NCBI GenBank assembly: GCA_002356215.1
Contig: AP017959.1
Coordinates: 1,426,001-1,490,000, forward strand
DNA length: 64,000 bases
Direction: 5' to 3'
Source: [Synechococcus] sp. NIES-970
GTDB taxonomy: Bacteria; Cyanobacteriota; Cyanobacteriia; Cyanobacteriales; MRBY01
The notes under the pieces are model-generated. The model ran no database searches and was not told the DNA's origin. It saw only the letters and a program-made list of their open reading frames with translations. The position numbers and the translations under genes are program-made. Shown here piece after piece: positions 1 to 64,000 of this stretch; positions within the stretch are counted from its first letter, which is position 1; each line of letters starts with the position of its first letter.

Positions 1-343
1 GCCGATGGTCTGCGGTGACAATCGCCTGCACCAATTCCGGGAGGGTTAAAGTATCAAGGAGGGCGATCGCCCCTTGGCTCCCAATACCACTGACACTGAT
101 CAACTGACGAAATAAATCCCGTTCCGCCCCGCTCCTAAAGCCATAGAGAAATAAGCCATCCTCCCGCTGTTGGCCGTGGACAAAAATCTGTTGCACCGTG
201 CCAATCGAGGGGGTTAATTCTTGGGCAAAACGGCCCGGAACTTGAATTTCATAGCCGAGATCTCGGACTTCTAAAATCAAAAAAGAACGCCCCTGAAGAT
301 TTTGCTGGATGGCGATCGCCTCACCTTTCAAATAACTAAACAT
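1..343 (-). CDS. ruvA: Holliday junction branch migration protein RuvA (5' part)
   Basis: RuvA is the DNA-binding subunit of the RuvAB branch-migration motor in homologous recombination and replication-fork repair. I translated the reverse strand from an ATG at 343 and read about 114 residues before the window ends. The protein begins MFSYLKGEAIAI, contains an OB-fold-like N-terminal part (VRDLGYEIQVP, FVHGQQREDGLFLYGF) and then the first helix-hairpin-helix (LISVSGIGSQGAIALLDTL), the usual RuvA order. A purine-rich GGGAGGAGGG lies just upstream of the ATG and supports this start. The rest lies outside the window. It is divergent from dnaB, so the roughly 140 bases between them must carry both promoters. 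The family assignment is firm. Confidence 0.93.
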   Translation of the reverse strand, partial: MFSYLKGEAIAIQQNLQGRSFLILEVRDLGYEIQVPGRFAQELTPSIGTVQQIFVHGQQREDGLFLYGFRSGAERDLFRQLISVSGIGSQGAIALLDTLTLPELVQAIVTADHR

Positions 344-485
344 TACCCTCCTCCCATTGCGGCCCTGACGATTTTCCCATTCCCCCCCAGCCCCAGCAAG
401 CCCTAAGCATTTCCATTTTTAACCAGTACGTTTAGACTATTAAGCAAGGCTTGTGACCCCTTCTTTTCCCCACAACTCCCTAACC

Positions 486-1865
486 ATGGCAGATTCCCCT
501 TCCCCGTTCCCCCAAAATACCCTCCCACCCCAAAACATTGAGGCGGAAGAACTTGTCCTCGGAGGAATTTTGATGGATCCAGAGGCGATCGGCCGGGTGG
601 TGGATATCCTGATCATCAACGCCTTCTATGTCCAGGCTCACCGCGAGATCTATAAAGGACTACTGATCCTCCATAACCAAGGGAAGCCGACAGATCTGTT
701 GAGTATCACCACTTGGCTCCAGGACAATGACCTCCTCGCCAAGATTGGCGGTACTCCTAAGTTATCCCAACTCGTTGACCGCACCGTTGCCGCCGTCAAT
801 ATCGACCACTATGCCGAATTGATTATGGATAAATATTTTCGGCGACAGTTAATTGCAGGGGGTCACGAAATAGTTGATTTGGCCTATGACACGGTTAAAC
901 CTTTGCCTGAAGTACTGGATGAATCGGAACAAAAAATTTTTCGTCTTACCCAAACTCGTACCCAAAGCGGCTTGACGGCGATCGCCGAAACCATCACCGA
1001 AGCTTTTAGTAACATCGAAGATCTCCAGGCAAAACATCAGCAGGACAAAAATCTCGTCTCAGGACTGGCTAGTGGTTTTTATGACCTCGATGCCATGACC
1101 AACGGTTTCCAGCGGTCTGATCTCGTGATTATCGCTGGCCGCCCAGCCATGGGTAAAACCAGCTTTTCGCTGAATGTGGCGATGAATATTGCCAAGCGCC
1201 ACCGCTTACCCGTCGCAATCTTCAGCCTAGAGATGTCTAAAGAACAATTGGTGCAACGTTTGCTGGCCGGAGAAGCCCAAATTGAAAGCAATCGTCTGCG
1301 CTCGGGTCGTTTAGAAGAAGTGGATATGCGCCCCCTACTCAAGGCGGTGGAATTTTTATCTGATCTGCCCCTGTTTATTGATGACACCGCCAATCTAACC
1401 GTCAGTCAAATGCGATCGCAGGCCCGCAAACTCCAGGCAGAACAAGGGGGAAAACTGGGCCTCATTTTGCTCGATTACCTGCAATTGATGGAAGGAGGAG
1501 GGGACAACCGGGTACAAGAACTGTCAAAAATGACGCGATCGCTAAAAGGTTTGGCCCGGGAACTAGACGTGCCAATCTTTGCTCTATCCCAACTTAGCCG
1601 GGGGGTAGAAGCTCGCAATAGTAAGCGGCCAATGATGTCTGACCTGCGTGAATCTGGTTCCATTGAACAGGACGCCGATTTGGTGCTGATGCTCTACCGC
1701 GACAGTTACTATAACCCCGATACCCCCGAACGAGACATTGCTGAAGTGATTATCGCCAAACACCGCAATGGCCCCACAGGGACAGTAAAACTGATTTTCC
1801 AACCAGAATTAACGAAGTTTTTGAATCTAGCAACTAGCCCCAGTCCTTATGTCGAAAGCTATTAG
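486..1865 (+). CDS. dnaB: Replicative DNA helicase DnaB
   Basis: DnaB is the hexameric 5'-3' helicase that unwinds DNA at the replication fork and binds primase. The protein has the N-terminal DnaB domain (NIEAEELVLGGIL, about residues 17-120), a linker, and the RecA-like C-terminal domain with Walker A GRPAMGKTSF near residue 220, a Walker B-like segment (LILLDYLQLM) and the arginine-finger region LRESGSIEQDADLVLML. The frame is open from a GTG at 453, but the ATG at 486 (MADSPSP) fits the usual N-terminus and length better, giving 459 aa. No intein interrupts the ATPase domain, although inteins occur in dnaB of several other cyanobacteria. Identification is certain; the start is likely but not proven. 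Confidence 0.96.
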   Translation: MADSPSPFPQNTLPPQNIEAEELVLGGILMDPEAIGRVVDILIINAFYVQAHREIYKGLLILHNQGKPTDLLSITTWLQDNDLLAKIGGTPKLSQLVDRTVAAVNIDHYAELIMDKYFRRQLIAGGHEIVDLAYDTVKPLPEVLDESEQKIFRLTQTRTQSGLTAIAETITEAFSNIEDLQAKHQQDKNLVSGLASGFYDLDAMTNGFQRSDLVIIAGRPAMGKTSFSLNVAMNIAKRHRLPVAIFSLEMSKEQLVQRLLAGEAQIESNRLRSGRLEEVDMRPLLKAVEFLSDLPLFIDDTANLTVSQMRSQARKLQAEQGGKLGLILLDYLQLMEGGGDNRVQELSKMTRSLKGLARELDVPIFALSQLSRGVEARNSKRPMMSDLRESGSIEQDADLVLMLYRDSYYNPDTPERDIAEVIIAKHRNGPTGTVKLIFQPELTKFLNLATSPSPYVESY

Positions 1866-2189
1866 GACAGCATGCCAAGAAATGAGAATTTCTGATAGAT
1901 ATAATCCAAACATCCCAGAGTCTTAATCAATGATGTGATAAAACTACCCTAAGTTTTCTAGGGTAAGTGCTAAGATGCTGCTACCATCAGTGTTAACAGC
2001 GATGCTTCAGAGTCCTAACCCTAGGATACCAAGGTCTTAATTTTGAAGATGTGGGAGCAGACTTGAGACGTTTTTCCGTGTTTTTCAGGCTTAAAATGCT
2101 TGCTATAAGCAATCTCAATCAAAGAAAAATGTTTCGATAACCTTTGTGGACAGCGCCCTTAGATTTTTTCATTTCTGGATTAAATTTCC
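1866..2189. other. 324-base gap with CCCTA-type inverted repeats
   Basis: No convincing coding sequence lies between dnaB and the next gene. Just after dnaB there is a small AT-rich hairpin (1878-1893, AGAAAT-GAGA-ATTTCT). Further on there is a 7-bp inverted repeat, TACCCTA (1945-1951) and TAGGGTA (1959-1965), followed near 2013-2026 by another palindromic TCCTAACCCTAGGA. No T-run follows these, so they do not look like simple terminators. They may belong to the 5' leader of the downstream gene or to an uncharacterised RNA. I cannot match them to a known RNA family by eye. Confidence 0.4.
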
Positions 2190-2612
2190 ATGTATGGTTC
2201 CCCTCAATTCCAACCGCCCCCAAGACAACCCCAGCAACGCCGTCGCCGCGTAACACAGATTCACGCGACCCATCAAACCCGCCGCCACAAGCTCACCTAC
2301 TGGGAATTGGGCACCCAGATTTCGGTCAATTGTCTCTTGGCTGGGGTGGCGATCGCCTCCATTGTTCAACTATTACCGGCTCAGATTAATCAACAACAGA
2401 AGCTAGCGACCCTCCAGGGAGAAGTAGACAAAGCAGAAGAACGGGTTGATCAACTTCAAGCTGAGTTTAGTCGCTCTTTTGATGCCTATGGGGGCCAAAA
2501 ATTAATGCAAGAATATACCCTCAAGGTCAACCCAAGGCAGCGCCGCATTATCTGGGTAGAGCCATCTGCGCTTGAAGGGAATTCAGCGCCAGCTCAACAA
2601 AATAGCAACTAA
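2190..2612 (+). CDS. Small single-pass membrane protein with coiled coil
   Basis: I do not recognise a named family. The 140-aa product has a basic, proline- and glutamine-rich N-terminus (about residues 1-35, with an RRRR run), one predicted transmembrane segment around residues 42-65 (ISVNCLLAGVAIASIVQLLPA) and then a heptad-like coiled coil of about 30 residues (LATLQGEVDKAEERVDQLQ). The basic N-terminus suggests it faces the cytoplasm with the coiled coil outside. This topology resembles small division or septal proteins of the FtsL/DivIC type, but that is only a shape resemblance. The gene is convergent with rnj and separated from it by a strong hairpin. Codon use matches the neighbours. 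Confidence 0.75.
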   Translation: MYGSPQFQPPPRQPQQRRRRVTQIHATHQTRRHKLTYWELGTQISVNCLLAGVAIASIVQLLPAQINQQQKLATLQGEVDKAEERVDQLQAEFSRSFDAYGGQKLMQEYTLKVNPRQRRIIWVEPSALEGNSAPAQQNSN

Positions 2613-2697
2613 ACATAGTACAGCCCCTTGTTTTCCCAGGTCGCTTGCCAAAAAAAAGCCTTCGTAATCGATGTTTGGGGCGAAATGAACCGCAACA

Positions 2698-2729
2698 AAC
2701 AATAGTGGGGAGAAATTCCCACTATTGTT
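2698..2729. terminator. 12-bp perfect hairpin between convergent genes
   Basis: AACAATAGTGGG (2698-2709) and CCCACTATTGTT (2718-2729) form a perfect 12-bp stem with an 8-nt loop. It sits between the end of the plus-strand gene at 2612 and the end of rnj at 2748, so it can act on transcripts from both sides. On the rnj strand it is followed by a modest U-rich stretch (TTGTTG); on the other strand there is no T-run. A bidirectional terminator or 3'-end stabiliser is the likeliest role. Confidence 0.65.
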
Positions 2730-2747
2730 AAACAGTTGTAGCGCGGC

Positions 2748-4577
2748 CTAAGAAGCGATGGAGGCGGTAGGACGACGGCGACGACGCTGGGTTCGGGCAG
2801 CGGCCTGCTCACTCACTTGCATCAAAAAGACGACTAGGGGTTCCCCTTGAAGCTCGCGACGGGCAAGCCGTTGGAGCGAAGCTTCGATTTCTAGGCGAAT
2901 ATCTGTCCAATCGATGTCTTCACCGCTGCGTTTGCCATGTTCTTTGTATTCTGCAAGGCGATCGCCTAAAACACTTTCCACATTTCGCTGAATGAGTTGG
3001 TGGAGCAGCTTATTATTCGCCGCAGTCACAACCCCCCGCAGATGAATTTCAGGCGGTGCAATCAAGTTACCATCCTGGGCGATCGCCGCTGCCACCGTAA
3101 TGACCCCTTCCTGGGCCAGTTGTTGCCGCTCTTGAAGAACAGAATCATGAACAATACCAGAGCGGTCAACCAATTCGATGCCCGAAGGAACCTTACCCGC
3201 CACACCGATAGAATTTTCAGTTAGTTCAACAATATGACCATTGTCAATGATCACAATATTTTCGGCGGGAACTCCCATCATTTGTGCTGTCTGGGCGTGC
3301 TTGATGAGCATCCGGTGTTCTCCGTGGAAAGGTACGAAAAACTTGGGTTTAGTTAAAGCCAGCATTAACTTTTGATCTTCCTGGGCTCCGTGACCAGACA
3401 CGTGAATGCCTTCCCCTTTGCCATAGATAACCTTTGCACCACGCATCATCAGGCGATCGATGGTGTTGACGACAGAAATTGTGTTCCCAGGAATCGGGTT
3501 CGCCGAAAAGACTACCGTATCTCCTTCTTTGATCTTGATATGGCGGTGTTCATCCCGAGAAATCCGGGTCAGAGCCGATAAATCTTCCCCCTGGGAACCT
3601 GTCGTCAAAATAAGTACATCTTCGTCCCGCATACTTCTGAGCTGCCGTAGGGGAATAAAAAGCTCATCGAGACACTTCATATAACCCAGATTACGGGCAT
3701 GGGAAATCACATTGAGCATTGAGCGGCCCACAACGGCCACTTTACGGTTGTGTTTTTGGGCCAGTTCTAAAATGATGCTGACTCGATGGATAGAAGAAGC
3801 AAAAGTGGTGACAAATAGACGGCCTTGAGCTTGGCCAAAAACCCGGTCAAGGTTAGGTTTCACAGAAACCTCTGAGGGGGTATGGCCAGGCACTTCAGCA
3901 TTGGTAGAATCACTCAAAAGACAAAGGACACCTTTTTCGCCATGTTCTGCCAAGCGCTGAAAGTCGAATTTTTCGCCATCGACGGGAGTGTAATCAACCT
4001 TAAAGTCACCGGTGTGAATAATTACGCCCAGGGGTGTGTGGAGAGCGATCGTAAAGCTATCGGCAATGGAGTGGGTATTCCGAATATATTCCACTAAAAA
4101 GTTTTTCCCGATCCGCACCATGTCCCGGGGCATCACGCTGTGGAGTTTCGTGCGATCACTAACCCCCGCTTCGTCTAATTTGTCCTGGAGGAGTGACATG
4201 GCCAAACGGGGCCCATAAATAACAGGGATATCAAACTGTTTGAGGTGGTGAGAAATGCCGCCGATGTGGTCCTCGTGGCCATGGGTCACGATCATCCCTT
4301 TGATTTTGTGGCGATTTTCCCGAAGGTAAGTGGTGTCGGGCAAAACAATGTTTACCCCGTGCATACCATCGGTAGGGAAAGCCAAACCCGCATCAAGGAG
4401 GACGATTTCATCATCATATTCAAAGACACAGGTATTTTTCCCAATTTCGTGGAGACCACCGAGGGGAATAATTTTGATACTGTCTTGTTTAATGCCGTTC
4501 TGTTGAGCGGCCTGTTTTGGGGCCGTGCGGGTCCGCTTGCGGGGGGTTGATTGAGATGTATTTGTACTATTACTCAT
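2748..4577 (-). CDS. rnj: Ribonuclease J
   Basis: RNase J is a metallo-beta-lactamase/beta-CASP ribonuclease with endonuclease and 5'-3' exonuclease activity. It is important in RNA turnover in cyanobacteria, where it works alongside RNase E. The 609-aa protein has a short basic, low-complexity N-terminal tail (about 30 residues, rich in T, R, K, Q), the metal-binding motif HGHEDHIGG near residue 100, the later metal ligand motif HTGDFKVD, the beta-CASP core (LLSDSTNAEVPG, TTGSQGE) and the SGHGAQED and PFHGEHRML motifs, followed by the C-terminal domain. It ends with an arginine run (RTQRRRRRPT). The start ATG is at 4577. It is the last gene of a minus-strand run asd-dapA-rnj, 160 bases downstream of dapA, and may be co-transcribed with it. 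Confidence 0.95.
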   Translation of the reverse strand: MSNSTNTSQSTPRKRTRTAPKQAAQQNGIKQDSIKIIPLGGLHEIGKNTCVFEYDDEIVLLDAGLAFPTDGMHGVNIVLPDTTYLRENRHKIKGMIVTHGHEDHIGGISHHLKQFDIPVIYGPRLAMSLLQDKLDEAGVSDRTKLHSVMPRDMVRIGKNFLVEYIRNTHSIADSFTIALHTPLGVIIHTGDFKVDYTPVDGEKFDFQRLAEHGEKGVLCLLSDSTNAEVPGHTPSEVSVKPNLDRVFGQAQGRLFVTTFASSIHRVSIILELAQKHNRKVAVVGRSMLNVISHARNLGYMKCLDELFIPLRQLRSMRDEDVLILTTGSQGEDLSALTRISRDEHRHIKIKEGDTVVFSANPIPGNTISVVNTIDRLMMRGAKVIYGKGEGIHVSGHGAQEDQKLMLALTKPKFFVPFHGEHRMLIKHAQTAQMMGVPAENIVIIDNGHIVELTENSIGVAGKVPSGIELVDRSGIVHDSVLQERQQLAQEGVITVAAAIAQDGNLIAPPEIHLRGVVTAANNKLLHQLIQRNVESVLGDRLAEYKEHGKRSGEDIDWTDIRLEIEASLQRLARRELQGEPLVVFLMQVSEQAAARTQRRRRRPTASIAS

Positions 4578-4737
4578 AAAACTCCTAAAAGTGTTGAGGG
4601 TGATTAAAACAAAAAAAGAAATCGAACGAAAAACCGAGGGCGTGACCAGATAGTCTGTCGCTCAATGAAGTTAGCGATCGCAAACCTGCTGGCGACTTAT
4701 CAAAACCATCCAAAAATCGGCTGGACTTTCCCTGTGC

Positions 4738-5628
4738 TTAAAGGAGGGCCAGATCTTTCAAAACCTGGGTTAATTGCTTCGTTAAAGCAGGATTTAGGGG
4801 GGAAAGGGGAGGGCGAAAACTGCCAAGACGCCACCCCTGGAGAATGAGGGCCGTTTTTACGGGGAGGGGATTTGTGTCACAAAATAGAACACGAAATAAG
4901 GGAAAAAGCTTGAGGTGCAGATCAATTGCTTCTTGGGTACGACCAGCGAGAAATGCTTGGATCATTGCTTGCATTTGGGGGCCAACCAAATGGCTTGCCA
5001 CACTAACGACACCTTGGGCCCCCACACTCATTAGAGGCAAAGTCAGACTATCATCTCCGGAGTAAATTTCAAAATGATCGTCTACACCACAACGGATCTG
5101 GGCTGCCTGATCCAGGTTGCCGCTGGCTTCTTTGATCGCCACGATATTACTGATGGCAGCTAGGCGGATTACCGTTTCTGGCAACAGATTACAACTAGTC
5201 CGCCCAGGGACGTTATAGAGCATCAGGGGTAAATCTGGACAGGCTTCGGCGATCGCCTTAAAGTGCTGATACAGCCCTTCCTGGGGGGGCTTATTGTAGT
5301 AGGGGACTACCTGTAAAGAACCGTCTAAACCGAGCTTGGCTGCTTTTTGGGTAGCGGCGATCGCCTCACTGGTAGAATTCGAGCCCGTACCCGCAATTAC
5401 TTTCGCCCGACCGGCCGCCGCGCTTTGTACCGCCCGGAAGAGTTCATATTCCTCATCCCAGGACAACGTCGGTGATTCACCCGTTGTGCCACAGACCACG
5501 AGAGCGTCACTCCCTTGGTTGATTAGATGGGCCGCTAATTTTTCTGCCATGGCGTAATCGACTTGGCCCTCTTCCGTAAAGGGGGTCACCATCGCCGTGA
5601 TCACTCGACCAAACCTTGTACTTGTCAT
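4738..5628 (-). CDS. dapA: 4-hydroxy-tetrahydrodipicolinate synthase
   Basis: DapA condenses pyruvate with aspartate semialdehyde, the first committed step of the diaminopimelate/lysine pathway, in the cytoplasm. The 296-aa TIM-barrel protein shows the substrate-binding GTTGESPTL motif (about residues 47-55), the [11 protein letters not shown] segment, the catalytic tyrosine in [12 protein letters not shown] and the Schiff-base lysine in [11 protein letters not shown]. Length is typical for the family. The gene lies 37 bases downstream of asd, whose product is its substrate, so co-transcription is likely. Confidence 0.96.
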
Positions 5629-5665
5629 AAACTAATCGACGCAATACACATAAAATCTTACCGGA

Positions 5666-6709
5666 CTAAACTGCCCTAGCTACTGCCGTAGACCGGAGCC
5701 AATTCTTTTCCCACAGGAGTTCTGCAATTTGAATTGCATTGAGGGCTGCCCCTTTCCGAATCTGGTCACCACAGAGCCAGAGCTCAAGGCCATTGGCCTG
5801 GGAAATATCTTGGCGAATTCGACCGACCAACACCGGATCTTTCCCCGTTGCATCCATCGGCATCGGGAAGTAATTATTTTCCCAATCCTCGACGACAGTC
5901 ACCCCGGGGGCAACGGTCAAAATTGCCTTGGCTTGGGCCGGATCAAAGGGTTGCTGAAACTCCAGATTAACCGCTTCAGAATGGGCCCGTAGAACAGGAA
6001 CCCGGACACAGGTGGCACTGATGCGGAGGTCTGGGACACCGAAAATTTTCCGGGTTTCGTTCACCATTTTCATTTCCTCTTGACAATAGCCATTCTCATC
6101 AATGGGAGTATTGTGCGGAAATAAGTTAAAGGCGAGGGGGTAAGGAAAAGACTCAGTAGGCGGCTCTTCCCCAGCTAAAATTGCCTGGGTCTGTCGTTTC
6201 ACCTCCTCCATGGCCCGGGCGCCAGCACCGCTGGCAGATTGATAGGTGGAAACCACAATCCGCTGGATGGGTTGTACCTTATGGAGGGGGTAGATGGCCA
6301 CGCCCATTAAAATCGTGGTGCAATTGGGATTAGCAATGATTCCTTGGTGCTGCTGGGCAGCTTCAGGATTGATTTCTGGTACCACAAGGGGCACATTCGG
6401 ATCCATGCGAAAGGCGCTGGAGTTGTCGATCATTACCGCACCTGCTTCGACAATGGTTTTTGCCCATTCTTTTGAGGTGCTGCCCCCGGCAGAGGCAAGA
6501 ACGATGTCAACGCCCTGGAACGCTTCGGGGCTGACGGCTTCGATGGTGATTGGTTGTCCTTTAAAGGTCAGGGTTTTCCCGGCAGAGCGAGGGGATGCCA
6601 GTAATTTTAGGGTTTTGACGGGGAAGTTGCGTTCTTCTAATAACTGCAAAAGTTCTGCACCGACGGCACCGGTCGCACCGAGAATGGCGACGTTAACTGA
6701 TGTTGACAA
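5666..6709 (-). CDS. asd: Aspartate-semialdehyde dehydrogenase
   Basis: Asd reduces aspartyl phosphate to aspartate semialdehyde with NADPH, the branch point for lysine, threonine and methionine. The frame is open up to 6955, but the upstream part reads as non-family sequence. A perfect AGGAGG (6718-6723) stands eight bases before an in-frame TTG at 6709, immediately ahead of STSVNVAILGATGAVG, the Rossmann motif that should open the protein. I therefore call a TTG start and a 347-aa product, the usual length. The catalytic cysteine is in ANPNCTTI, and the later SGAGARAMEE and ATCVRVPVLRAHSEA motifs are present. The gene heads the asd-dapA-rnj run. Confidence 0.95.
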   Translation of the reverse strand: MSTSVNVAILGATGAVGAELLQLLEERNFPVKTLKLLASPRSAGKTLTFKGQPITIEAVSPEAFQGVDIVLASAGGSTSKEWAKTIVEAGAVMIDNSSAFRMDPNVPLVVPEINPEAAQQHQGIIANPNCTTILMGVAIYPLHKVQPIQRIVVSTYQSASGAGARAMEEVKRQTQAILAGEEPPTESFPYPLAFNLFPHNTPIDENGYCQEEMKMVNETRKIFGVPDLRISATCVRVPVLRAHSEAVNLEFQQPFDPAQAKAILTVAPGVTVVEDWENNYFPMPMDATGKDPVLVGRIRQDISQANGLELWLCGDQIRKGAALNAIQIAELLWEKNWLRSTAVARAV

Positions 6710-6717
6710 AGAATAGA

Positions 6718-6723
6718 CCTCCT
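6718..6723 (-). promoter_or_regulatory. Consensus ribosome binding site deciding the asd start
   Basis: The minus strand reads AGGAGG here, eight bases upstream of the TTG at 6709. It is one of the few full-consensus Shine-Dalgarno sites in the window and justifies a TTG start over the longer open frame. Confidence 0.8.
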
Positions 6724-7100
6724 GGTGAGTTTGGTTAGTGGAAGGGATGGGTTGGCTGGGCAAGGGGATGGGGGACGATCGCCGGGAAAACTTTTTTAGC
6801 TGAAGGGAAAAGTGGGCGACTCCGGGGGACTGAAAAATCTTTGGCTCATGCTCTGCTGGTGGGCGTCCCTTTCGCGGGACTTTGTCGATTGAAGCTCTAA
6901 TTATACTATTATCAGATAGGTTAACCCCTCGTAAGAACGCCCTAGATCGACCCAAACATTATTCTGGGCAATCTGCGTTTGGGTTGCTGCACTTAGGATA
7001 TCACGGAGCGCTCAATTCAAACCCCCTAGGGGGCGATCGCCCATGGTAAAAAGCCAAAGTGCTTTAGTTGTAACTTATATATTAGTACCTTTAAACATCG
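6724..7100. other. Divergent promoter region between asd and tig
   Basis: About 377 bases separate the asd ribosome binding site from the tig start. Toward tig there is an AT-rich stretch just before the gene (around 7070-7095, containing TATATATTAGTA), which could supply a -10 element. Around 7022-7041 there is a C/G-rich palindromic cluster that includes a HIP1 octamer. I see no coding sequence apart from the spurious upstream extension of the asd frame, and no recognisable riboswitch. Confidence 0.5.
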
Positions 7101-8471
7101 ATGAAAGTTATTCAGGAAAAGCTTCCTGCCAGCCAAATTGGGCTAGAGATCGAAGTCCCCGCAGACGTCACCCAAAAAGCCTATGATGATACCGTGCGTA
7201 AGCTTGCGCGCACTGTAAACCTCCCCGGTTTCCGCAAGGGGAAAGTGCCCAAGCAAATTTTGATTCAACGGTTAGGCTCCAATCGGATCAAGGCTTCTGT
7301 CCTCGAAGACCTCATTGACGACAGCCTCAAAGCGGCGATCGCCCAAGAAAATATTGAGGCCCTAGGAAATTTCCAGCTCAAATCTTCCTTCGATGATCTA
7401 ATTAGCGCCTATCAGCCCGGCGAAGCCTTCACCTTCAAAGCCGCCGTGGATGTCCCCGCAAGCGTCACCCTCAATACCTATAAAGGTCTGAGCTTTAAGG
7501 CCGAAAAAACTGAATATAATCCCGCTGACCTCGAGGAGTTCCTCTCCCAAAAACAACGGGAAGCCGCAACCCTCGTCCCCGTCGAAGACCGCGCTGCCCA
7601 ACTGGGAGATGTGGCAATCGCTGACTACGAAGGCCGCTATGTCAACGCAGCGGGTGAAGAAGAAGGGGAAGTTATCCCCGGTACCCAGGCTGAAGACTTC
7701 TCCATTGACCTCGAAGAAGGTAAGTTTATCCCCGGCTTCATCGATGGCTTTATCGGCTTAAAGCCCGAAGAGACCAAAAAATTCACTGTCACTTTCCCCG
7801 AAGACTACGGCAACGAAGAAATGGCAGGAAAGCAGGTGTCTTTCACCGTCACCCTCAAGGAACTCAAGAACCGTGAACTCCCTGAGCTAGATGATGAATT
7901 TGCCAGTGAAGCCACCAGCGAAGAATTTGAAACCCTGGCAGCTTGGAAAGAAAGCCTCGAAGCCCAGTTCAAGGAAAATGCCGAGATCAGCACAAAAAAC
8001 AGTGTGCGCCGCTATCTCTTGGAGCAACTGGCCGAAAACAATAGCGTTGAGCTACCAGAAGTAAGCGTCAATGAAGAAGTGACCGCCGTGCTGACCCAAC
8101 AAATGATGGAATTTAGCCGGATGGGGATTGATGTGAATCGCATCTTTACCAAAGACATGATTCCTAAGCTCCGGGAAACGGCCCGCCCAGAAGCTGAGCA
8201 ACGGTTGGGGAATTCCTTGATTTTGACGGAAATCGCCAAGGTTGAAAATATCGACTTCGATGCCGACAAGTTCAACGATCGCCTTACAGAAGCCAAAGCT
8301 GAGCTCAAGGAAGGTTTTGACGAAGCGCGCCTCCAAGAAGCGATCAAAGAAGAACTAACCCTGGAAGCAACCCTTGATTGGTTAGCGGAGCAATCCAAAA
8401 TTGAGTTCGTCCCGGTGGGCACTCTCGAAGCGGACGAAGATGATTTTGATGCCGCAGATGAAGAAGAATAA
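7101..8471 (+). CDS. tig: Trigger factor (peptidyl-prolyl isomerase, ribosome-associated chaperone)
   Basis: Trigger factor binds the ribosomal exit tunnel and assists folding of new chains. The 456-aa protein carries the N-terminal ribosome-binding domain with the signature GFRKGKVPK near residue 45, a central FKBP-type domain (about residues 150-250: GDVAIADYEGRY, IPGFIDGFIGLKPEETKKFTVTFPEDYG) and a long helical C-terminal chaperone domain. It ends in an acidic tail (EADEDDFDAADEEE). In many bacteria clpP and clpX follow tig; here a terminator and a tRNA follow, so this gene appears to be transcribed alone. Confidence 0.97.
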   Translation: MKVIQEKLPASQIGLEIEVPADVTQKAYDDTVRKLARTVNLPGFRKGKVPKQILIQRLGSNRIKASVLEDLIDDSLKAAIAQENIEALGNFQLKSSFDDLISAYQPGEAFTFKAAVDVPASVTLNTYKGLSFKAEKTEYNPADLEEFLSQKQREAATLVPVEDRAAQLGDVAIADYEGRYVNAAGEEEGEVIPGTQAEDFSIDLEEGKFIPGFIDGFIGLKPEETKKFTVTFPEDYGNEEMAGKQVSFTVTLKELKNRELPELDDEFASEATSEEFETLAAWKESLEAQFKENAEISTKNSVRRYLLEQLAENNSVELPEVSVNEEVTAVLTQQMMEFSRMGIDVNRIFTKDMIPKLRETARPEAEQRLGNSLILTEIAKVENIDFDADKFNDRLTEAKAELKEGFDEARLQEAIKEELTLEATLDWLAEQSKIEFVPVGTLEADEDDFDAADEEE

Positions 8472-8516
8472 AGTCTGACTTTAACGACATTCTATGCAGC
8501 AATGAATTTGCCTTTA

Positions 8517-8539
8517 GGCCCCATCCGGGGTCTTTTTTT
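8517..8539 (+). terminator. Rho-independent terminator of tig
   Basis: GGCCCC (8517-8522), loop ATCC, GGGGTC (8527-8532) forms a 6-bp stem with one G-U pair, followed directly by seven T residues. It lies 45 bases after the tig stop codon on the same strand. Confidence 0.85.
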
Positions 8540-8679
8540 ATGACCTCTATTACCTAATGGTGCTGTTATTTAGAAATGACGCAGTCCGCCATGGTATCCC
8601 ATAGAGAGACGCGTAAAAATTCCCCTTTCAGATAAACTGTTGGGGAACCTTACTTTGGGGGATGAGTTCTTTTAAATAG

Positions 8680-8753
8680 GGCGAATGAGGGGACTCGAAC
8701 CCCCGAATGGCGGTACCACAAACCGCTGCCTTAACCACTTGGCTACACTCGCC
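8680..8753 (-). tRNA. tRNA-His (anticodon GTG)
   Basis: On the minus strand the sequence folds as a tRNA. The acceptor GCGAGTG pairs with CATTCGC (one G-T pair), there is T8-A9, a D arm, an anticodon stem GCGGT/ACCGC with loop TTGTGGT (anticodon GTG), and a T arm with TTCGAAC. An extra 5' G (position 8753) pairs with discriminator C73, the G-1:C73 pair that identifies tRNA-His. The CCA end is not encoded. Confidence 0.95.
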
Positions 8754-8805
8754 ATGACACAGTTAATAATGGTAGCGAATTGATTTTGTTTTGTCTAGGT
8801 TTTCT

Positions 8806-9210
8806 ATGAAATTTTCTCAAATGGGTGGTATGGTCAGCGGTCTTGGAGTAGGGTTTTTAGGGGCGATCGCCTACCTTACCAATCCCCCCCTCAGCCAATA
8901 TCAAGCATATGCAGGGCAACAAATTGCCACCTATCTGAAAGGTAATGTTTGCGAAAACTCTGGGGACGAGCTTCCCTTTGGCCTGGGCAATGTCCAGGAG
9001 GATATACTCCAGAACTACTGCAACACCTTCGTCGATGTGAGCCAAGCCCAGTTAGGAGAGATTGTCGGCCAGCAGACCAATGTCAACAACTACTTATTTT
9101 TTAGCATTTACTACACAGACATTGCTCTACCAGCACCACTGCCCCGCTACTCTTTTGAGACCATTGGTATTTTTCAGCAGTTTTATACCTACCGCGCCGA
9201 AAAAAGCTAA
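8806..9210 (+). CDS. DUF4359 family protein
   Basis: This is a cyanobacterial protein of unknown function. The 134-aa product starts MKFSQMGGM and has one N-terminal hydrophobic segment (about residues 7-25), either a membrane anchor or an uncleaved signal. It then shows the family pattern NPPLSQYQAYAGQQIATYL, a conserved cysteine pair (NVCEN and LQNYCNTFVD) and a C-terminal FETIGIFQQFYTYRAEKS. The frame is open from a TTG at 8791, but the ATG at 8806 is the better start. Its stop TAA overlaps the stop of the convergent LOG gene in the tetranucleotide CTAA (9207-9210). Family call is from pattern memory, not a search. Confidence 0.8.
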   Translation: MKFSQMGGMVSGLGVGFLGAIAYLTNPPLSQYQAYAGQQIATYLKGNVCENSGDELPFGLGNVQEDILQNYCNTFVDVSQAQLGEIVGQQTNVNNYLFFSIYYTDIALPAPLPRYSFETIGIFQQFYTYRAEKS

Positions 9211-9926
9211 ATTTCGCACTGTCGCCAATCCCCATGGGCAATTTTTAGGTGGGCGATCGCCTCATCGACCGTGGGGACACAGACAGGAATTTCACAATCT
9301 TCCGCATCGGCCATGTGGGGAACCATATGTGCCTTGGCCCAGTCCACTAATTCCGCCCACATATCCCCGACGAGAATGAATGGAGTTTTATGGATTGAGC
9401 GCACTTGGAGTAGCTGCCAAATCATCAAAGCCTCCAAAGCTGTACCAATCCCACCGGGCACAACCACGAAAGCATCAGAAACCAAAACGAAGTGATGTAG
9501 ACGCGAAAAAAAAGTCTGGTGCTGAAATACCTCTTCTACAAACGGATTAACTTCTTGCTCAAAGCCTAAATCTACCCGGATACCAATGGATCTCGTCTGG
9601 TCTTCAGGATCAGCCAGGACACTACCTTCATTGGCTGCTTCCATCAAGCCGGGGCCCCCCCCTGTGACAATGTCACACCCCAAGAGCGTCAACTCACTGG
9701 CAAGGCGACGCACATCTTCATAAAGCGGAGAATCACGGGTAATACGCGCTGAACCAAAAATAGTCACCCGATAGCGGTCGCGCTTTGGGGGTTGAATACT
9801 GCTAAGGCCATTGACCACCTGCCAGAGGGACAGCACTGCTTCCTGAACAATGTCATAGCTCATCCCCTGCTCTGTGAGACTGACAGGGAAACAGGAAGAG
9901 ATTTTGCCGTTAGATTGGTTTTTCAT
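9207..9926 (-). CDS. LOG family (TIGR00730-type) protein
   Basis: The LOG/YvdD family includes cytokinin riboside 5'-monophosphate phosphoribohydrolases and nucleoside-monophosphate hydrolases with a Rossmann-like fold. The sequence shows both defining motifs: TGGGPGLMEAANEG and PGGIGTALEAL. The ATG at 9926 gives 239 aa; the frame is open to 10073 but that would run into the upstream phosphatase gene. An N-terminal extension of about 60 residues precedes the core, which starts at YRVTIFGSARI. True cytokinin-activating function cannot be inferred for a cyanobacterium; a nucleotide-hydrolysing role is the safer guess. It overlaps the convergent DUF4359 gene by four bases. Confidence 0.88.
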   Translation of the reverse strand: MKNQSNGKISSCFPVSLTEQGMSYDIVQEAVLSLWQVVNGLSSIQPPKRDRYRVTIFGSARITRDSPLYEDVRRLASELTLLGCDIVTGGGPGLMEAANEGSVLADPEDQTRSIGIRVDLGFEQEVNPFVEEVFQHQTFFSRLHHFVLVSDAFVVVPGGIGTALEALMIWQLLQVRSIHKTPFILVGDMWAELVDWAKAHMVPHMADAEDCEIPVCVPTVDEAIAHLKIAHGDWRQCEI

Positions 9927-10003
9927 GGTGGTTTTGCCCGGTAATAGGCGTGATTTTACAATATTTCCGCTGGTCTCCCTATGGTACTCTGACGGGCTTG
10001 GGG

Positions 10004-10651
10004 TTAACAGGGCGCTACTTTGACCCCTGGTTCGCTTAAAAAATTTGTTGTGTTTTGCCGCAACCATAACCAACGATCGCCCAGATAGATCACTTGATTG
10101 AGGGCACAGACATCGAGTTTGATAGCCCCCCTATGGCCCAATAGGTAACCGAGGCAAATCCCTAGGGGAACCTGATGACCGACCAGCAAGAGATTCCCAG
10201 AATAGCGCTGGAGTAATCTGTTGAGGGTTTGGATACTGCGTTGCGTTACCTGGGCTTCACTTTCGGGATATTGGGGCGAAATCTGTCCACGATAATGCCG
10301 ATCAACGGTAAAAAGATGGGGAGGGCAAGGTTGAATTTTCGGAGGGCGACTCATCCAGGTGGCATTGTGCCATTCCCCAAGGCCTGGTTCGAGTTTTAGG
10401 GGAAGTCGGAGTGGTGTGGCACAATATTGGGCCGTTTCTAGGGTGCGGCGAAAAGGGGATACAAAAATGTGGTGAATGGATTCCCCGGCGAGGCGATCGC
10501 CTAATTCTTGGCCCTGGCGATGTCCCCGGGGACAAAGGGGGGGATCGTAAGGATAAAGAGCCGTTGTAAACCAAGCTGGCTGCACAAAATCGAGACGGTT
10601 ACCGTGGCGCACCAACCAGATTTTGCGCCCTAATTTTTGGCGCTGAAGCAT
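10004..10651 (-). CDS. Histidine phosphatase superfamily protein
   Basis: This 215-aa protein belongs to the phosphoglycerate mutase-like histidine phosphatases. The catalytic motif RHGNRLD follows a beta strand (KIWLVRHG, about residues 11-18), the second arginine appears in FVSPFRRTLETAQ, and the second histidine in LLLVGHQVPLG. The substrate cannot be told from sequence; relatives act on phosphosugars, phosphoproteins or cobalamin intermediates. It lies upstream of the LOG gene on the same strand with a 77-base gap and 14 bases downstream of the HepT-like gene, so the three may form one transcript. Confidence 0.88.
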   Translation of the reverse strand: MLQRQKLGRKIWLVRHGNRLDFVQPAWFTTALYPYDPPLCPRGHRQGQELGDRLAGESIHHIFVSPFRRTLETAQYCATPLRLPLKLEPGLGEWHNATWMSRPPKIQPCPPHLFTVDRHYRGQISPQYPESEAQVTQRSIQTLNRLLQRYSGNLLLVGHQVPLGICLGYLLGHRGAIKLDVCALNQVIYLGDRWLWLRQNTTNFLSEPGVKVAPC

Positions 10652-10665
10652 CTCTAGTCATGCCC

Positions 10666-11013
10666 CTAGGCATGTAGATTTTCGGGCAGGATGACTTCTA
10701 ATGCTTCTGCCCATACGGGTAAATCATTATGGACAAGATCCCACACAAAAGCGATATTGACCGCCTCGTATTCTTCACTCATAATTCTGGCGATCGCCTC
10801 TAGTTCAAACCAAGGTACCTGGGGTAACTCTGGATGCATCGCCTTCGGAATATTCCGCGCCGCCAGCCCCATGATTTCTAAGCGGCGGATCACCGCATCC
10901 TGCACCACAATATTACCGAGGAACTCCGTCCAATTCATCTCCGCAAGGTAATTAATCGCCAAGCGCGCCGAGATGAGAATATCCAACAGAACCAATGTGT
11001 ACCGATCCGCCAT
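10666..11013 (-). CDS. HepT-like (DUF86) protein lacking the RNase motif, no MntA partner
   Basis: HepT proteins are HEPN-fold toxins that pair with an MntA nucleotidyltransferase antitoxin. The 115-aa product (ATG at 11013, with GAGG six bases upstream) aligns along its whole length with that family: RYTLVLLDILISARLAINYL, AVIRRLEIMGLAARNIP, HPELPQVPWFELEAIARI and VWDLVHNDLP. The family motif R-x4-H-x-Y reads A-RIMS-E-E-Y here, so the arginine and the catalytic histidine are replaced and only the tyrosine remains. No nucleotidyltransferase gene is adjacent. It is probably not an active toxin; a domesticated or structural role is possible. It sits 14 bases upstream of the histidine phosphatase gene. 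Confidence 0.75.
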   Translation of the reverse strand: MADRYTLVLLDILISARLAINYLAEMNWTEFLGNIVVQDAVIRRLEIMGLAARNIPKAMHPELPQVPWFELEAIARIMSEEYEAVNIAFVWDLVHNDLPVWAEALEVILPENLHA

Positions 11014-11125
11014 GAAAAACCTCAAGATAAGCTCCGGGTGGAGTAGTAAATCGTTATAGTGGATAGAATGATCACTTACAAAGTATCGCCTTGGTGGAGC
11101 TGTTGTTTCCCATAGATATGCACCA

Positions 11126-11683
11126 ATGAAACGTACAAACCGTTCCCGTTATGATCGCCCCTCCTATGACCGGCCTCGGTATCCAGAACGGGAGCCCAAA
11201 AAACCTTTTTTTGACTTTAACTACGCTACCCTGGCGCTCATTGGAGGGATCTTTGTCCTGGGGATCGTCGTCGGCATTGGCTTTAGCTCCAGTACTAATC
11301 TTAACCCGACAAGTATTGATTCTCGCTTGGAAATTGATCGTCAGGCCCCCGACGCCGAACTCTGTCAACAATTTGGCGCCAGCGCCATTGTGACGAATAT
11401 GAAAGTCTTTGTCACCCTCAGCCCGTTTAACGTCTTTATCACTCAACCTCAAATGCAGCCAGGCTGCGTTCTGCGGCAAAATAACTGGACAATTTTAGAA
11501 CGACAAAATCTCGTTACCTCAGAACAGGTCAATGACTGTAAGCGCCGGATGAATACCTTTGGCTACACCGGTAGCCTCCAGGGTTCCCCGAGTATTAACT
11601 GCATTTACCAAAATGATGCGGCGGGTAACCTCTTTTTAAACCAACCTGGCACCACGGCCGCCCCAGAATCTGAACGTTTTTAG
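11126..11683 (+). CDS. DUF3172 family membrane protein
   Basis: This is a cyanobacterial protein of unknown function. The 185-aa product begins with an Arg/Tyr/Pro-rich repeat-like N-terminus (RYDRPSYDRPRYPEREPKKP) and has one transmembrane helix at about residues 33-55 (TLALIGGIFVLGIVVGIGFSS). A conserved domain follows with paired cysteines (ELCQQFGAS, PGCVLRQNNW, NDCKRRM, INCIYQND). The positively charged N-terminus predicts a cytoplasmic N-terminus and an exported domain. The ATG at 11126 is the natural start. It is followed 77 bases later by glmS on the same strand. Confidence 0.82.
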   Translation: MKRTNRSRYDRPSYDRPRYPEREPKKPFFDFNYATLALIGGIFVLGIVVGIGFSSSTNLNPTSIDSRLEIDRQAPDAELCQQFGASAIVTNMKVFVTLSPFNVFITQPQMQPGCVLRQNNWTILERQNLVTSEQVNDCKRRMNTFGYTGSLQGSPSINCIYQNDAAGNLFLNQPGTTAAPESERF

Positions 11684-11760
11684 GGTGTAAAAACAGAAAT
11701 TTCTAGAAAAGGATCATAGGATAGTAACGGCTTATTTTTCTTGTAAGGAGGCCTGCTTTT

Positions 11761-13632
11761 ATGTGTGGCATTGTGGGTTATTTAGGAACACAAGCGGCAA
11801 CGGATATCCTTATTTCAGGCCTAGAGCGTCTGGAGTATCGGGGCTATGATTCGGCAGGAATCGCCACCATTTGGGATGAAAAACTCCATTCTGTACGCGC
11901 GAAGGGGAAACTCTACCATCTCCGGGAAAAGCTCGAAGGAAATAGCACACCCTCAACCATTGGCATTGGCCACACCCGCTGGGCCACCCATGGCAAACCC
12001 GAAGAACATAATGCTCACCCCCACCTCGACATGTCCCAACGGGTGGCCGTTGTGCAAAATGGCATTGTCGAAAATTACCGGGAACTGCGGGAAGAACTCC
12101 AGGGAAAAGGTTACGTTTTTCTGTCAGAAACGGATACGGAGGTGATCCCCCACCTGATCGCCGATCTACTCCAAGGCACCAAACACGAACCGGATCCGCT
12201 CTTGGTCGCTGTGCGCCAAGCGGTAAAACGTCTAGAGGGGGCCTTTGCGATCGCCGTCATCTGTGCCGACTATCCCGACGAACTGATCGTTGCCCGCCAG
12301 CAAGCCCCCCTCACCCTTGGTTTCGGCCAGGGAGAATTTTTCTGTGCCTCGGATATTACGGCCTTGATTCCCCACACCAGGGCAGTGCTGACCTTGGAAA
12401 ATGGGGAAATGGCCCGGATGACTCCCCTAGGGATGGAGATTTATAATTTTGCGGGCGATCGCCTCAAGAAAACCCCCCGCACCCTCGACTGGAACCCAGG
12501 CCAAGTCGAAAAACAGGGCTTTCGTCACTACATGCTCAAGGAAATCCACGAGCAGCCGGCGGTGGTGCGCACAAACCTCGAAGTGTATCTCAACCCAGAG
12601 GCCGCCCACCCGATTAATCTAGGCATTAACCCCCCAGAATTTCTCGACAACATTGACCATATCCAGATTGTCGCCTGTGGTACCAGTTGGCATGCGAGCC
12701 TTGTGGGGAAATATCTTCTGGAACAACTAGCTGGCATTCCCACGTTTGTCTACTATGCCTCAGAATTTCGTTATTCCCCTTCCCCACTGATCCCCAATAC
12801 CCTCACCATTGGGGTAACGCAGTCAGGGGAAACCGCCGATACGATCGCCGCCCTGGAGATGGAAAAGGAACGGCGTCTCCACCAGGCTGAACAATATCAA
12901 CCCCGGCTCCTCGGGATCACCAACCGCTCCGAAAGTACGATCACCCACATCGTCGATCAAGTGCTCTATACCCATGCAGGGATTGAAATTGGTGTGGCCG
13001 CCACCAAAACTTTCACTGCCCAATTGATGAGCTTTTATTGCCTCGCTCTAGAATTGGCAGCCCGGCGCCAAACCCTTGCCCCCGAAAAATTCCAGGGCAT
13101 TATCACCGGGTTACAGCAGATTCCGACTCAAATTGAATCTATCTTGGCGGAACAGGAAAAAAGCATCGAAGAACTGGCCCACAATTTCAGCGATACCCAG
13201 GACTTTATCTTTATCGGCCGGGGCATTAATTTCCCCATCGCCCTTGAAGGGGCCCTCAAACTCAAGGAAATTAGCTATATCCATGCCGAGGGTTATCCCG
13301 CTGGAGAAATGAAACATGGCCCCATTGCTCTCCTCGATGCCAAGGTGCCAGTGGTGGCGATCGCCATGCCAGGAGAGATCTACGAAAAAGTAATTTCCAA
13401 TGCCCAGGAAGCCAAGGCCAGGGATGCTCTACTGATCGGTGTGACAGCCCTCGGCGACCCAGAGGCGGCCCACACCTTTGACGAAATTTTGCCGGTGGCA
13501 GCGGTGGATGAAATTTTATCGCCCCTGTTGGCCGTAATCCCGTTACAGTTGCTCTCTTATCACATCGCCGCGCGGCGTGGTTTAGATGTGGATCAACCCC
13601 GGAACCTCGCTAAATCCGTCACGGTGGAATAA
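11761..13632 (+). CDS. glmS: Glutamine--fructose-6-phosphate aminotransferase (isomerizing)
   Basis: GlmS makes glucosamine 6-phosphate from fructose 6-phosphate and glutamine, the entry to peptidoglycan and lipopolysaccharide amino sugars. The 623-aa protein has the N-terminal nucleophile cysteine (MCGIVGYLG), the glutaminase motifs TRWATHGKP and QNGIVENY, then two SIS domains (ACGTSWHASLVGKYLLEQL and FIGRGINFPIALEGALKLKE), and the C-terminal DQPRNLAKSVTVE. A strong AAGGAGG (11745-11751) lies nine bases before the ATG. No glmS ribozyme-like leader is visible in the 77 bases upstream. Confidence 0.97.
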   Translation: MCGIVGYLGTQAATDILISGLERLEYRGYDSAGIATIWDEKLHSVRAKGKLYHLREKLEGNSTPSTIGIGHTRWATHGKPEEHNAHPHLDMSQRVAVVQNGIVENYRELREELQGKGYVFLSETDTEVIPHLIADLLQGTKHEPDPLLVAVRQAVKRLEGAFAIAVICADYPDELIVARQQAPLTLGFGQGEFFCASDITALIPHTRAVLTLENGEMARMTPLGMEIYNFAGDRLKKTPRTLDWNPGQVEKQGFRHYMLKEIHEQPAVVRTNLEVYLNPEAAHPINLGINPPEFLDNIDHIQIVACGTSWHASLVGKYLLEQLAGIPTFVYYASEFRYSPSPLIPNTLTIGVTQSGETADTIAALEMEKERRLHQAEQYQPRLLGITNRSESTITHIVDQVLYTHAGIEIGVAATKTFTAQLMSFYCLALELAARRQTLAPEKFQGIITGLQQIPTQIESILAEQEKSIEELAHNFSDTQDFIFIGRGINFPIALEGALKLKEISYIHAEGYPAGEMKHGPIALLDAKVPVVAIAMPGEIYEKVISNAQEAKARDALLIGVTALGDPEAAHTFDEILPVAAVDEILSPLLAVIPLQLLSYHIAARRGLDVDQPRNLAKSVTVE

Positions 13633-13727
13633 CTGAAATCCAATAATTTTCTTTAGGGGGCGATCGCCTCTTTTTTTTGCCCAGATGTTGGCCCCAGATT
13701 CTTTGCCTTTTCCAGGAGCGATTGATT

Positions 13728-14738
13728 ATGATCAGTGGGTTCGTTCAACTGTTTAGGAAGCAACCCCCTGTGAAACTGGCCTTTATCCTTGACCCGATCG
13801 CCAACCTTGATCCCTGCCACGATACCACGGTGGCTTTTATGGAGGCGGCGCAGCTCCTTGGCCATGAGGTCTGGATTACCAGCATCGAACAGTTGAGCAT
13901 CAAAGATCATCAGGCTTGGGCGACGCTCCAGGCGGTGGAACTGACCCCTGTGCGCCTAGAAAATAGCCTCTGGGTGGCCGAAAAAGAATGGTTTCGCCTC
14001 GGGGAGCGGCAATTTTTGCCCTTAACAGAGATGAATGCGGTCTTTATGCGCACTGACCCCCCCGTCACCTCGGCCTATCTTTACGCCACCTACATTTTGG
14101 ATTTGCTCACCGCCACTAAAACTCTGGTGTTAAACAATCCCCAAGGGATCCGGGCCGCCAATGAAAAACTCTATGCCCTGCGTTTCCCGACGGTGATCCC
14201 CGAGAGCATTATCACCACAGAAAAGGCCGTAGCCCGGCAGTTCATCGAAGCGAAAGGAAAGGCCGTGATCAAACCCCTCGGTGGTAAAGCTGGGGAAGGG
14301 ATTTTGTTGATCGAAAAAGGCGATCGCAATTTTAATTCCCTCTTGGAAATTAGCACCAAACAGGGCACAGAACCGGTGATGGTGCAGGAATTTCTGCCAG
14401 CAGCAAAAGATGGCGACAAACGTTTGATCGTCCTCGATGGGGAGCCCATTGGTGCGGTCAATCGCATTCCCACAGGGGATGATTTTCGGGGCAATATGGC
14501 CGTCGGGGGTCGCATCGCCCAGGTGGAGATCACGGCGCGCGATCGCGAAATTGCAGCGACCTTGGCCCCGCAACTCAGGGCCGATGGGCTGTATTTCGTC
14601 GGCCTTGATATTATTGGCGGCTATGTGACGGAGGTGAACGTAACCAGCCCCACCGGGGTGCGGGAAGCGGATCGCCTCGATGGGGTTTCCCTCGGGAAAC
14701 AGGTGATCGAGTGGGTGGCGGCGAGAACCTCCTCCTAA
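13728..14738 (+). CDS. gshB: Glutathione synthetase
   Basis: GshB joins gamma-glutamylcysteine and glycine in an ATP-dependent step, the second of glutathione synthesis. The protein (336 aa from the ATG at 13728, preceded by AGGAG at 13713) shows the prokaryotic N-terminal domain (LAFILDPIANLDPCHDTTVAFM) and ATP-grasp elements (AVIKPLGGKAGEGILLI, PVMVQEFLPAAKDGDKRLIVLDGE). The C-terminal glycine-rich GLDIIGGYVTEVNVTSPTG is also present. An upstream in-frame codon at 13677 is less likely because it overlaps a HIP1/T-run region. Separated from glmS by 95 bases. Confidence 0.95.
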   Translation: MISGFVQLFRKQPPVKLAFILDPIANLDPCHDTTVAFMEAAQLLGHEVWITSIEQLSIKDHQAWATLQAVELTPVRLENSLWVAEKEWFRLGERQFLPLTEMNAVFMRTDPPVTSAYLYATYILDLLTATKTLVLNNPQGIRAANEKLYALRFPTVIPESIITTEKAVARQFIEAKGKAVIKPLGGKAGEGILLIEKGDRNFNSLLEISTKQGTEPVMVQEFLPAAKDGDKRLIVLDGEPIGAVNRIPTGDDFRGNMAVGGRIAQVEITARDREIAATLAPQLRADGLYFVGLDIIGGYVTEVNVTSPTGVREADRLDGVSLGKQVIEWVAARTSS

Positions 14739-14792
14739 ATCCCTGTTCACAAGGAAGACTGGATTTTTCTAAATTCCCTCTGTCTCACAAAT

Positions 14793-15893
14793 CTAGCGGG
14801 CGCCGTCAGCATTGAGAACTTCAGTGATCAGGTCGGCACTCACCTGGTCAGTGATGATGACTTCACCGATTTTGGTTGGCAGAATAAAGCGTACTTTGCC
14901 AGATTTCACCTTTTTGTCACTCTGGAGGGTGTCGAGAATGGCGGCGATCGCCAAATCATTAGGACATTCTGTCGGGAGCCCAGCTTTTTTGATCAACGCG
15001 TCCTGGCGTTGGGTTTCTGCCGCTGTCCAGAGATTCATCCGGGTGGCGATCGCCCCCGCTAGGGCCATACCAATGGCCACCCCTTCCCCATGGACAAAAG
15101 TTTCATAGTGGGTCAAACTTTCGACGGCATGGCCGAGGGTGTGGCCGTAGTTCAAAATTGCCCGCAAGCCCGATTCCCGTTCATCTTGGCTCACCACTTC
15201 TGCCTTCGCTCGACAGGAGCGCTCAAGAATCAGATCCAACAGGTCTGGATCAATGGTTTCGTAACGATCAATCTCCTCGGCGGCTTCGAGCTTGGTGAAT
15301 AAATCTGCATCCCAAATAACGCCATATTTAATCACTTCTGCCATCCCCGCCCGAAATTCTCGCACCGGCAGGGTCTTTAAGACCGTCGGATCGATGAGGA
15401 CAAATTTCGGTTGGTAGAAAGCCCCAATTAAGTTTTTCCCCTGGGGATGGTTCACTCCCGTTTTACCACCGACGGAAGCGTCCACCATTGCCAGTAAAGT
15501 GGTAGGAACCTGAACAAAGTTAATTCCCCGGAGCCAAGTGGCTGCCGCAAATCCGGTCATATCACCAATCACACCACCCCCAAGGGCGAGCATCGTTGAA
15601 GCGCGTTCAAGGCGATTTTCGAGGGCCGTGTCGTAGATTTTTTCGATGGAGGCGAGATGTTTGTGCTGTTCCCCTGCTGGAATTAGGTGGGTGAACACAT
15701 CAAAACCAGCGGCTTGGAGAGATTTTGCTACCGTTTCGCCATAGTAGCTATAGATCTCCGGGTTGGAGACAATCAGAATTTTTTGGCCGAGTTTGAGGGG
15801 GCTGAGAAATGCGCCAATCTGACCTAGCCCCCCTTTGGCGATCGCAATATTGTAGCTATTTTCTCCCAGTTCTACCCGCGTTGTTGCGTCCAT
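14793..15893 (-). CDS. aroB: 3-dehydroquinate synthase
   Basis: AroB converts DAHP to 3-dehydroquinate, the second step of the shikimate pathway, using NAD and a divalent metal. The 366-aa protein has the NAD-binding [21 protein letters not shown] and [19 protein letters not shown] motifs, and the metal-ligand segments ([30 protein letters not shown]). ATG at 15893 ([10 protein letters not shown]) matches the usual N-terminus; a TTG 24 bases upstream with a GAGG near it is an alternative. Convergent with gshB, 54 bases away. Confidence 0.96.
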
Positions 15894-16019
15894 AATGTTT
15901 TGACGTAATTTCCTCAAAAAACTCGTTACCTAGGGGGGTATTTTACCCCACTGGTATCGCAATGCTAGGCAGAAATAGGGGGCGATCGCCTTTTTTGGCT
16001 TAACCTTGCAAAGCAGTCA

Positions 16020-16544
16020 CTAGTTTAAACTCCAGGCAACATTGCCTTCATCATCTTCCGCCGTCACTTGTACCGTGGCAGACTCTCCATTGCCATCGTT
16101 GGCCGTGGCTGTACATTCAAAACTTTCACCAGTCAACAAGACGCGGTAAGGCCCTCCACAGTCAATGGTTGTTTCGATTCCCAATTGCTCCACAATCCCT
16201 TGGGCAATCTGAGTTTCGAGGGCTTCGGCAGAAATTAGACCCCGGAGATTATTTAGACCTTCGTCAGCATTCCAGTTGACGTTCCCCTCATCGTCATTTT
16301 GAGTCACCTGAATCGGTAAAGTTTGGCCGCCTTCGAGGGTGGCTTCACAGGCAAAAACGTTACCCGCTTCGATCGCCTGATCTTCAGGACAGGTGATATC
16401 CGTAGCAACAAGGCCAGTTTGATCCGTGAGCCCCTGGGAAATTTCTGTTTCTAGCTTTTCGGCATCCAGGGTAAGGGTACAGCCCGTAAGGGCGATCGCC
16501 GTGAATGCAGAGGCTGTAATCGAAACAATTGTGGCGTTTTTCAT
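16020..16544 (-). CDS. Lipoprotein with two tandem DUF4333-type domains
   Basis: The 174-aa product begins with a classic lipoprotein signal (MKNATIVSITASAFTAIALTGC, lipobox LTGC, about residues 18-22) and should be membrane-anchored and exported. The mature part contains two similar units. Each starts with an amphipathic helix (AEKLETEISQGLTDQTG and AEALETQIAQGIVEQLG), has a cysteine pair, and closes with DDEGNVNWN or DDEGNVAWSLN. This matches the DUF4333 pattern, duplicated. An in-frame ATG at 16616 exists, but the signal peptide fits only the 16544 start. Function unknown. It lies upstream of aroB on the same strand. Confidence 0.8.
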   Translation of the reverse strand: MKNATIVSITASAFTAIALTGCTLTLDAEKLETEISQGLTDQTGLVATDITCPEDQAIEAGNVFACEATLEGGQTLPIQVTQNDDEGNVNWNADEGLNNLRGLISAEALETQIAQGIVEQLGIETTIDCGGPYRVLLTGESFECTATANDGNGESATVQVTAEDDEGNVAWSLN

Positions 16545-16744
16545 GGTGGAAATGACAGAAAGTAGAGAAAAATAGCGAATCAAAATTTTGACAATCTGAG
16601 ATGAAGTATTCGCCATTGTAATGATTCGGGAAACACAGATTTCATTGCTTATTATTTTTTAAGCATTGTGGGGGCTGTCAGGGTTGGAGTAGCTTCGTTT
16701 CGTACATACAATTGAGAGCCTTGGCAAAAAGGGAGACTGCTGGC

Positions 16745-17935
16745 GTGAAATGGGGTTTCAGAAAAGGAGACCATGGGGCGATCGCCCAAAATTTAACAAC
16801 CCTCTGGTATTTGCGGGGGTTTGAATCGGCCTGGTTTCCGATTCCGGTGATTGTGCTGTTCTATGAGGCTCAGGGTTTGTCTCTGTCCCAGGCGGTATTG
16901 CTCAAGGCGATTTTATCGGCGGCGATCTTTGTGGGAGAAGTGCCTTCTGGGTATTTTGCCGATCGCTTTGGCCGCAAACAGGCCTTAGTGCTCGGTGCTT
17001 TCCTCTGGTTGGTCGGCTGGCTGATTTATTGCACCCAGGGCAGTTTCTCTTGGTTTGCGGTTGCGGAAATTTTGGCGGGTCTCGGCGGCAGTTTCGTCTC
17101 TGGGGCCGACAGTGCGATCGCCTACGATAGCTTGCTATGCCTCGACCAAGCGAAAAGATATGGTGCTTGGGAAGGAAAAGGGGTCGCAATCATGGGCATC
17201 ACTGAGGCCATTTGTGGTTTGGTGGGCGCTTGGGTGGCCCAATGGGATCTGCGTTATCCGTTTTATCTCCAAACCCTCTGTATTGCCGCCTACCTATTGT
17301 TCGCCCTCACCCTGCGAGAACCGCCACGACAACAGGCAAAAACTTCGGGTTGGCGGCCCCTGCTCCAGGATATTCGCCATCTTTTTCAAACCAGGCGATC
17401 GCTCCGGTGGCTCTTGCTTTTCTCGGCGGCCCTCAGCTGTGGTTCTTTTTTGGTGGTGTGGGTCTCCCAGGAATATCTCGTTGTTAGGGGTTTGAGCGTG
17501 GCCCAATTGGGTTGGGCATGGCTGCTGTTCCATGGGGCGATGGCAGTGGTGTCGTGGCAGGTGGAAACCCTGGTGCGTTGGTTCACTTACAAAAAATTAT
17601 TTGCTCTACTGCCTGGCTTGATGGCGATCGCCTACGTTGCGATGGGTCTGGTTGGGAATCTCTGGGGTATTTTGCTGATTGTGACAGTGTACTTAGTGCG
17701 GGGCTGTAATACGCCCTTGGTGCTGAGTTACCTCAACGATCGCGTCCCCTCAAGCCTCAGGGCGACCCTGATTTCCCTGAACAGTTTTGCGTTTCGCCTC
17801 CTGTTTATCCTGCTTGCGGCGATCGCCAATGGTGCCACTGCCCTCTGGGGCCTCAATGGCGGCCTAATCATCGTCGGCCTTGTTGTGGGGGCCACGGCTT
17901 TCTACGGTTACTGGAAATTGCGCCCCTCCCTCTAG
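16745..17935 (+). CDS. Major facilitator superfamily transporter
   Basis: This is an integral membrane transporter of about 396 aa with roughly 12 hydrophobic segments. The loop after the second helix carries the MFS signature (GEVPSGYFADRFGRKQALV, about residues 65-85). No substrate can be assigned. I prefer the GTG at 16745, which has GGGAG nine bases upstream, over an upstream in-frame TTG at 16712. The gene stands alone: the 200 bases upstream separate it from the divergent DUF4333 lipoprotein, and 99 bases separate it from the convergent exported protein. Confidence 0.85.
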   Translation: MKWGFRKGDHGAIAQNLTTLWYLRGFESAWFPIPVIVLFYEAQGLSLSQAVLLKAILSAAIFVGEVPSGYFADRFGRKQALVLGAFLWLVGWLIYCTQGSFSWFAVAEILAGLGGSFVSGADSAIAYDSLLCLDQAKRYGAWEGKGVAIMGITEAICGLVGAWVAQWDLRYPFYLQTLCIAAYLLFALTLREPPRQQAKTSGWRPLLQDIRHLFQTRRSLRWLLLFSAALSCGSFLVVWVSQEYLVVRGLSVAQLGWAWLLFHGAMAVVSWQVETLVRWFTYKKLFALLPGLMAIAYVAMGLVGNLWGILLIVTVYLVRGCNTPLVLSYLNDRVPSSLRATLISLNSFAFRLLFILLAAIANGATALWGLNGGLIIVGLVVGATAFYGYWKLRPSL

Positions 17936-18034
17936 GCCAACCAGTCCACTCAAGGCTTAAAGAAAAATGGGCGATCGCCCTGGCCGAAAACACCAGCGCT
18001 TGTGCTAGGTAACGAGATAAAAAATATTTCGTCC

Positions 18035-18844
18035 CTAGTTCAAACGGCGTCCAGGGCGAGTGGCCGTTGGTGCTTGATCATGATCGGCGCCAGGTTCCCA
18101 GTGACTGACGCTGAAGGCCGAGCCTTGGGGCAACGCAAAACTGGTACGCCAGCCGGAAATCCAATCAATGACGACGAGATTTTCCTCTAAACGCCAAACG
18201 CCGCCGGCACGACTATCAATGGTATTAAAAGCTTGTCCATTGGAAAGCAGGCTCGCAGTGTAAGGCTCTTGGTCGGTTTGGGTCGGCTCTAGGAGATAAA
18301 CCCCAATGGCTGGCGCAATCTCTGCCGGAACTCTGACCGCCTTGCTGTAATTGGTGGGCGCACCGAGGCGATCGCTTTCCGGTGACCAAGACCATTGTTC
18401 TACCCCGGCCGGGCCGACCAAAATTGCATCGGTCCATCCATCACTGTAGTCAATACGTACGCCATTGGCCCACGGTTGCCAGCGTCCCGTTTCACTCAAT
18501 TGTTCCCCGGTGAGCTGGCCGGTCCCTGCCAAGGGCACCCCCAAAACACCGGCAGTGCTAATCGCACTGCCATCTGCTTCGAGCCGCACATTAAAAAGAT
18601 GATTTTCATTATCTACAAGCGCCCAAACCCCCACATATCGTTCTGCTTGGGTTTGTTCTGCGGGCTCACTCTCGGCAGCAACTCCTTGGCTTACCATCAC
18701 CGAACCAGGCAGCGGCTTCGCATTTGCCAAACCCGCCGAGAGCCCCCCTAAAGAAACTAAGGCGATTGAAAGTAAAGGGAAAAGGCGACCCTTACCAGAT
18801 CCTTGGGACAGGGCAGAGGCTGAGAATTGTTGAAAGTTGAACAT
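18035..18844 (-). CDS. Exported protein with two related repeats, function unknown
   Basis: I do not recognise the family. The 269-aa product has a signal-peptide-like N-terminus (hydrophobic stretch about residues 23-41, LFPLLSIALVSLGGLSAGLA, followed by NAKP). The mature region contains two units of about 90 residues: VGVWALVDNENHLFNVRLEADG with RIDYSDGWTDAIL and VEQWSWSPESD, then IGVYLLEPTQTDQEPYTASLL with VIDWISGWRTSFAL and FSVSHWEPGAD. Each unit has a glycine-tryptophan pair after an I-D-Y/W strand and ends in a W-containing segment, suggesting a duplicated beta domain. It is 38 bases upstream of ndhN on the same strand, though a functional link is not implied. Confidence 0.7.
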   Translation of the reverse strand: MFNFQQFSASALSQGSGKGRLFPLLSIALVSLGGLSAGLANAKPLPGSVMVSQGVAAESEPAEQTQAERYVGVWALVDNENHLFNVRLEADGSAISTAGVLGVPLAGTGQLTGEQLSETGRWQPWANGVRIDYSDGWTDAILVGPAGVEQWSWSPESDRLGAPTNYSKAVRVPAEIAPAIGVYLLEPTQTDQEPYTASLLSNGQAFNTIDSRAGGVWRLEENLVVIDWISGWRTSFALPQGSAFSVSHWEPGADHDQAPTATRPGRRLN

Positions 18845-18882
18845 TGGGGATCTCACGTTGATGGAAAATGCTGTCCGGTGCC

Positions 18883-19356
18883 CTAGCCCAACAAATCCGC
18901 TAAAGGCTTAAAGGAAAATTGGCGATCGCCGCCCATTTCAACGATTACTTTCACCTGGGGATTTTCCTGGGTCAAGCTGATTAAATATTCCTGTTCTTGG
19001 CGGGAAAGGACGAAGCCCTCAATAATCCAGAGAATAATCCCCTTACTCTTCTGGGGAAGATTTTCTAACTGATAGGTGGCAATCCCTGGCACATAGGAAC
19101 GCAAACCCACCATCGCGCCGCTGCCCGCAATATCTTTCTTGCCGAGGTGGGCGGGACGCACCCCATGGTATTGGGTCAAATAGGCCGTCACATCCCCCAA
19201 ACCCCGGGCTGTCAAGTTCACCACCGTATAACCAGAACAGCGTAAACGACGGACATAGCGGCCTTCGTAACCACCCTCTAGGGGGGCATAGACGGCAACT
19301 GCGCCAGACTTCTCTACGGTGCGGATAAAGCTTTTGCCGGTGGTCAGAAGTGCCAT
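18883..19356 (-). CDS. ndhN: NAD(P)H-quinone oxidoreductase subunit N
   Basis: NdhN is one of the cyanobacterial/plastid-specific hydrophilic subunits of the NDH-1 complex, which carries out respiratory and cyclic electron flow in the thylakoid membrane. The 157-aa protein starts MALLTTGKSFIRTVEKSGA and includes the conserved EGGYEGRYVRRLR, LTARGLGDVTAYLT, GVRPAHLGKK and LWIIEGFVLSRQEQEYL segments. The frame is open to 19434 but the family N-terminus begins at the ATG at 19356. Synteny with other ndh genes is absent, as usual for scattered cyanobacterial ndh genes. Confidence 0.94.
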   Translation of the reverse strand: MALLTTGKSFIRTVEKSGAVAVYAPLEGGYEGRYVRRLRCSGYTVVNLTARGLGDVTAYLTQYHGVRPAHLGKKDIAGSGAMVGLRSYVPGIATYQLENLPQKSKGIILWIIEGFVLSRQEQEYLISLTQENPQVKVIVEMGGDRQFSFKPLADLLG

Positions 19357-19497
19357 GGTATTTATGAATTGAAATCGTTGAACTTGCCCAAGAATTATAT
19401 CGGATCCCCCTTGCCCCTGTCGCACCTCTCCCAAAAACCAGAGGGCCAGTTCCCCGATGAAACCAGCCCTTCCTCAGCCATTGATCAAACCAATTGC

Positions 19498-21039
19498 TTA
19501 GTAATCACCGCGATCTGGGACTTCTTCTTCTAAACCGGGGCGGCCCAAAGCTTGGGCTTGCTTGCTTGAATGCCAGAGGGTTAAACCCTGCAAAGCGCGT
19601 TGGGGCGGAATTTGGCCAAAGAGAGAAATGCCGTAACCAAGCAGCATCCCCAGGGGCGCAGTGATCGCCGATCGCCAAATGCCCGGAAAGGTCAGCCAAC
19701 CCATATTCGAGCCGACAATCACAAGCATCACAGCGGCGATCGTCCCATAAAAAGCCCCATTGCTATTCACCCGGGGGAACAGAACCCCCATCAAGAAAAT
19801 GCCCAGGAGAGGCCCCAGGAACATGGTTGTGTAGGTGACCAGAAATTCTAGTAAATCTTTTCCAGTCGAAGCCGCATAAAATGCCGAGCCAATCCCGACA
19901 ATGCCCCAAACAATAATCAAGATCTGGGCAATGCGTAAGGATTGTTTTTCGTTTGTACGGGCCTGGACATAGCGGTCATAGAAATCTACCGTGATGCAGG
20001 TAGAGAGGGAATGGAGTGCCGAATCAATCGAGGACATGGCCGCCGCAAAAATGGCCGCCACGAGAAAACCAGAAGCACCGGGGGGCACGGCATTGACGAT
20101 AAAGTGGGCCAAGATGCCATCTGCGGCAATATCCGCCGGAAGACCACCATTGATGCTGTAGAAACCGAAGAGCAGAACCCCTAAAAGCAAGGTCGCCCCA
20201 ACACCCACTAATCCCGAAAACCAACCGAGGAGAATCGCTTTACGGGCGGATTTTTCGTCAGCGCAGGACACATAGCGCTGTACCGATTGTTGATTGGTGC
20301 CTGCCACGGCAAAGGCCAGAATTCCGTAGGCAAAGAGAGCTGTGGGCAGAGAACGCACCGAACTGGGTTCCCAAGAAAAATTAAACAGGGCCAGCTTGTC
20401 ATTGGCTGCGGCCACCTGCCACAGTTCCCCGAAACCGCCGGGAACGCCATTCACCGCCGTCCAGATGCCTGCGCCAATACCGACAAAGATCATCGCAAAC
20501 TGCAATACATCTGTCCAAACAACGGCAGTAATCCCGCCGACGACGGTGTAGGCGATCGACACAACCCCCACCAGCAGAATTGCGGCTCCCATCGGGAGAT
20601 CCGTCACTGTCGCAACGACCAAAGAAGCCGCATAAAGCAGGCCTCCCAACCGCGCAATGACAAAAAGCAAAAAGCAGAGGGAGCCAAGGGAGCGGGTTTT
20701 GGCATCGAAGCGTTTTTCTAAATATTCATAGGCGGTGGTGAGATTTAGGCGCACGAAAAAGGGGAGGAGTAGGGCGATGACAAGGCCGTACCCCAAGAGA
20801 TCGCCCAACTGTAACTGGAGGTAGAGAAAGCCGTTGGTATAGCCTTCCCCTGGGCCGCCGAGGAGAGAGGCAGCCGAGAAAGATGTGGCAATAATCGAGA
20901 AGCCCAAGGCCCACCAGGGAATTTGGCGACTGCCCCGGAAATATTCATCGGTGTCGGTTTGTCTGCGGCTGGCGATTATTCCAATGGCGATCACGACCAC
21001 GCCATAGATGGCCACGATCGCCCAATCAATCACACCCAT
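19498..21039 (-). CDS. Sodium:solute symporter (SSS family)
   Basis: A 513-aa polytopic membrane protein with about 13 hydrophobic segments. It has the SSS features: an N-terminal helix followed by DEYFRGSRQIPWWALGFS, the ATSFSAASLLGGPGEGY segment, LNLTTAYEYLEKRF, and the central VVGGITAVVWTDVLQ and GTNQQSVQRYVSC elements. These transporters move sugars, amino acids, vitamins or urea with sodium; the substrate cannot be read from sequence. Starts at the ATG at 21039. The neighbouring upstream gene on the same strand is another sodium symporter family (BASS), 117 bases away. Confidence 0.9.
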   Translation of the reverse strand: MGVIDWAIVAIYGVVVIAIGIIASRRQTDTDEYFRGSRQIPWWALGFSIIATSFSAASLLGGPGEGYTNGFLYLQLQLGDLLGYGLVIALLLPFFVRLNLTTAYEYLEKRFDAKTRSLGSLCFLLFVIARLGGLLYAASLVVATVTDLPMGAAILLVGVVSIAYTVVGGITAVVWTDVLQFAMIFVGIGAGIWTAVNGVPGGFGELWQVAAANDKLALFNFSWEPSSVRSLPTALFAYGILAFAVAGTNQQSVQRYVSCADEKSARKAILLGWFSGLVGVGATLLLGVLLFGFYSINGGLPADIAADGILAHFIVNAVPPGASGFLVAAIFAAAMSSIDSALHSLSTCITVDFYDRYVQARTNEKQSLRIAQILIIVWGIVGIGSAFYAASTGKDLLEFLVTYTTMFLGPLLGIFLMGVLFPRVNSNGAFYGTIAAVMLVIVGSNMGWLTFPGIWRSAITAPLGMLLGYGISLFGQIPPQRALQGLTLWHSSKQAQALGRPGLEEEVPDRGDY

Positions 21040-21156
21040 AATGTTCTAAAACTCCTGCAATATTTTGGGATATGCACCCAAATTGACGAAACTGGCCCTA
21101 TTTTAGGAAGTGTTTCGGTGCGCCTAAACTTTTCGTAACAAAATCAAAATATTGTT

Positions 21157-22056
21157 TTAGGGGTTGGAAATGCTATCTGTGGCGCAGTTCATTTGGCCCC
21201 GACGCTGTACAAACCAGGCAAAGGCGGCACTGGTGGCAAACATAATCAGGGAGTAAATCGCGGCGGGAATGGCCATGGTCGGTGCATTGAGTAAGGTCGG
21301 GGTGCTGGCAATGGCGATCGCCAAGGTACCATTTTGGATCCCCACCTCGATGCTGATTGCTTTAGCGCTGGGGAGATCAAGGCGCAAACCGGAGGCGATC
21401 GCATAACCGAGGGCCATCATCAGCACATTGAGGGCCAACATCACCCAACCCACCTGGAGAAAAAACCCAATAACATTGGCCCGTTCTGCCAATAACAGCC
21501 CCGCAATCACCAGACCGAGGAAAAAGAGTGACAGCCATTTCACATAGCCCTCAACGGTGGCAGCGAACTTAGGGGCAAACCGGTGGAGAGTCATGCCAAT
21601 GGTGATGGGAATCAAAGTAATCACCGCAATTTGGAGTACCGTCCCGAAAAAGGGCAGTTGGAGCGGGGTCGTTGCACCGAGAAAATATTGCATCGCGCCA
21701 TTGACCACCAGGGGGATCGTAAACACTGTGACCAAGCTACAGACCGCCGTTAAGGTAATCGACAGGGCCACATTACCGCCCACAAGATAGGTAATGAGAT
21801 TTGATGTTGAACCCCCCGGACAAGCTGCCAGCACCATCACCCCCACCGCCAATTCCGGTGTTAATGGGAAAAGATTGGCCAGCCCAAACCCCACCAGGGG
21901 CAGCAGTAACAATTGGGCGATCGCCCCAGTAATCACCCCCTTTGGTTCTGTTAGAACCCGTTGAAAATCAGCTGGGGTTAACCCTAACCCCATGCCCAAC
22001 ATGATCACAAACAGGGCCAGGGGCAGCAGTACCGCCGTTAAAAAATTTGCATCCAT
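21157..22056 (-). CDS. Bile acid:sodium symporter (BASS) family transporter
   Basis: A 299-aa membrane protein of the BASS fold with about nine to ten helices. It shows the family segment MLGMGLGLTPADFQRVL near the N-terminus and ACPGGSTSNLITYLVGGNVALSIT (about residues 95-120), which contains sodium-site residues, plus a later EVGIQNGTLAIAIA segment. In cyanobacteria and plastids BASS proteins move organic acids such as pyruvate; the substrate here is unknown. ATG at 22056 gives the standard N-terminus; GGAGG is 13 bases upstream, a little far. Divergent from fni. Confidence 0.9.
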   Translation of the reverse strand: MDANFLTAVLLPLALFVIMLGMGLGLTPADFQRVLTEPKGVITGAIAQLLLLPLVGFGLANLFPLTPELAVGVMVLAACPGGSTSNLITYLVGGNVALSITLTAVCSLVTVFTIPLVVNGAMQYFLGATTPLQLPFFGTVLQIAVITLIPITIGMTLHRFAPKFAATVEGYVKWLSLFFLGLVIAGLLLAERANVIGFFLQVGWVMLALNVLMMALGYAIASGLRLDLPSAKAISIEVGIQNGTLAIAIASTPTLLNAPTMAIPAAIYSLIMFATSAAFAWFVQRRGQMNCATDSISNP

Positions 22057-22238
22057 AAATTTGTTTTTTCCTCCACCATCATGCCGCGTAACCAAAATTT
22101 CACGCCCATCTTACTCGCATTGGTCACCTGGGCGATCGCCCGACCCTTGGCCGTAGAAATATTGCAATCCATTGACTAGCCAGCGGGAAAGCCCAGGGGA
22201 TTCTGTACAATTTGGTGAGCTTCAACCTCAGCCAACCC

Positions 22239-23267
22239 ATGACCGACAGCACCCAAGCCCGTAAAGCCGACCATATCCGCATCTGCCTTGAAGAGGATGT
22301 CCAATTTCACCAGAACCGCGCCGGCTTTGAACGCTACCGCTTTGAGCATTGCTGCCTGCCGGAACTGGACCGCAATGAGATTGACCTGAGCACCACTTTC
22401 CTCAGCAAAACCCTGGGAGCCCCCATTCTCATTTCTTCCATGACCGGCGGCACGGCCCAGGCCCAGGAGATCAACTATCGCCTCGCCGAAATTGCCCAAA
22501 CCTACCGTCTGGCCATGGGAGTCGGTTCCCAGCGGGTGGCGATCGAAAAGCCCGAAGTGGCTGCCACCTTTGCCGTGCGCCAAAAAGCCCCTGATGCTCT
22601 GCTATTTGCCAACATTGGCGCCGTTCAGCTCAACTATGGCTATGGTGTGGCAGAATGCCGCCAATTGGTAGATCTCCTTGAAGCTGACGCCCTGATTCTC
22701 CACCTCAACCCCCTCCAGGAATGCATCCAACCCCAGGGGGACACAAATTTTAAAGGGCTGCTCCAGAAAATTGAGCAGGTTTGTCAACAGCTCGACGTGC
22801 CGGTAATCGCCAAGGAAGTGGGTAATGGCATCTCAGTAAAAATGGTGCAGCGACTCCGGGAGGCGGGGGTGCAAGTGATTGATGTGGCCGGGGCGGGGGG
22901 AACCTCCTGGGCAAAAGTGGAGGCAGCGCGATCGCCTAATCAAACCCTCAGAAGATTAGGGCAAACCTTTGGGGACTGGGGCATTCCCACAGCGGACTGT
23001 CTGGCGGCGATCGCCCACTATGATCCCAAAATTCCCCTGATTGCCTCCGGGGGGTTGCGCAATGGTTTAGACGGGGCCAAGGCGATCGCCCTTGGCGCTG
23101 ACCTCATCGGCTATGCCCAACCGTTCCTCAAAGCCGCCTGTGAATCCCCCGCTGCCCTGGCCGAATGGGCAGAACTGTTATTAATGGAACTGCGCACGGC
23201 CTTGTTCTGTACGGGAAATGCCAATTTTCAGCAGCTCCAACGGGCAAATTCTTTGTACAAGCTTTAA
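22239..23267 (+). CDS. fni: Isopentenyl-diphosphate delta-isomerase, type 2
   Basis: The FMN- and NADPH-dependent enzyme interconverts IPP and DMAPP for carotenoid, phytol and quinone side-chain synthesis. The 342-aa TIM-barrel protein shows [61 protein letters not shown] and the FMN-phosphate segment [13 protein letters not shown], with [16 protein letters not shown] near the end. I start at the ATG at 22239 (MTDSTQARK); a TTG at 22212 is also in frame. With crtE at 37-38 kb it belongs to the isoprenoid pathway. Confidence 0.95.
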
Positions 23268-23302
23268 CCTAGCGGTAAGTCGTTCCCAATTCTCTGCCCC
23301 CC

Positions 23303-25087
23303 ATGAAAGATTTTTTTAAACAGGTATTCAGTAGCTGTCTCGGTACGATCCTCGCCTTCAGTCTACTGACCACCCTGTCCCTCTCCGCCTTGATTACGGT
23401 GCTAGCTTTTTTTTCGTCCCAGGAAGGCAGTCGCCCGAAGAAGGACAGCATCCTCGTCTTCAATACGGGCATCATTATCCAAGACCGTCAGCCTTCTAGT
23501 TCCCTAGGCAATGTCATTGCGGGGGATTTTCCCCAGGTGCTCAGTCTGCGGGAGGTTACCGAGAGTATCCGGGCGGCGATCGAGGATGAAAAAATTACGG
23601 GAATTCTCCTCGATGGTCGCCAAAATAGCCTCAATGGTTATGCCAGTCTCCGGGAAGTGCGCCAAGCCCTTGAGGAATTTCAGGCCGCGGGGAAAAAAAT
23701 CTATGCCTACGATGTGGAGATGACGGAGCGGGAATATTATCTTAATTCCCTAGCTGACGAAATCTGGTTGAATCCCCTCGGTGGCATCGAAATGAATGGC
23801 CTAGGGTCAGAGCAGCTTTTCTTCCAGGGCGCCCTCGAACAATATGGGATTGGTGTACAAGTCGTCCGGGTGGGGGAGTTTAAAAGTGCCGTCGAGCCCT
23901 TTACGGAAACCGAATTTAGCCCAGAAAATCGCCAACAAACAGAGGTTTTGCTCACGGATCTCTGGACGAATTTTAAGACAACCATTGCCGGCGATCGCCC
24001 CTTTAGTGACACTTTGGTGCAGACCCTCGCCGATACCCAGGGGCTTCTTTCCCCGGAGCGGGCCCAGGCCGACCAATTGGTCACTCGTTTGGCCTATTTT
24101 GATGAACTACTGACAGAGCTAAAAACCTTTACAGACACAGACCTAGACGACGACTTGCCCCAGGTGAGCCTGACTGACTATAGTCTCGAAGTGAGCTTAG
24201 AACGGCTCAGACAATCCAGCCAAAACCAGGTGGCCGTGGTCTATGCGGAGGGGACCATTGTCGGCGGTGAAGGCACCCCCGATAGTATCGGTGGGGATGC
24301 CCTCTCCCGGCAACTGCGGGAATTACGCCAAGATCCGGAGGTGAAAGCGGTGGTGCTGCGCATCAATAGTCCGGGGGGGAGTGCGATCGCCTCAGAGATT
24401 ATTTTGCGAGAATTACAACTCATCCGCGAGGCCGACAAGCCGGTGATTGTCTCCATGGGAGATGTGGCCGCCTCTGGGGGATACTGGATCGCCACGGAGA
24501 GCGATCGCATTTTTGCCCAACCTAACACCATCACCGGCTCCATTGGGGTGTTTGGGATTTTACCCAATGTCCAGGAGATTGCCAATAACAATGGCCTCAC
24601 CTGGGATAGCGTCGAAACGGGAGACCTGGCGAATCTCGGCACGATTTCTCGGCCAAAAACGGCGGCGGAATTGGCGATCTTCCAAAATTTTGTCGATGAG
24701 ATCTACGCAGAATTTCTCGACCGGGTCAGTACCGCCCGGGGGCTAACGGAGACAGAAGTGAATAACATTGCCCAGGGAAGGGTTTGGTCTGGAGCTGCCG
24801 CCCGGGAGATCAATTTGGTGGACGAATTGGGAGGCCTATCGGAGGCGATCGCCTATGCCGTTGACCAAGCAGAACTGGGAGAAGATTTCACCGTCCAGGA
24901 ATACCCCCGTCCCAGAAGCTGGGAAGCAGAGCTCTTTGGTGATTTTTTTGGGATTCAAGGCAGCCAAGGCAGCGATCCTTTTAGCCAGGAATTACGCCAT
25001 TTACAGGAAAGTATCACCCTGTGGCGATCGCTCAACGATCCGAAGCAAGTCTATGCCCTGATGCCCTGGCAACCACGCATTGACTAG
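23303..25087 (+). CDS. sppA: Signal peptide peptidase SppA (67-kDa type)
   Basis: SppA is a membrane-anchored serine protease that degrades cleaved signal peptides; in cyanobacteria it is also linked to thylakoid and phycobilisome turnover under light stress. The 594-aa protein has an N-terminal transmembrane segment (about residues 10-35). The N-terminal domain carries the general-base lysine in VRVGEFKSAVEPFTE, and the C-terminal domain carries the nucleophile serine in SMGDVAASGGYWIA. Length matches the long tandem-domain form. It lies 35 bases after fni on the same strand. Its stop overlaps the stop of convergent argJ in CTAG (25084-25087). Confidence 0.94.
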   Translation: MKDFFKQVFSSCLGTILAFSLLTTLSLSALITVLAFFSSQEGSRPKKDSILVFNTGIIIQDRQPSSSLGNVIAGDFPQVLSLREVTESIRAAIEDEKITGILLDGRQNSLNGYASLREVRQALEEFQAAGKKIYAYDVEMTEREYYLNSLADEIWLNPLGGIEMNGLGSEQLFFQGALEQYGIGVQVVRVGEFKSAVEPFTETEFSPENRQQTEVLLTDLWTNFKTTIAGDRPFSDTLVQTLADTQGLLSPERAQADQLVTRLAYFDELLTELKTFTDTDLDDDLPQVSLTDYSLEVSLERLRQSSQNQVAVVYAEGTIVGGEGTPDSIGGDALSRQLRELRQDPEVKAVVLRINSPGGSAIASEIILRELQLIREADKPVIVSMGDVAASGGYWIATESDRIFAQPNTITGSIGVFGILPNVQEIANNNGLTWDSVETGDLANLGTISRPKTAAELAIFQNFVDEIYAEFLDRVSTARGLTETEVNNIAQGRVWSGAAAREINLVDELGGLSEAIAYAVDQAELGEDFTVQEYPRPRSWEAELFGDFFGIQGSQGSDPFSQELRHLQESITLWRSLNDPKQVYALMPWQPRID

Positions 25088-26328
25088 GTGGTGTATTCGG
25101 CATTGATGCGCACATAGTCATAGCTGAGGTCGCAGCCCCAAGCTGTGCCAGCCCCGGTCGCTTCGCCCACTGAGACTTTAACCAGCACCGTATCGTCCGT
25201 GAGGTAAACCCCGGCAGCGCGATCTTTCAGGTACTGGCTGGCGGCATCACGGTCAAAATCGAGGGGTTGCCCCTGATCCATGAGCTGGAAATCCCCCAGG
25301 GCAATCTGTAGTTCCCCTTGATCAAAGGTCACCCCGGCCCGACCTGCGGCAGCGGCGATGCGGCCCCAGTTGGGATCCCGGCCAAAAATCGCCGATTTGA
25401 CCAAGGAAGACCCGGCGATCGTCCGGGCAATTTTCCGGGCGGAGCTGTCATCGACTGCCCCTGACACTTGGATTTCCACGAGGCAGGTGGCCCCTTCCCC
25501 ATCCCGGGCAATACATTTAGCGAGGTATTGGCATACTTCCGTCAGCATTGCCTCCAGTTGCTGGGCATTTTTTGACTGGGAATCGGTAATCGCCGTGGTG
25601 CGCGATTGGCCATTGGCCAGGGCAATGACACAATCATTGGTGCTGGTGTCGCCATCGACGGTAATTTGGTTAAAACTTTTGTCCACTGCCCGCGTCAACA
25701 TCTCCTGCCAGAGCTGGGTGGAAACCGCCGCATCGCAAGTGATAAACCCGAGCATTGTCGCCATATTTGGGTGAATCATCCCGGAGCCTTTACAGATGCC
25801 ACCGATGCGTACGGGCCGCCCTTCGATTTCGGTCTCGAGGGCGATCGCCTTGGGCACGAGATCTGTGGTCATAATCGCCTGGGCCGCATCGTCTCCCCCT
25901 TCTGGGGACAGGGCCGCAACCACCTGGGGAATGCCCGTTTCAAGGGCGTTCATTTTAATCCGTTGGCCGATCACTCCGGTGGAGGCGAGTAAAACACTTT
26001 CTGGGGGGATATTGAGGGCAGATCCCAGCCACTGGGCTGATTGGAGCGCATCTTGCCAGCCCGCTTCCCCAGTGGCGGCATTGGCCTGGCCAGAGTTACA
26101 CAAAATCGCCCGGCTACTGGCCTTTTTTTGAAGCTGTTGACGGCAATAATCGACACAGGCTGCCCGCACCTCTGACTGGGTAAAGACCCCCGCTGTAATC
26201 GCTTCAGTATCAGAAACAATGAGGGCGAGATCTGGGGCGCCGGAGGGTTTGAGTCCGGCGGTGATCCCTGCGGCCCGGAAGCCTTTGGGGGCAGTGACGC
26301 TGCCGGGGATTTTGTGCCAATTTGCCAT
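25084..26328 (-). CDS. argJ: Bifunctional ornithine acetyltransferase / N-acetylglutamate synthase
   Basis: ArgJ transfers the acetyl group from N-acetylornithine to glutamate, recycling it in arginine synthesis; the bifunctional form also makes N-acetylglutamate from acetyl-CoA. The 414-aa protein contains the autoproteolysis site in HPNMATMLGFITCD (cleavage between A and T, about residue 190), KGSGMIHPNMA before it, the DGDTSTNDCVI segment and GRDPNWGRIAAAAGRAG in the C-terminal half. ATG at 26328 is preferred; a TTG 12 bases upstream is also in frame. Convergent with sppA, sharing a four-base stop overlap. Confidence 0.96.
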   Translation of the reverse strand: MANWHKIPGSVTAPKGFRAAGITAGLKPSGAPDLALIVSDTEAITAGVFTQSEVRAACVDYCRQQLQKKASSRAILCNSGQANAATGEAGWQDALQSAQWLGSALNIPPESVLLASTGVIGQRIKMNALETGIPQVVAALSPEGGDDAAQAIMTTDLVPKAIALETEIEGRPVRIGGICKGSGMIHPNMATMLGFITCDAAVSTQLWQEMLTRAVDKSFNQITVDGDTSTNDCVIALANGQSRTTAITDSQSKNAQQLEAMLTEVCQYLAKCIARDGEGATCLVEIQVSGAVDDSSARKIARTIAGSSLVKSAIFGRDPNWGRIAAAAGRAGVTFDQGELQIALGDFQLMDQGQPLDFDRDAASQYLKDRAAGVYLTDDTVLVKVSVGEATGAGTAWGCDLSYDYVRINAEYTT

Positions 26329-26437
26329 AGTTTTTGTCAATCAAAAGAGTTGCCAGCAATTATACAGGGGGCATCTGGGATTTTTTTCAGGTGATTGTCG
26401 GGAATTGTTTATGCTGGCTTTTCGCAACCCAAAAACT

Positions 26438-27601
26438 TTATGTGGCCAGGCGATCGCCCCGGGGAAATTGCTGTAATTGGAGTGGCAGTGGGTCCATCGA
26501 ATTTATCGTCAAACCTGTGCCCTGGGTGGGGACATCTTCTTGAAAATAGACCCATCGACTGCCCGCCCCTAATTCCCCAAGGGTTTCGGCATTTTGGCTT
26601 AACCACAGCAACGTACCCTCTGGCCGGGGCTGGGCGGCGATTCCCTGGGGTTCTGGGTTGATCCGGGCCAAGGCTTCGAGGATCGTCACTCGGCTGTTAA
26701 GCAGGCCCGTTTGGGCCGTCCAAAATTTCACATTCAACTGCGATCGCCGGGCGTAGAAGTATAGGGAAGCCGCGGCACTAGCCGCCTGTTCAAAGCGCTC
26801 TGGGTCCCAGGCAAACAGGTGGTCTAGACAAATAATCAGCTCCTCCCCCCCGGTGGTAATCTCTAATTCCCGGACCTTAAATTCGCCGAAGCGGGCACTA
26901 CTGCGCCAGTGGATCAAGCGCATTGGGTCACCCACACGGTAATTGCGGATCGCCTTGGTCATCCCCTCTGTGGCATTTTGGTAGAGGTTTTCGCTCTGAA
27001 ATTTGGTGCTGTCTTCCGCGCCGATGTTGTCAATAATCGGGCAGCTACCCAGGGGGAAAATTTGCGGATAAATAATCACCCGTGCCGGGACAGCCCGCTG
27101 GCGACGACACCAAAACAGACCCAGGGGGTTACCGGTGTGCAGTTCCACCGCTCCCCACTGGAACACGCCCCGTTTTTGGGCATCCAGTTCATAGACCCAG
27201 TCCAGGCTTTCCTGGGGCAAAATTGTCTCTACCACTGTCCGCCGGGGCGCCCCCAATTCAGAGGGAAGTCGGTCAGTGATAGCAATTAATGTCTTCGCCG
27301 TTTTGCTCGTATTGGTCACCACTAGGGCCATGGTTAAAACGTCCCCCACGCTCACTGGGGTGACGGGCGATCTCCTAATTTCGAGACTGCGTAGGGCGCG
27401 CACGGGAAGGATTGCCCCCAGAAATAAAATGGCGAGGATCGTGCCGCTGAGGACATAGAGCCAGCCTGCCATGGTGTTGGTCGCTGCCCCAAAGAAACAG
27501 AGGGCAATGGTCAAGAGGACGCCACCCCCATAGGCCGGGGCCACCCAGCGCTGTTCGAGGCGTTGATAAAAGGTGCTGTGCTTGATGGGAGAGGATGCCA
27601 T
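26438..27601 (-). CDS. DUF58 domain protein
   Basis: DUF58 proteins typically have two N-terminal membrane helices followed by a degenerate von Willebrand A-like domain and often work with MoxR-type ATPases. This product (387 aa from 27601, or 394 aa from an ATG at 27622) has two hydrophobic segments (about residues 23-65), a beta-rich middle part, and the DUF58 core with the conserved YRVGDPMRLIHWRSSARFGEFKVRELE. No MoxR gene is nearby. Neither candidate start has a good ribosome binding site. Its precise function is unknown. Confidence 0.86.
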   Translation of the reverse strand: MASSPIKHSTFYQRLEQRWVAPAYGGGVLLTIALCFFGAATNTMAGWLYVLSGTILAILFLGAILPVRALRSLEIRRSPVTPVSVGDVLTMALVVTNTSKTAKTLIAITDRLPSELGAPRRTVVETILPQESLDWVYELDAQKRGVFQWGAVELHTGNPLGLFWCRRQRAVPARVIIYPQIFPLGSCPIIDNIGAEDSTKFQSENLYQNATEGMTKAIRNYRVGDPMRLIHWRSSARFGEFKVRELEITTGGEELIICLDHLFAWDPERFEQAASAAASLYFYARRSQLNVKFWTAQTGLLNSRVTILEALARINPEPQGIAAQPRPEGTLLWLSQNAETLGELGAGSRWVYFQEDVPTQGTGLTINSMDPLPLQLQQFPRGDRLAT

Positions 27602-27698
27602 AGATTTTTTCAAAAAAACCATTAAGGATATTTGCGATCGCCCCAGGGAAACCCGTGGCCATGCGTAGGATGGATCGTAATCTCCTTTCCCATAGTCT

Positions 27699-28229
27699 AT
27701 GTCTTTGCCGAAACTTGCCGACCTCGATTTTCTCCCCTACATCGATGCTGCGGGGCAAATTTGCCCTGAATTTAGCGGCAAACTCGGTCTTTATGGAATT
27801 TTTGATGCCAGTCAAACCCTCTGCTATGTGGGTTATTCCCGTGATGTGGCCAAAAGTCTCCAGCAACATTTGGTGCGCTGCCCGGAACAATGTCACTGGG
27901 TCAAGATTTTTTTAGGCGATCGCCCCAGTCGTACCCTTCTAGAAACCATGCGCACTGCTTGGCTGGCCGAAAACAGGACAACACCGCCCGGCAATGGCGA
28001 TGAGGCAGCGTGTTGGACCCAGCCCATCGATGTTAAAGCTGATTTAACCGAAGCAGAATGGACAACCCTCCACCAGGGCAATGAAGTAGAAATGGGACAG
28101 TTCCTAAAAAATCAAGCTCGACAACGGGAAACGGCGCTCAAAGCGTACTTAACGGAGCGCGGTCTGAGGGTCGATCTGCGTTTCCAGCCGAAACTGAAGG
28201 AGCAGGGACTTTTAGACCTGAAGTCCTAG
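27699..28229 (+). CDS. GIY-YIG-type nuclease domain protein
   Basis: The 176-aa protein has an N-terminal region resembling a GIY-YIG domain. GLYGIFDASQTLCYVGYSRD (about residues 30-49) supplies the two signature strands (a variant LYG and YVG), and an arginine-containing helix follows. Relatives are found widely in cyanobacteria as short proteins of unknown role. The C-terminal half (about residues 110-176) is charged and helical with no family I recognise. Divergent from the DUF58 gene with a 97-base gap. Nuclease activity is not proven by these motifs. Confidence 0.75.
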   Translation: MSLPKLADLDFLPYIDAAGQICPEFSGKLGLYGIFDASQTLCYVGYSRDVAKSLQQHLVRCPEQCHWVKIFLGDRPSRTLLETMRTAWLAENRTTPPGNGDEAACWTQPIDVKADLTEAEWTTLHQGNEVEMGQFLKNQARQRETALKAYLTERGLRVDLRFQPKLKEQGLLDLKS

Positions 28230-28399
28230 GGAAATTAGGTCACCACATCTCCCACTGGACTTCTCTGAATAGAACCAAGGACACCATGGTTGTGGGGCAT
28301 AATATGGGGACATCTTTCACCCTGGCCAGCCCCTGTAGATTTGGTTGCAAGATTCGTAACCCGAAGCTATTTTTTTCTTTTTTTTCTTAAGCTGTCATT
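28230..28399. promoter_or_regulatory. Leader and promoter region before the DUF3038 gene
   Basis: 170 bases with no coding sequence. A long pyrimidine run (around 28370-28390, TTTTTTTCTTTTTTTTCTTAAG) ends about ten bases before the start codon. No clear purine-rich ribosome binding site precedes the ATG. I cannot place a promoter with confidence. Confidence 0.35.
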
Positions 28400-28990
28400 A
28401 TGCGCCCTAGTCTCCAAGCCGTTCCCCCTCCAGCGTCCCTCGCGGATTTGACCCTGGCCCAGCCCCCCGATGGCCAGCAGCTGGAGAACATCAAGAGCCA
28501 TTTAGATCTTATTTTGTTGGCCCTGGAGTCTTTGGCAGGTCTCAGTTCTGAGGGGATGCTCCAGGCGGCCAGAGAGTTGAATTTAGAGGCGGTCATTGGC
28601 GATCGTGTCACCCTCTGGCGGCTGCGGCAGTCAAATCCTCTGCGCAAAAGTAGCGGGGGCCGTAAAAAGTTAGATGTGGAGGAAGCTCGTTCTCTAGTGC
28701 TCATCATCTGTCACCTAGCCCAACAGCAGCAGGACGATATTCGTCGGGCCTGCGCCCTCCTGGAACAAATGACAGAACAGGGCCAAGAACCGCACCGGGC
28801 TGCTCTCCTGGGGGACTATCTCGATAACTTTAGTAATACTTATCAGGAACGGATGGAAGCAGGGGAGGCGATCGCCCCAACAGCGTTAGTGCGTCTAGCC
28901 CTAAAACTACTGGTTGATCTGCTTTTCTATGGTGCTAAAAATGGCCATCGCCGCCTCTGGTTAGCCCTCATCGATCAAGAAAAAACCTAA
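28400..28990 (+). CDS. DUF3038 family protein
   Basis: A cyanobacterial family of unknown function. The 196-aa product is almost entirely helical and soluble, with no signal peptide or transmembrane helix. Recognisable segments are LDLILLALESLAGLSSEGML, GDRVTLWRLRQSNPLRKS and EEARSLVLIICHLAQQQQ. It is followed 75 bases later by a DUF4335 gene; the two families commonly occur next to each other in cyanobacterial genomes, which suggests a shared role. Family call is from pattern memory. Confidence 0.82.
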   Translation: MRPSLQAVPPPASLADLTLAQPPDGQQLENIKSHLDLILLALESLAGLSSEGMLQAARELNLEAVIGDRVTLWRLRQSNPLRKSSGGRKKLDVEEARSLVLIICHLAQQQQDDIRRACALLEQMTEQGQEPHRAALLGDYLDNFSNTYQERMEAGEAIAPTALVRLALKLLVDLLFYGAKNGHRRLWLALIDQEKT

Positions 28991-29065
28991 CAACCGCCCA
29001 AATAACATCCTTGTTTTCTTAACCCATTCCATTCTCCCGCCGCTGCTAATCTTTAAATCGTGCTT

Positions 29066-30325
29066 ATGTTTTCTCCCACCCTCGTCCGTCGCTATACTCC
29101 CCCCACCTGTAGCTTGGAAGTGGCTGCCAAAACATCGCCCCTTTCCCAATGGACCGGTAAACCCCTGGTGGAATCATTGAGCTTTGAGCTGAGTTTTGAT
29201 GACCCCCGTCTCGGCTCTGACCAACGCATTGTCCTCAAGGGCGATCGCCAGAAACTCGAAGCCCTTGCCAGTGCCGTTACGGATTATGTCCAGGATTTTT
29301 TGCAAGATTTCCGGGGAGATTTTGCCCTCGCTCCCCACACGGCTGCCATATATGGCTATGGTAGTCGCACTGAAATCGCCAGCACCGTAGCAACCCTACC
29401 CCATCCCCAGTTGGTGACCCAGGGACTCCTTGCCCATATGCTTTATTTGGGCTACCTTGCCACCCAAGAATCTGGCCCAGTGCTGCAACTCAATGCCACC
29501 CAACTCCATGATCTAGCCGAGGCCTTGGAAACCTACAGCAGCGATATGGTCGCTCTCCCCAGCCTGGCCGCTAGTCAACAGCGTCGTACTGTGACCCGCT
29601 GGGGGGCGATCGCCGCCTCTCTATTACTGGCAGTCGGTGTTGGGCGTACGGTTTTGCGCCAGCAACAGACCCCCGAAACCAGTAACACCCTCTCCTTAGA
29701 GACCGTCGATGAACGAGGCAACCAAGTTGATTTGATTCCTCCCAATCCCCACGCCTCTTACACCTTTACGCCTTTGCCCTCCAGTGAAGTAGAAGCCCTC
29801 GACGCCCAACCGATCGCCCCCCAGACCGTTGACTTTACCCAACCGCCCCCAGGGTCCCCCAGCCCATCGACATCTGCCCCAGCGCCCCAATCTCCTGTGC
29901 CGCCTTTAGCCAGCAGTCCAGGCGCAGATTCTCAGAATTCAGATTCGGTGAATTTAAGTGGCCGCAGCATGATGGCAGATCAGTTAGCAAAAACCAGTCG
30001 GCCCGAAAGTGCGGCGATCGCCGTTGCCCCCCAGTTTGCGCCGTCCCTAACCCCCCAACAGCAGGTAGAGGAACACTTCCAAGTCCAGTGGCAGAGTCTC
30101 CCTGAACTGCGCGAAGTCTTGGAATATCATCTCCAACTCAACAGCCAAGGATCAATTCAAAGGGTGCTGCCCATCGGCAAAGCGGCAGAACTATACCAAC
30201 CCCAACTGTCTTTTTTGGCGATCGGTCAAAACGTTAGTCCAGCATCGCCACCAGAAAGCCGCGCTTTCCGCTTGGTCTTAAATCCCAATGGTCGGGTGCA
30301 AGTATTTCCAGAAACACCCCGCTGA
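29066..30325 (+). CDS. DUF4335 family protein
   Basis: A cyanobacterial family of unknown function, paired here with DUF3038. The 419-aa product (ATG at 29066; a GTG six bases upstream is also in frame) has an N-terminal conserved domain of about 170 residues. It begins RRYTPPTCSLEV and contains SFELSFDDPR and YVQDFLQDFRGDFAL. A single transmembrane helix follows near residues 180-198 (WGAIAASLLLAVGVGRTVL), then a Pro/Ser/Gln-rich linker, and a C-terminal part with QWQSLPELREVLEYHLQLN. The layout predicts a cytoplasmic N-terminal domain and an exported C-terminal domain. Confidence 0.82.
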   Translation: MFSPTLVRRYTPPTCSLEVAAKTSPLSQWTGKPLVESLSFELSFDDPRLGSDQRIVLKGDRQKLEALASAVTDYVQDFLQDFRGDFALAPHTAAIYGYGSRTEIASTVATLPHPQLVTQGLLAHMLYLGYLATQESGPVLQLNATQLHDLAEALETYSSDMVALPSLAASQQRRTVTRWGAIAASLLLAVGVGRTVLRQQQTPETSNTLSLETVDERGNQVDLIPPNPHASYTFTPLPSSEVEALDAQPIAPQTVDFTQPPPGSPSPSTSAPAPQSPVPPLASSPGADSQNSDSVNLSGRSMMADQLAKTSRPESAAIAVAPQFAPSLTPQQQVEEHFQVQWQSLPELREVLEYHLQLNSQGSIQRVLPIGKAAELYQPQLSFLAIGQNVSPASPPESRAFRLVLNPNGRVQVFPETPR

Positions 30326-30465
30326 AGCATTCGTAAAGAAGGCATTAAGTTCAGAATAAGCCCATAGAAACGGCCAAAAAAGCGCCTCAGGCTCCACTAT
30401 TATCTTGAGTGGACGGGCATTTGCACGTTTTTAGAATTTATCGTCAGGCTCACAAGGAACCGATC

Positions 30466-30834
30466 ATGATGGCGCATTTTGAACTATTTAGACAGGACCA
30501 CGACACCCAAGATTTTGCGGCGGGCGCAACAATTTTTAATGCCGGGGACGCAGGGGAACATCTCTACATTATCCAAACTGGGGCAGTGGAGATTCAGTTT
30601 GCCGGGCAACCTCTGACGGTTTTGGGGGAAGGGGAAGCCCTCGGAGAAATGGGCGTTATTCATCCGGGTTCCCCCCGCAGCGCCACGGCGATCGCCAAAA
30701 CTGATTGTCGCCTAGTGGTCATCGACCAAAAGCGGTTTACTTTTTTGGTGCAACAACATCCCTACTTTGCGATCGAAATCATGAAAACTTTGGCAGAGCG
30801 TTTGACTCGTACCACCCAAAAGCTCGAAGGCTAA
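30466..30834 (+). CDS. Stand-alone cyclic-nucleotide-binding domain protein
   Basis: The 122-aa protein is essentially one cNMP-binding fold: FAAGATIFNAGDAGEHLYII, then the phosphate-binding cassette region GEGEALGEMGVIHPGSPRSATAIA and a C-terminal helix. The cassette keeps the G-E-G and R-S-A-T residues expected for ligand contact. No output domain (DNA binding, kinase, transporter) is attached, so it would act through a partner or as a sink. The start is the ATG at 30466 with AAGGA eight bases upstream. Neighbours give no functional hint. Confidence 0.85.
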   Translation: MMAHFELFRQDHDTQDFAAGATIFNAGDAGEHLYIIQTGAVEIQFAGQPLTVLGEGEALGEMGVIHPGSPRSATAIAKTDCRLVVIDQKRFTFLVQQHPYFAIEIMKTLAERLTRTTQKLEG

Positions 30835-30846
30835 ACCTTGAAGTAA

Positions 30847-30882
30847 ACCCCCCACGACCGCGTCATCGGGTCTGAGGGGGGT
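30847..30882. terminator. GC-rich hairpin between convergent genes
   Basis: CCCCCC (30848-30853) and GGGGGG (30876-30881) pair, flanked by A/T, with an inner GACC/GGTC stem. It lies between the cNMP-binding gene and the convergent glycosyltransferase. There is no T-run on either strand, so it is at best a weak or factor-assisted terminator. Confidence 0.45.
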
Positions 30883-30955
30883 GATCAGGATTGCCCCTAA
30901 CTTTCTTGGTCTGGGGAAAATTCATGACTGGCTATCGGCGAATGCGGGCCTTGTC

Positions 30956-32680
30956 TCAGGGATTTTTACATTGGTAGAGATAGCTGTAATAACCCGCAAC
31001 CCATTCCCGCTCCGGTTGTTGGCAACCCTGGAGGGGAAGGGGCTCAAAAATATTGATTGACCAGACTTCAAAGGCCGGTTCTGGAAACTGCTCTACCATT
31101 GCTTCGAGGTCTTCGGTATAAGCCTCCGGGGTCTCTTGTGCAGGAATAAAGGCAAAGGATACGGGGCGCGTCACAGCCCGCCGCTGTTGTTCCCAGGCGA
31201 TGCCCATAATTTCTCCAATCTGGACGGTGCTCTCGCGGGGTGAAATCATCAAGACTGGCTGCTGACCTGTGGTGGCGAGGCGATCGACAATTTTGTCAGC
31301 GTGGTAGTACTTTTGGTAGCCCCAGTTGTTAATTACCGTCAGGGCACTAAAAAAACCGATCAGTAAACTTAAGGCGATCGCCTTCGTACCGGATGTGACC
31401 TGGGGGAAACGAGCACCAAGCTTTTCTAAGCCCAAAAATTGCCCCGGCGATCGCTGCCAAAAATAGCTGAGTCCCACGGCCCAAAGGAGAATCACCCCCG
31501 GGAAATAAACAAAGCTATAACGGGCGCCCCGAGTGATATCAATGCCCAGACCCCAACTCAGTAACCCAAACAGGATCCAGGCGGCCCCCACAAACCGCGT
31601 CAGAAAGAAGATGTTGTCCTGATAATCAGAGACGAGCGCCTGCTGGCGAAGGCCCTGTCGCCACAGCCGGAACATCTGCAACCCAACGACGAGCATTACC
31701 AGCCCGAAGGCAATGACAGTCGGCACAAAATCCACCTCAATGGGAAGCAGAATCACCATGGTCACCACGGTGGCAAAGAGCTGGAAAATTGGATTCAGCC
31801 AAGCGAGCCAATTGCTGCGGTCTAGGCGAATCCAATCCGTCATGGTGGTTCCGTAACTCTCTGGCAGCACTTGAAACTTCCAGATCAGTCCCCAAAGTCC
31901 CACCACAAGCACAATGATGCCCAGACGCCACCATTGTTTCGGGGTCGGAAAGAGTTGCCGCTTAACCATCCACCAGCCCAAGGCGATCGCCGCCGCCATG
32001 AGAGTCAAGACAAAAAAGTAATGGATCAACAGCCCCACAATGCTGATCGTGATCCCCAAGATAACCTGACCAAAAGAAAGCGCCTGTCGATTTTTGACCT
32101 GTGCCAAAACCAGCCCACTGAAACCGAGGGATGCAATCACAAACAGCCCAATCAAAGTGTAGTGGCGGGCTTCCTGGGCCAAGAAAATCTCAAAGGGAGA
32201 AACAGCCATTAACACGGCTGCTAGCTGGGCAATTTTTTCAGACTGAAACAGCCATTTTGCAAGACAATATAGGCTCCAAATGCCCAGAATGCTGCAGATA
32301 ACCGACAGCAAACGCACTCCATCAATGGAAATGTAACCCGCACCTTCTAAGGGGAACAATCGCTGCCAGAGATTGACCACCACAGAATATAGGGGCGGGT
32401 GGTTATCGTAGCGGATCAGAAAATGGGCCGCTGCCATAGGGCCTTGGTCTGGATAGCCTTGGAGCGGTGCTAATAATTCTGGTCCTGTAAGAATTTCACC
32501 GTAGGGAATCTGGTTATAGTCTTCGGCTCGACTGTAGAGCACCGTGGCAAATTCGTCAGTCCAGGGGGGTTTGAGCCCTAGGGTGACTAAACGAAGCAGA
32601 CCGCCCAACAGCAGCCAAAATAGGAGCAATAGACCCGGTGGGACTTTGCGAGGAAAAAGTGCATCTGACGTGGAAAGCAA
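30956..32680 (-). CDS. Membrane glycosyltransferase, GT39/ArnT-like
   Basis: The 574-aa product has about 12 transmembrane helices and a C-terminal extracytoplasmic region. An early loop after the first helix contains PPWTDEFATVLYS and, further on, DNHPPLYSVVVNLW. This is the usual layout of dolichyl/undecaprenyl-phosphate-sugar-dependent glycosyltransferases of the GT-C fold, whose acidic residue in the first loop is catalytic. The acceptor is unknown; such proteins decorate lipids or exported proteins. The start is a TTG at 32680 with AGGTGAG eight bases upstream. No neighbouring sugar genes are present. Confidence 0.82.
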   Translation of the reverse strand: MLSTSDALFPRKVPPGLLLLFWLLLGGLLRLVTLGLKPPWTDEFATVLYSRAEDYNQIPYGEILTGPELLAPLQGYPDQGPMAAAHFLIRYDNHPPLYSVVVNLWQRLFPLEGAGYISIDGVRLLSVICSILGIWSLYCLAKWLFQSEKIAQLAAVLMAVSPFEIFLAQEARHYTLIGLFVIASLGFSGLVLAQVKNRQALSFGQVILGITISIVGLLIHYFFVLTLMAAAIALGWWMVKRQLFPTPKQWWRLGIIVLVVGLWGLIWKFQVLPESYGTTMTDWIRLDRSNWLAWLNPIFQLFATVVTMVILLPIEVDFVPTVIAFGLVMLVVGLQMFRLWRQGLRQQALVSDYQDNIFFLTRFVGAAWILFGLLSWGLGIDITRGARYSFVYFPGVILLWAVGLSYFWQRSPGQFLGLEKLGARFPQVTSGTKAIALSLLIGFFSALTVINNWGYQKYYHADKIVDRLATTGQQPVLMISPRESTVQIGEIMGIAWEQQRRAVTRPVSFAFIPAQETPEAYTEDLEAMVEQFPEPAFEVWSINIFEPLPLQGCQQPEREWVAGYYSYLYQCKNP

Positions 32681-32898
32681 GGGTATCTCTCACCTTTTGA
32701 TGAATAAAAAATTTTCATTAGTCCCCTAGTCTAGCCTTGGAATTGACGGGATGATTTTGGCTGGAGACCAAAATTCTAAAACAGCCCAGACCCGCTTTTT
32801 AGCCATGGCAGTGACGTTACAAAACTTGTTAGGATGAATTCCAAATCAAATGTAAACAAATTTTTACTTTTTCCTGCCATGGAGGTCGCGAGTGAGTC

Positions 32899-33441
32899 AT
32901 GAAATCCCAATCCCCCGAAGCCCTGTTGTTAGTGGACGGTTATAACGTGATCGGTGCTTGGCAAGCGCTCAAGGAAACCCGCGATCGCCACGGCCTAGAG
33001 ATGGCTCGGGATGAATTGATTGAGATTTTGGTGAACTATGCTTCCCACAACTGTTATAAGGCGAAAGTCGTCTTTGATGCCCACTACCAGCAGACCCCCA
33101 GTCAAGAAGAAGAACACACCCAATTTGTTTCGGCCTACTACACAGCCTTTTCGGAAACCGCCGATACCTATATTGAGAAAGCCTGCGCCATGTTTAGACG
33201 CAGCTACGAAACGCCTCGGCGAGTGATTGTGGTGACATCCGATCAGGCCCAACGTCATACGGTGGTGGGCTATGGGGCAGAGTGGATGTCTTCCCTTAAG
33301 TTGCAGGCGGATGTGGCGGCCGCCAATCGGCGGTCCCGGGATCATCGCAAGAGTCATCGTACCCAACGGCGGGGACAGCTCTTTAATAGCCTCGACCCCA
33401 AAACGCAGCAGGTGTTGCGACAACTGCGTCATGGCCTCTAG
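32899..33441 (+). CDS. YacP-like NYN domain protein
   Basis: The NYN/PIN-like fold of YacP (DUF901) is a predicted or proven ribonuclease; the Bacillus relative Rae1 cleaves mRNA on the ribosome. The 180-aa product starts with the conserved strand LLLVDGYNVIGAW, has the acidic residues in KVVFDAHYQQ and RVIVVTSDQAQRHTVVGYGAEWMS, and ends in a basic Arg-rich tail (RRSRDHRKSHRTQRRGQ) typical of the family. Preceded by 218 bases without a gene. Its stop overlaps that of the convergent kinase-like gene in CTAG (33438-33441). Confidence 0.9.
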   Translation: MKSQSPEALLLVDGYNVIGAWQALKETRDRHGLEMARDELIEILVNYASHNCYKAKVVFDAHYQQTPSQEEEHTQFVSAYYTAFSETADTYIEKACAMFRRSYETPRRVIVVTSDQAQRHTVVGYGAEWMSSLKLQADVAAANRRSRDHRKSHRTQRRGQLFNSLDPKTQQVLRQLRHGL

Positions 33442-34109
33442 GAACGAAAAGAGAGGCGATCGCCAAACTTGCGCAGCAGCCGATACACTGTCCGCACTTG
33501 GTCTAAGAGCGCATAGGGAATTTTAAGCCGGAGGCCCGCGATCAACGGCCGATAAATCCAGTAATAGGCTCGTTTGAGATCTTTCCAGGCCCGGCAGGGT
33601 TCTGGTTTCAAAAAATCAGAAATATCGACCACGAGGCCCCGGCCATCAGCCCCTAACATCACATTTTTACCATGGACATCGTGGGGATTTAGCCCCCGAG
33701 CCTGCACATAAACCAGCGCTGCGTCAATCTCTTGAATGACATGCTTGGGAATAGGAATGCCTTGGTGGGCACAATCGTATAGGGTTGTGCCATGCAGACG
33801 TTTTAGGACTAAAAGGCCAGCTTGGGCGTAATAGCACTCTGAAAAGGCTGGGTGAGAGCCAAGGCGACGATACACTTCTACTTCTTCGTTAAAACCATCG
33901 CGGCCCGGGGCGTAAACTTTCACCACCCAGGCCGAAAAATCAGGATGGGCAAACACCGCGGCATAGTTGCCTGTACCGAGACAAGTCCAAGGGGGAGGGC
34001 AGTGGCGCACCATCACAGGGTGATGGGGGTGCTCACTGACAAGATCGAGGTGGGGCCGGAGCTCCCGTTCAAGGCGATCGCAAAATGTTTGAAATAGAGC
34101 TTGATCCAT
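33438..34109 (-). CDS. Compact protein-kinase-like protein
   Basis: The 223-aa product retains the core of the protein kinase fold. It has a glycine-rich loop GTGNYAAVF, a strand lysine in AWVVKVYAPG, a helix-C glutamate in NEEVEVYRRLG, and a catalytic loop NPHDVHGKNVML with the D-x4-N spacing of HRD...N. A metal-binding aspartate follows in VVDISDFLKP. The C-terminal lobe is short. It is smaller than Hanks-type kinases and closer in outline to small RIO/lipopolysaccharide-kinase-type proteins. The start ATG at 34109 lies 17 bases after the GNAT gene; the longer open frame to 34166 would overlap that gene. Confidence 0.78.
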   Translation of the reverse strand: MDQALFQTFCDRLERELRPHLDLVSEHPHHPVMVRHCPPPWTCLGTGNYAAVFAHPDFSAWVVKVYAPGRDGFNEEVEVYRRLGSHPAFSECYYAQAGLLVLKRLHGTTLYDCAHQGIPIPKHVIQEIDAALVYVQARGLNPHDVHGKNVMLGADGRGLVVDISDFLKPEPCRAWKDLKRAYYWIYRPLIAGLRLKIPYALLDQVRTVYRLLRKFGDRLSFRS

Positions 34110-34126
34110 AGAACGAGACACATCCC

Positions 34127-34579
34127 TTAGGGCAACATTTTTCGCATAAGGACCGCGTGGGGGCAATAGGCTAAATTTTGGTAGAAAGCTTGGGCCATTT
34201 GGTTGGTGTGAAAGACTTGGAGAGAAATTTGGCGATCGCCTCGGGTTTTCGCATAATCCTCCGCTGTGGCCATTAACGCTGACCCAATACCCTGACGACG
34301 GTAGTCGGGTAAGACGTAGAGTAAAAAAATATGACTGTGGCGATCGCCGCTAATTTGGTCAATGCTGGAGCCCAACCAGAGGCAACCGAGCGATAGTCCC
34401 GTTGTTGACTGCGCCCACCAGAGGGGCGTCTCTGCCGTGAAGTAATGGCCTAGGGTGTCCTGGAGGTGAGCAAAACCCGTTTCTGGATAAAATTCCTGAT
34501 AGCTACGGTGGAGAAATTTCAGCAACAGGGGGCGATCAGCGGTTTTACCCTGTCGAATCGAAAAGCCCGTCGGCAACAT
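34127..34579 (-). CDS. GNAT family N-acetyltransferase
   Basis: A 150-aa acetyltransferase of the GCN5 fold. The acetyl-CoA-binding motif A is clear (FLLYVLPDYRRQGIGSALMATAE, about residues 84-106), followed by LQVFHTNQMAQAFYQNL, the usual motif B. The substrate is unknown. The ATG at 34579 lies five bases after the stop of a 44-codon upstream ORF, and 17 bases separate its stop from the kinase-like gene, so the three probably form one minus-strand transcript. Confidence 0.86.
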   Translation of the reverse strand: MLPTGFSIRQGKTADRPLLLKFLHRSYQEFYPETGFAHLQDTLGHYFTAETPLWWAQSTTGLSLGCLWLGSSIDQISGDRHSHIFLLYVLPDYRRQGIGSALMATAEDYAKTRGDRQISLQVFHTNQMAQAFYQNLAYCPHAVLMRKMLP

Positions 34580-34584
34580 CGACC

Positions 34585-34719
34585 TTAGCCCAAAAAGCCG
34601 ATGGGGGCTGGGGCCATCATGTCCATCGGCAAGAAAATCCGCGCACTAACAATGCCCAAGGCAAGGAGAAAAACCAGCAAAATCATGATCGGCAGAATCT
34701 GTTGACGAAATAAATCCAT
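34585..34719 (-). CDS. 44-residue single-pass membrane protein
   Basis: Found by reading the minus strand between the GNAT gene and the YgfZ-like gene. It begins MDLFRQQILPIMILLVFLL, continues with a hydrophobic helix (about residues 8-30) and ends MAPAPIGFLG. The ORF has a proper ATG, stops five bases before the GNAT ATG and its codon use looks native. There is no strong Shine-Dalgarno sequence (CCTCCC precedes the ATG). I believe similar short proteins with a SARIFLP-type segment after the helix occur in other cyanobacteria, but cannot check here. Function unknown; membrane insertion is the only prediction. Confidence 0.65.
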   Translation of the reverse strand: MDLFRQQILPIMILLVFLLALGIVSARIFLPMDMMAPAPIGFLG

Positions 34720-34823
34720 GGGAGGCGATCGCAAGACAGCTAAAAAAAGATCTCTGCCAGTGTAACCTCTCTCCTTGGCATAATGGAATCTGTGCCTATT
34801 TTGAGTAGCCCAGAAACATCGTC

Positions 34824-35873
34824 ATGACTCCCCTTTTTCAATACCAGCAACAACAGGGTGCAACTCCCACAGCCAACGGCGAGGCGATCGCCCTGTTCGG
34901 GAACGAAGCTGAGATTAAAGCAGCCTTGACCCATGGGTGTGTTGTCCACGACCAGAGCCACTGGGGTCTGCTCAAATTTACCGGGGGCGATCGCCAACGC
35001 TATCTCCACAACCAGAGCACCAACCAAATCCAGCAACTACAACCAGGCCAGAGCTGCGACACAGTACTCGTCAACTCCACCGCCCGCACCCTCGACCTCG
35101 CCACCGTCCATGTCCTGGAAGAGGCCCTCTGGATTCAAGTTTCCCCCCAGAAAAAAGCCTTCTTATTGGAGTGGTTTGATCGCTTCCTGTTTCCCCTGGA
35201 CAAAGTCGAGATCAGCGATCTATCTGGCCAGTTCAATGTCCTATCTCTGATCGGCCCGGCAGCGGAGACGATCCTGGAAAAACTCACGGGCAAAACCCTG
35301 GCAAGCTTCCCTGCGGGCGGCCACCAAAGGATTGAGATTCACGGTCAAACTATTCTTTGTGCCACCGGAAATAGCTTGAAATTACCGGGCTATACCCTCT
35401 ATGTACCGACTGAGGCCGGTGTTGAAATCTGGCAAGCCCTAACCAGTTTAGGCGTGCTCCCATGCGGAGAGGAGGCCTGGGAGCAATTACGCATTCACCA
35501 GGGCCGTCCCGTTCCCGATCATGAGTTAACCGAAGACTACAACCCCCTCGAAGCCGGTCTCTGGGACTGTATTTCCTTTGATAAGGGCTGCTACATCGGC
35601 CAGGAAACCATTGCCCGCCTGAATACCTATAAGGGCGTCAAGCAGCGGCTGTTTGGCATCCAACTTTCTGCCCCCGTCGCAGTGCCCTGCAAAATTTTTG
35701 TCGGCGAAGAACGAGCGGGCGTTCTGACCAGCATTGATCCGGAGACGGCTTTTGCCCTTGGCTATATCCGTACCAAAAGCGGCGGTGAAGGCTTAAAAAT
35801 CACCGCCGGAGATGATGTCCAAGGAACGGTTGTGGCACTGCCCTATGTGACCCATGGCTACCCCGAGCCCTAG
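34824..35873 (+). CDS. ygfZ: YgfZ/GcvT-like folate-binding protein
   Basis: YgfZ/IBA57-type proteins use tetrahydrofolate to support assembly or repair of some iron-sulfur proteins. The 349-aa product has the GcvT-like fold (LLKFTGGDRQRYLHNQSTNQI near residues 50-70) and the diagnostic motif in SFDKGCYIGQETIARL (about residue 257), with the conserved cysteine. It is not a glycine cleavage T protein by this motif. Divergent from the small membrane protein gene; its end is seven bases from the convergent LCCL lipoprotein. Confidence 0.88.
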   Translation: MTPLFQYQQQQGATPTANGEAIALFGNEAEIKAALTHGCVVHDQSHWGLLKFTGGDRQRYLHNQSTNQIQQLQPGQSCDTVLVNSTARTLDLATVHVLEEALWIQVSPQKKAFLLEWFDRFLFPLDKVEISDLSGQFNVLSLIGPAAETILEKLTGKTLASFPAGGHQRIEIHGQTILCATGNSLKLPGYTLYVPTEAGVEIWQALTSLGVLPCGEEAWEQLRIHQGRPVPDHELTEDYNPLEAGLWDCISFDKGCYIGQETIARLNTYKGVKQRLFGIQLSAPVAVPCKIFVGEERAGVLTSIDPETAFALGYIRTKSGGEGLKITAGDDVQGTVVALPYVTHGYPEP

Positions 35874-35880
35874 GGAGATG

Positions 35881-36696
35881 TTACTCATCGACAAAAATGA
35901 AGCTGCTCCCCCAGGGGCCATAGTCCGCACTGACTACGCCGTTGCGATCGCCGCCGCTGTAGCTATCTTCCCCTGGGGTAATTTCGATAGTGACGGGGCC
36001 CCCTGCGAGGGCGGTAATTTTTCCGGCATGAACCGCAGCGACACAGATGGCAGAATCGTTGGTATAGGTATCTGTGCCCCAGATTAGGGCTTGGGTTTGG
36101 AGTTCGGCCACTGCTGGACAGGTGAAACGGTAGCGATCGCCTATATTTTCGCCAATGCTAAAAGAGCCTGGTGTAGAATCCCAGCGGATGGTTGGCGGCT
36201 GGTTCTGGTCGGAGGCGATCACCTCCGGGAAACGAAAACTATGCTCCCAAGGGCCATAGTCATCGGTGGTCACTTCATTTTGGCTGCTGCCTGTATAAAA
36301 ATTCTCACCGGCCAACACTTCGAGGCTGAGGTCTCCCCCGGTTTCTGCCGTAAAAAGCCCCGCATGGACGGCCGCTGTACAAATGGAGGAATCGCTGGTG
36401 TAAATCCCTGTGCCCCATACTGGCTGATTGGCACTGCCTGGGGGACAGGAAAACTCAAAGGTCTGGCCTAATTGCCCTTGGATTTCAAGGCTGATCGGCG
36501 TGGCACTCCATTCTAGGGCCGTAAAGGTGAGTTCAGGGGCAGGCGCGGGTGTATCTGGGGTAGGTGTTTCGCCTGGAGAAACAACTACACCGCCAGAGCT
36601 TGGGGAAACAGCACTCTGGTTATTACAGGCAGCGAGGGAAGTAATGAGGGCGATCGCCCCAAAGCTGATCAAGGGGAGGGGGTGTTTCATGGTCAT
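35881..36696 (-). CDS. Lipoprotein with two LCCL-like domains
   Basis: The 271-aa product starts with a lipoprotein signal (hydrophobic about residues 8-22, then AACNNQS, the lipobox cysteine near residue 24), followed by a Pro/Thr/Ser-rich linker. Two repeats of about 95 residues follow. The first has WGTGIYTSDSSICTAAVHAG, then ENFYTGSSQNEVTTDDYGPW. The second has WGTDTYTNDSAICVAAVHAG, then EDSYSGGDRNGVVSADYGPW. The pattern WGT-x-x-Y-x-x-D-S-x-I-C-x-A-A-V-H-A-G and the second cysteine in FSCPPG/FTCPAV match the LCCL domain known from Limulus factor C and cochlin. Function in bacteria is unknown; a binding role on the cell surface or in the periplasm is likely. It lies 66 bases downstream of the DUF212 gene. 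Confidence 0.85.
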   Translation of the reverse strand: MTMKHPLPLISFGAIALITSLAACNNQSAVSPSSGGVVVSPGETPTPDTPAPAPELTFTALEWSATPISLEIQGQLGQTFEFSCPPGSANQPVWGTGIYTSDSSICTAAVHAGLFTAETGGDLSLEVLAGENFYTGSSQNEVTTDDYGPWEHSFRFPEVIASDQNQPPTIRWDSTPGSFSIGENIGDRYRFTCPAVAELQTQALIWGTDTYTNDSAICVAAVHAGKITALAGGPVTIEITPGEDSYSGGDRNGVVSADYGPWGSSFIFVDE

Positions 36697-36762
36697 TATG
36701 GGTACAAAACAGCAACATCAAAACGGGGATGTCAGGGAACTTGAACGAACAACACAAAGGAT

Positions 36763-37218
36763 TTAGATCAATGGACCGTTAGCGAAAAAGGCGATCGCAA
36801 TCCCCAAAGACAGCCCCACAAAAACCTGGATCGGCGTGTGACCCAATAATTCCTTCAGGCGCTCTTCGCTAAATTCTTTTTCCTGGAACATATCGTCGAT
36901 GATCTGGTTGAGGATCCGGGCCTGCTTCCCCGCTGCTTGGCGGACTCCCGCTGCGTCATACATCACGATTACCGCAAATAGGCAGGCGATCGCAAATTCA
37001 GAGCTGTCCCATCCCTTCGCTTGGCCGACCCCCGTTGCGAGCGCACCAACAAGGGCAGAGTGGGCGCTGGGCATCCCCCCGGCACTAAAGAGGGAACGGA
37101 TGCTGGTTTTTTGGTAGCGGATCAGATCAATGGGAATTTTCAGCAGTTGCGCCGTGACGCAGGCCACTAATGCCACGATCAAGATGTGATTTTGGAAAAC
37201 TGCACTGAAATTGTCCAT
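36763..37218 (-). CDS. DUF212 (YuiD-like) divergent PAP2 family membrane protein
   Basis: A 151-aa membrane protein related to acid phosphatase/vanadium haloperoxidase folds. It shows FSAGGMPSAHSALVGALATGVG (about residues 45-66) and VIVMYDAAGVRQAAGKQA, the defining DUF212 motifs, with about four helices. The phosphatase chemistry is not established for the family. It follows crtE by 21 bases on the same strand, an arrangement that recurs in cyanobacteria as far as I recall. A role on polyprenyl diphosphates is an attractive guess but unproven. Confidence 0.88.
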   Translation of the reverse strand: MDNFSAVFQNHILIVALVACVTAQLLKIPIDLIRYQKTSIRSLFSAGGMPSAHSALVGALATGVGQAKGWDSSEFAIACLFAVIVMYDAAGVRQAAGKQARILNQIIDDMFQEKEFSEERLKELLGHTPIQVFVGLSLGIAIAFFANGPLI

Positions 37219-37239
37219 GGTGCTTGGCCGTGACGCTCT

Positions 37240-38187
<948 letters not shown>

Positions 38188-38368
38188 CTACAAGGCTTTG
38201 GGAGAAAGTCCGGGAGAATTGGCCCAGGTTGAGCAAAAGGGTTTTTCTGGGTGGGTAAATGTGAAGTTGTTTTGCTCTGTGCGGTGTATTACACCTTAGG
38301 GACTCATTTGGGTTTACAACAAAAGGGTAATCCAGCCGTTGGAGCCAACGCTCAGCCATCTAGTTCCC

Positions 38369-40102
38369 ATGCAACCGAAAATTCTCGTCTGTGGTTTAGG
38401 ACGAACGGGCTACAAAATTTTTCGTCTCTTGCAAAATCAGGGGGCAGAGGTGGTCGGCATTAGCGATCGCCCTGGTCACCAGCGCGCACCGGGGGTGATT
38501 GTGGGGGATCCACGCCAGGGACAGACCCTCATCCGGGCCGGCATCCACAGCGCCCAAACCCTTGTGTTGGCCAATGATGATGATGCCCTCAATTTGGCAG
38601 TGTTGACCCATGCGCGGGTGCTGAATCCCAACATTCGCATTGTTAATCGCATTTACAACCAAGCCCTGGGCGATCGCCTGGATCAAACCTTGCCAGACCA
38701 TGTGACCATGAGTGTTTCAGCTTTGGCAGCGCCCATTTTTGCCTTTGCCGCCCTCGGGAGTAAGGCGATCGGTCAACTGCATTTGTATGAAAAAACTTGG
38801 CCCATTTACGATGAGGTGATCGCGGCGGATCACCCTTGGCTCAATAAACCCCTGAGTGAACTGTGGGAAAACCCAGAGCGGATGTTGATCCACTACCTAC
38901 CCGCCCGGGGCGAGATGGATCTGGTTTCGGCGGTGGTAGCTGATGAAACGCTACAGACAGGCGATCATCTAATTATTGGAACCCCTCCCCAGGTCAAAAG
39001 CCAGCGCTATTCCCTCTGGCAAAAGCTCCGGAAGGCGATCGCCAACCTGCGTCAGTACCAACACCATGTAAGACCCATGACCCTGGTGACCTTGGCACTG
39101 TTAATCACCATCTGCATTGCCACATTTACCTATGTTTGTGTGAATTTTAATTTGTCCGTTGTCGATGCCCTTTATTTCTCAGTGGGAATGATCACCGGGG
39201 CCGGGGGGAAAGAAGAAGTGGCAGAAATGGCCCCCGATTGGGTCAAGGTCTTTACAGCGGGAATGATGGTGATCGGCGCGGGGGTTGTGGGGGTCTGCTA
39301 TGCCTTGATCAACGATTTCATCCTCGGCAGTCGCATCCGCCAATTTTGGGACGCGACGAAAATCCCCCACCAAAATCATTATGTGATCTGCGGTCTGGGG
39401 GGCATGGGCATGGCGATCGCCAGACAGCTCCACCACCAGGGCTATGACGTGGCAATCCTTGAGGCTGACCACAACAATCGCTTTTTACGGTCGGCCCGGG
39501 CCTTGGGGATCCCGGTGATTCTGGCGGATGCTAGTGTCGCCAATAGCCTGCGCGATGCCCACATCACCGAAGCCGCCGCCCTCATCGCCGCCACCAGCCA
39601 GGATATGACCAATGTGGAAATCGCCCTCAGCGCCAAGGCGATCGCCCCTGATTTAAATGTGATTGTCCGCATTCAGGATGCGGATTTTGCCCAATCAGCC
39701 CAGGCGGTGTTTGATTTTGATTGGGTCCTTTCCCCAACGGAACTATCAACCCATTCCTTTGCGGCGGCGGCCCTGGGGGGGAGAATTTTTGGCAATGGCA
39801 TGACCGACGATCTACTCTGGTTGGCCCTGGCCACTCTGATTACCCCCAATCATCCCTTTTGTGGACAACGGGTGCAGGAGGCGGCGATCGCCCAGGATTT
39901 TGTGCCCCTCTACCTCGAATCTGAGGGGGAAACGATCCACGGCTGGCCCCTACTGGAGCGGCGACTACAACCCCAAGATGTGCTTTACATTACCATCGCC
40001 GCCAATGGTCTACGAAAGCTATGGCGCAAAGAACCCAGCAGCCCTGAAGTCCCCTTCAACCTACCCCAAACTGCTCCCCATCCCGAGGTGCTCAGATCTT
40101 GA
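38369..40102 (+). CDS. RCK-2TM-RCK potassium channel-like protein
   Basis: The 577-aa product has an unusual symmetric layout. An N-terminal TrkA-N/RCK domain (residues 4-115; GLGRTGYKIFRLL nucleotide-binding loop) with a TrkA-C-like part to about 207 is followed by two transmembrane helices (about 237-260 and 295-318) around a pore-like loop. A second TrkA-N domain (about 337-450; CGLGGMGMAIARQL) and TrkA-C end the protein. The loop reads SVGMITGAGGKEE (271-283), where potassium channels have T-V-G-Y-G-D, so the selectivity filter is altered. I prefer the ATG at 38369 over an upstream TTG at 38339. Ion specificity is open. Confidence 0.82.
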   Translation: MQPKILVCGLGRTGYKIFRLLQNQGAEVVGISDRPGHQRAPGVIVGDPRQGQTLIRAGIHSAQTLVLANDDDALNLAVLTHARVLNPNIRIVNRIYNQALGDRLDQTLPDHVTMSVSALAAPIFAFAALGSKAIGQLHLYEKTWPIYDEVIAADHPWLNKPLSELWENPERMLIHYLPARGEMDLVSAVVADETLQTGDHLIIGTPPQVKSQRYSLWQKLRKAIANLRQYQHHVRPMTLVTLALLITICIATFTYVCVNFNLSVVDALYFSVGMITGAGGKEEVAEMAPDWVKVFTAGMMVIGAGVVGVCYALINDFILGSRIRQFWDATKIPHQNHYVICGLGGMGMAIARQLHHQGYDVAILEADHNNRFLRSARALGIPVILADASVANSLRDAHITEAAALIAATSQDMTNVEIALSAKAIAPDLNVIVRIQDADFAQSAQAVFDFDWVLSPTELSTHSFAAAALGGRIFGNGMTDDLLWLALATLITPNHPFCGQRVQEAAIAQDFVPLYLESEGETIHGWPLLERRLQPQDVLYITIAANGLRKLWRKEPSSPEVPFNLPQTAPHPEVLRS

Positions 40103-40194
40103 ACCCCCTCAATAAAGTTACATCTCAAATCTGGGCGATCGCCTGGCCAAAAGCTTTAAAATCAAGGGTGTTGAGTCATAGGTAACGAGCGACT

Positions 40195-41415
40195 TTGAAC
40201 TTTTGGACGTTACTTCTGCCCCCCATTGCGGGTACGGTGATTGGCTATTTCACCAATGACATCGCGATCAATATGTTGTTTCGCCCCTACAGGGCTATCT
40301 ATGTAGGCGATCGCCGCTTACCCTTTACCCCAGGGCTGATCCCTGCGAACCAAGACCGCCTTGCCCGCAACATCGCGGCGATCATCATGGGTTCCCTGCT
40401 CACCCCCGAAGAAATTCAAAAACTCGCCAAAAAACTCCTCCAAACCGAGCGCATTGAGGCGGCGATCGCCTGGCTACTCCAGTTAGCTTTTGAACAAATC
40501 CAAGGAGAGCAAGAACAGAAAACCGCTGGAATTTTGGCCGCTATTTTACGAGATTTGGCCAGGGAGTCCCTCCCCCGGTTAATTAAAGTTTGGTCTCGGG
40601 AAGATACTTTTTTAGAAGCCCAGGTCTATCAGCTTTTTGATCAACTCCTATTAGAATTCAAACTTACCGAAGGCCAAGCCCGTCAACTTACCGATTGGCT
40701 GCTGCGCACGGTCTTGACCCCAGACATTCTTCGTCAGGCAGTGATTGATTTTCTAACGGATAAAAATATTGAAATTATCGACACTAGCCTCCGAGAAAAG
40801 ACGAGTGGAACCTATTGGGTAGTCGCCAATTTATTTGGGGTCAGAAATAGTCTTACTCGTCTGCGAGCCTTTTGTCTAGAGGAACGAGAAATTGCCAATG
40901 CCCGCCTACAGGAATTAATCCTCACCTTAGAAGTTCGCCTGAAACTACGTCTTTGGCTCCAGAGTTTATCGCTGCAAAATTTACCCGTTTCAACGGTGCG
41001 TCAGCTCCGCAAAAGTTTCCACCAAACCATCCGTCAATATCTCCAGGACAAAGGGTCAGGGTTGATGGCCTATATCGGTGATTCGGTAGACTGGGATAAT
41101 TTATCAATCATCATTCTGCGCCGACTCCAAGCGTCTCAAGTGCTGAACAGTTCCCTCGGTGTTGTCAGTCAAGAATTATCTTTATTGCTGGATCGCTATT
41201 TAGAAAAAGACCTCGAAAAAATCATTAGTCAAGTAATCCCAATCCTGGCCATTGACCAGGTCATCATTGAGCGGGTCAATAATACTAGCCCCCGGGAATT
41301 AGAGCGAGCAATCCAGGGCATTGTTAAAAATGAGCTCCAGGCGATCGTCAATCTCGGTGGGGTGCTTGGGTTCTTGGTGGGAATAGTCCAGTCATTTATT
41401 TTGCTGTTGAATTAG
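40195..41415 (+). CDS. DUF445 (YheB-like) membrane protein
   Basis: The 406-aa product matches the DUF445 pattern: N-terminal helix with [23 protein letters not shown] (about residues 9-31), then [17 protein letters not shown], a long helical coiled region, and a C-terminal transmembrane segment ([18 protein letters not shown]). Function is unknown. The start is a TTG at 40195 because the family N-terminus begins there and the next in-frame ATG lies inside the conserved motif. It follows the RCK channel-like gene by 92 bases on the same strand. Confidence 0.87.
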
Positions 41416-41581
41416 AGCCGTAATCTCACCGACCAAGTTCATCGTTTGTCGATCCAGAGAAGTGTATAAGCTCAAAAAAATTGACAGTGATTACTTTACC
41501 GAGTGAATTACCTGGCCTTTACAAGGGCGATAAAATAGAATATTCAATCCCCCAACCCATCCAAAATTCCGAAAGACCACC

Positions 41582-43498
41582 ATGCTGCGAACCCCCGTCG
41601 ATTTCCAAGATCAATTTGATGTGATTGTGATTGGTGCAGGTCACTCTGGTTGTGAAGCAGCCCTCGCCGCTGCCCGCCTCGGTTGTCGCACTTTGATGCT
41701 GACCTTGAACCTCGACAAAATCGCCTGGCAACCCTGTAATCCCGCTGTCGGTGGCCCGGCAAAATCCCAGCTCACCCACGAAGTTGATGCCCTAGGGGGT
41801 GAAATTGGCAAAATGGCCGACCGCACCTATCTACAAAAGCGGGTTCTCAATGCTTCCCGGGGGCCAGCCGTGTGGGCCTTGCGAGCTCAGACCGACAAAC
41901 GCGAATATGCAGCGGTGATGAAAAATATCGTTGAAAACCAAGAAAATTTGGTGATCCGTGAAGGGATGGCGACGGATTTAGTGCTGGGGGATAACGACGA
42001 AATCTGTGGAGTTCAAACCTATTTCGGCACCTGTTTTGGTGCGAAGGCGGTAGTGCTAACGACAGGAACGTTTTTAGGCGGCACCATTTGGATCGGCAAT
42101 AAATCTATGGCGGCGGGCCGCGCTGGGGAATTTGCAGCGGTGGGACTGACTGAAACGTTAAACGAGTTGGGTTTTGAAACAGGTCGCCTGAAAACGGGAA
42201 CGCCGGCCCGGGTCGATCGCCGTTCCGTAGACTACTCCAAAATGGAGGTGCAGCCCGCCGATGAGGAAATTCGCTGGTTTAGCTTTGACCCAGAAGCCTG
42301 GGTAGAGCGGGAGCAAATGGCCTGTTACCTAACCCGCACCACCGCTAAAACCCACCAGATTATTAAAGACAATCTCCATTTGTCACCCATCTATGGCGGC
42401 TTCATTGACTCCAAGGGGCCGCGCTATTGCCCCAGCATCGAAGATAAAATCGTCCGTTTCGCTGACAAAGATTCCCACCAAATTTTCATCGAACCAGAGG
42501 GGCGTGATATCCCTGAACTTTATATCCAGGGTTTTTCCACGGGGCTCCCAGAAAATCTTCAGTTGCAAATGCTCCAGAGCTTGCCAGGCATGGAAAATTG
42601 CGTGATGCTGCGGCCCGCCTATGCGGTGGAATATGACTATCTGCCGGCCACCCAGTGCTATCCGACCTTGATGACAAAGCGGGTGGAAGGACTGTTTTCA
42701 GCGGGACAAATCAACGGCACCACAGGCTATGAAGAGGCGGCAGCCCAGGGACTTGTGGCTGGGATTAATGCGGCTCAATTTGCCCAGGACAAAGAAATGG
42801 TGGTTTTCCCCCGGGAGCAGAGTTACTTGGGAACCCTGATCGATGATCTCTGCACAAAGGACCTGCGGGAACCCTACCGGATGCTCACATCCCGCTCGGA
42901 ATATCGCCTGATTTTGCGTTCCGATAACGCCGATCAACGGTTAACACCCCTGGGTCGGGAAATTGGCCTCATTGACGATCGCCGCTGGGAACTTTACCAA
43001 ACAAAGCAAGCCAACATCGTTGCGGAAAAGGAAAGGTTGCACACAGAACGGGTTAAGGAATTCGATGCACTCGGACAAAAAATTGTCGCGGATACAGGCC
43101 AAAAAATCAAAAGTTCTGTGACCTTAGCAGATCTATTGCGGCGGCCCCAATTTCATTACGCCAATCTCGAACAGTATGGCCTTGGCAATGACCGCTTGAC
43201 CCAGGCAGAAAAGGAAGGAGCAGAAATTGACATCAAATATTCTGGTTATATTAAGCGCCAACAAAGCCAAATTGATCAAATCAGTCGCCATACCAACCGC
43301 AAACTGCCGGAAGGTCTGAATTATCTGACGGTGGAAACCCTCTCGATGGAAGCGCGGGAAAAATTAAATAAGGTGCGCCCCCTCACCATTGGCCAAGCGA
43401 CCCGCATCGGTGGTGTAAATCCGGCAGATATCAATGCTCTCTTGGTCTATTTAGAAGTGCAGCACCGCCAAACTCCCCAAGAGCCCGTTAAGTCCTAA
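41582..43498 (+). CDS. mnmG: tRNA uridine 5-carboxymethylaminomethyl modification enzyme MnmG
   Basis: MnmG (GidA), with MnmE, modifies U34 of certain tRNAs using FAD, folate and glycine. The 638-aa protein begins with the FAD-binding [21 protein letters not shown] and carries [15 protein letters not shown], the conserved [10 protein letters not shown] and [21 protein letters not shown] segments and the helical C-terminal tRNA/MnmE-binding domain ([11 protein letters not shown]). Length is standard. It overlaps the convergent ferredoxin gene by four bases (CTAA 43495-43498). Confidence 0.97.
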
Positions 43499-43830
43499 AT
43501 GAATTTGCCTTGGGGGTGAATCCGAGGATTTAATTTAGCGGCGATGGACAGCTCGCCTTTGTGGAGGGCGGCACAGATTGCGGGCACATCCGCGGCAGTT
43601 ACTTGACAGTACCAAATTGCTTCAGGGAGCAGGCGCACCGTCACCCCCAGATGACATTGGCCTTGGCAGGGGCTAGGCTGCACCGTCACCCCTGGCGGTA
43701 AAGAACTTTGCTGGAAGGTTTGCAGCACGAGGGCGCTACCCCGAGCCTGACAACTGGGAGCTTGGCAGACGAGAAGTTGGCGATCGCCCTTTGGTTCTAG
43801 AAGGGGCCCTGCAAAAATTTCCTGGGGCAT
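43495..43830 (-). CDS. Thioredoxin-like [2Fe-2S] ferredoxin domain protein
   Basis: The 111-aa product matches small thioredoxin-fold [2Fe-2S] ferredoxins of cyanobacteria. It has a first cysteine pair in [14 protein letters not shown], a second in [13 protein letters not shown], then the typical [14 protein letters not shown] segment. The four cluster ligands are probably the cysteines in those two pairs. Partner enzymes are unknown and no redox gene is adjacent. The ATG at 43830 is the natural start. The stop is shared with the mnmG end in CTAA. Confidence 0.85.
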
Positions 43831-43925
43831 AACATGTTAAGGAAAAGCAATATGACAGCGGCTTATTTTAATTTTAGGGGTGACAATGAAGTCGTGTATT
43901 TCTATCATTCCCTGAGATTGACGCA

Positions 43926-46544
43926 ATGACGTCTTCCCCCCTAGCTCACAAAAGCACCACTGCTCCAGCGCCCTTACAAGTCTTGATTGTCGGGGAAGAC
44001 CCCAGGCGATCGCCCCTCGAAAAGCACCTCAGTCAAATTTCTCGGTGGGCCTTGAGTTGGCACTGGCAGCCCAGGGGAATTCCGATCGAGAGCGCCGATC
44101 TACTCATTCTTTTTTCTCCCCAAGCAGCCATTCAACCCTGGCTTGACCCTATCGCTGCCTATGGCCTCCCCACCATCGCCATTACAGCTGCCCCTTTACC
44201 TGAGCCGCTAGGTTTAGTACGCATTCCCCCCGAAGAACTCTCTCCCTTTAGCCTCGAATTGGCGTTTCGAGCCATTCTCCAAGAAAAATCCCTGGGGGCT
44301 CCCTTTAGCAATGGCGACACCGCTCGCCCCTGGATTAGCACCCACTTACTCCAAACCCATCTCCAGCTCACCACAATTCTCGTCAAATTTTCCCAAGCCC
44401 TCCTCCGGCCCCAATCTACCCTAGACATGGCCTTAGGCATTTTAGGGCGACACCTACAAATGGAGCGGATTACAATCCTCCAATGGCATTGGGATCAGAC
44501 CGGGAAAATCGGTGCCCCCCCCAGCATCTTAGAACAGTGGTCCCATGATGGATCGCCCCCTTGCCGCAAAAAAGTAGCTGATTTTCCGTTGCTTTGGTGG
44601 CAAGCACTCCTTGACCTGGGGGAAGTGACGGCGATCGCCGACCGTGCCGACCACCCTGAGCTCAAAGAACCCCTTGAATTTCTAGATGTGAAAGCTTTTT
44701 TAGGGCTCCCCATGTGTGACAACCAAGGTAACCATTGGGGCCAGCTTATTTTCACAGGTCAACACCCCCGGCCCCAGGCTTGGTCTGCCCTGGAGCTACA
44801 AACCCTCAAAATGGCCGCAGAATTATTGCACCATTACCTCATGCGCACCGCCACCCAACGGGAGCTAGAAAGTTCAGAAGCACTCTATGCCGGAATTATC
44901 ACCCATTCCGCCGAAGCAATTTTTCTGGTGCGGGTACAGCCCCCCTCAGATTCGGCCCATGGTAGTGAAAGTCTTTCAGAATTTATCTTCGAGATGGTTA
45001 ACCCCACCTACTGCGACAAAATGGGTGTTTATCCGCGGCAAATTATTGGGAAATCTCCCCAGGCTGCCTTCCAAGAGCACCTCGCCCAACAACTGTGTGA
45101 TTCTTTTCAAGGCTGCTTAGAAATTGGCGAAACACTACTTTTTGAGGAAGTTCTTAATCTGCCAGACAGCACTCAGATCTGGCGCACCTGCTTAATCCCG
45201 ATCCGCGATCGCCAGGGCCATATCCAACAAATCCAAGGTAGCGCCCGGGATGTCACCGAGGAGCGGCAATTAGAACTCACAAAAATGCGCTACAACCGCC
45301 ATCAACACATGTTGGCCTCCCTGACCCTGAAAATTCTGCGTTCCTGGGACATGAACAAAATGCTCAGCACCACTGTCCAGGAACTGCGCAAAACGCTCCA
45401 GGCCGACCGGGTGATTTTTTGGGAAATGCTCAATGGTGAAGTTGGAGAAGTCACTGCGGAAGCGGCTTGTCCGGATGTATCTTCCATGCTCCACCAACGC
45501 TTTCCGGCTGAGGCTTTTAATCGGGGTGATTTTGACCTATTTCGCCAGGGGGAACTCCAGACCTGCATTGATGTGGAAGCGGCAAAATTTCCTCCCGCCC
45601 ATGATGCCATGTTGCGGGAACATGGGGTGATTGCCTATGCCGTGTTACCTGTGCTCGTTAGTGCCCTGGATGATCTTGAAGGGGAACCCCATCTCAAAGG
45701 GTTAATTTGTGTACAACAGTGCCATTTTCCCCAGGTATGGAGTGCGGACGAACTACACTTGCTGCGCCAATTGATCAACCAGATTTGCATCGCCCTCAAC
45801 CAGGCGGAACTCATCCAGCGCCAGCGTCATTATACCGAGGAATTGGCCCGCTCCAATCAGGAATTGGAGCAGTTTGCCTATGTCGCCTCCCATGATCTCC
45901 AGGAGCCCCTCCAATTGGTGGCAAATTATGCGCAACTATTGGTGCGCCGCAATGGCGATCGCCTCGATGATCGCTCCCAGCGCTACCTGCATCACATCAC
46001 CACGGGCACCCACAAAATGCAGGAACAAATCCAAGATTTATTGCGCTATTCTCGCTTAAATACCCGGCAAAATCCCCTGGAAAAAGTCTCCATGGCCGCT
46101 TGTCTGCACCAGGCGATCGCCAACATCAAGCTCAAGCTGAAACGGGCCCAGGTGCAACTCCACTATCCGGCGATCCTCCCCGAAGTGTTGGGGGATGCCA
46201 GCCAGCTGCAGAGCCTCTGGCAAAATCTCCTGAGTAATGCCATCAAATACCGAGGCGATCGCCAGCCCGAAATCACCATTAGTGCCACCCAAACTGCCCA
46301 CCACTGGCAATTTAAAGTACAAGATAACGGCATTGGCATTGACCCCCAACACCAACAACGAATTTTCCAGATCTTCCAGCGGCTCCACACCCAAGAAGAA
46401 TATCCCGGTACGGGCATCGGCCTAGCGATCTGCCAGCGAATTGTCAAAATCCATGGTGGCGAAATTTGGGTCGAATCTCAACCCGGTCAGGGAGCGGCCT
46501 TCTATTTCACACTACCCATCACTACCATTCCAGATAAACCTTGA
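43926..46544 (+). CDS. Hybrid-type sensor histidine kinase (pseudo-receiver, GAF, PAS, GAF, HisKA, HATPase)
   Basis: An 872-aa cytoplasmic sensor kinase without transmembrane helices. The order is: a receiver-like N-terminus (about 17-120; LQVLIVGEDPRR, SADLLILFSPQ), a GAF domain (about 160-300), a PAS domain (about 318-445), a second phytochrome-like GAF (about 455-625; ICVQQCHFPQVWSADE), a coiled linker, HisKA with the phosphoacceptor in FAYVASHDLQEPL, and the ATPase domain with N-box LLSNAIKY, DNGIGID and GTGIGLAI. The receiver-like part lacks the phospho-accepting aspartate (LILF in place of L-x-x-D). Neither GAF shows the chromophore-binding cysteine motif, so light sensing is not supported. 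A response regulator follows 224 bases downstream. Confidence 0.9.
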   Translation: MTSSPLAHKSTTAPAPLQVLIVGEDPRRSPLEKHLSQISRWALSWHWQPRGIPIESADLLILFSPQAAIQPWLDPIAAYGLPTIAITAAPLPEPLGLVRIPPEELSPFSLELAFRAILQEKSLGAPFSNGDTARPWISTHLLQTHLQLTTILVKFSQALLRPQSTLDMALGILGRHLQMERITILQWHWDQTGKIGAPPSILEQWSHDGSPPCRKKVADFPLLWWQALLDLGEVTAIADRADHPELKEPLEFLDVKAFLGLPMCDNQGNHWGQLIFTGQHPRPQAWSALELQTLKMAAELLHHYLMRTATQRELESSEALYAGIITHSAEAIFLVRVQPPSDSAHGSESLSEFIFEMVNPTYCDKMGVYPRQIIGKSPQAAFQEHLAQQLCDSFQGCLEIGETLLFEEVLNLPDSTQIWRTCLIPIRDRQGHIQQIQGSARDVTEERQLELTKMRYNRHQHMLASLTLKILRSWDMNKMLSTTVQELRKTLQADRVIFWEMLNGEVGEVTAEAACPDVSSMLHQRFPAEAFNRGDFDLFRQGELQTCIDVEAAKFPPAHDAMLREHGVIAYAVLPVLVSALDDLEGEPHLKGLICVQQCHFPQVWSADELHLLRQLINQICIALNQAELIQRQRHYTEELARSNQELEQFAYVASHDLQEPLQLVANYAQLLVRRNGDRLDDRSQRYLHHITTGTHKMQEQIQDLLRYSRLNTRQNPLEKVSMAACLHQAIANIKLKLKRAQVQLHYPAILPEVLGDASQLQSLWQNLLSNAIKYRGDRQPEITISATQTAHHWQFKVQDNGIGIDPQHQQRIFQIFQRLHTQEEYPGTGIGLAICQRIVKIHGGEIWVESQPGQGAAFYFTLPITTIPDKP

Positions 46545-46768
46545 AATCGGTATTAGTGCCCCAAAAACTTCCGCTGATGGAAAGCTTGAGGCGCGATTTT
46601 TAAGATGACAATTATTAAACCCCAGAACCTCATGGGGCCAACTATTCTTCCCCGCCAAATATGTCGAAACAATAAGCGCGAGCCTCGAAAAAAGTTCGAT
46701 AGAATTGGAATATAAAAAATTTCTGGGGTAAATCACCTCGCCCCATTGTTCCTGGCAACGCCGAGCGA

Positions 46769-47281
46769 ATGCCCTTGACCCACACACCAACCATCTCAAC
46801 CTACGAAGCCTGCTCCTTGACCACTGTCCAACGCTCCATTTTGATGGTGGATGACCAATCTGGTTACCTAGAGCTGATGGCAGAAGTCATGGAAGAACAC
46901 TTCCCCAATCTCTGTCTACAAACGGCCCAGGACGGTGAGCAAGCGTGGCAACTGCTCAATCAACCTCTTTGCGATCGCCCCTTTTCAAACTCTTCCCTGG
47001 GCCACTGCATCTATCCATCCTTAATTATTTCAGACCTTAATTTACCCAAAATATCGGGAATTGAGTTACTACAACGTATTAAACAAGACCCCCATCTCCA
47101 AGCAATTCCTGTGATTATCTTCAGCACTTCCCAGGTAGAAGATGATATTTTGTCCTGCTACCGGGCCCAGGCTAATTGCTTTATCACTAAGCCAAATGAT
47201 GTGGATGACTTTTTTACGGTCGTGCAACATATCATCACCTTTTGGCTCAATCTTGTTACTTTGCCAAATCTTGGGTCCTAA
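46769..47281 (+). CDS. Single-domain response regulator, Rcp1-like
   Basis: The 170-aa protein is a receiver domain with an unusually long N-terminal tail (about 20 residues) and no output domain. It shows the acidic pair in ILMVDDQSGYLELM, the phospho-accepting aspartate in SLIISDLNLPKISG and the lysine in CFITKPNDVDDF. Similar single-domain regulators (Rcp1) pair with phytochrome-like kinases in cyanobacteria. It follows the large sensor kinase gene on the same strand after 224 bases, which is compatible with a cognate pair, though not conclusive. Confidence 0.87.
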   Translation: MPLTHTPTISTYEACSLTTVQRSILMVDDQSGYLELMAEVMEEHFPNLCLQTAQDGEQAWQLLNQPLCDRPFSNSSLGHCIYPSLIISDLNLPKISGIELLQRIKQDPHLQAIPVIIFSTSQVEDDILSCYRAQANCFITKPNDVDDFFTVVQHIITFWLNLVTLPNLGS

Positions 47282-47339
47282 AAGATCCACTGGGGCCATT
47301 TTGCCCTATAGTTTTAGGTCTATTTTTGGTTGATTGGGA

Positions 47340-48239
47340 ATGTCCATGTCTGAATTTGCCTTACATAATTTTATTGGCTCGGAAGTTGAACGGGGTTATG
47401 AAGAGTCTCCAGTGGTGATTTTGCCAATCCCCTACGAGGCCACCACCACCTATCGCAAAGGTTGTGAACATGGCCCTGGTGCTCTGTTGGAGGCCTCGCA
47501 TCAGTTGGAGTGCTATGACGATGAGCTGCGCCGGGAAACTTGTTTTGATGTGGGCATCTTTACCCATCAGGCGATCGCCGACACTAGACAAAACCCCAAT
47601 CTTGCTGCTGAGGAAATGTTAGCCATTACCAGCGAGACCAGCCAAAAGTTGCTCAAAGACGGTAAATTCATCATTGCCCTGGGAGGGGAACATGCCATCA
47701 CAACGGGGGTGGTAAAGGGCCATCTCGATTTTTACCAGGAACCCTTTACAGTGGTGCAAATCGATGCCCACGCCGACCTGCGTCAGAGCTATGAAGGGTC
47801 AAAACATAACCATGCTTGCATTATGCGGCGGGTGATGGATTTGGGGCTGCCCAGTTTACCCGTGGCGATCCGCAGCCTCTGTCGGGAAGAAGCGGACCTG
47901 TTGGCAGAAAAAGAAATCCCTGTGGTTTGGGCCTGGGATATGCAACATGATCCCAACTGGATCGAAACGGCGATCGCCCAGATTAAAACCGAAAAAGTGT
48001 TCCTCACCATCGACCTCGATGGCATTGACCCGACCCTAATCGCTGGCGTCGGCACCCCAGAACCCGGTGGAATGGATTGGTACAGCACCCTCCGTTTTTT
48101 GCGCCGCCTCTTCGAAACCCGTCAAGTGATCGGCTGCGACATTATGGAACTCGCTCCACTGCAAGATTCGGTCGTCTCTGAATACAGCGCCGCTAAATTG
48201 GTGTACAAACTTATCGGCTACTGGCACGCAAATCGATAA
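47340..48239 (+). CDS. speB: Agmatinase-family ureohydrolase
   Basis: The ureohydrolase fold uses a binuclear metal centre. The 299-aa protein contains the metal motifs ALGGEHAITTGV, VQIDAHADLRQSYEG and TIDLDGIDPTLIAGVGTPEPGG. The family includes agmatinase (putrescine from agmatine), guanidinobutyrase and guanidine hydrolase; the short standard length suggests agmatinase, but substrate assignment is not secure. Two ATGs (47340 and 47346) are in frame; I use the first. It lies 58 bases after the response regulator with no functional tie. Confidence 0.85.
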   Translation: MSMSEFALHNFIGSEVERGYEESPVVILPIPYEATTTYRKGCEHGPGALLEASHQLECYDDELRRETCFDVGIFTHQAIADTRQNPNLAAEEMLAITSETSQKLLKDGKFIIALGGEHAITTGVVKGHLDFYQEPFTVVQIDAHADLRQSYEGSKHNHACIMRRVMDLGLPSLPVAIRSLCREEADLLAEKEIPVVWAWDMQHDPNWIETAIAQIKTEKVFLTIDLDGIDPTLIAGVGTPEPGGMDWYSTLRFLRRLFETRQVIGCDIMELAPLQDSVVSEYSAAKLVYKLIGYWHANR

Positions 48240-48359
48240 CCCCAAACCAGCAGAATACCTTGGCCAATCAGGGCTAACCTCACTTTTCGTGATTAAATGG
48301 CACGACCTTTCAGATTGTGTCACCCTATTGGACGAAGATTTTATCGGAGACAATGACCC

Positions 48360-48839
48360 ATGACGACCCTGACAATTGGCCAGGTAGCCCCCGATTTTGC
48401 CCTCAAGAATGCCCAGGGCGAAACCCGCACCCTGAAAGACTATGGCGGCCAATGGCTGGTTTTTTACTTTTATCCGAAGGACAATACCCCCGGTTGCACC
48501 ACCGAGGCGCTGGATTTCACAACTTTGGCCCCGGAATTTGCCGCTCTTAGTGCCGTAATCGTCGGGGTCAGCCCGGATTCAGAAAAATCCCATAGCCGCT
48601 TTATCGAAAAAAAAGAATTGGCGATCGAATTGCTCAGTGACCCTGACCACCAAACGGCTGAAGCTTATGGAGTCTGGCAACTGAAAAAGTTTATGGGTAA
48701 AGAATACATGGGCATTGTCCGCAGTACATTTTTAATCGATCCCGCAGGAAACATCGCGGCCCTCTGGTCAAAGGTCAAGGTAAAAGACCACGCGCAAGCG
48801 GTTTTAGCCACTCTCAAAGGCCAACTGTCAGGGAATTAG
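48360..48839 (+). CDS. bcp: Peroxiredoxin, Bcp/PrxQ type
   Basis: This thiol peroxidase reduces hydroperoxides. The 159-aa protein has the active-site segment FYPKDNTPGCTTEALDF with the peroxidatic cysteine (about residue 46). The usual second cysteine five residues on is leucine, and no other cysteine appears in the protein, so it looks like a one-cysteine form needing an external thiol. The C-terminal part (GIVRSTFLIDPAGNI) is typical. ATG at 48360. Its stop overlaps that of the convergent methyltransferase in TTAG (48836-48839). Confidence 0.93.
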   Translation: MTTLTIGQVAPDFALKNAQGETRTLKDYGGQWLVFYFYPKDNTPGCTTEALDFTTLAPEFAALSAVIVGVSPDSEKSHSRFIEKKELAIELLSDPDHQTAEAYGVWQLKKFMGKEYMGIVRSTFLIDPAGNIAALWSKVKVKDHAQAVLATLKGQLSGN

Positions 48840-49621
48840 GGCGTTTGACAGTCCCGCTGGCGACGGGCTTCATAGAGCATTAAGCCGCAGGCGATCGCCA
48901 CATTGAGCGATTCTACCCCAGGCCCCATAGGAATCTGTACTGCCTCATCCGCAAGGGCTGCCACATCGGGGGACAGTCCTGCCCCTTCATTACCCAACAA
49001 AATCAAACTCGGTTGCCGCCAGTCGATCTCCCAGTAGGTTTTCGTTGCCTGGGGGAGGGTGGCGATAACTTGGACGCCTTGAATGCGGTAATGCTGGATT
49101 TGTGATACAAAGCTCGATGTGACCATGGGCGTGGTCTGGAACCAAGCCCCTGCAGAAGCCCGCAGGACTTTGGGATTACTGGGATTAACGCTGTCACCAC
49201 TGAGCAATAGGGCCTCCCCCTTAGCGGCTGTGACCGTACGGATAATGGTGCCGAGATTACCCGGATCCTGGAGCCGTTCGATCGCCACGCCTAAATCAAT
49301 CATTGCCGGGGGAGTTTGACAGACTAACTCCTGCGCTAGGGTGGCCACAATCCCATCGGGGTTCACCGTTGTCGCCACCTTTTGTAGCACTTCTGCTGAA
49401 ACAAGGATTCGGCGATCGCCCGGTAGCTGCGCCGCTAACTGCGGGTACCGGTTCTGCCAAGCTTCTGTAAATAGAACCGTCTGAAAAGAAAGCCCCTTGG
49501 CGATCGCCGCCTCGATTAAATTCGTCCCTTCCAACAGCAAAAGCCCCTGCCGTTGCCGTTCCTTACCCTGATGCAGCCGGCGGATCTCTTTAACCAATGG
49601 GTTTTGCAAACTTGTGAGCAT
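48836..49621 (-). CDS. TrmH/SpoU family RNA 2'-O-methyltransferase
   Basis: This is a SAM-dependent SPOUT-fold methyltransferase acting on rRNA or tRNA ribose. The 261-aa protein starts MLTSLQNPLVKEIRRL, includes the N-terminal substrate-binding domain (LLLLEGTNLIEAAI) and the SPOUT motifs LQDPGNLGTIIRTVTAA, LILLGNEGAGLSPDV and IPMGPGVESLNVAIACGLMLYE. The exact target is unknown. ATG at 49621 is preferred to an upstream TTG at 49669 because the family opens there. Convergent with bcp. Confidence 0.92.
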   Translation of the reverse strand: MLTSLQNPLVKEIRRLHQGKERQRQGLLLLEGTNLIEAAIAKGLSFQTVLFTEAWQNRYPQLAAQLPGDRRILVSAEVLQKVATTVNPDGIVATLAQELVCQTPPAMIDLGVAIERLQDPGNLGTIIRTVTAAKGEALLLSGDSVNPSNPKVLRASAGAWFQTTPMVTSSFVSQIQHYRIQGVQVIATLPQATKTYWEIDWRQPSLILLGNEGAGLSPDVAALADEAVQIPMGPGVESLNVAIACGLMLYEARRQRDCQTP

Positions 49622-49694
49622 CCTTGCCCCAGACTTTTCCCGTTTCTGACAATATTCAGCCGTCAACAACGATTAAGCTGACATTTCACTCAGA

Positions 49695-49780
49695 TGCGGA
49701 ACGCGAGACTTGAACTCGCAAGGGATAAAACTCCCACTAGAACCTGAATCTAGCGCGTCTACCAATTCCGCCAGTTCCGC
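49695..49780 (-). tRNA. tRNA-Leu (anticodon CAG)
   Basis: The minus strand folds as a class II tRNA of 86 nt. The acceptor GCGGAAC pairs with GTTCCGC and the discriminator is A. The anticodon stem CTAGA/TCTAG carries loop TTCAGGT (anticodon CAG), there is a long variable arm (GTGGGAGTTTTATCCCTT region), and the T arm has GTTCAAG. The long variable arm and CAG anticodon identify Leu. CCA is not encoded. Confidence 0.95.
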
Positions 49781-49950
49781 AGGTTAATGTGTAAGCACAC
49801 AGTTTACAATTATTTCTTGATAATATCAAAACGTCAAGTCAATTGCTAAAAGATTATCTATTCACGGCGAACCCATCCTAAACCGTGAACAAAAAAGTGT
49901 AATTTTGATCAACATCGGTCAATGGTTTCCGGTAGAATCAAGACGAAAAT

Positions 49951-51315
49951 TTGACAAAGTTTCCCCCATCTTCTATCCCATTTGTGGAGGATCGACCCAT
50001 TAAAACTTCTGCTCCCCTCACCCCCACCCCCACGACCACTGAAACGATCCTCAAAATTGAAGGGCGACACCCCCTCAGTGGCGAAGTTAGAATTAGCGGC
50101 GCCAAAAACTCTGCCCTGGCAATTATGGCCGGAACGCTGCTCTGTAGCGACCAATGTCGTTTAACCAACATTCCTGACCTCGCTGATATCAAACGCATGG
50201 CGGAAGTGATCGCCTCCCTTGGGGTGACCATTACGGCGACCCCGGGCAGCCTTGATTTCGATACCCGTCACCTCAGTACCGCTGAAGCTCCTTACGAATT
50301 GGTTTCTAAGCTGAGGGCAAGTTTCTTTATCATTGGGCCGCTCTTAGCTCGTCTCGGGGAAGCAAAAGTGCCGATGCCGGGAGGTTGTGCGATTGGGGCA
50401 CGTCCGGTAGATCTCCACGTGCGGGGACTCCAAGCCATGGGCGCAGATGTGCTCATTGAACATGGGGTTGTGCAAGCAGTCGTTAGGGGTAACCGCCGTC
50501 GCCTCCAGGGGGCCAAAATTTATTTGGATTATCCCAGTGTAGGCGCCACAGAAACACTGATGATGGCGGCGACCCTGGCGGAAGGGGAAACGATCCTTGA
50601 AAATGCTGCCCAGGAACCCGAGATTGTCGATCTAGCGAACTTCTGTCGCTCCATGGGGGCAAACATCAGTGGAGATGGCAGCAACAAAATTGTAATCCAG
50701 GGTTGCGATCGCCTCCATGCGACTGATTATCCGATTATCCCTGACCGCATCGAAGCAGGGACTTTCTTGGTAGCCGGGGCAATCACCCAGTCAGAATTTA
50801 GTATTTTCCCCGTAGTACCAGACCACCTGCTTCCCGTCATTGCCAAATTAGAAGCCACAGGCACAAAAGTGATCACAGAAGCGCCAAACCGTCTGCGCAT
50901 CAAACCCCAGGGTATTCTTCAAGCCACGGACATTGAAACGCTTCCTTATCCTGGCTTCCCGACGGATATGCAGGCCCAGTTTATGGCGCTATTGACCCTG
51001 TGCGAAGGCAATAGTGTGGTTACAGAAACAGTATTCGAAAACCGGATGCACCACGTAGCGGAGTTTAAGCGCATGGGGGCAGACGTAAAAATCAAGGGCA
51101 ATAATGCCGTTATCACAGGAGTTCCCTTCCTGTCTGGGGCCCCTGTAATGGCGACAGATCTACGGGCTTCGGCAGCCTTGGTACTTGTTGGTTTAGCCGC
51201 CGAAGGTACGACGATTATGCGGGGTGTACACCACATGGATCGCGGCTATGATGACCTCGAAGGCAAGTTCAAAGGGCTTGGTGCCAAGATTGAACGTCTC
51301 AGCGCTACCCTATAG
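49951..51315 (+). CDS. murA: UDP-N-acetylglucosamine 1-carboxyvinyltransferase
   Basis: MurA adds enolpyruvate to UDP-GlcNAc, the first committed step of peptidoglycan synthesis. The protein contains [22 protein letters not shown], the active-site cysteine loop [14 protein letters not shown] (fosfomycin-sensitive form), [19 protein letters not shown] and [17 protein letters not shown]. The frame is open from a TTG at 49951 (454 aa); a GTG at 49984 is also possible and would drop 11 residues, and neither has a strong ribosome binding site. A rho-independent terminator follows. With glmS it belongs to cell-wall precursor synthesis. Confidence 0.95.
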
Positions 51316-51360
51316 GGCGATCGCCTGATTTCTTGCGATTTCAATCAAAGATGAATCTAA

Positions 51361-51388
51361 AGCCTACTCCCTAGAGAGTAGGCTTTTT
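51361..51388 (+). terminator. Rho-independent terminator of murA
   Basis: AGCCTACTC (51361-51369) pairs with GAGTAGGCT (51376-51384) across a 6-nt loop, followed by five T residues including the last stem base. It lies 46 bases after the murA stop. Confidence 0.88.
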
Positions 51389-51422
51389 CTTAGATCTAGA
51401 AAAAATCCCCCAGGAAAAAAGC

Positions 51423-52373
51423 TCAAGCCCGGTGCTTGAGGGCCTGCACCAGTTGAGCTAACTGCGCTTCACTAAAAGCACGATTGAGAATTTGGGCGGC
51501 TTCTTTCGGCTCGGTAGGAATCAAAATGTAGGGCAGTTGGGCGATCGCCAAATTTTTGAGATCCGTCGGGATGATAATTTTCTCTGGTGCTTTTTGTTCC
51601 AGGAGATCGGCCGCTTCTTTGATACCTTTGATCACGATGGGAGCAAGGGTCTGAAAAGAATGCGCTGGATTGGCGATCGCCTTGTGACTGGCTTTGAGCA
51701 CCTGTTGCCAGGGTTTCGCTTTTTTGTTGAGCTTTGCCAGCTCAATGCAGAGTTTCTGGAGTTTTTGCCGCTGTTCTGGGGTAGCCTCTTGACGAAACAA
51801 ACTCAGCATTTGCCGCAGGAGCTCACGAATTTGCTTCCCAAATGCCGGATCACCAGGCGCGGCAACCCTTGGTGGGGTGGCTACCGGAGCAGCAGGGGCG
51901 ACGGGCATAGCGGGTGGTTTCTGAGGGAGAATCCGTTCAGGTTCCAAGGGGCTACTGACCAATCGGTCTAAATAACTTTGGAGTTCACTAAATTGGGGAT
52001 CCGCCTCCGCCATAATCTTGCCGATTTCTTCTTCCTGGAGGCCAAAGGGACTTTGGAGTTTTTCGAGGAGCTCCTGGAGGACATCATAGGCACTGAGAAA
52101 AAGAGACTTTAAGGTTTCATCGACTGCAATGTGGTGGTCCTTAAAAATTTTAAATGCGTCTTCTAGGCGGTGGGCCGTTTTTTGAATGCTGGTATAGCCC
52201 AACATTGCTGCTCCCCCTTTCACTGAGTGGGCCGCCCGAAAGAGTTCATTGACTCGTTCTGTATCATTTACCACCTCAGACAGTTCTAGAATCCCTTGCT
52301 CTAAAGTTTCGAGGTGTTCTTTGGCTTCTTCAATGAAGTAACCAAGAATTTTTTGTTGACTGGCGGCATCCAC
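51423..52373 (-). CDS. Stand-alone histidine phosphotransfer (Hpt) protein, CheA N-terminus-like
   Basis: The 316-aa product has an N-terminal Hpt domain (about residues 1-110) with the phosphorylatable histidine in ELFRAAHSVKGGAAMLG, like the P1 domain of CheA/PilL. A Pro/Ala-rich linker (about 145-170) and a helical C-terminal region of about 140 residues follow, with no kinase, CheW or receiver domain. It could therefore relay phosphate from another kinase, as split CheA systems do. It starts with GTG at 52373, with AGGAGA eight bases upstream. Convergent with murA. Confidence 0.85.
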   Translation of the reverse strand: MDAASQQKILGYFIEEAKEHLETLEQGILELSEVVNDTERVNELFRAAHSVKGGAAMLGYTSIQKTAHRLEDAFKIFKDHHIAVDETLKSLFLSAYDVLQELLEKLQSPFGLQEEEIGKIMAEADPQFSELQSYLDRLVSSPLEPERILPQKPPAMPVAPAAPVATPPRVAAPGDPAFGKQIRELLRQMLSLFRQEATPEQRQKLQKLCIELAKLNKKAKPWQQVLKASHKAIANPAHSFQTLAPIVIKGIKEAADLLEQKAPEKIIIPTDLKNLAIAQLPYILIPTEPKEAAQILNRAFSEAQLAQLVQALKHRA

Positions 52374-52874
52374 AGTAGATTCTCCTCACAATTTAGAGAT
52401 TGGCGTTGCAGGGGATACAAGAGTTGAGTTCACTCTGTTCTAACGTTATCAGAGAGTTGCAGCTATACCCTGCCATTTTGGGATGGGGAGACAAGGGCGA
52501 TCGGCTGGCCAATGGAACGTAATCAATGAGAATTAGATTGGGTTTATTAATCTATTCAGTCTGATTCTACAATAAATAGCATAACCCTCAGAAAGGTAGA
52601 GGCAATGCAGATGCTTGACTTTGGGGCCAGGCGCCAAAGATGGCTGCCGGCTGTCATCGCTCAGAGCGAAAAAGCAGGCCAATGCCCCTAGCTATTAGAA
52701 AAAAGTTTTTTGCTCCTGGATACCAAACTACCTCCCAGGAACAAACCATGACTGGGAATGAGTCACTACCCCTTTGGGTCTGGGATTGTGTCAAAATATC
52801 TGGGTGTTTCCAGACAGCTGTTTGATATTGACTTTGCTCAGTCCGTTCTGGCTCCCATAACATTGCCCCCAACC
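52374..52874. other. Long intergenic region upstream of the quinone methyltransferase
   Basis: About 500 bases without a convincing gene. The first part must contain the promoter of the Hpt gene. Further on, at 52619-52639, there is a hairpin (CTTTGG-g-GC, loop cag, GC-g-CCAAAG) with one internal mismatch. The open frame between 52758 and 52874 upstream of MSKANATT reads as non-family sequence. A 52640-52825 frame also looks random. No known riboswitch is recognisable. Confidence 0.45.
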
Positions 52875-53576
52875 ATGTCCAAAGCCAACGCCACAACAAT
52901 TCAAGGAATTTTTAATCGCATCGCTCCCCAGTATGATGCCCTCAATGAATGGATCAGCCTCGGTCAACATCGGATTTGGAAAAAAATGGCGGTGAAATGG
53001 AGTGGGGTGACTAGCGGCGATCGCGTCCTCGATGTGTGCTGTGGTAGTGGTGATCTCACGCTGCTCCTCGCGAAAACCGTCGGTATCTATGGCCAAACCA
53101 TTGGCCTAGATTTTGCAACACAGCAGTTGGCGATCGCCGCCAAGAAACAAGCCCGCACCTGTCCCCACTTAGATATTCACTGGCAGGAGGGGGATGCTCT
53201 GCATCTACCCTATCCTGAGAATCATTTCGATGGGATTACCATGGGCTATGGTTTGCGTAATGTCGTTGATATTCCCAGAGCTCTCGGGGAACTGCAACGG
53301 GTTTTAAAACCAGGTAAAAAAGTGGCGATTTTAGACTTTCACCGCCCAGAAGACCCCAGCAAACAGGTCTTTCAACAGTGGTATTTAAATCATTTTGTTG
53401 TCCCCCTTGCCGAACAGTTCCAGCTGACCCACGAATACGCCTACATTCAACCCAGCATTGAGCGCTTTCCTTCCGGTAAAGAGCAGGAAAAGTTGGCGAA
53501 AGCGACGGGCTTCCGGGAAGCGGTTCACTATGGTATCGTCGGGGATATGATGGGTGTACTAGTGGCGATTAAATGA
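52875..53576 (+). CDS. menG: Demethyl-quinone methyltransferase (MenG/UbiE family)
   Basis: A SAM-dependent C-methyltransferase. In cyanobacteria the UbiE/MenG homologue methylates the phylloquinone precursor. The 233-aa protein starts MSKANATTIQGIFNRIAPQ, then shows motif I in VLDVCCGSGDLTLLLA, LDFATQQLAIAAKK, and the family segments FDGITMGYGLRNVVD and ILDFHRPEDPSKQ. The frame is open from 52758, but the ATG at 52875 gives the normal N-terminus and length. The symbol could equally be ubiE; the substrate is inferred from the lineage. A phosphatase gene follows 16 bases later. Confidence 0.92.
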   Translation: MSKANATTIQGIFNRIAPQYDALNEWISLGQHRIWKKMAVKWSGVTSGDRVLDVCCGSGDLTLLLAKTVGIYGQTIGLDFATQQLAIAAKKQARTCPHLDIHWQEGDALHLPYPENHFDGITMGYGLRNVVDIPRALGELQRVLKPGKKVAILDFHRPEDPSKQVFQQWYLNHFVVPLAEQFQLTHEYAYIQPSIERFPSGKEQEKLAKATGFREAVHYGIVGDMMGVLVAIK

Positions 53577-53592
53577 TGGAGATAGAAAACAG

Positions 53593-54309
53593 ATGGGTCA
53601 GCGACGAATCTGCATAGGAGATGTGCATGGTCATTATGAAACGTTGATGGCCCTGCTTGAATTGGTCGCTCCCGATGCGGATGACGCGGTGTATTTCCTT
53701 GGAGATTTAATTGACCGTGGCCCCAGAAGTGCTGACATTATCGAGTTTGTGCGCCGTAGTTCCTATGAATCTCTCCTTGGTAACCATGAGGTGATGATGA
53801 TCGAGGCGATCGCCATCGATGGTAGTGTCCAGGGAGAAACTTTTATGACTTGGTATCACAGCGGTGGCGCGAACACACTCCAGAGTTATAAGAACCGCCG
53901 CATCCCCTCTGAACATCTCCAATGGTTACGGGAACGGCCCACCCACCTTGACTTGGGTGATGTTTGGCTGGTTCATGCTGGCCTTGCTCCCCACTTGCCT
54001 CTTGAGCAACAGGGCGCTGACCAGTTTTGTTGGGTACGCCAAGAATTTCACTCCATGGCCCAGCCTTATTTTCCGAATAAATTAATCATCGTCGGCCACA
54101 CCATTACCTTCACCTTTCCCGGGGTACAACCGGGCCAAGTCGCCCAGGGGCCGGGCTGGTTGGATATCGACACCGGCGTTTATCACGCCAAAAGCGGCTG
54201 GTTAACGGCCTTTGATATTGATCGACGCGAGGTATATCAAGTCAATAGTCACACCGCAGAAAAACGCTGCTTACCCCTTGAGGCGATCGCCGTGACGCCC
54301 TTTCTCTGA
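53593..54309 (+). CDS. PP2A/PPP-like metallophosphoesterase
   Basis: The 238-aa product has the metal-binding signatures GDVHGHYETL, FLGDLIDRGPRSADI and LLGNHEVMM of the PPP family (serine/threonine phosphatase or diadenosine tetraphosphatase-like), with later histidines in VHAGLAP and IIVGHTIT. Bacterial members of this shape can hydrolyse phosphoproteins or ApnA; which one is not clear. It starts at ATG 53593 with GGAG upstream and follows the quinone methyltransferase by 16 bases, so it may be co-transcribed. Confidence 0.9.
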   Translation: MGQRRICIGDVHGHYETLMALLELVAPDADDAVYFLGDLIDRGPRSADIIEFVRRSSYESLLGNHEVMMIEAIAIDGSVQGETFMTWYHSGGANTLQSYKNRRIPSEHLQWLRERPTHLDLGDVWLVHAGLAPHLPLEQQGADQFCWVRQEFHSMAQPYFPNKLIIVGHTITFTFPGVQPGQVAQGPGWLDIDTGVYHAKSGWLTAFDIDRREVYQVNSHTAEKRCLPLEAIAVTPFL

Positions 54310-54390
54310 ACATCACTCCCGCAGAATTTCGAGGTAGCCGCTTCAGATCCGTCAGAATTCACGCTATGATAATGTCTGCTCATCCCTTTT

Positions 54391-54477
54391 GGAGAGGTGG
54401 CAGAGCGGTTGAATGCGCCTGACTTGAAATCAGGTTTCGGGGCAACTCGGACGGGGGTTCGAATCCCCCCCTCTCCG
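54391..54477 (+). tRNA. tRNA-Ser (anticodon TGA)
   Basis: The acceptor GGAGAGG (54391-54397) pairs with CCTCTCC (54470-54476), discriminator G. The anticodon stem CCTGA/TCAGG carries loop CTTGAAA (anticodon TGA), followed by a long class II variable arm and a T arm with GTTCGAATC. CCA is not encoded. Confidence 0.95.
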
Positions 54478-54582
54478 TCCAAAAATTTATCAATCTCCAT
54501 CAAACCCCAAGCGAAATTTTTGTGCCATGGGGTCAAGGCTCCGGCAAAATAGAAAAAATTGCCTGGGAACTTTTGCGCCTCC

Positions 54583-55773
54583 ATGTCTAAGCCTGATTTT
54601 TTTCCGACCCAAACCCAACCACTACTCGTGCGTTTGGTGCAAAGTATCGCCTATTGGGTAGGGCGTTTTAAATACCAGTTAAGGCTACGGGTGAGCGAGG
54701 TAGATTTGGGGAAAATTCGTGCCCTCGGTGATGCACGGATTGTTTTCATGCCCAACCATCCCACCTTTGACGATGGTCTGGTGATGTTTTTGCTCTCGGC
54801 CCAATTGGGAGAAATCTTTAACTATCTCGTGGCCTATGAAAACTTTACAGATCAGCTCGCCGGTTTTTTGCAAAAAAGTGGCTGCTATTCGATTCGACGG
54901 GGGGTAGGCGATCGCCGCAGCATTGCCCATACCCTAGAGCTCCTGAAACAAGAACGTTCTCGGATGGTCATTTTTCCGGAGGGGGGCTGTTCTTTTCAAA
55001 ATGATGCCATTGTGCCATTTCGCACCGGAGCAATCCAACTGCCGATGCAAGCAATGCAGGCGATCGCCAAACAAGAAGGCGCCTTTCCCCCCTGCTATCT
55101 TGTGCCGATTAGTATCAAATATCGCTATCTTAAGGCTCCAGAAACCATCATTCAGCGCAGCTTACAAAATCTCGAAGAAAAACTGCAGATTACCCCGGCC
55201 ACGACGGATCCATACCAAAGACTCCGGGGGGTAGCCGAGGTTGTGTTACAACAGCTCGAAACCGAATACCAGCTCACCCCAGACCCCGATGATGATTGGA
55301 ACGGGCGCATCAAACAGATCCGCAACTCTGCCCTTAACCTTTGTGCAACACAATTGAATCTCAGCTTCCCCGATGACTTTCCCCTGCGGGAACGGGTTTA
55401 CAAAATGCAAGCCCTCTTAATTGAAAAAGCCTCCGGAGAGCCTTCTCTGGGCTTGGAAAACGATGAAATTCTGTACCAAACTACGGTGCGATTACTCAAC
55501 TTCGACGCTATCTATGACGGCTATGTGGGAGCTTATCCGAGTCATGAGCGATTTATTGATACCCTCACTCGCCTAGAACGGGAAGTATTTCGGGTAGAAA
55601 TTCCCAAGCCAAAGGGACTGCATGAAGGCTGGATCCGGGTGGGGAAGCCGATCAATCTCCAGGACTACGGAGCTCAATATCAAGGCGATCGCCAAGGCAC
55701 AATTCTCCAACTGACAGAAGCGATGCAATATGAGGTGCAAAATAACCTCCTCGATATGATTTACCATCCTTGA
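54583..55773 (+). CDS. 1-acyl-sn-glycerol-3-phosphate acyltransferase-like protein
   Basis: A PlsC-type acyltransferase of 396 aa. The catalytic block NHPTFDDGLVMFLL (H-x4-D, about residue 53) and the FPEGGCSFQND block (about residue 133) are present, followed by a long C-terminal extension (about residues 200-396) that is not part of the usual PlsC fold. The extension is helical and soluble. In cyanobacteria long PlsC-like proteins of this kind exist without a proven substrate. ATG at 54583 (MSKPDFFPT) is preferred over the upstream in-frame codon at 54559. Confidence 0.8.
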   Translation: MSKPDFFPTQTQPLLVRLVQSIAYWVGRFKYQLRLRVSEVDLGKIRALGDARIVFMPNHPTFDDGLVMFLLSAQLGEIFNYLVAYENFTDQLAGFLQKSGCYSIRRGVGDRRSIAHTLELLKQERSRMVIFPEGGCSFQNDAIVPFRTGAIQLPMQAMQAIAKQEGAFPPCYLVPISIKYRYLKAPETIIQRSLQNLEEKLQITPATTDPYQRLRGVAEVVLQQLETEYQLTPDPDDDWNGRIKQIRNSALNLCATQLNLSFPDDFPLRERVYKMQALLIEKASGEPSLGLENDEILYQTTVRLLNFDAIYDGYVGAYPSHERFIDTLTRLEREVFRVEIPKPKGLHEGWIRVGKPINLQDYGAQYQGDRQGTILQLTEAMQYEVQNNLLDMIYHP

Positions 55774-55809
55774 CAAGCCCAGAGCAGACTATTTTTGTGC
55801 TTTCCCAAC

Positions 55810-55842
55810 AAAAAAGCCCCAAGCAACAGAGGTTGCTATGGG
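55810..55842 (-). terminator. Rho-independent terminator of guaA
   Basis: On the minus strand the sequence reads CCC-A(T)AGCAAC-CTCT-GTTGCTTGGG followed by a six-base U-run (55810-55815 on the plus strand are A). The stem is about 10 bp with one bulge. It lies about 60 bases downstream of guaA and faces it. Confidence 0.8.
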
Positions 55843-55899
55843 ACTCCATAGACAGACAAAGTTTAAAACCCTAAAAATTAATCTGTGTTAACGCCAAGG

Positions 55900-57513
55900 C
55901 TATTCCCATTCAATGGTGCCGGGGGGCTTCGAGGTAATATCATAAACGACCCGATTGACCCCTTTCACCTCATTGACAATGCGGTTAGAAATCACTTCCA
56001 GCAATTCATAGGAAGGACGAGCCCAGTCTGCAGTCATGCCATCTTCACTGGTGATGAGACGTAAAACAATCGGGTGGGCATAGGTGCGCTTATCTCCCAT
56101 CACCCCAACACTGCGCACGGGCAGTAACACCGCAAAGGCTTGCCAGAAATCACTGTAAACTCCTTGCTTTTTGATTTCATCGCGCACGACCCAGTCTGCA
56201 TCCCGGAGAATATTTAGCCGTTCTGCCGTCACTTCGCCGATAATCCGAATCGCCAGACCAGGGCCAGGGAAAGGATGGCGGCGGATAATCTCATCGGGTA
56301 AACCAATGTTGGCTGCGACTTTGCGCACTTCGTCTTTAAAGAGCTTACGGAGAGGTTCTACCAATTTGAAGCGCAGATCTTCTGGTAAACCGCCGACATT
56401 GTGGTGACTCTTGATTTTGACAGCTACCCGCTCACCAGTTTTTGGGTCAACGTTAGTATCGGCAGATTCGATCACGTCGGGATATAGCGTCCCCTGGGCG
56501 AGGTAATCAAAGGGACCAAGACGTCTTGATTCTTCTTCAAAGACTGCAATGAATTCGTGACCAATCAGACGACGCTTTTCTTCGGGATCTGTCACCCCAG
56601 CTAGTTTGCCGATAAAGCGATCGCGGGCATTGATGTAGGCCACAGGAATGTGGAACTGCTCGTCAAAAATTTCGACGAGGCGTTCTGGTTCCCCTTTACG
56701 CATAAAGCCCTGATCGATAAACATACAGGTGAGTTGATCGCCGATCGCCTGGTGAAGCAAAAAGGCCAAAGTAGAAGAATCCACCCCGCCAGAAAGGGCC
56801 AAAAGGACCCGCTGGTCACCGATGCGAGCGCGGATTTCACGAATGGCTTCATCCACAAACGCCTGGGTCGTCCAAGTGGGCTCACATTTACAAATGTGAT
56901 AAACAAAGTTGCGGATCAGGGCCATGCCGTCTTTGGAATGGACCACTTCTGGGTGGAACTGCACCCCATAAAGTTGGCGCTGGTGGTGGGCGATCGCCGC
57001 GCAGGGGGTATTGTCTGTGTGGGCAAGAATCTCAAACCCACTGGGCAATTGCACACAGGAGTCTCCGTGGCTCATCCACATGGTGGAGCCTTCCCCCACA
57101 TTGGTCAGTAGATCGGTGGGATCGTCGATGAATAGAGAAGCCTTGCCATATTCCGCATGCTTGGCCCGTTCGACACTACCTCCCAGTTGTTTCACCATCA
57201 GCTGCATCCCGTAGCAAACCCCGAGGACGGGAATACCGAGATTCCAGATTTCTGGGTCACAGGCGGGGGCATAATCGTCATACACAGAGCTAGGGCCACC
57301 GGAGAGAATAATGCCGCTGGGGTTGAGTTGCCGCAGTTGATCCGCCGTGGTGCGGTAAGAAATCACCTCGGAGTAGACCTCGGTTTCCCGGATGCGGCGG
57401 GCGATCAGTTCAGAATATTGGGAGCCAAAATCGAGGATGACGATAATTTGGCGTTGGAGCTCGCTTCCGGTTACGGTGGAGTCGGTTGGTTTCTGGAGGG
57501 GGGTCGTAGTCAC
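55900..57513 (-). CDS. guaA: GMP synthase (glutamine-hydrolysing)
   Basis: GuaA converts XMP to GMP with glutamine and ATP. The protein has the N-terminal class I glutamine amidotransferase domain ([19 protein letters not shown], catalytic cysteine in [10 protein letters not shown], histidine in GVQFHPEV), the PP-loop ATPase motif [16 protein letters not shown] and the C-terminal dimerisation domain ending with KPPGTIEWE. The frame opens at a TTG at 57546; a GTG at 57513 (NVTTTPLQ) is nearer a plausible AGGGA and I prefer it (537 aa). Identification is certain, the start is not. A minus-strand terminator lies beyond the stop. Confidence 0.96.
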
Positions 57514-57782
57514 GTTCAGCAAAAAATCCCTAGTGGAAGTTAACAAAAATGGAGCCGCAGACTAAAAATCTGAGGTGTAAAATTTCCCAGCAACGGTATT
57601 CACAGGGGCTGCTGTGGAGAAAGGGAAAAAAGTTGCGAATGCTGAAGAGAAATTTAAAACGGTATTTATAAAGCAAATAAATATTCCGAACAAAATAACA
57701 TAAATTGCTATTTTTTTAAAGTCTGATTTGAACCAGACAGGAACCGATTCCTTTCTGTATGCTCTAGGGATAGGTGATTTTG

Positions 57783-58784
57783 ATGGCGGCTCCCATGAAC
57801 TCGGTGGATTATCTGCGTATTAGTTTGATTGATCGGTGTAATTTTCGCTGCCAGTATTGTGTGCCGGAAGGGGCTAAGCTTGAGTACCTCACCTCGCCAG
57901 AGCAATTACAGAACCATGAGTTGTTGACCCTACTTGCCCACGTCTTTATCCCCCTGGGCTTCGGTAAATTTCGTCTGACGGGGGGGGAACCGTTACTGCG
58001 TCCCAATCTAGTCGATTTGGTGCGGGCGATCGCCCAACTGCCTGGGGTCGAAGATCTTTCCATGACCACCAATGCCTACCTCCTCGCTGATCTCGCCCAA
58101 GATCTCCATGATGCAGGGTTAAATCGCCTCAATATTAGCCTCGATTCCCTTAACCCAGACACCTTCGATCGCATCATTGGCAACCAGGGAAAGAGCCGCT
58201 GGCCCCAAACCTGGGCAGGAATCCAAGCGGCTCACCGGGTTGGGTTTGAGCCGCTGAAACTGAATGTGGTGGTAATCCCTGGGGTCAATGATCAAGAAGT
58301 ATTAGATTTGGCCGCCCTCACGGGCGATCGCCATTGGCATGTGCGCTTTATTGAGTTTATGCCCATTGGTAACGGTGATCTATTTCAAGAACGGGCCTGG
58401 ATCCCCTCAGCAGAACTGCGGCAATGGATCCGCGAAAAATGGGGCCTAGAAACAGCCCAGGTCCAAGGAAACGGCCCAGCGGATGTGTTTAAAATTCCTG
58501 GGGCAAAGGGAACCCTCGGCTTTATTTCCCAGATGTCAGAATGCTTTTGCGATCGCTGTAATCGGATGCGGCTTTCGGCGGATGGTTGGCTGCGGCCCTG
58601 CCTGTTAAATGAGGCCTCCCAAATTGATCTGAAAACTTTATTACGCACCGGGGCAGATCTGGCAGACATTCGGGCTACTGTGGGGCAACTGCTTCAGGCA
58701 AAACCAGAGATTAACTTCAAAATGCGTGACATGGGCAGTGCCACGGGCCAATATGGTCGTACCATGTCCCAGATCGGTGGCTAG
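57783..58784 (+). CDS. moaA: GTP 3',8-cyclase (molybdenum cofactor biosynthesis)
   Basis: MoaA is a radical-SAM enzyme that starts molybdopterin synthesis from GTP. The 333-aa protein has the radical-SAM cluster motif [15 protein letters not shown] (CxxxCxxC) and a second C-terminal cluster ([23 protein letters not shown]), plus [12 protein letters not shown]. It starts at ATG 57783, six bases after TAGGTGA; a second in-frame ATG at 57798 is possible. No other moa/moe gene is in the window. Convergent with the rhomboid gene with a three-base gap. Confidence 0.95.
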
Positions 58785-58787
58785 AAC

Positions 58788-59384
58788 TTATCTGGTACTG
58801 AGGGATTTGGCGGCGATCGCCCCTCCGATCAGCCCAAATAAATGGCCTTCCCAGGAGACCCCAGGCATGGTCGGAAAAACGCTCCAGAGTACACCGCCAT
58901 AGAAAAAAAACACCAGCAGAGCGACCGCAACGGAAGGAATATCTCGCTGAAAATAGCCCCGGAACAGCAAAAAGCCGAGGTAGCCAAAAATAAGAATACT
59001 GGCGCCGATATGTACAGAATTAGGCGCGCCAATGAGCCACACCCCCAGGCCGCCGACTAGCATTGTGAAGAACGTCACGATAAAAAAATCTTCAAGACGC
59101 CGGAGCATCACCAGCCAGCCTAGAAAGGCAAAGGGGACTGTATTGGCAATGAGGTGCTGGAACCCTCCGTGAAGAAAGGGCGCAAAGAGAACCCCCCGCA
59201 GCCCCAGGGGTTGTCGGGGGACAATGCCAAACACATCTAAGCCACCCCGCCAGAGGTTTTGGAAGATCAGTTGGTCACTAATTTCTAGGCCCCAAAAACT
59301 AGCCAGCAAAATTCCCAAAATGTAGATCTGTTGCCTCAACTCTCGATTAATGACCTGTTGATTGCTCTCTGGGGGCTTAGTCAT
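58788..59384 (-). CDS. Rhomboid family intramembrane serine protease
   Basis: A 198-aa membrane protein with about six helices. The catalytic serine sits in HIGASILIFGYLGFLL (G-x-S motif, about residues 126-135) and the catalytic histidine in WEGHLFGLIGG near residue 180. A conserved LHGGFQHLIANTVPFAFLGW segment (about residues 71-90) is also typical. The substrates are unknown. ATG at 59384 (MTKPPESNQQ). The next gene upstream is the HhH protein on the same strand. Confidence 0.88.
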   Translation of the reverse strand: MTKPPESNQQVINRELRQQIYILGILLASFWGLEISDQLIFQNLWRGGLDVFGIVPRQPLGLRGVLFAPFLHGGFQHLIANTVPFAFLGWLVMLRRLEDFFIVTFFTMLVGGLGVWLIGAPNSVHIGASILIFGYLGFLLFRGYFQRDIPSVAVALLVFFFYGGVLWSVFPTMPGVSWEGHLFGLIGGAIAAKSLSTR

Positions 59385-59457
59385 GGCTCTGGCAAGAAAT
59401 GGTTTGAGAAATTTCCTTTCACGGTAACAAGTTTCCGGCAGGATCGGGCGATCGCCT

Positions 59458-59964
59458 TCATGAAAAACGAAACTGGTGCAGCCAAGCCATCACCTGTGCC
59501 GCCGAAAGGTTTAAGCGGGCCTGGAGGTCAGCAATATTGCGATAGGGACCCCGCTGCCGTTCGATGATCATCTGTTGGGCGATCGCCGGCTCAATCCCAA
59601 AAATGCTCAAAGCTTCCAGGGTCGCTTGGTTGACATTAATTTGCTGGGGCGCCAGCTCAGGGGCATAGTAAGCAAATGCCAAAATTGCTTCCAAGGGCTG
59701 GAGTCGCTGCATAGAAATGCCCAGGGCCGCCGCCACATCTTCGATGCTATAGAACTGCACCCCCTGGCTGGTGAGCTGCACCAGTGATCGCCCCTGGTGG
59801 ATCGAAATGCCCGGCAACCGGAGCCAATCATCCACCGTAGCGCGGTTTACATCAATCTTGATCCCTAAGCTTGCCGCCAATGTCACCTCTTCGAGGGATT
59901 GCAAGCGGTAGTAAGGATCCTGCTGTAGTCGTTGCTGGAGTTGTTTTTTCCGGAGAAAATTCAT
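59458..59964 (-). CDS. Helix-hairpin-helix (ComEA-like) protein
   Basis: The 168-aa product lacks a signal peptide or membrane helix. It has two helix-hairpin-helix-like units: DVNRATVDDWLRLPGISIHQGRSLV (about residues 38-62) and NVNQATLEALSIFGIEPAIAQQMI (about 109-132), each with the V-N-x-A-T-x-x-x-L-x-x-x-x-G pattern of the ComEA family. Its absence of an export signal means DNA uptake is not implied; cytoplasmic DNA or protein binding is possible. ATG at 59964 (MNFLRKKQL) is preferred; an in-frame start at 59982 is weaker. Confidence 0.83.
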   Translation of the reverse strand: MNFLRKKQLQQRLQQDPYYRLQSLEEVTLAASLGIKIDVNRATVDDWLRLPGISIHQGRSLVQLTSQGVQFYSIEDVAAALGISMQRLQPLEAILAFAYYAPELAPQQINVNQATLEALSIFGIEPAIAQQMIIERQRGPYRNIADLQARLNLSAAQVMAWLHQFRFS

Positions 59965-60221
59965 CGTCTGTGCTGGCCTCAATCCTGTCTACTCTACCCC
60001 TTGTTTATCGTTGCCGAAAGGATCCCTTAGCCTTTACAATAAGCCGATAAACTTATTTTTATTCATTATTTTGTAGATCAACTGGGATCAAACTGCCCAA
60101 AAATCTACACTATATTTCTTCCTTATTTTTATTTTTGGGAATCCCTCGGGACTGCCTCGATAACCTTACGAAAAAACCTATATTAAAAAATCACCCTATG
60201 GCTTCTAGGGTTAGTTTTGCT

Positions 60222-60740
60222 ATGAACTTTTATCAGCGTCGCCTATCTATTTTTATAGATGGGAATAACATGTTTTATGCGCAACAGAAAAACAATTGGT
60301 TTTTTGATCCCCGCCGCGTTTTAGATTATTTTACCTGTGATCCAAACGTACGTTTAATCAATGCCTTTTGGTACACTGGACTCAAAGATTCCCAAGATCA
60401 ACGGGGATTCCGGGATGCCTTGATTAGTTTAGGTTATACGGTACGCACGAAAATATTAAAAGAGTACTATGATGACGTTTCTGGACGTTATTCCCAGAAA
60501 GCAAATCTTGATATTGAAATTGTTGTTGATATGTTCAACACAGTTGATCAATATGATCAAGTGATTCTTTTTAGCGGCGATGGTGATTTCGAACGAGCCA
60601 TTGAACTATTACGTTCAAAAAATACCCATATTACCGTTGTTTCTACCGAAGGCATGATTGCTCGAGAACTACGAAACGCCACAGATCGCTACATTGACCT
60701 CAATGATTTACGGTCTGAAATTGAGAAGGTTGAACCTTAA
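60222..60740 (+). CDS. LabA-like NYN domain protein
   Basis: Members of this NYN/PIN-like family in cyanobacteria include LabA, which acts in clock output in Synechococcus elongatus; others are untested. The 172-aa protein shows the conserved LSIFIDGNNMFYAQQKNNWF, the acidic KANLDIEIVVDMFNT and VILFSGDGDFERAIELL segments (metal-binding aspartates) and TVVSTEGMIARELRNATDRYIDL. Two in-frame ATGs (60198 and 60222) are possible; the second gives the more usual N-terminus. The gene is more AT-rich than the 0-60 kb region. Clock function is not demonstrated here. Confidence 0.85.
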   Translation: MNFYQRRLSIFIDGNNMFYAQQKNNWFFDPRRVLDYFTCDPNVRLINAFWYTGLKDSQDQRGFRDALISLGYTVRTKILKEYYDDVSGRYSQKANLDIEIVVDMFNTVDQYDQVILFSGDGDFERAIELLRSKNTHITVVSTEGMIARELRNATDRYIDLNDLRSEIEKVEP

Positions 60741-61322
60741 CCTAACAGGGCAGTGGAAAATATCAAAAAAACGATTCAGTTAACGACCAACTACCACTGT
60801 TGTCTTCTTAGAGATGATGTTTAAGATGATAATCTAGCCGCCGCTAAGGACCCTTTTCGGTTCTATCAGAGGCGTTATAAACGGGGGCGATCGCCTAGAC
60901 CTTCTGAATGCGCACTTGGGGACGGATCAAACATCCTAAACATTTCCAAATTAATCCTGAATATTTTAAACGCACGCATTTTTTGCCCTACACATATAAT
61001 TTTGGAGTAGATGTCGAGGTCCATAAGCCCATCCACTTGGTATCGGTATGGATTTTTATGGTTTCTCTGCCCACACTGTTTTTTTAACATTTACTTTGTA
61101 CTGTAATCAATACAATTTTTAAAATCATTGTTAAAAATAATGCCCAGGGCGAAACATAATTTGTCTCAAAGGATTCATTATGGTTGTGCCTGAATCCCTT
61201 GAGGCAAGATTAAAAAAATAGAATCAGTTTAATTAATCATGAGTAGGCATTTAAAAATCTCAAAGAACCTATTTTGTGGAGATCGATTACCTAGAACTGT
61301 TTTTGAAGTGAATTAATTAACT
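60741..61322. other. AT-rich 582-base intergenic region
   Basis: No convincing gene. It is clearly more AT-rich than the rest of the window and contains a single HIP1 octamer (near 60887). A weak CAGTGG/CCACTG inverted repeat occurs near 60772-60804, and a short TGCCT/AGGCA hairpin near 61186-61205. The stretch before the flavoprotein gene (61290-61320) is AT-rich and could hold its promoter. Confidence 0.5.
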
Positions 61323-62543
61323 ATGTACAGATGTGATGTTTTAATAGTTGGTGCAGGGCCTGGAGGAGGTCATTGTGCTAGGTTATTAGCCAAAAAAGGA
61401 CATAAAGTTTTATTACTAGAGCGATACAAAGATTTCGGTCGTAATAACTTTTCTAGTGCGGGAGCCCCAAAAGAAATCTTAAGTAGATTTGATCTCCCTG
61501 AAATCCTTGTTGGTAGTTGGTGGAATAAATTTATCGTTGTAACAACTGATCATAAGAGAGTGTGGCAATCAGATAATCACCAAGGTTGTGTTCTAGATTT
61601 TAAAAAAATGCGTCAATTTCTAGCTGATGAAGTCAGTGATTATGGAGGCGAAGTATGGCTCGGGTGTCGTTACATAGATCATTGCGAACAAAATGATGCC
61701 CTTTTAGTAACGATTAAAAATAATCTTACAAACACAAAAATCGAAGTAATGGCCAATGTTCTGGTTGATGCGACTGGGGCGACGCGACGGGTAATGTGCG
61801 GCCAAATGAAAAAGAAGCCTTTATTCACCACTGCTACAGGGGTAGAACATTTAATTGAAGTTGATGAAAAAATATACAATACACATGCAAAAGCACTAAC
61901 TTTTTTGTTAGGGCATCAATGGATGCCTGGGGGATATTCTTGGGTGTTTCCTATGGAACAAAATATTCTTAAAGTTGGAGCAGGTGTCTATAATAAAAAA
62001 CACGAACTGGTTAAAGAAGTAAAACCTCTCAATCATTATATTGAACTTTTAATCCAAAACTATTTACAGGTCGAAAAATATAAGCTCATTGACGTACATG
62101 GAGAAACCCTAAAGTATAATTCTGGCCTGCAAGATATTTACAACAAAGGCAGAATAATTGCAATTGGGGATGCTGTTTCTACCGTAAATTGGCTGGGAGG
62201 CGAAGGTATCCGCCATGCGATGGAAAGTGCAGAAATTGCCCATGTTTTTATTTGTCAATTTCTCGAAGGCAAAATAAATAATTTCGATGGTTATCAGCAA
62301 CAGATGAAGTCTACTTTTTTGGCAAAGTGGAATATGTGTGAGAAGTTGGCCAACAAAAAATATACCCAAGATACTGATGCTCTCATAAACAGAGTTTTTT
62401 CTTACCTTGAAGGGCTAAAATTAGAAGATGTAGTTGATATTTTATTTTATTATAAATTCGAAAAAATCTCTAAGGGTTTAGGGGCTTTTGTTTTGAGAAA
62501 ATTACGGTCGTTTTTTAGGAAAAAAATCTGGGGCCGTCAATGA
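61323..62543 (+). CDS. Geranylgeranyl-reductase-like FAD-dependent oxidoreductase
   Basis: The 406-aa product is a flavoprotein of the geranylgeranyl reductase/ChlP-like group. It has an N-terminal FAD motif VLIVGAGPGGGHCARLLAKKG (about residues 6-26), the acidic loop LLERYKDFG, a middle segment DATGATRRVMCG, and the second FAD motif GRIIAIGDAVSTVNWLGGEGIRHAMESAE (about residues 274-302). A basic C-terminal tail follows. The substrate is unknown; archaeal and cyanobacterial relatives reduce polyprenyl double bonds. Codon use is distinctly AT-rich and HIP1 sites are absent from the gene, unlike most neighbours, which may point to transfer. Confidence in the fold is high, in the substrate low. 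Confidence 0.82.
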   Translation: MYRCDVLIVGAGPGGGHCARLLAKKGHKVLLLERYKDFGRNNFSSAGAPKEILSRFDLPEILVGSWWNKFIVVTTDHKRVWQSDNHQGCVLDFKKMRQFLADEVSDYGGEVWLGCRYIDHCEQNDALLVTIKNNLTNTKIEVMANVLVDATGATRRVMCGQMKKKPLFTTATGVEHLIEVDEKIYNTHAKALTFLLGHQWMPGGYSWVFPMEQNILKVGAGVYNKKHELVKEVKPLNHYIELLIQNYLQVEKYKLIDVHGETLKYNSGLQDIYNKGRIIAIGDAVSTVNWLGGEGIRHAMESAEIAHVFICQFLEGKINNFDGYQQQMKSTFLAKWNMCEKLANKKYTQDTDALINRVFSYLEGLKLEDVVDILFYYKFEKISKGLGAFVLRKLRSFFRKKIWGRQ

Positions 62544-62638
62544 ATCTTATGAGTCTTGTTCTCTGCCTCGCCATTAGGGTCTCTGAACCTGGACTAATAC
62601 CTCGGGTTTTTGGCTCCCCTAGAAAAATTTCACTTTGA
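62540..62638 (+). CDS. Possible 32-residue ORF overlapping the flavoprotein stop (weak)
   Basis: The ATG at 62540 overlaps the preceding TGA in ATGA, an arrangement typical of translational coupling. The frame reads MNLMSLVLCLAIRVSEPG and stops at 62638. No homology is recognised. It could be a random frame, a remnant, or a leucine-rich leader upstream of leuA. I list it only because of the overlap and the leucine content. Confidence 0.15.
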   Translation: MNLMSLVLCLAIRVSEPGLIPRVFGSPRKISL

Positions 62639-62922
62639 GGATTCAGAGCCTTCGACCCTAGTTTCGTTAGCGATGATGGTTAGGGCCGAATCGTCCGCTA
62701 CTATACTGCATATCTTGTTGTGCATAGGCCCAGCGCTTTTTTTGGGGGGACCCTGGGCGATCGCCAAATATTCCCCAGTTGAGTATCTAAATCTGAAAAA
62801 TTTAGTTTATCCTAAGGGGATAGCTATTTGGCCTTGATAGTGGTTCATAGCTAACCTTTTTTAGTCCACTCGATATAGAGATTTTTTTCTAGACCAATAT
62901 TTTCACGCCAAGGGAGCGGGAA
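62639..62922. promoter_or_regulatory. Leader region of leuA
   Basis: About 284 bases without a firm gene. A CCCAG/CTGGG inverted repeat flanks a T/G run near 62729-62756, next to a HIP1 site. A purine-rich AGGGAGCGGGAA lies directly before the leuA ATG and is the likely ribosome binding site. A 75-codon frame at 62610-62837 has no family-like features and is probably not a gene. Confidence 0.45.
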
Positions 62923-64000
62923 ATGATGAACAACCAAGACGATCGCATTATTATTTTCGACACAACTTTACGGGATGGTGAACAATCTCCGGGGGCAACC
63001 CTCAACGGAGACGAAAAACTGGCGATCGCCCGGGCCCTTGCACGACTTGGTGTAGACGTTATTGAAGCCGGTTTTCCCCGGGCGAGTCGGGGAGATTTTG
63101 ATGCCGTACAGCGCATCGCCGCTGAAGTGGGTACCGAGACAGGGCCGATTATCTGCGGTTTAGCCCGGGCCACCAAAGGGGACATCGAAGCCGCTGGCAA
63201 CGCCCTCAAACCCGCGTTTAAGCACCGGATTCACACCTTTATCGCCACCTCTGACATTCACCTCGAATACAAACTCCGCAAAACCCGCAAAGAAGTGCTG
63301 GAAATTGCGCCGGAGATGGTGGCCTACGCGAAAACCTTCACCAATGATGTGGAATTTTCCCCAGAGGATGCAGGCCGCTCTGATCCCGAGTTTCTTTACC
63401 AGATTCTCGAAGCCGTCATCGATGCGGGGGCGACCACCGTCAATATTCCTGACACCGTTGGCTACACAACCCCGGCAGAATTTGGCGCCTTGATCAAAGG
63501 CATCAAAGAAAATGTGCCCAACATCGACAGGGCGATTATTTCAGTCCATGGTCACAATGATCTGGGCTTAGCTGTAGCCAATTTTCTCGAAGCGGTGAAA
63601 AATGGCGCCCGCCAACTGGAATGTACGATCAATGGTATCGGTGAGCGGGCTGGCAACGCCGCCCTTGAAGAGCTGGTAATGGGCCTCCATGTACGGCGGC
63701 AGTATTTCAACCCATTCCTCGGTCGTCCGGTGGATTCTGAAGTCCCCCTCACAAACATCAATACCAAAGAGATCTACAAAACCTCCCGTCTGGTATCTAA
63801 TTTGACGGGGCTTTCGGTGCAGGCCAACAAGGCGATCGTGGGCCTCAATGCCTTTGCCCATGAGTCGGGTATTCATCAGGATGGCGTCCTGAAAAATAAA
63901 CTCACCTATGAGATTATGGACGCCCAATCCATTGGTTTAACCGACAACCAAATTATTTTGGGTAAGCACTCTGGCCGTAATGCCTTCCGCACCCGTCTCG
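62923..64000 (+). CDS. leuA: 2-isopropylmalate synthase (5' part)
   Basis: LeuA condenses acetyl-CoA with 2-oxoisovalerate, the first step of leucine synthesis. The frame runs from the ATG at 62923 to the window end (about 359 residues) with no stop. It has the catalytic motif [17 protein letters not shown], the [14 protein letters not shown] segment, HIHTF-like [29 protein letters not shown], the metal-binding [13 protein letters not shown], and [17 protein letters not shown], then [22 protein letters not shown] lies upstream. Leucine feedback (C-terminal regulatory domain) would be beyond the window. Homocitrate synthase is the main alternative but the motifs fit LeuA best. Confidence 0.96.

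What the first reader, a model, noticed from the sequence alone, without database searches (positions are those of the whole stretch)
35881..36696. Cyanobacterial lipoprotein made of two LCCL-like domains
The mature protein consists of a linker and two repeats, each with the W-G-T...Y...D-S-x-I-C-x-A-A-V-H-A-G signature and a paired upstream cysteine. LCCL is best known from animal extracellular proteins (cochlin, factor C). A surface lipoprotein built only of two such units suggests a bacterial ligand-binding use that has not been described to my knowledge.
Basis: partly seen in the sequence, partly recalled or inferred. Interest (0 to 1): 0.6.

Follow-up and report, generated by a model that had tools for sequence, protein, structure and literature searches.

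The report
Cyanobacterial lipoprotein with two LCCL domains
A small exported, lipid-anchored protein of a cyanobacterium consists of two copies of the LCCL domain, a domain usually discussed for animal and malaria-parasite proteins but in fact common in many bacterial phyla; the identification is solid and mostly ordinary, and what the bacterial versions bind is unknown.

Summary
The gene at 35881-36696 (minus strand, 271 aa) encodes a predicted lipoprotein (lipobox LAA|C24) with an acidic Pro/Ser/Thr linker and two true LCCL domains (Pfam PF03815, 1.8e-43). The AlphaFold2 model matches the solved cochlin LCCL domain (1JBI, TM 0.86, 2.0 A).

The claim that such bacterial proteins are exceptional does not hold. 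A narrow scan of one-genome-per-species contigs found 168 relatives; the 80 kept, plus locally found ones, give 88 proteins and 162 domains from about 16 bacterial phyla. Nearly all look exported, and 65 of 88 contain little except LCCL domains. Within Cyanobacteria the domain is rare (8 of 386 sampled genomes) but present in 5 of 6 genomes of this genus, at a fixed place behind crtE-DUF212.

New detail: the two cysteines of each domain are present or absent together (146 both, 15 neither, 1 single), predicting disulfides C84-C106 and C193-C218.

Most likely role: non-enzymatic envelope binding/adhesion module; ligand not identified. Direct analogy to heparin or LPS binding is weak: the mature protein carries -24 charge, and isolated cochlin LCCL does not bind GAGs.

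The parts
35881..36696 (-). Whole gene: predicted lipoprotein of 271 aa with two LCCL domains
   Evidence: dN/dS about 0.15
36628..36696 (-). Signal peptide (residues 1-23)
   Evidence: hydrophobic stretch and lipobox LAA|C; no dedicated signal-peptide predictor was available
36625..36627 (-). Cys24, predicted lipidated residue (mature N-terminus CNNQ)
   Evidence: lipobox rule; inference
36517..36624 (-). Pro/Ser/Thr/Gly-rich linker (residues about 25-60), low model confidence
   Evidence: sequence; pLDDT 49-70 for model residues 21-50
36235..36489 (-). LCCL domain 1 (residues 70-154)
   Evidence: Pfam PF03815, 80.5 bits; pLDDT mostly above 90
35899..36156 (-). LCCL domain 2 (residues 181-266)
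   Evidence: Pfam PF03815, 70.8 bits; pLDDT mostly above 90
36445..36447 (-). Cys84, predicted disulfide partner of Cys106
   Evidence: co-occurrence of the two cysteine columns in 162 domains, two concordant changes on the tree
36379..36381 (-). Cys106 (SSIC), predicted partner of Cys84
36118..36120 (-). Cys193, predicted disulfide partner of Cys218
36043..36045 (-). Cys218 (SAIC), predicted partner of Cys193
36763..37218 (-). DUF212 (divergent PAP2 family) gene, 66 bp upstream on the same strand
   Evidence: Pfam PF02681 4.6e-52; synteny with the LCCL gene in all 5 LCCL-positive genomes of the genus
37240..38148 (-). Polyprenyl synthetase (crtE-like GGPP synthase) gene, 21 bp upstream of DUF212; possible co-transcription
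   Evidence: Pfam PF00348; synteny; operon is inference

Best explanation
It is an envelope lipoprotein whose mature part is a flexible linker plus two LCCL domains, each closed by one disulfide (C84-C106, C193-C218). It most likely acts as a non-enzymatic, two-site binding/adhesion module displayed from a membrane, holding a surface or matrix component (a glycan or another envelope molecule), with the tandem giving avidity. Shown: gene, domain identity, predicted fold, tandem arrangement. Strongly inferred: export, lipidation, disulfides. Inferred only: binding function. Ligand and membrane side: unknown.
For: LCCL by Pfam 1.8e-43 and by fold to 1JBI, TM 0.86, rmsd 2.0 A, E=3.9e-7; model mean pLDDT 86, over 90 through most of both domains. 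Of 88 bacterial LCCL proteins, 84 have an N-terminal hydrophobic export-type segment (29 with a lipobox); the other 4 are cut or apparently misframed at their start. 65 of 88 hold little besides LCCL. Where there are partner domains they belong mainly to surface and binding proteins: SLH and trypsin (L041), PAN (L034), cohesin (L037), BspA-type LRR (L090), OmpA (L078), Laminin_G_3 and Ig (L089). Cysteine columns co-occur 146 both/15 neither/1 single. Eukaryotic LCCL proteins are extracellular and reported to interact with bacterial surfaces (PMC10892792; akhirin LCCL binds bacteria, PMC12839204).
Against: No ligand is shown for any bacterial LCCL. Isolated cochlin LCCL does not bind GAGs (PMC9987951), so a lectin role of the domain itself is not established even in animals. 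Domain charge varies from -19 to +8 across the family, so no common polyanion-binding surface. No recurring gene partner across phyla apart from neighbouring LCCL genes. Localisation is predicted from sequence alone.
Confidence: 0.5

Rival explanations
1. A structural or scaffolding lipoprotein: the LCCL pair mediates protein-protein contacts within the envelope (as the LCCL-related region of Rxt3 sits in HDAC complexes and Plasmodium LCCL proteins work as a complex), not ligand recognition.
For: Rxt3 is the only other solved relative found and works inside a protein complex; Plasmodium LAPs operate as a complex (PMC11285972); the LCCL+OmpA fusion in L078 suggests an envelope-bracing context.
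Against: No conserved partner gene across loci; the protein evolves faster than its neighbours (about 67-69% identity against 72-97%), unusual for an obligate fixed interface.
Confidence: 0.27
2. A binder of anionic surface polymers (LPS phosphate, sulfated polysaccharide), by direct analogy with factor C, CRISPLD2 and cochlin.
For: CRISPLD2 is described as an LPS-binding protein (PMC3683062) and the factor C LCCL as involved in LPS binding (PMC9333281); all eight DFNA9 LCCL mutants of cochlin showed reduced GAG binding (PMC9333281), and G87, G88 and I/V109 among those sites are conserved in bacteria (92%, 98%, 97%).
Against: Mature protein net charge -24, pI 4.05; domains -11 and -6. Cochlin LCCL alone does not bind GAGs.
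Confidence: 0.13
3. A lineage-specific gene of marginal importance: acquired once, duplicated internally, tolerated, with no important envelope role.
For: 8 of 386 sampled cyanobacterial genomes carry the domain; one congener lacks it; fastest-evolving of the eight genes compared.
Against: Kept in 5 of 6 congeners at the same place under purifying selection.
Confidence: 0.1

Closest known systems
LCCL domain of human cochlin (PDB 1JBI; Pfam PF03815)
   Same: Fold (TM 0.86, rmsd 2.0 A, 31% identity); core residues G63, Y67, S71, A76, A77, H79, G81, G88 at 98-100% in bacteria.
   Different: Cochlin has four cysteines, the window domains two; W in place of Y62; no vWA domains; lipid-anchored rather than secreted matrix protein.
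Bacterial LCCL proteins of other phyla
   Same: Exported or lipid-anchored, one to five LCCL domains, most often two; the two-cysteine form is the majority (122 of 162).
   Different: Others have no cysteines (VTG form) or four; some are fused to SLH, PAN, LamG/Ig, OmpA, LRR.
Rxt3 (fungal Rpd3L/SIN3L subunit, PF08642; 8I03, 8GA8)
   Same: Related by profile (1e-16) and by fold in part.
   Different: Subunit of a nuclear histone deacetylase complex; only a partial match.
Plasmodium LAP/CCp proteins, CRISPLD2 and Limulus factor C
   Same: Carry LCCL domains in secreted or surface proteins (PMC10892792).
   Different: Large multidomain eukaryotic proteins; L089 (LamG+LCCL+Ig) and L041 (trypsin+LCCL+SLH) only recall some of their domain pairings.

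Membership tests
LCCL domain (PF03815) | Score above the curated Pfam cut-off | tested here: met
   147.1 bits against 22.6; two stretches
LCCL domain (PF03815) | Motif YxxxSxxCxAAVHxG with the conserved histidine | tested here: met
   YTSDSSICTAAVHAG and YTNDSAICVAAVHAG; H conserved in 158 of 162 bacterial domains
LCCL domain (PF03815) | LCCL fold | tested here: met
   AlphaFold2 model against 1JBI, TM 0.86, E=3.9e-7
Animal-type four-cysteine LCCL module | Four conserved cysteines, two disulfides (as described in PMC10892792) | tested here: not met
   Two cysteines per domain. This is the majority bacterial form (122 of 162), alongside four-cysteine forms (24) and cysteine-free forms (15). 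The cysteine-free L092 is also predicted as LCCL fold (TM 0.79), so the count separates sub-types and does not exclude the domain from the LCCL family, whose Pfam cut-off and fold it meets
LCCL proteins | Extracytoplasmic location | tested here: inconclusive
   Signal peptide and lipobox read from sequence; no experiment
Bacterial lipoprotein | N-terminal signal peptide ending in a lipobox with cysteine | tested here: met
   SLAAC, Cys24; also SLGAC in the PCC 7117 and G002 orthologues
LPS/GAG-binding LCCL proteins | Binding of LPS or sulfated glycan | not testable with these tools
   Indirect evidence unfavourable: net charge -24; isolated cochlin LCCL does not bind GAG

The most novel reading that the evidence does not exclude
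Bacterial LCCL proteins are a large, functionally uncharacterised class of envelope recognition proteins in which a two-cysteine domain with a single disulfide between the CP and SxIC cysteines is the basic form and the animal four-cysteine domain is one of several add-ons; animal immune LCCL proteins would then use a module that bacteria themselves employ for surface recognition.
Probability: 0.2. Interest if true: 0.6.

Novelty: new member of a known kind. Interest (0 to 1): 0.3.

Why it matters
LCCL is studied almost only in deafness, innate immunity and malaria transmission. Small bacterial proteins made only of LCCL domains should be easy to express and would let the intrinsic binding activity of the domain, still unclear in animals, be measured without flanking vWA or other domains. 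The disulfide prediction from cysteine co-variation is directly testable by mass spectrometry.

Tried and rejected
Chance resemblance or a non-LCCL repeat: rejected. Recent import from an animal: not supported; the cyanobacterial domains sit among other bacterial ones and the family spans about 16 phyla, although no eukaryotic sequences were put in the tree. Phage or plasmid origin: no phage record matches, three plasmid records with remote LCCL, one IMG/VR contig. Conserved gene partner as a clue to function: none across phyla; the recurring neighbours were related Rhodobacterales loci, common ABC ATPases and further LCCL genes. NCBIfam: nothing. First genome-contig scan with the single protein found nothing, probably because its patterns were too specific; an alignment with cysteine-free domains gave no usable pattern.

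Full report
What is there. The gene at 35881-36696 on the minus strand encodes 271 aa. The N-terminus MTMKHPLPLISFGAIALITSLAAC is a lipoprotein signal with Cys24 as the predicted lipidated residue; a Pro/Ser/Thr/Gly-rich acidic linker follows, then two domains of about 90 residues. Pfam scores both as LCCL (PF03815, 1.8e-43, 147 bits, cut-off 22.6), placed at 36235-36489 and 35899-36156. The related Rxt3 model also hits (1e-16). The nearest solved sequence is cochlin LCCL, 1JBI (4e-10; 1.7e-18 with a profile). An AlphaFold2 model from a 40-row alignment has mean pLDDT 86, above 90 through most of both domains; the low pTM (0.54) suggests that the relative orientation of the domains is not determined. 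Foldseek returns 1JBI first, TM 0.86, rmsd 2.0 A, then Rxt3.

Where it occurs. In the genus 5 of 6 genomes carry the domain; in a sample of 386 genomes of the phylum, 8. A scan of genome contigs with two short LCCL patterns gave 168 confirmed relatives, of which 80 were kept. The titles of those 80 name Cyanobacteria, Acidobacteriota, Chloroflexota, Pseudomonadota, Actinomycetota, Myxococcota and other Deltaproteobacteria, Bacteroidota, Gemmatimonadota, Nitrospirota, Verrucomicrobiota, Planctomycetota, Spirochaetota (Leptospiraceae), Bacillota (Syntrophomonadaceae), Eremiobacterota, Schekmanbacteria and others. The patterns demand WGT.Y or S.IC.AAVH, so this is a lower bound, biased towards cysteine-containing domains. 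Together with local loci, 88 proteins hold 162 domains: 32 with one, 40 with two, 15 with three, 1 with five. 84 of 88 have an export-type hydrophobic N-terminal segment (29 with a lipobox by a simple rule of my own; some start codons are uncertain), and the remaining four start off the contig or in an apparently broken frame; 65 have fewer than 170 residues outside LCCL. So the architecture described as remarkable is the common bacterial one.

Local evolution. The order crtE-DUF212-LCCL is kept in all five LCCL-positive genomes of the genus (families). In G004 and in Limnothrix sp. RL_2_0 (G005) the gene at this place is a one-domain protein with an N-terminal HHxP-repeat region; in the window genome, G002 and G003 (PCC 7117) it is the two-domain lipoprotein. 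G002 and G003 have in addition an HHxP one-domain gene elsewhere. In a tree of 158 domains, window domain 1 groups with the HHxP one-domain proteins (98/88, starred), and both window domains with these form one group of 10 rows with modest support (65/86). This fits one acquisition by the lineage and internal duplication, but 97 columns for 158 rows leave deep forks unresolved. The gene is the fastest evolving of eight neighbours (67-69% identity, dN/dS about 0.15; dS near saturation).

Cysteines. In 162 bacterial domains the cysteine of the CP motif and that of S-x-I-C are both present in 146, both absent in 15, single in 1; the single one (L052, first domain) lies at what looks like a broken frame start. 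On the tree this needs two changes for each column, only one independent contrast lying on strongly supported branches, so the statistical weight is small although the agreement is complete. In 24 domains a third cysteine stands either two columns before or five columns after the first, and all 24 also have a fourth, 12-18 residues upstream; only 5 of 122 two-cysteine domains have any upstream cysteine. By eye, three of those five (L065, L066) have a cysteine in the last strand instead. Parsimonious reading: a core disulfide between the CP and SxIC cysteines, and an optional second disulfide tying the N-terminal cysteine to one of several places. The spacing between CP and SxIC cysteines is mostly 22 in both two-cysteine and cochlin-like bacterial domains, so the window cysteine corresponds to the second, not the third, cysteine of the animal motif. 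From memory, UniProt gives cochlin pairs C1-C2 and C3-C4; I could not check this, the structure paper is not held, and if it is right the bacterial single disulfide is a rearranged one. A cysteine-free protein (L092) is also predicted as LCCL (TM 0.79 to 1JBI).

What conservation says. Columns matching cochlin G63, Y67, S71, A76, A77, H79, G81 and G88 are 98-100% conserved in bacteria. Of the cochlin positions mutated in DFNA9 deafness and tested for GAG binding in PMC9333281, G87 and G88 are 92 and 98% conserved, I109 is V or I in 97%, W117 is aromatic in 92%, P51 is 63%, while V66, V104 and A119 are not conserved. These are most simply fold-critical sites.

How it likely works. Exported, tethered, without a recognised catalytic domain, repeated in tandem and elsewhere fused to surface-type domains (SLH, PAN, cohesin, BspA LRR; OmpA, Laminin_G_3 with Ig), it is most likely a binding/adhesion module of the envelope. 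The ligand cannot be named. The popular analogy, recognition of LPS or sulfated glycans, is weakened by two facts: the mature protein has net charge -24 and pI 4.05, and domain charge varies from -19 to +8 in the family; and isolated cochlin LCCL did not bind GAGs, the activity depending on vWA1 (PMC9987951). A scaffolding role is the main rival.

Novelty. The Pfam family recognises these bacterial domains directly, so their existence is no discovery. [quoted passage not shown] subscription papers were not searched. I rate it a new member of a known kind, with the cysteine pattern and breadth of bacterial LCCL proteins as the useful by-product.

Noticed in passing
L007/L021, L010, L003, L006/L046: One-domain LCCL paralogues in the genus carry N-terminal HHxP repeats (for example AHHQPTTQISHHQPS), possibly metal-binding; none was found in the window genome, where the place behind DUF212 is taken by the two-domain lipoprotein.
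   Followed up: partly
window 1-64000: GCGATCGC (HIP1) occurs 119 times against 0.7 expected from shuffles, the known cyanobacterial over-represented octamer.
   Followed up: no
L041:3-2492: A Nitriliruptoraceae contig (protein cut at its 5' end) encodes trypsin-like protease + LCCL + SLH repeats, recalling the protease-LCCL pairing of Limulus factor C.
   Followed up: no
L089:4030-7608: A Verrucomicrobia protein joins Laminin_G_3, a cysteine-free LCCL and Ig domains, a combination reminiscent of eukaryotic adhesion proteins.
   Followed up: no
L017:1200-1355: An IMG/VR contig encodes a cysteine-free LCCL domain, and BFVD holds a phage protein with an LCCL-like fold (Erwinia phage Deimos-Minion A0A173GFW8, E=5.8e-5).
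   Followed up: no
L065, L066: Myxococcal LCCL domains with an upstream cysteine apparently paired to a cysteine in the last strand (W-x-C-S-F), a further disulfide variant seen by eye.
   Followed up: partly
L103:2915-4303 and plasmid NZ_CP113952.1: A Rhodococcus megaplasmid carries a DUF6777-LCCL fusion protein (L103) next to a PknD-type kinase gene; a second Rhodococcus plasmid has a similar LCCL match.
   Followed up: partly
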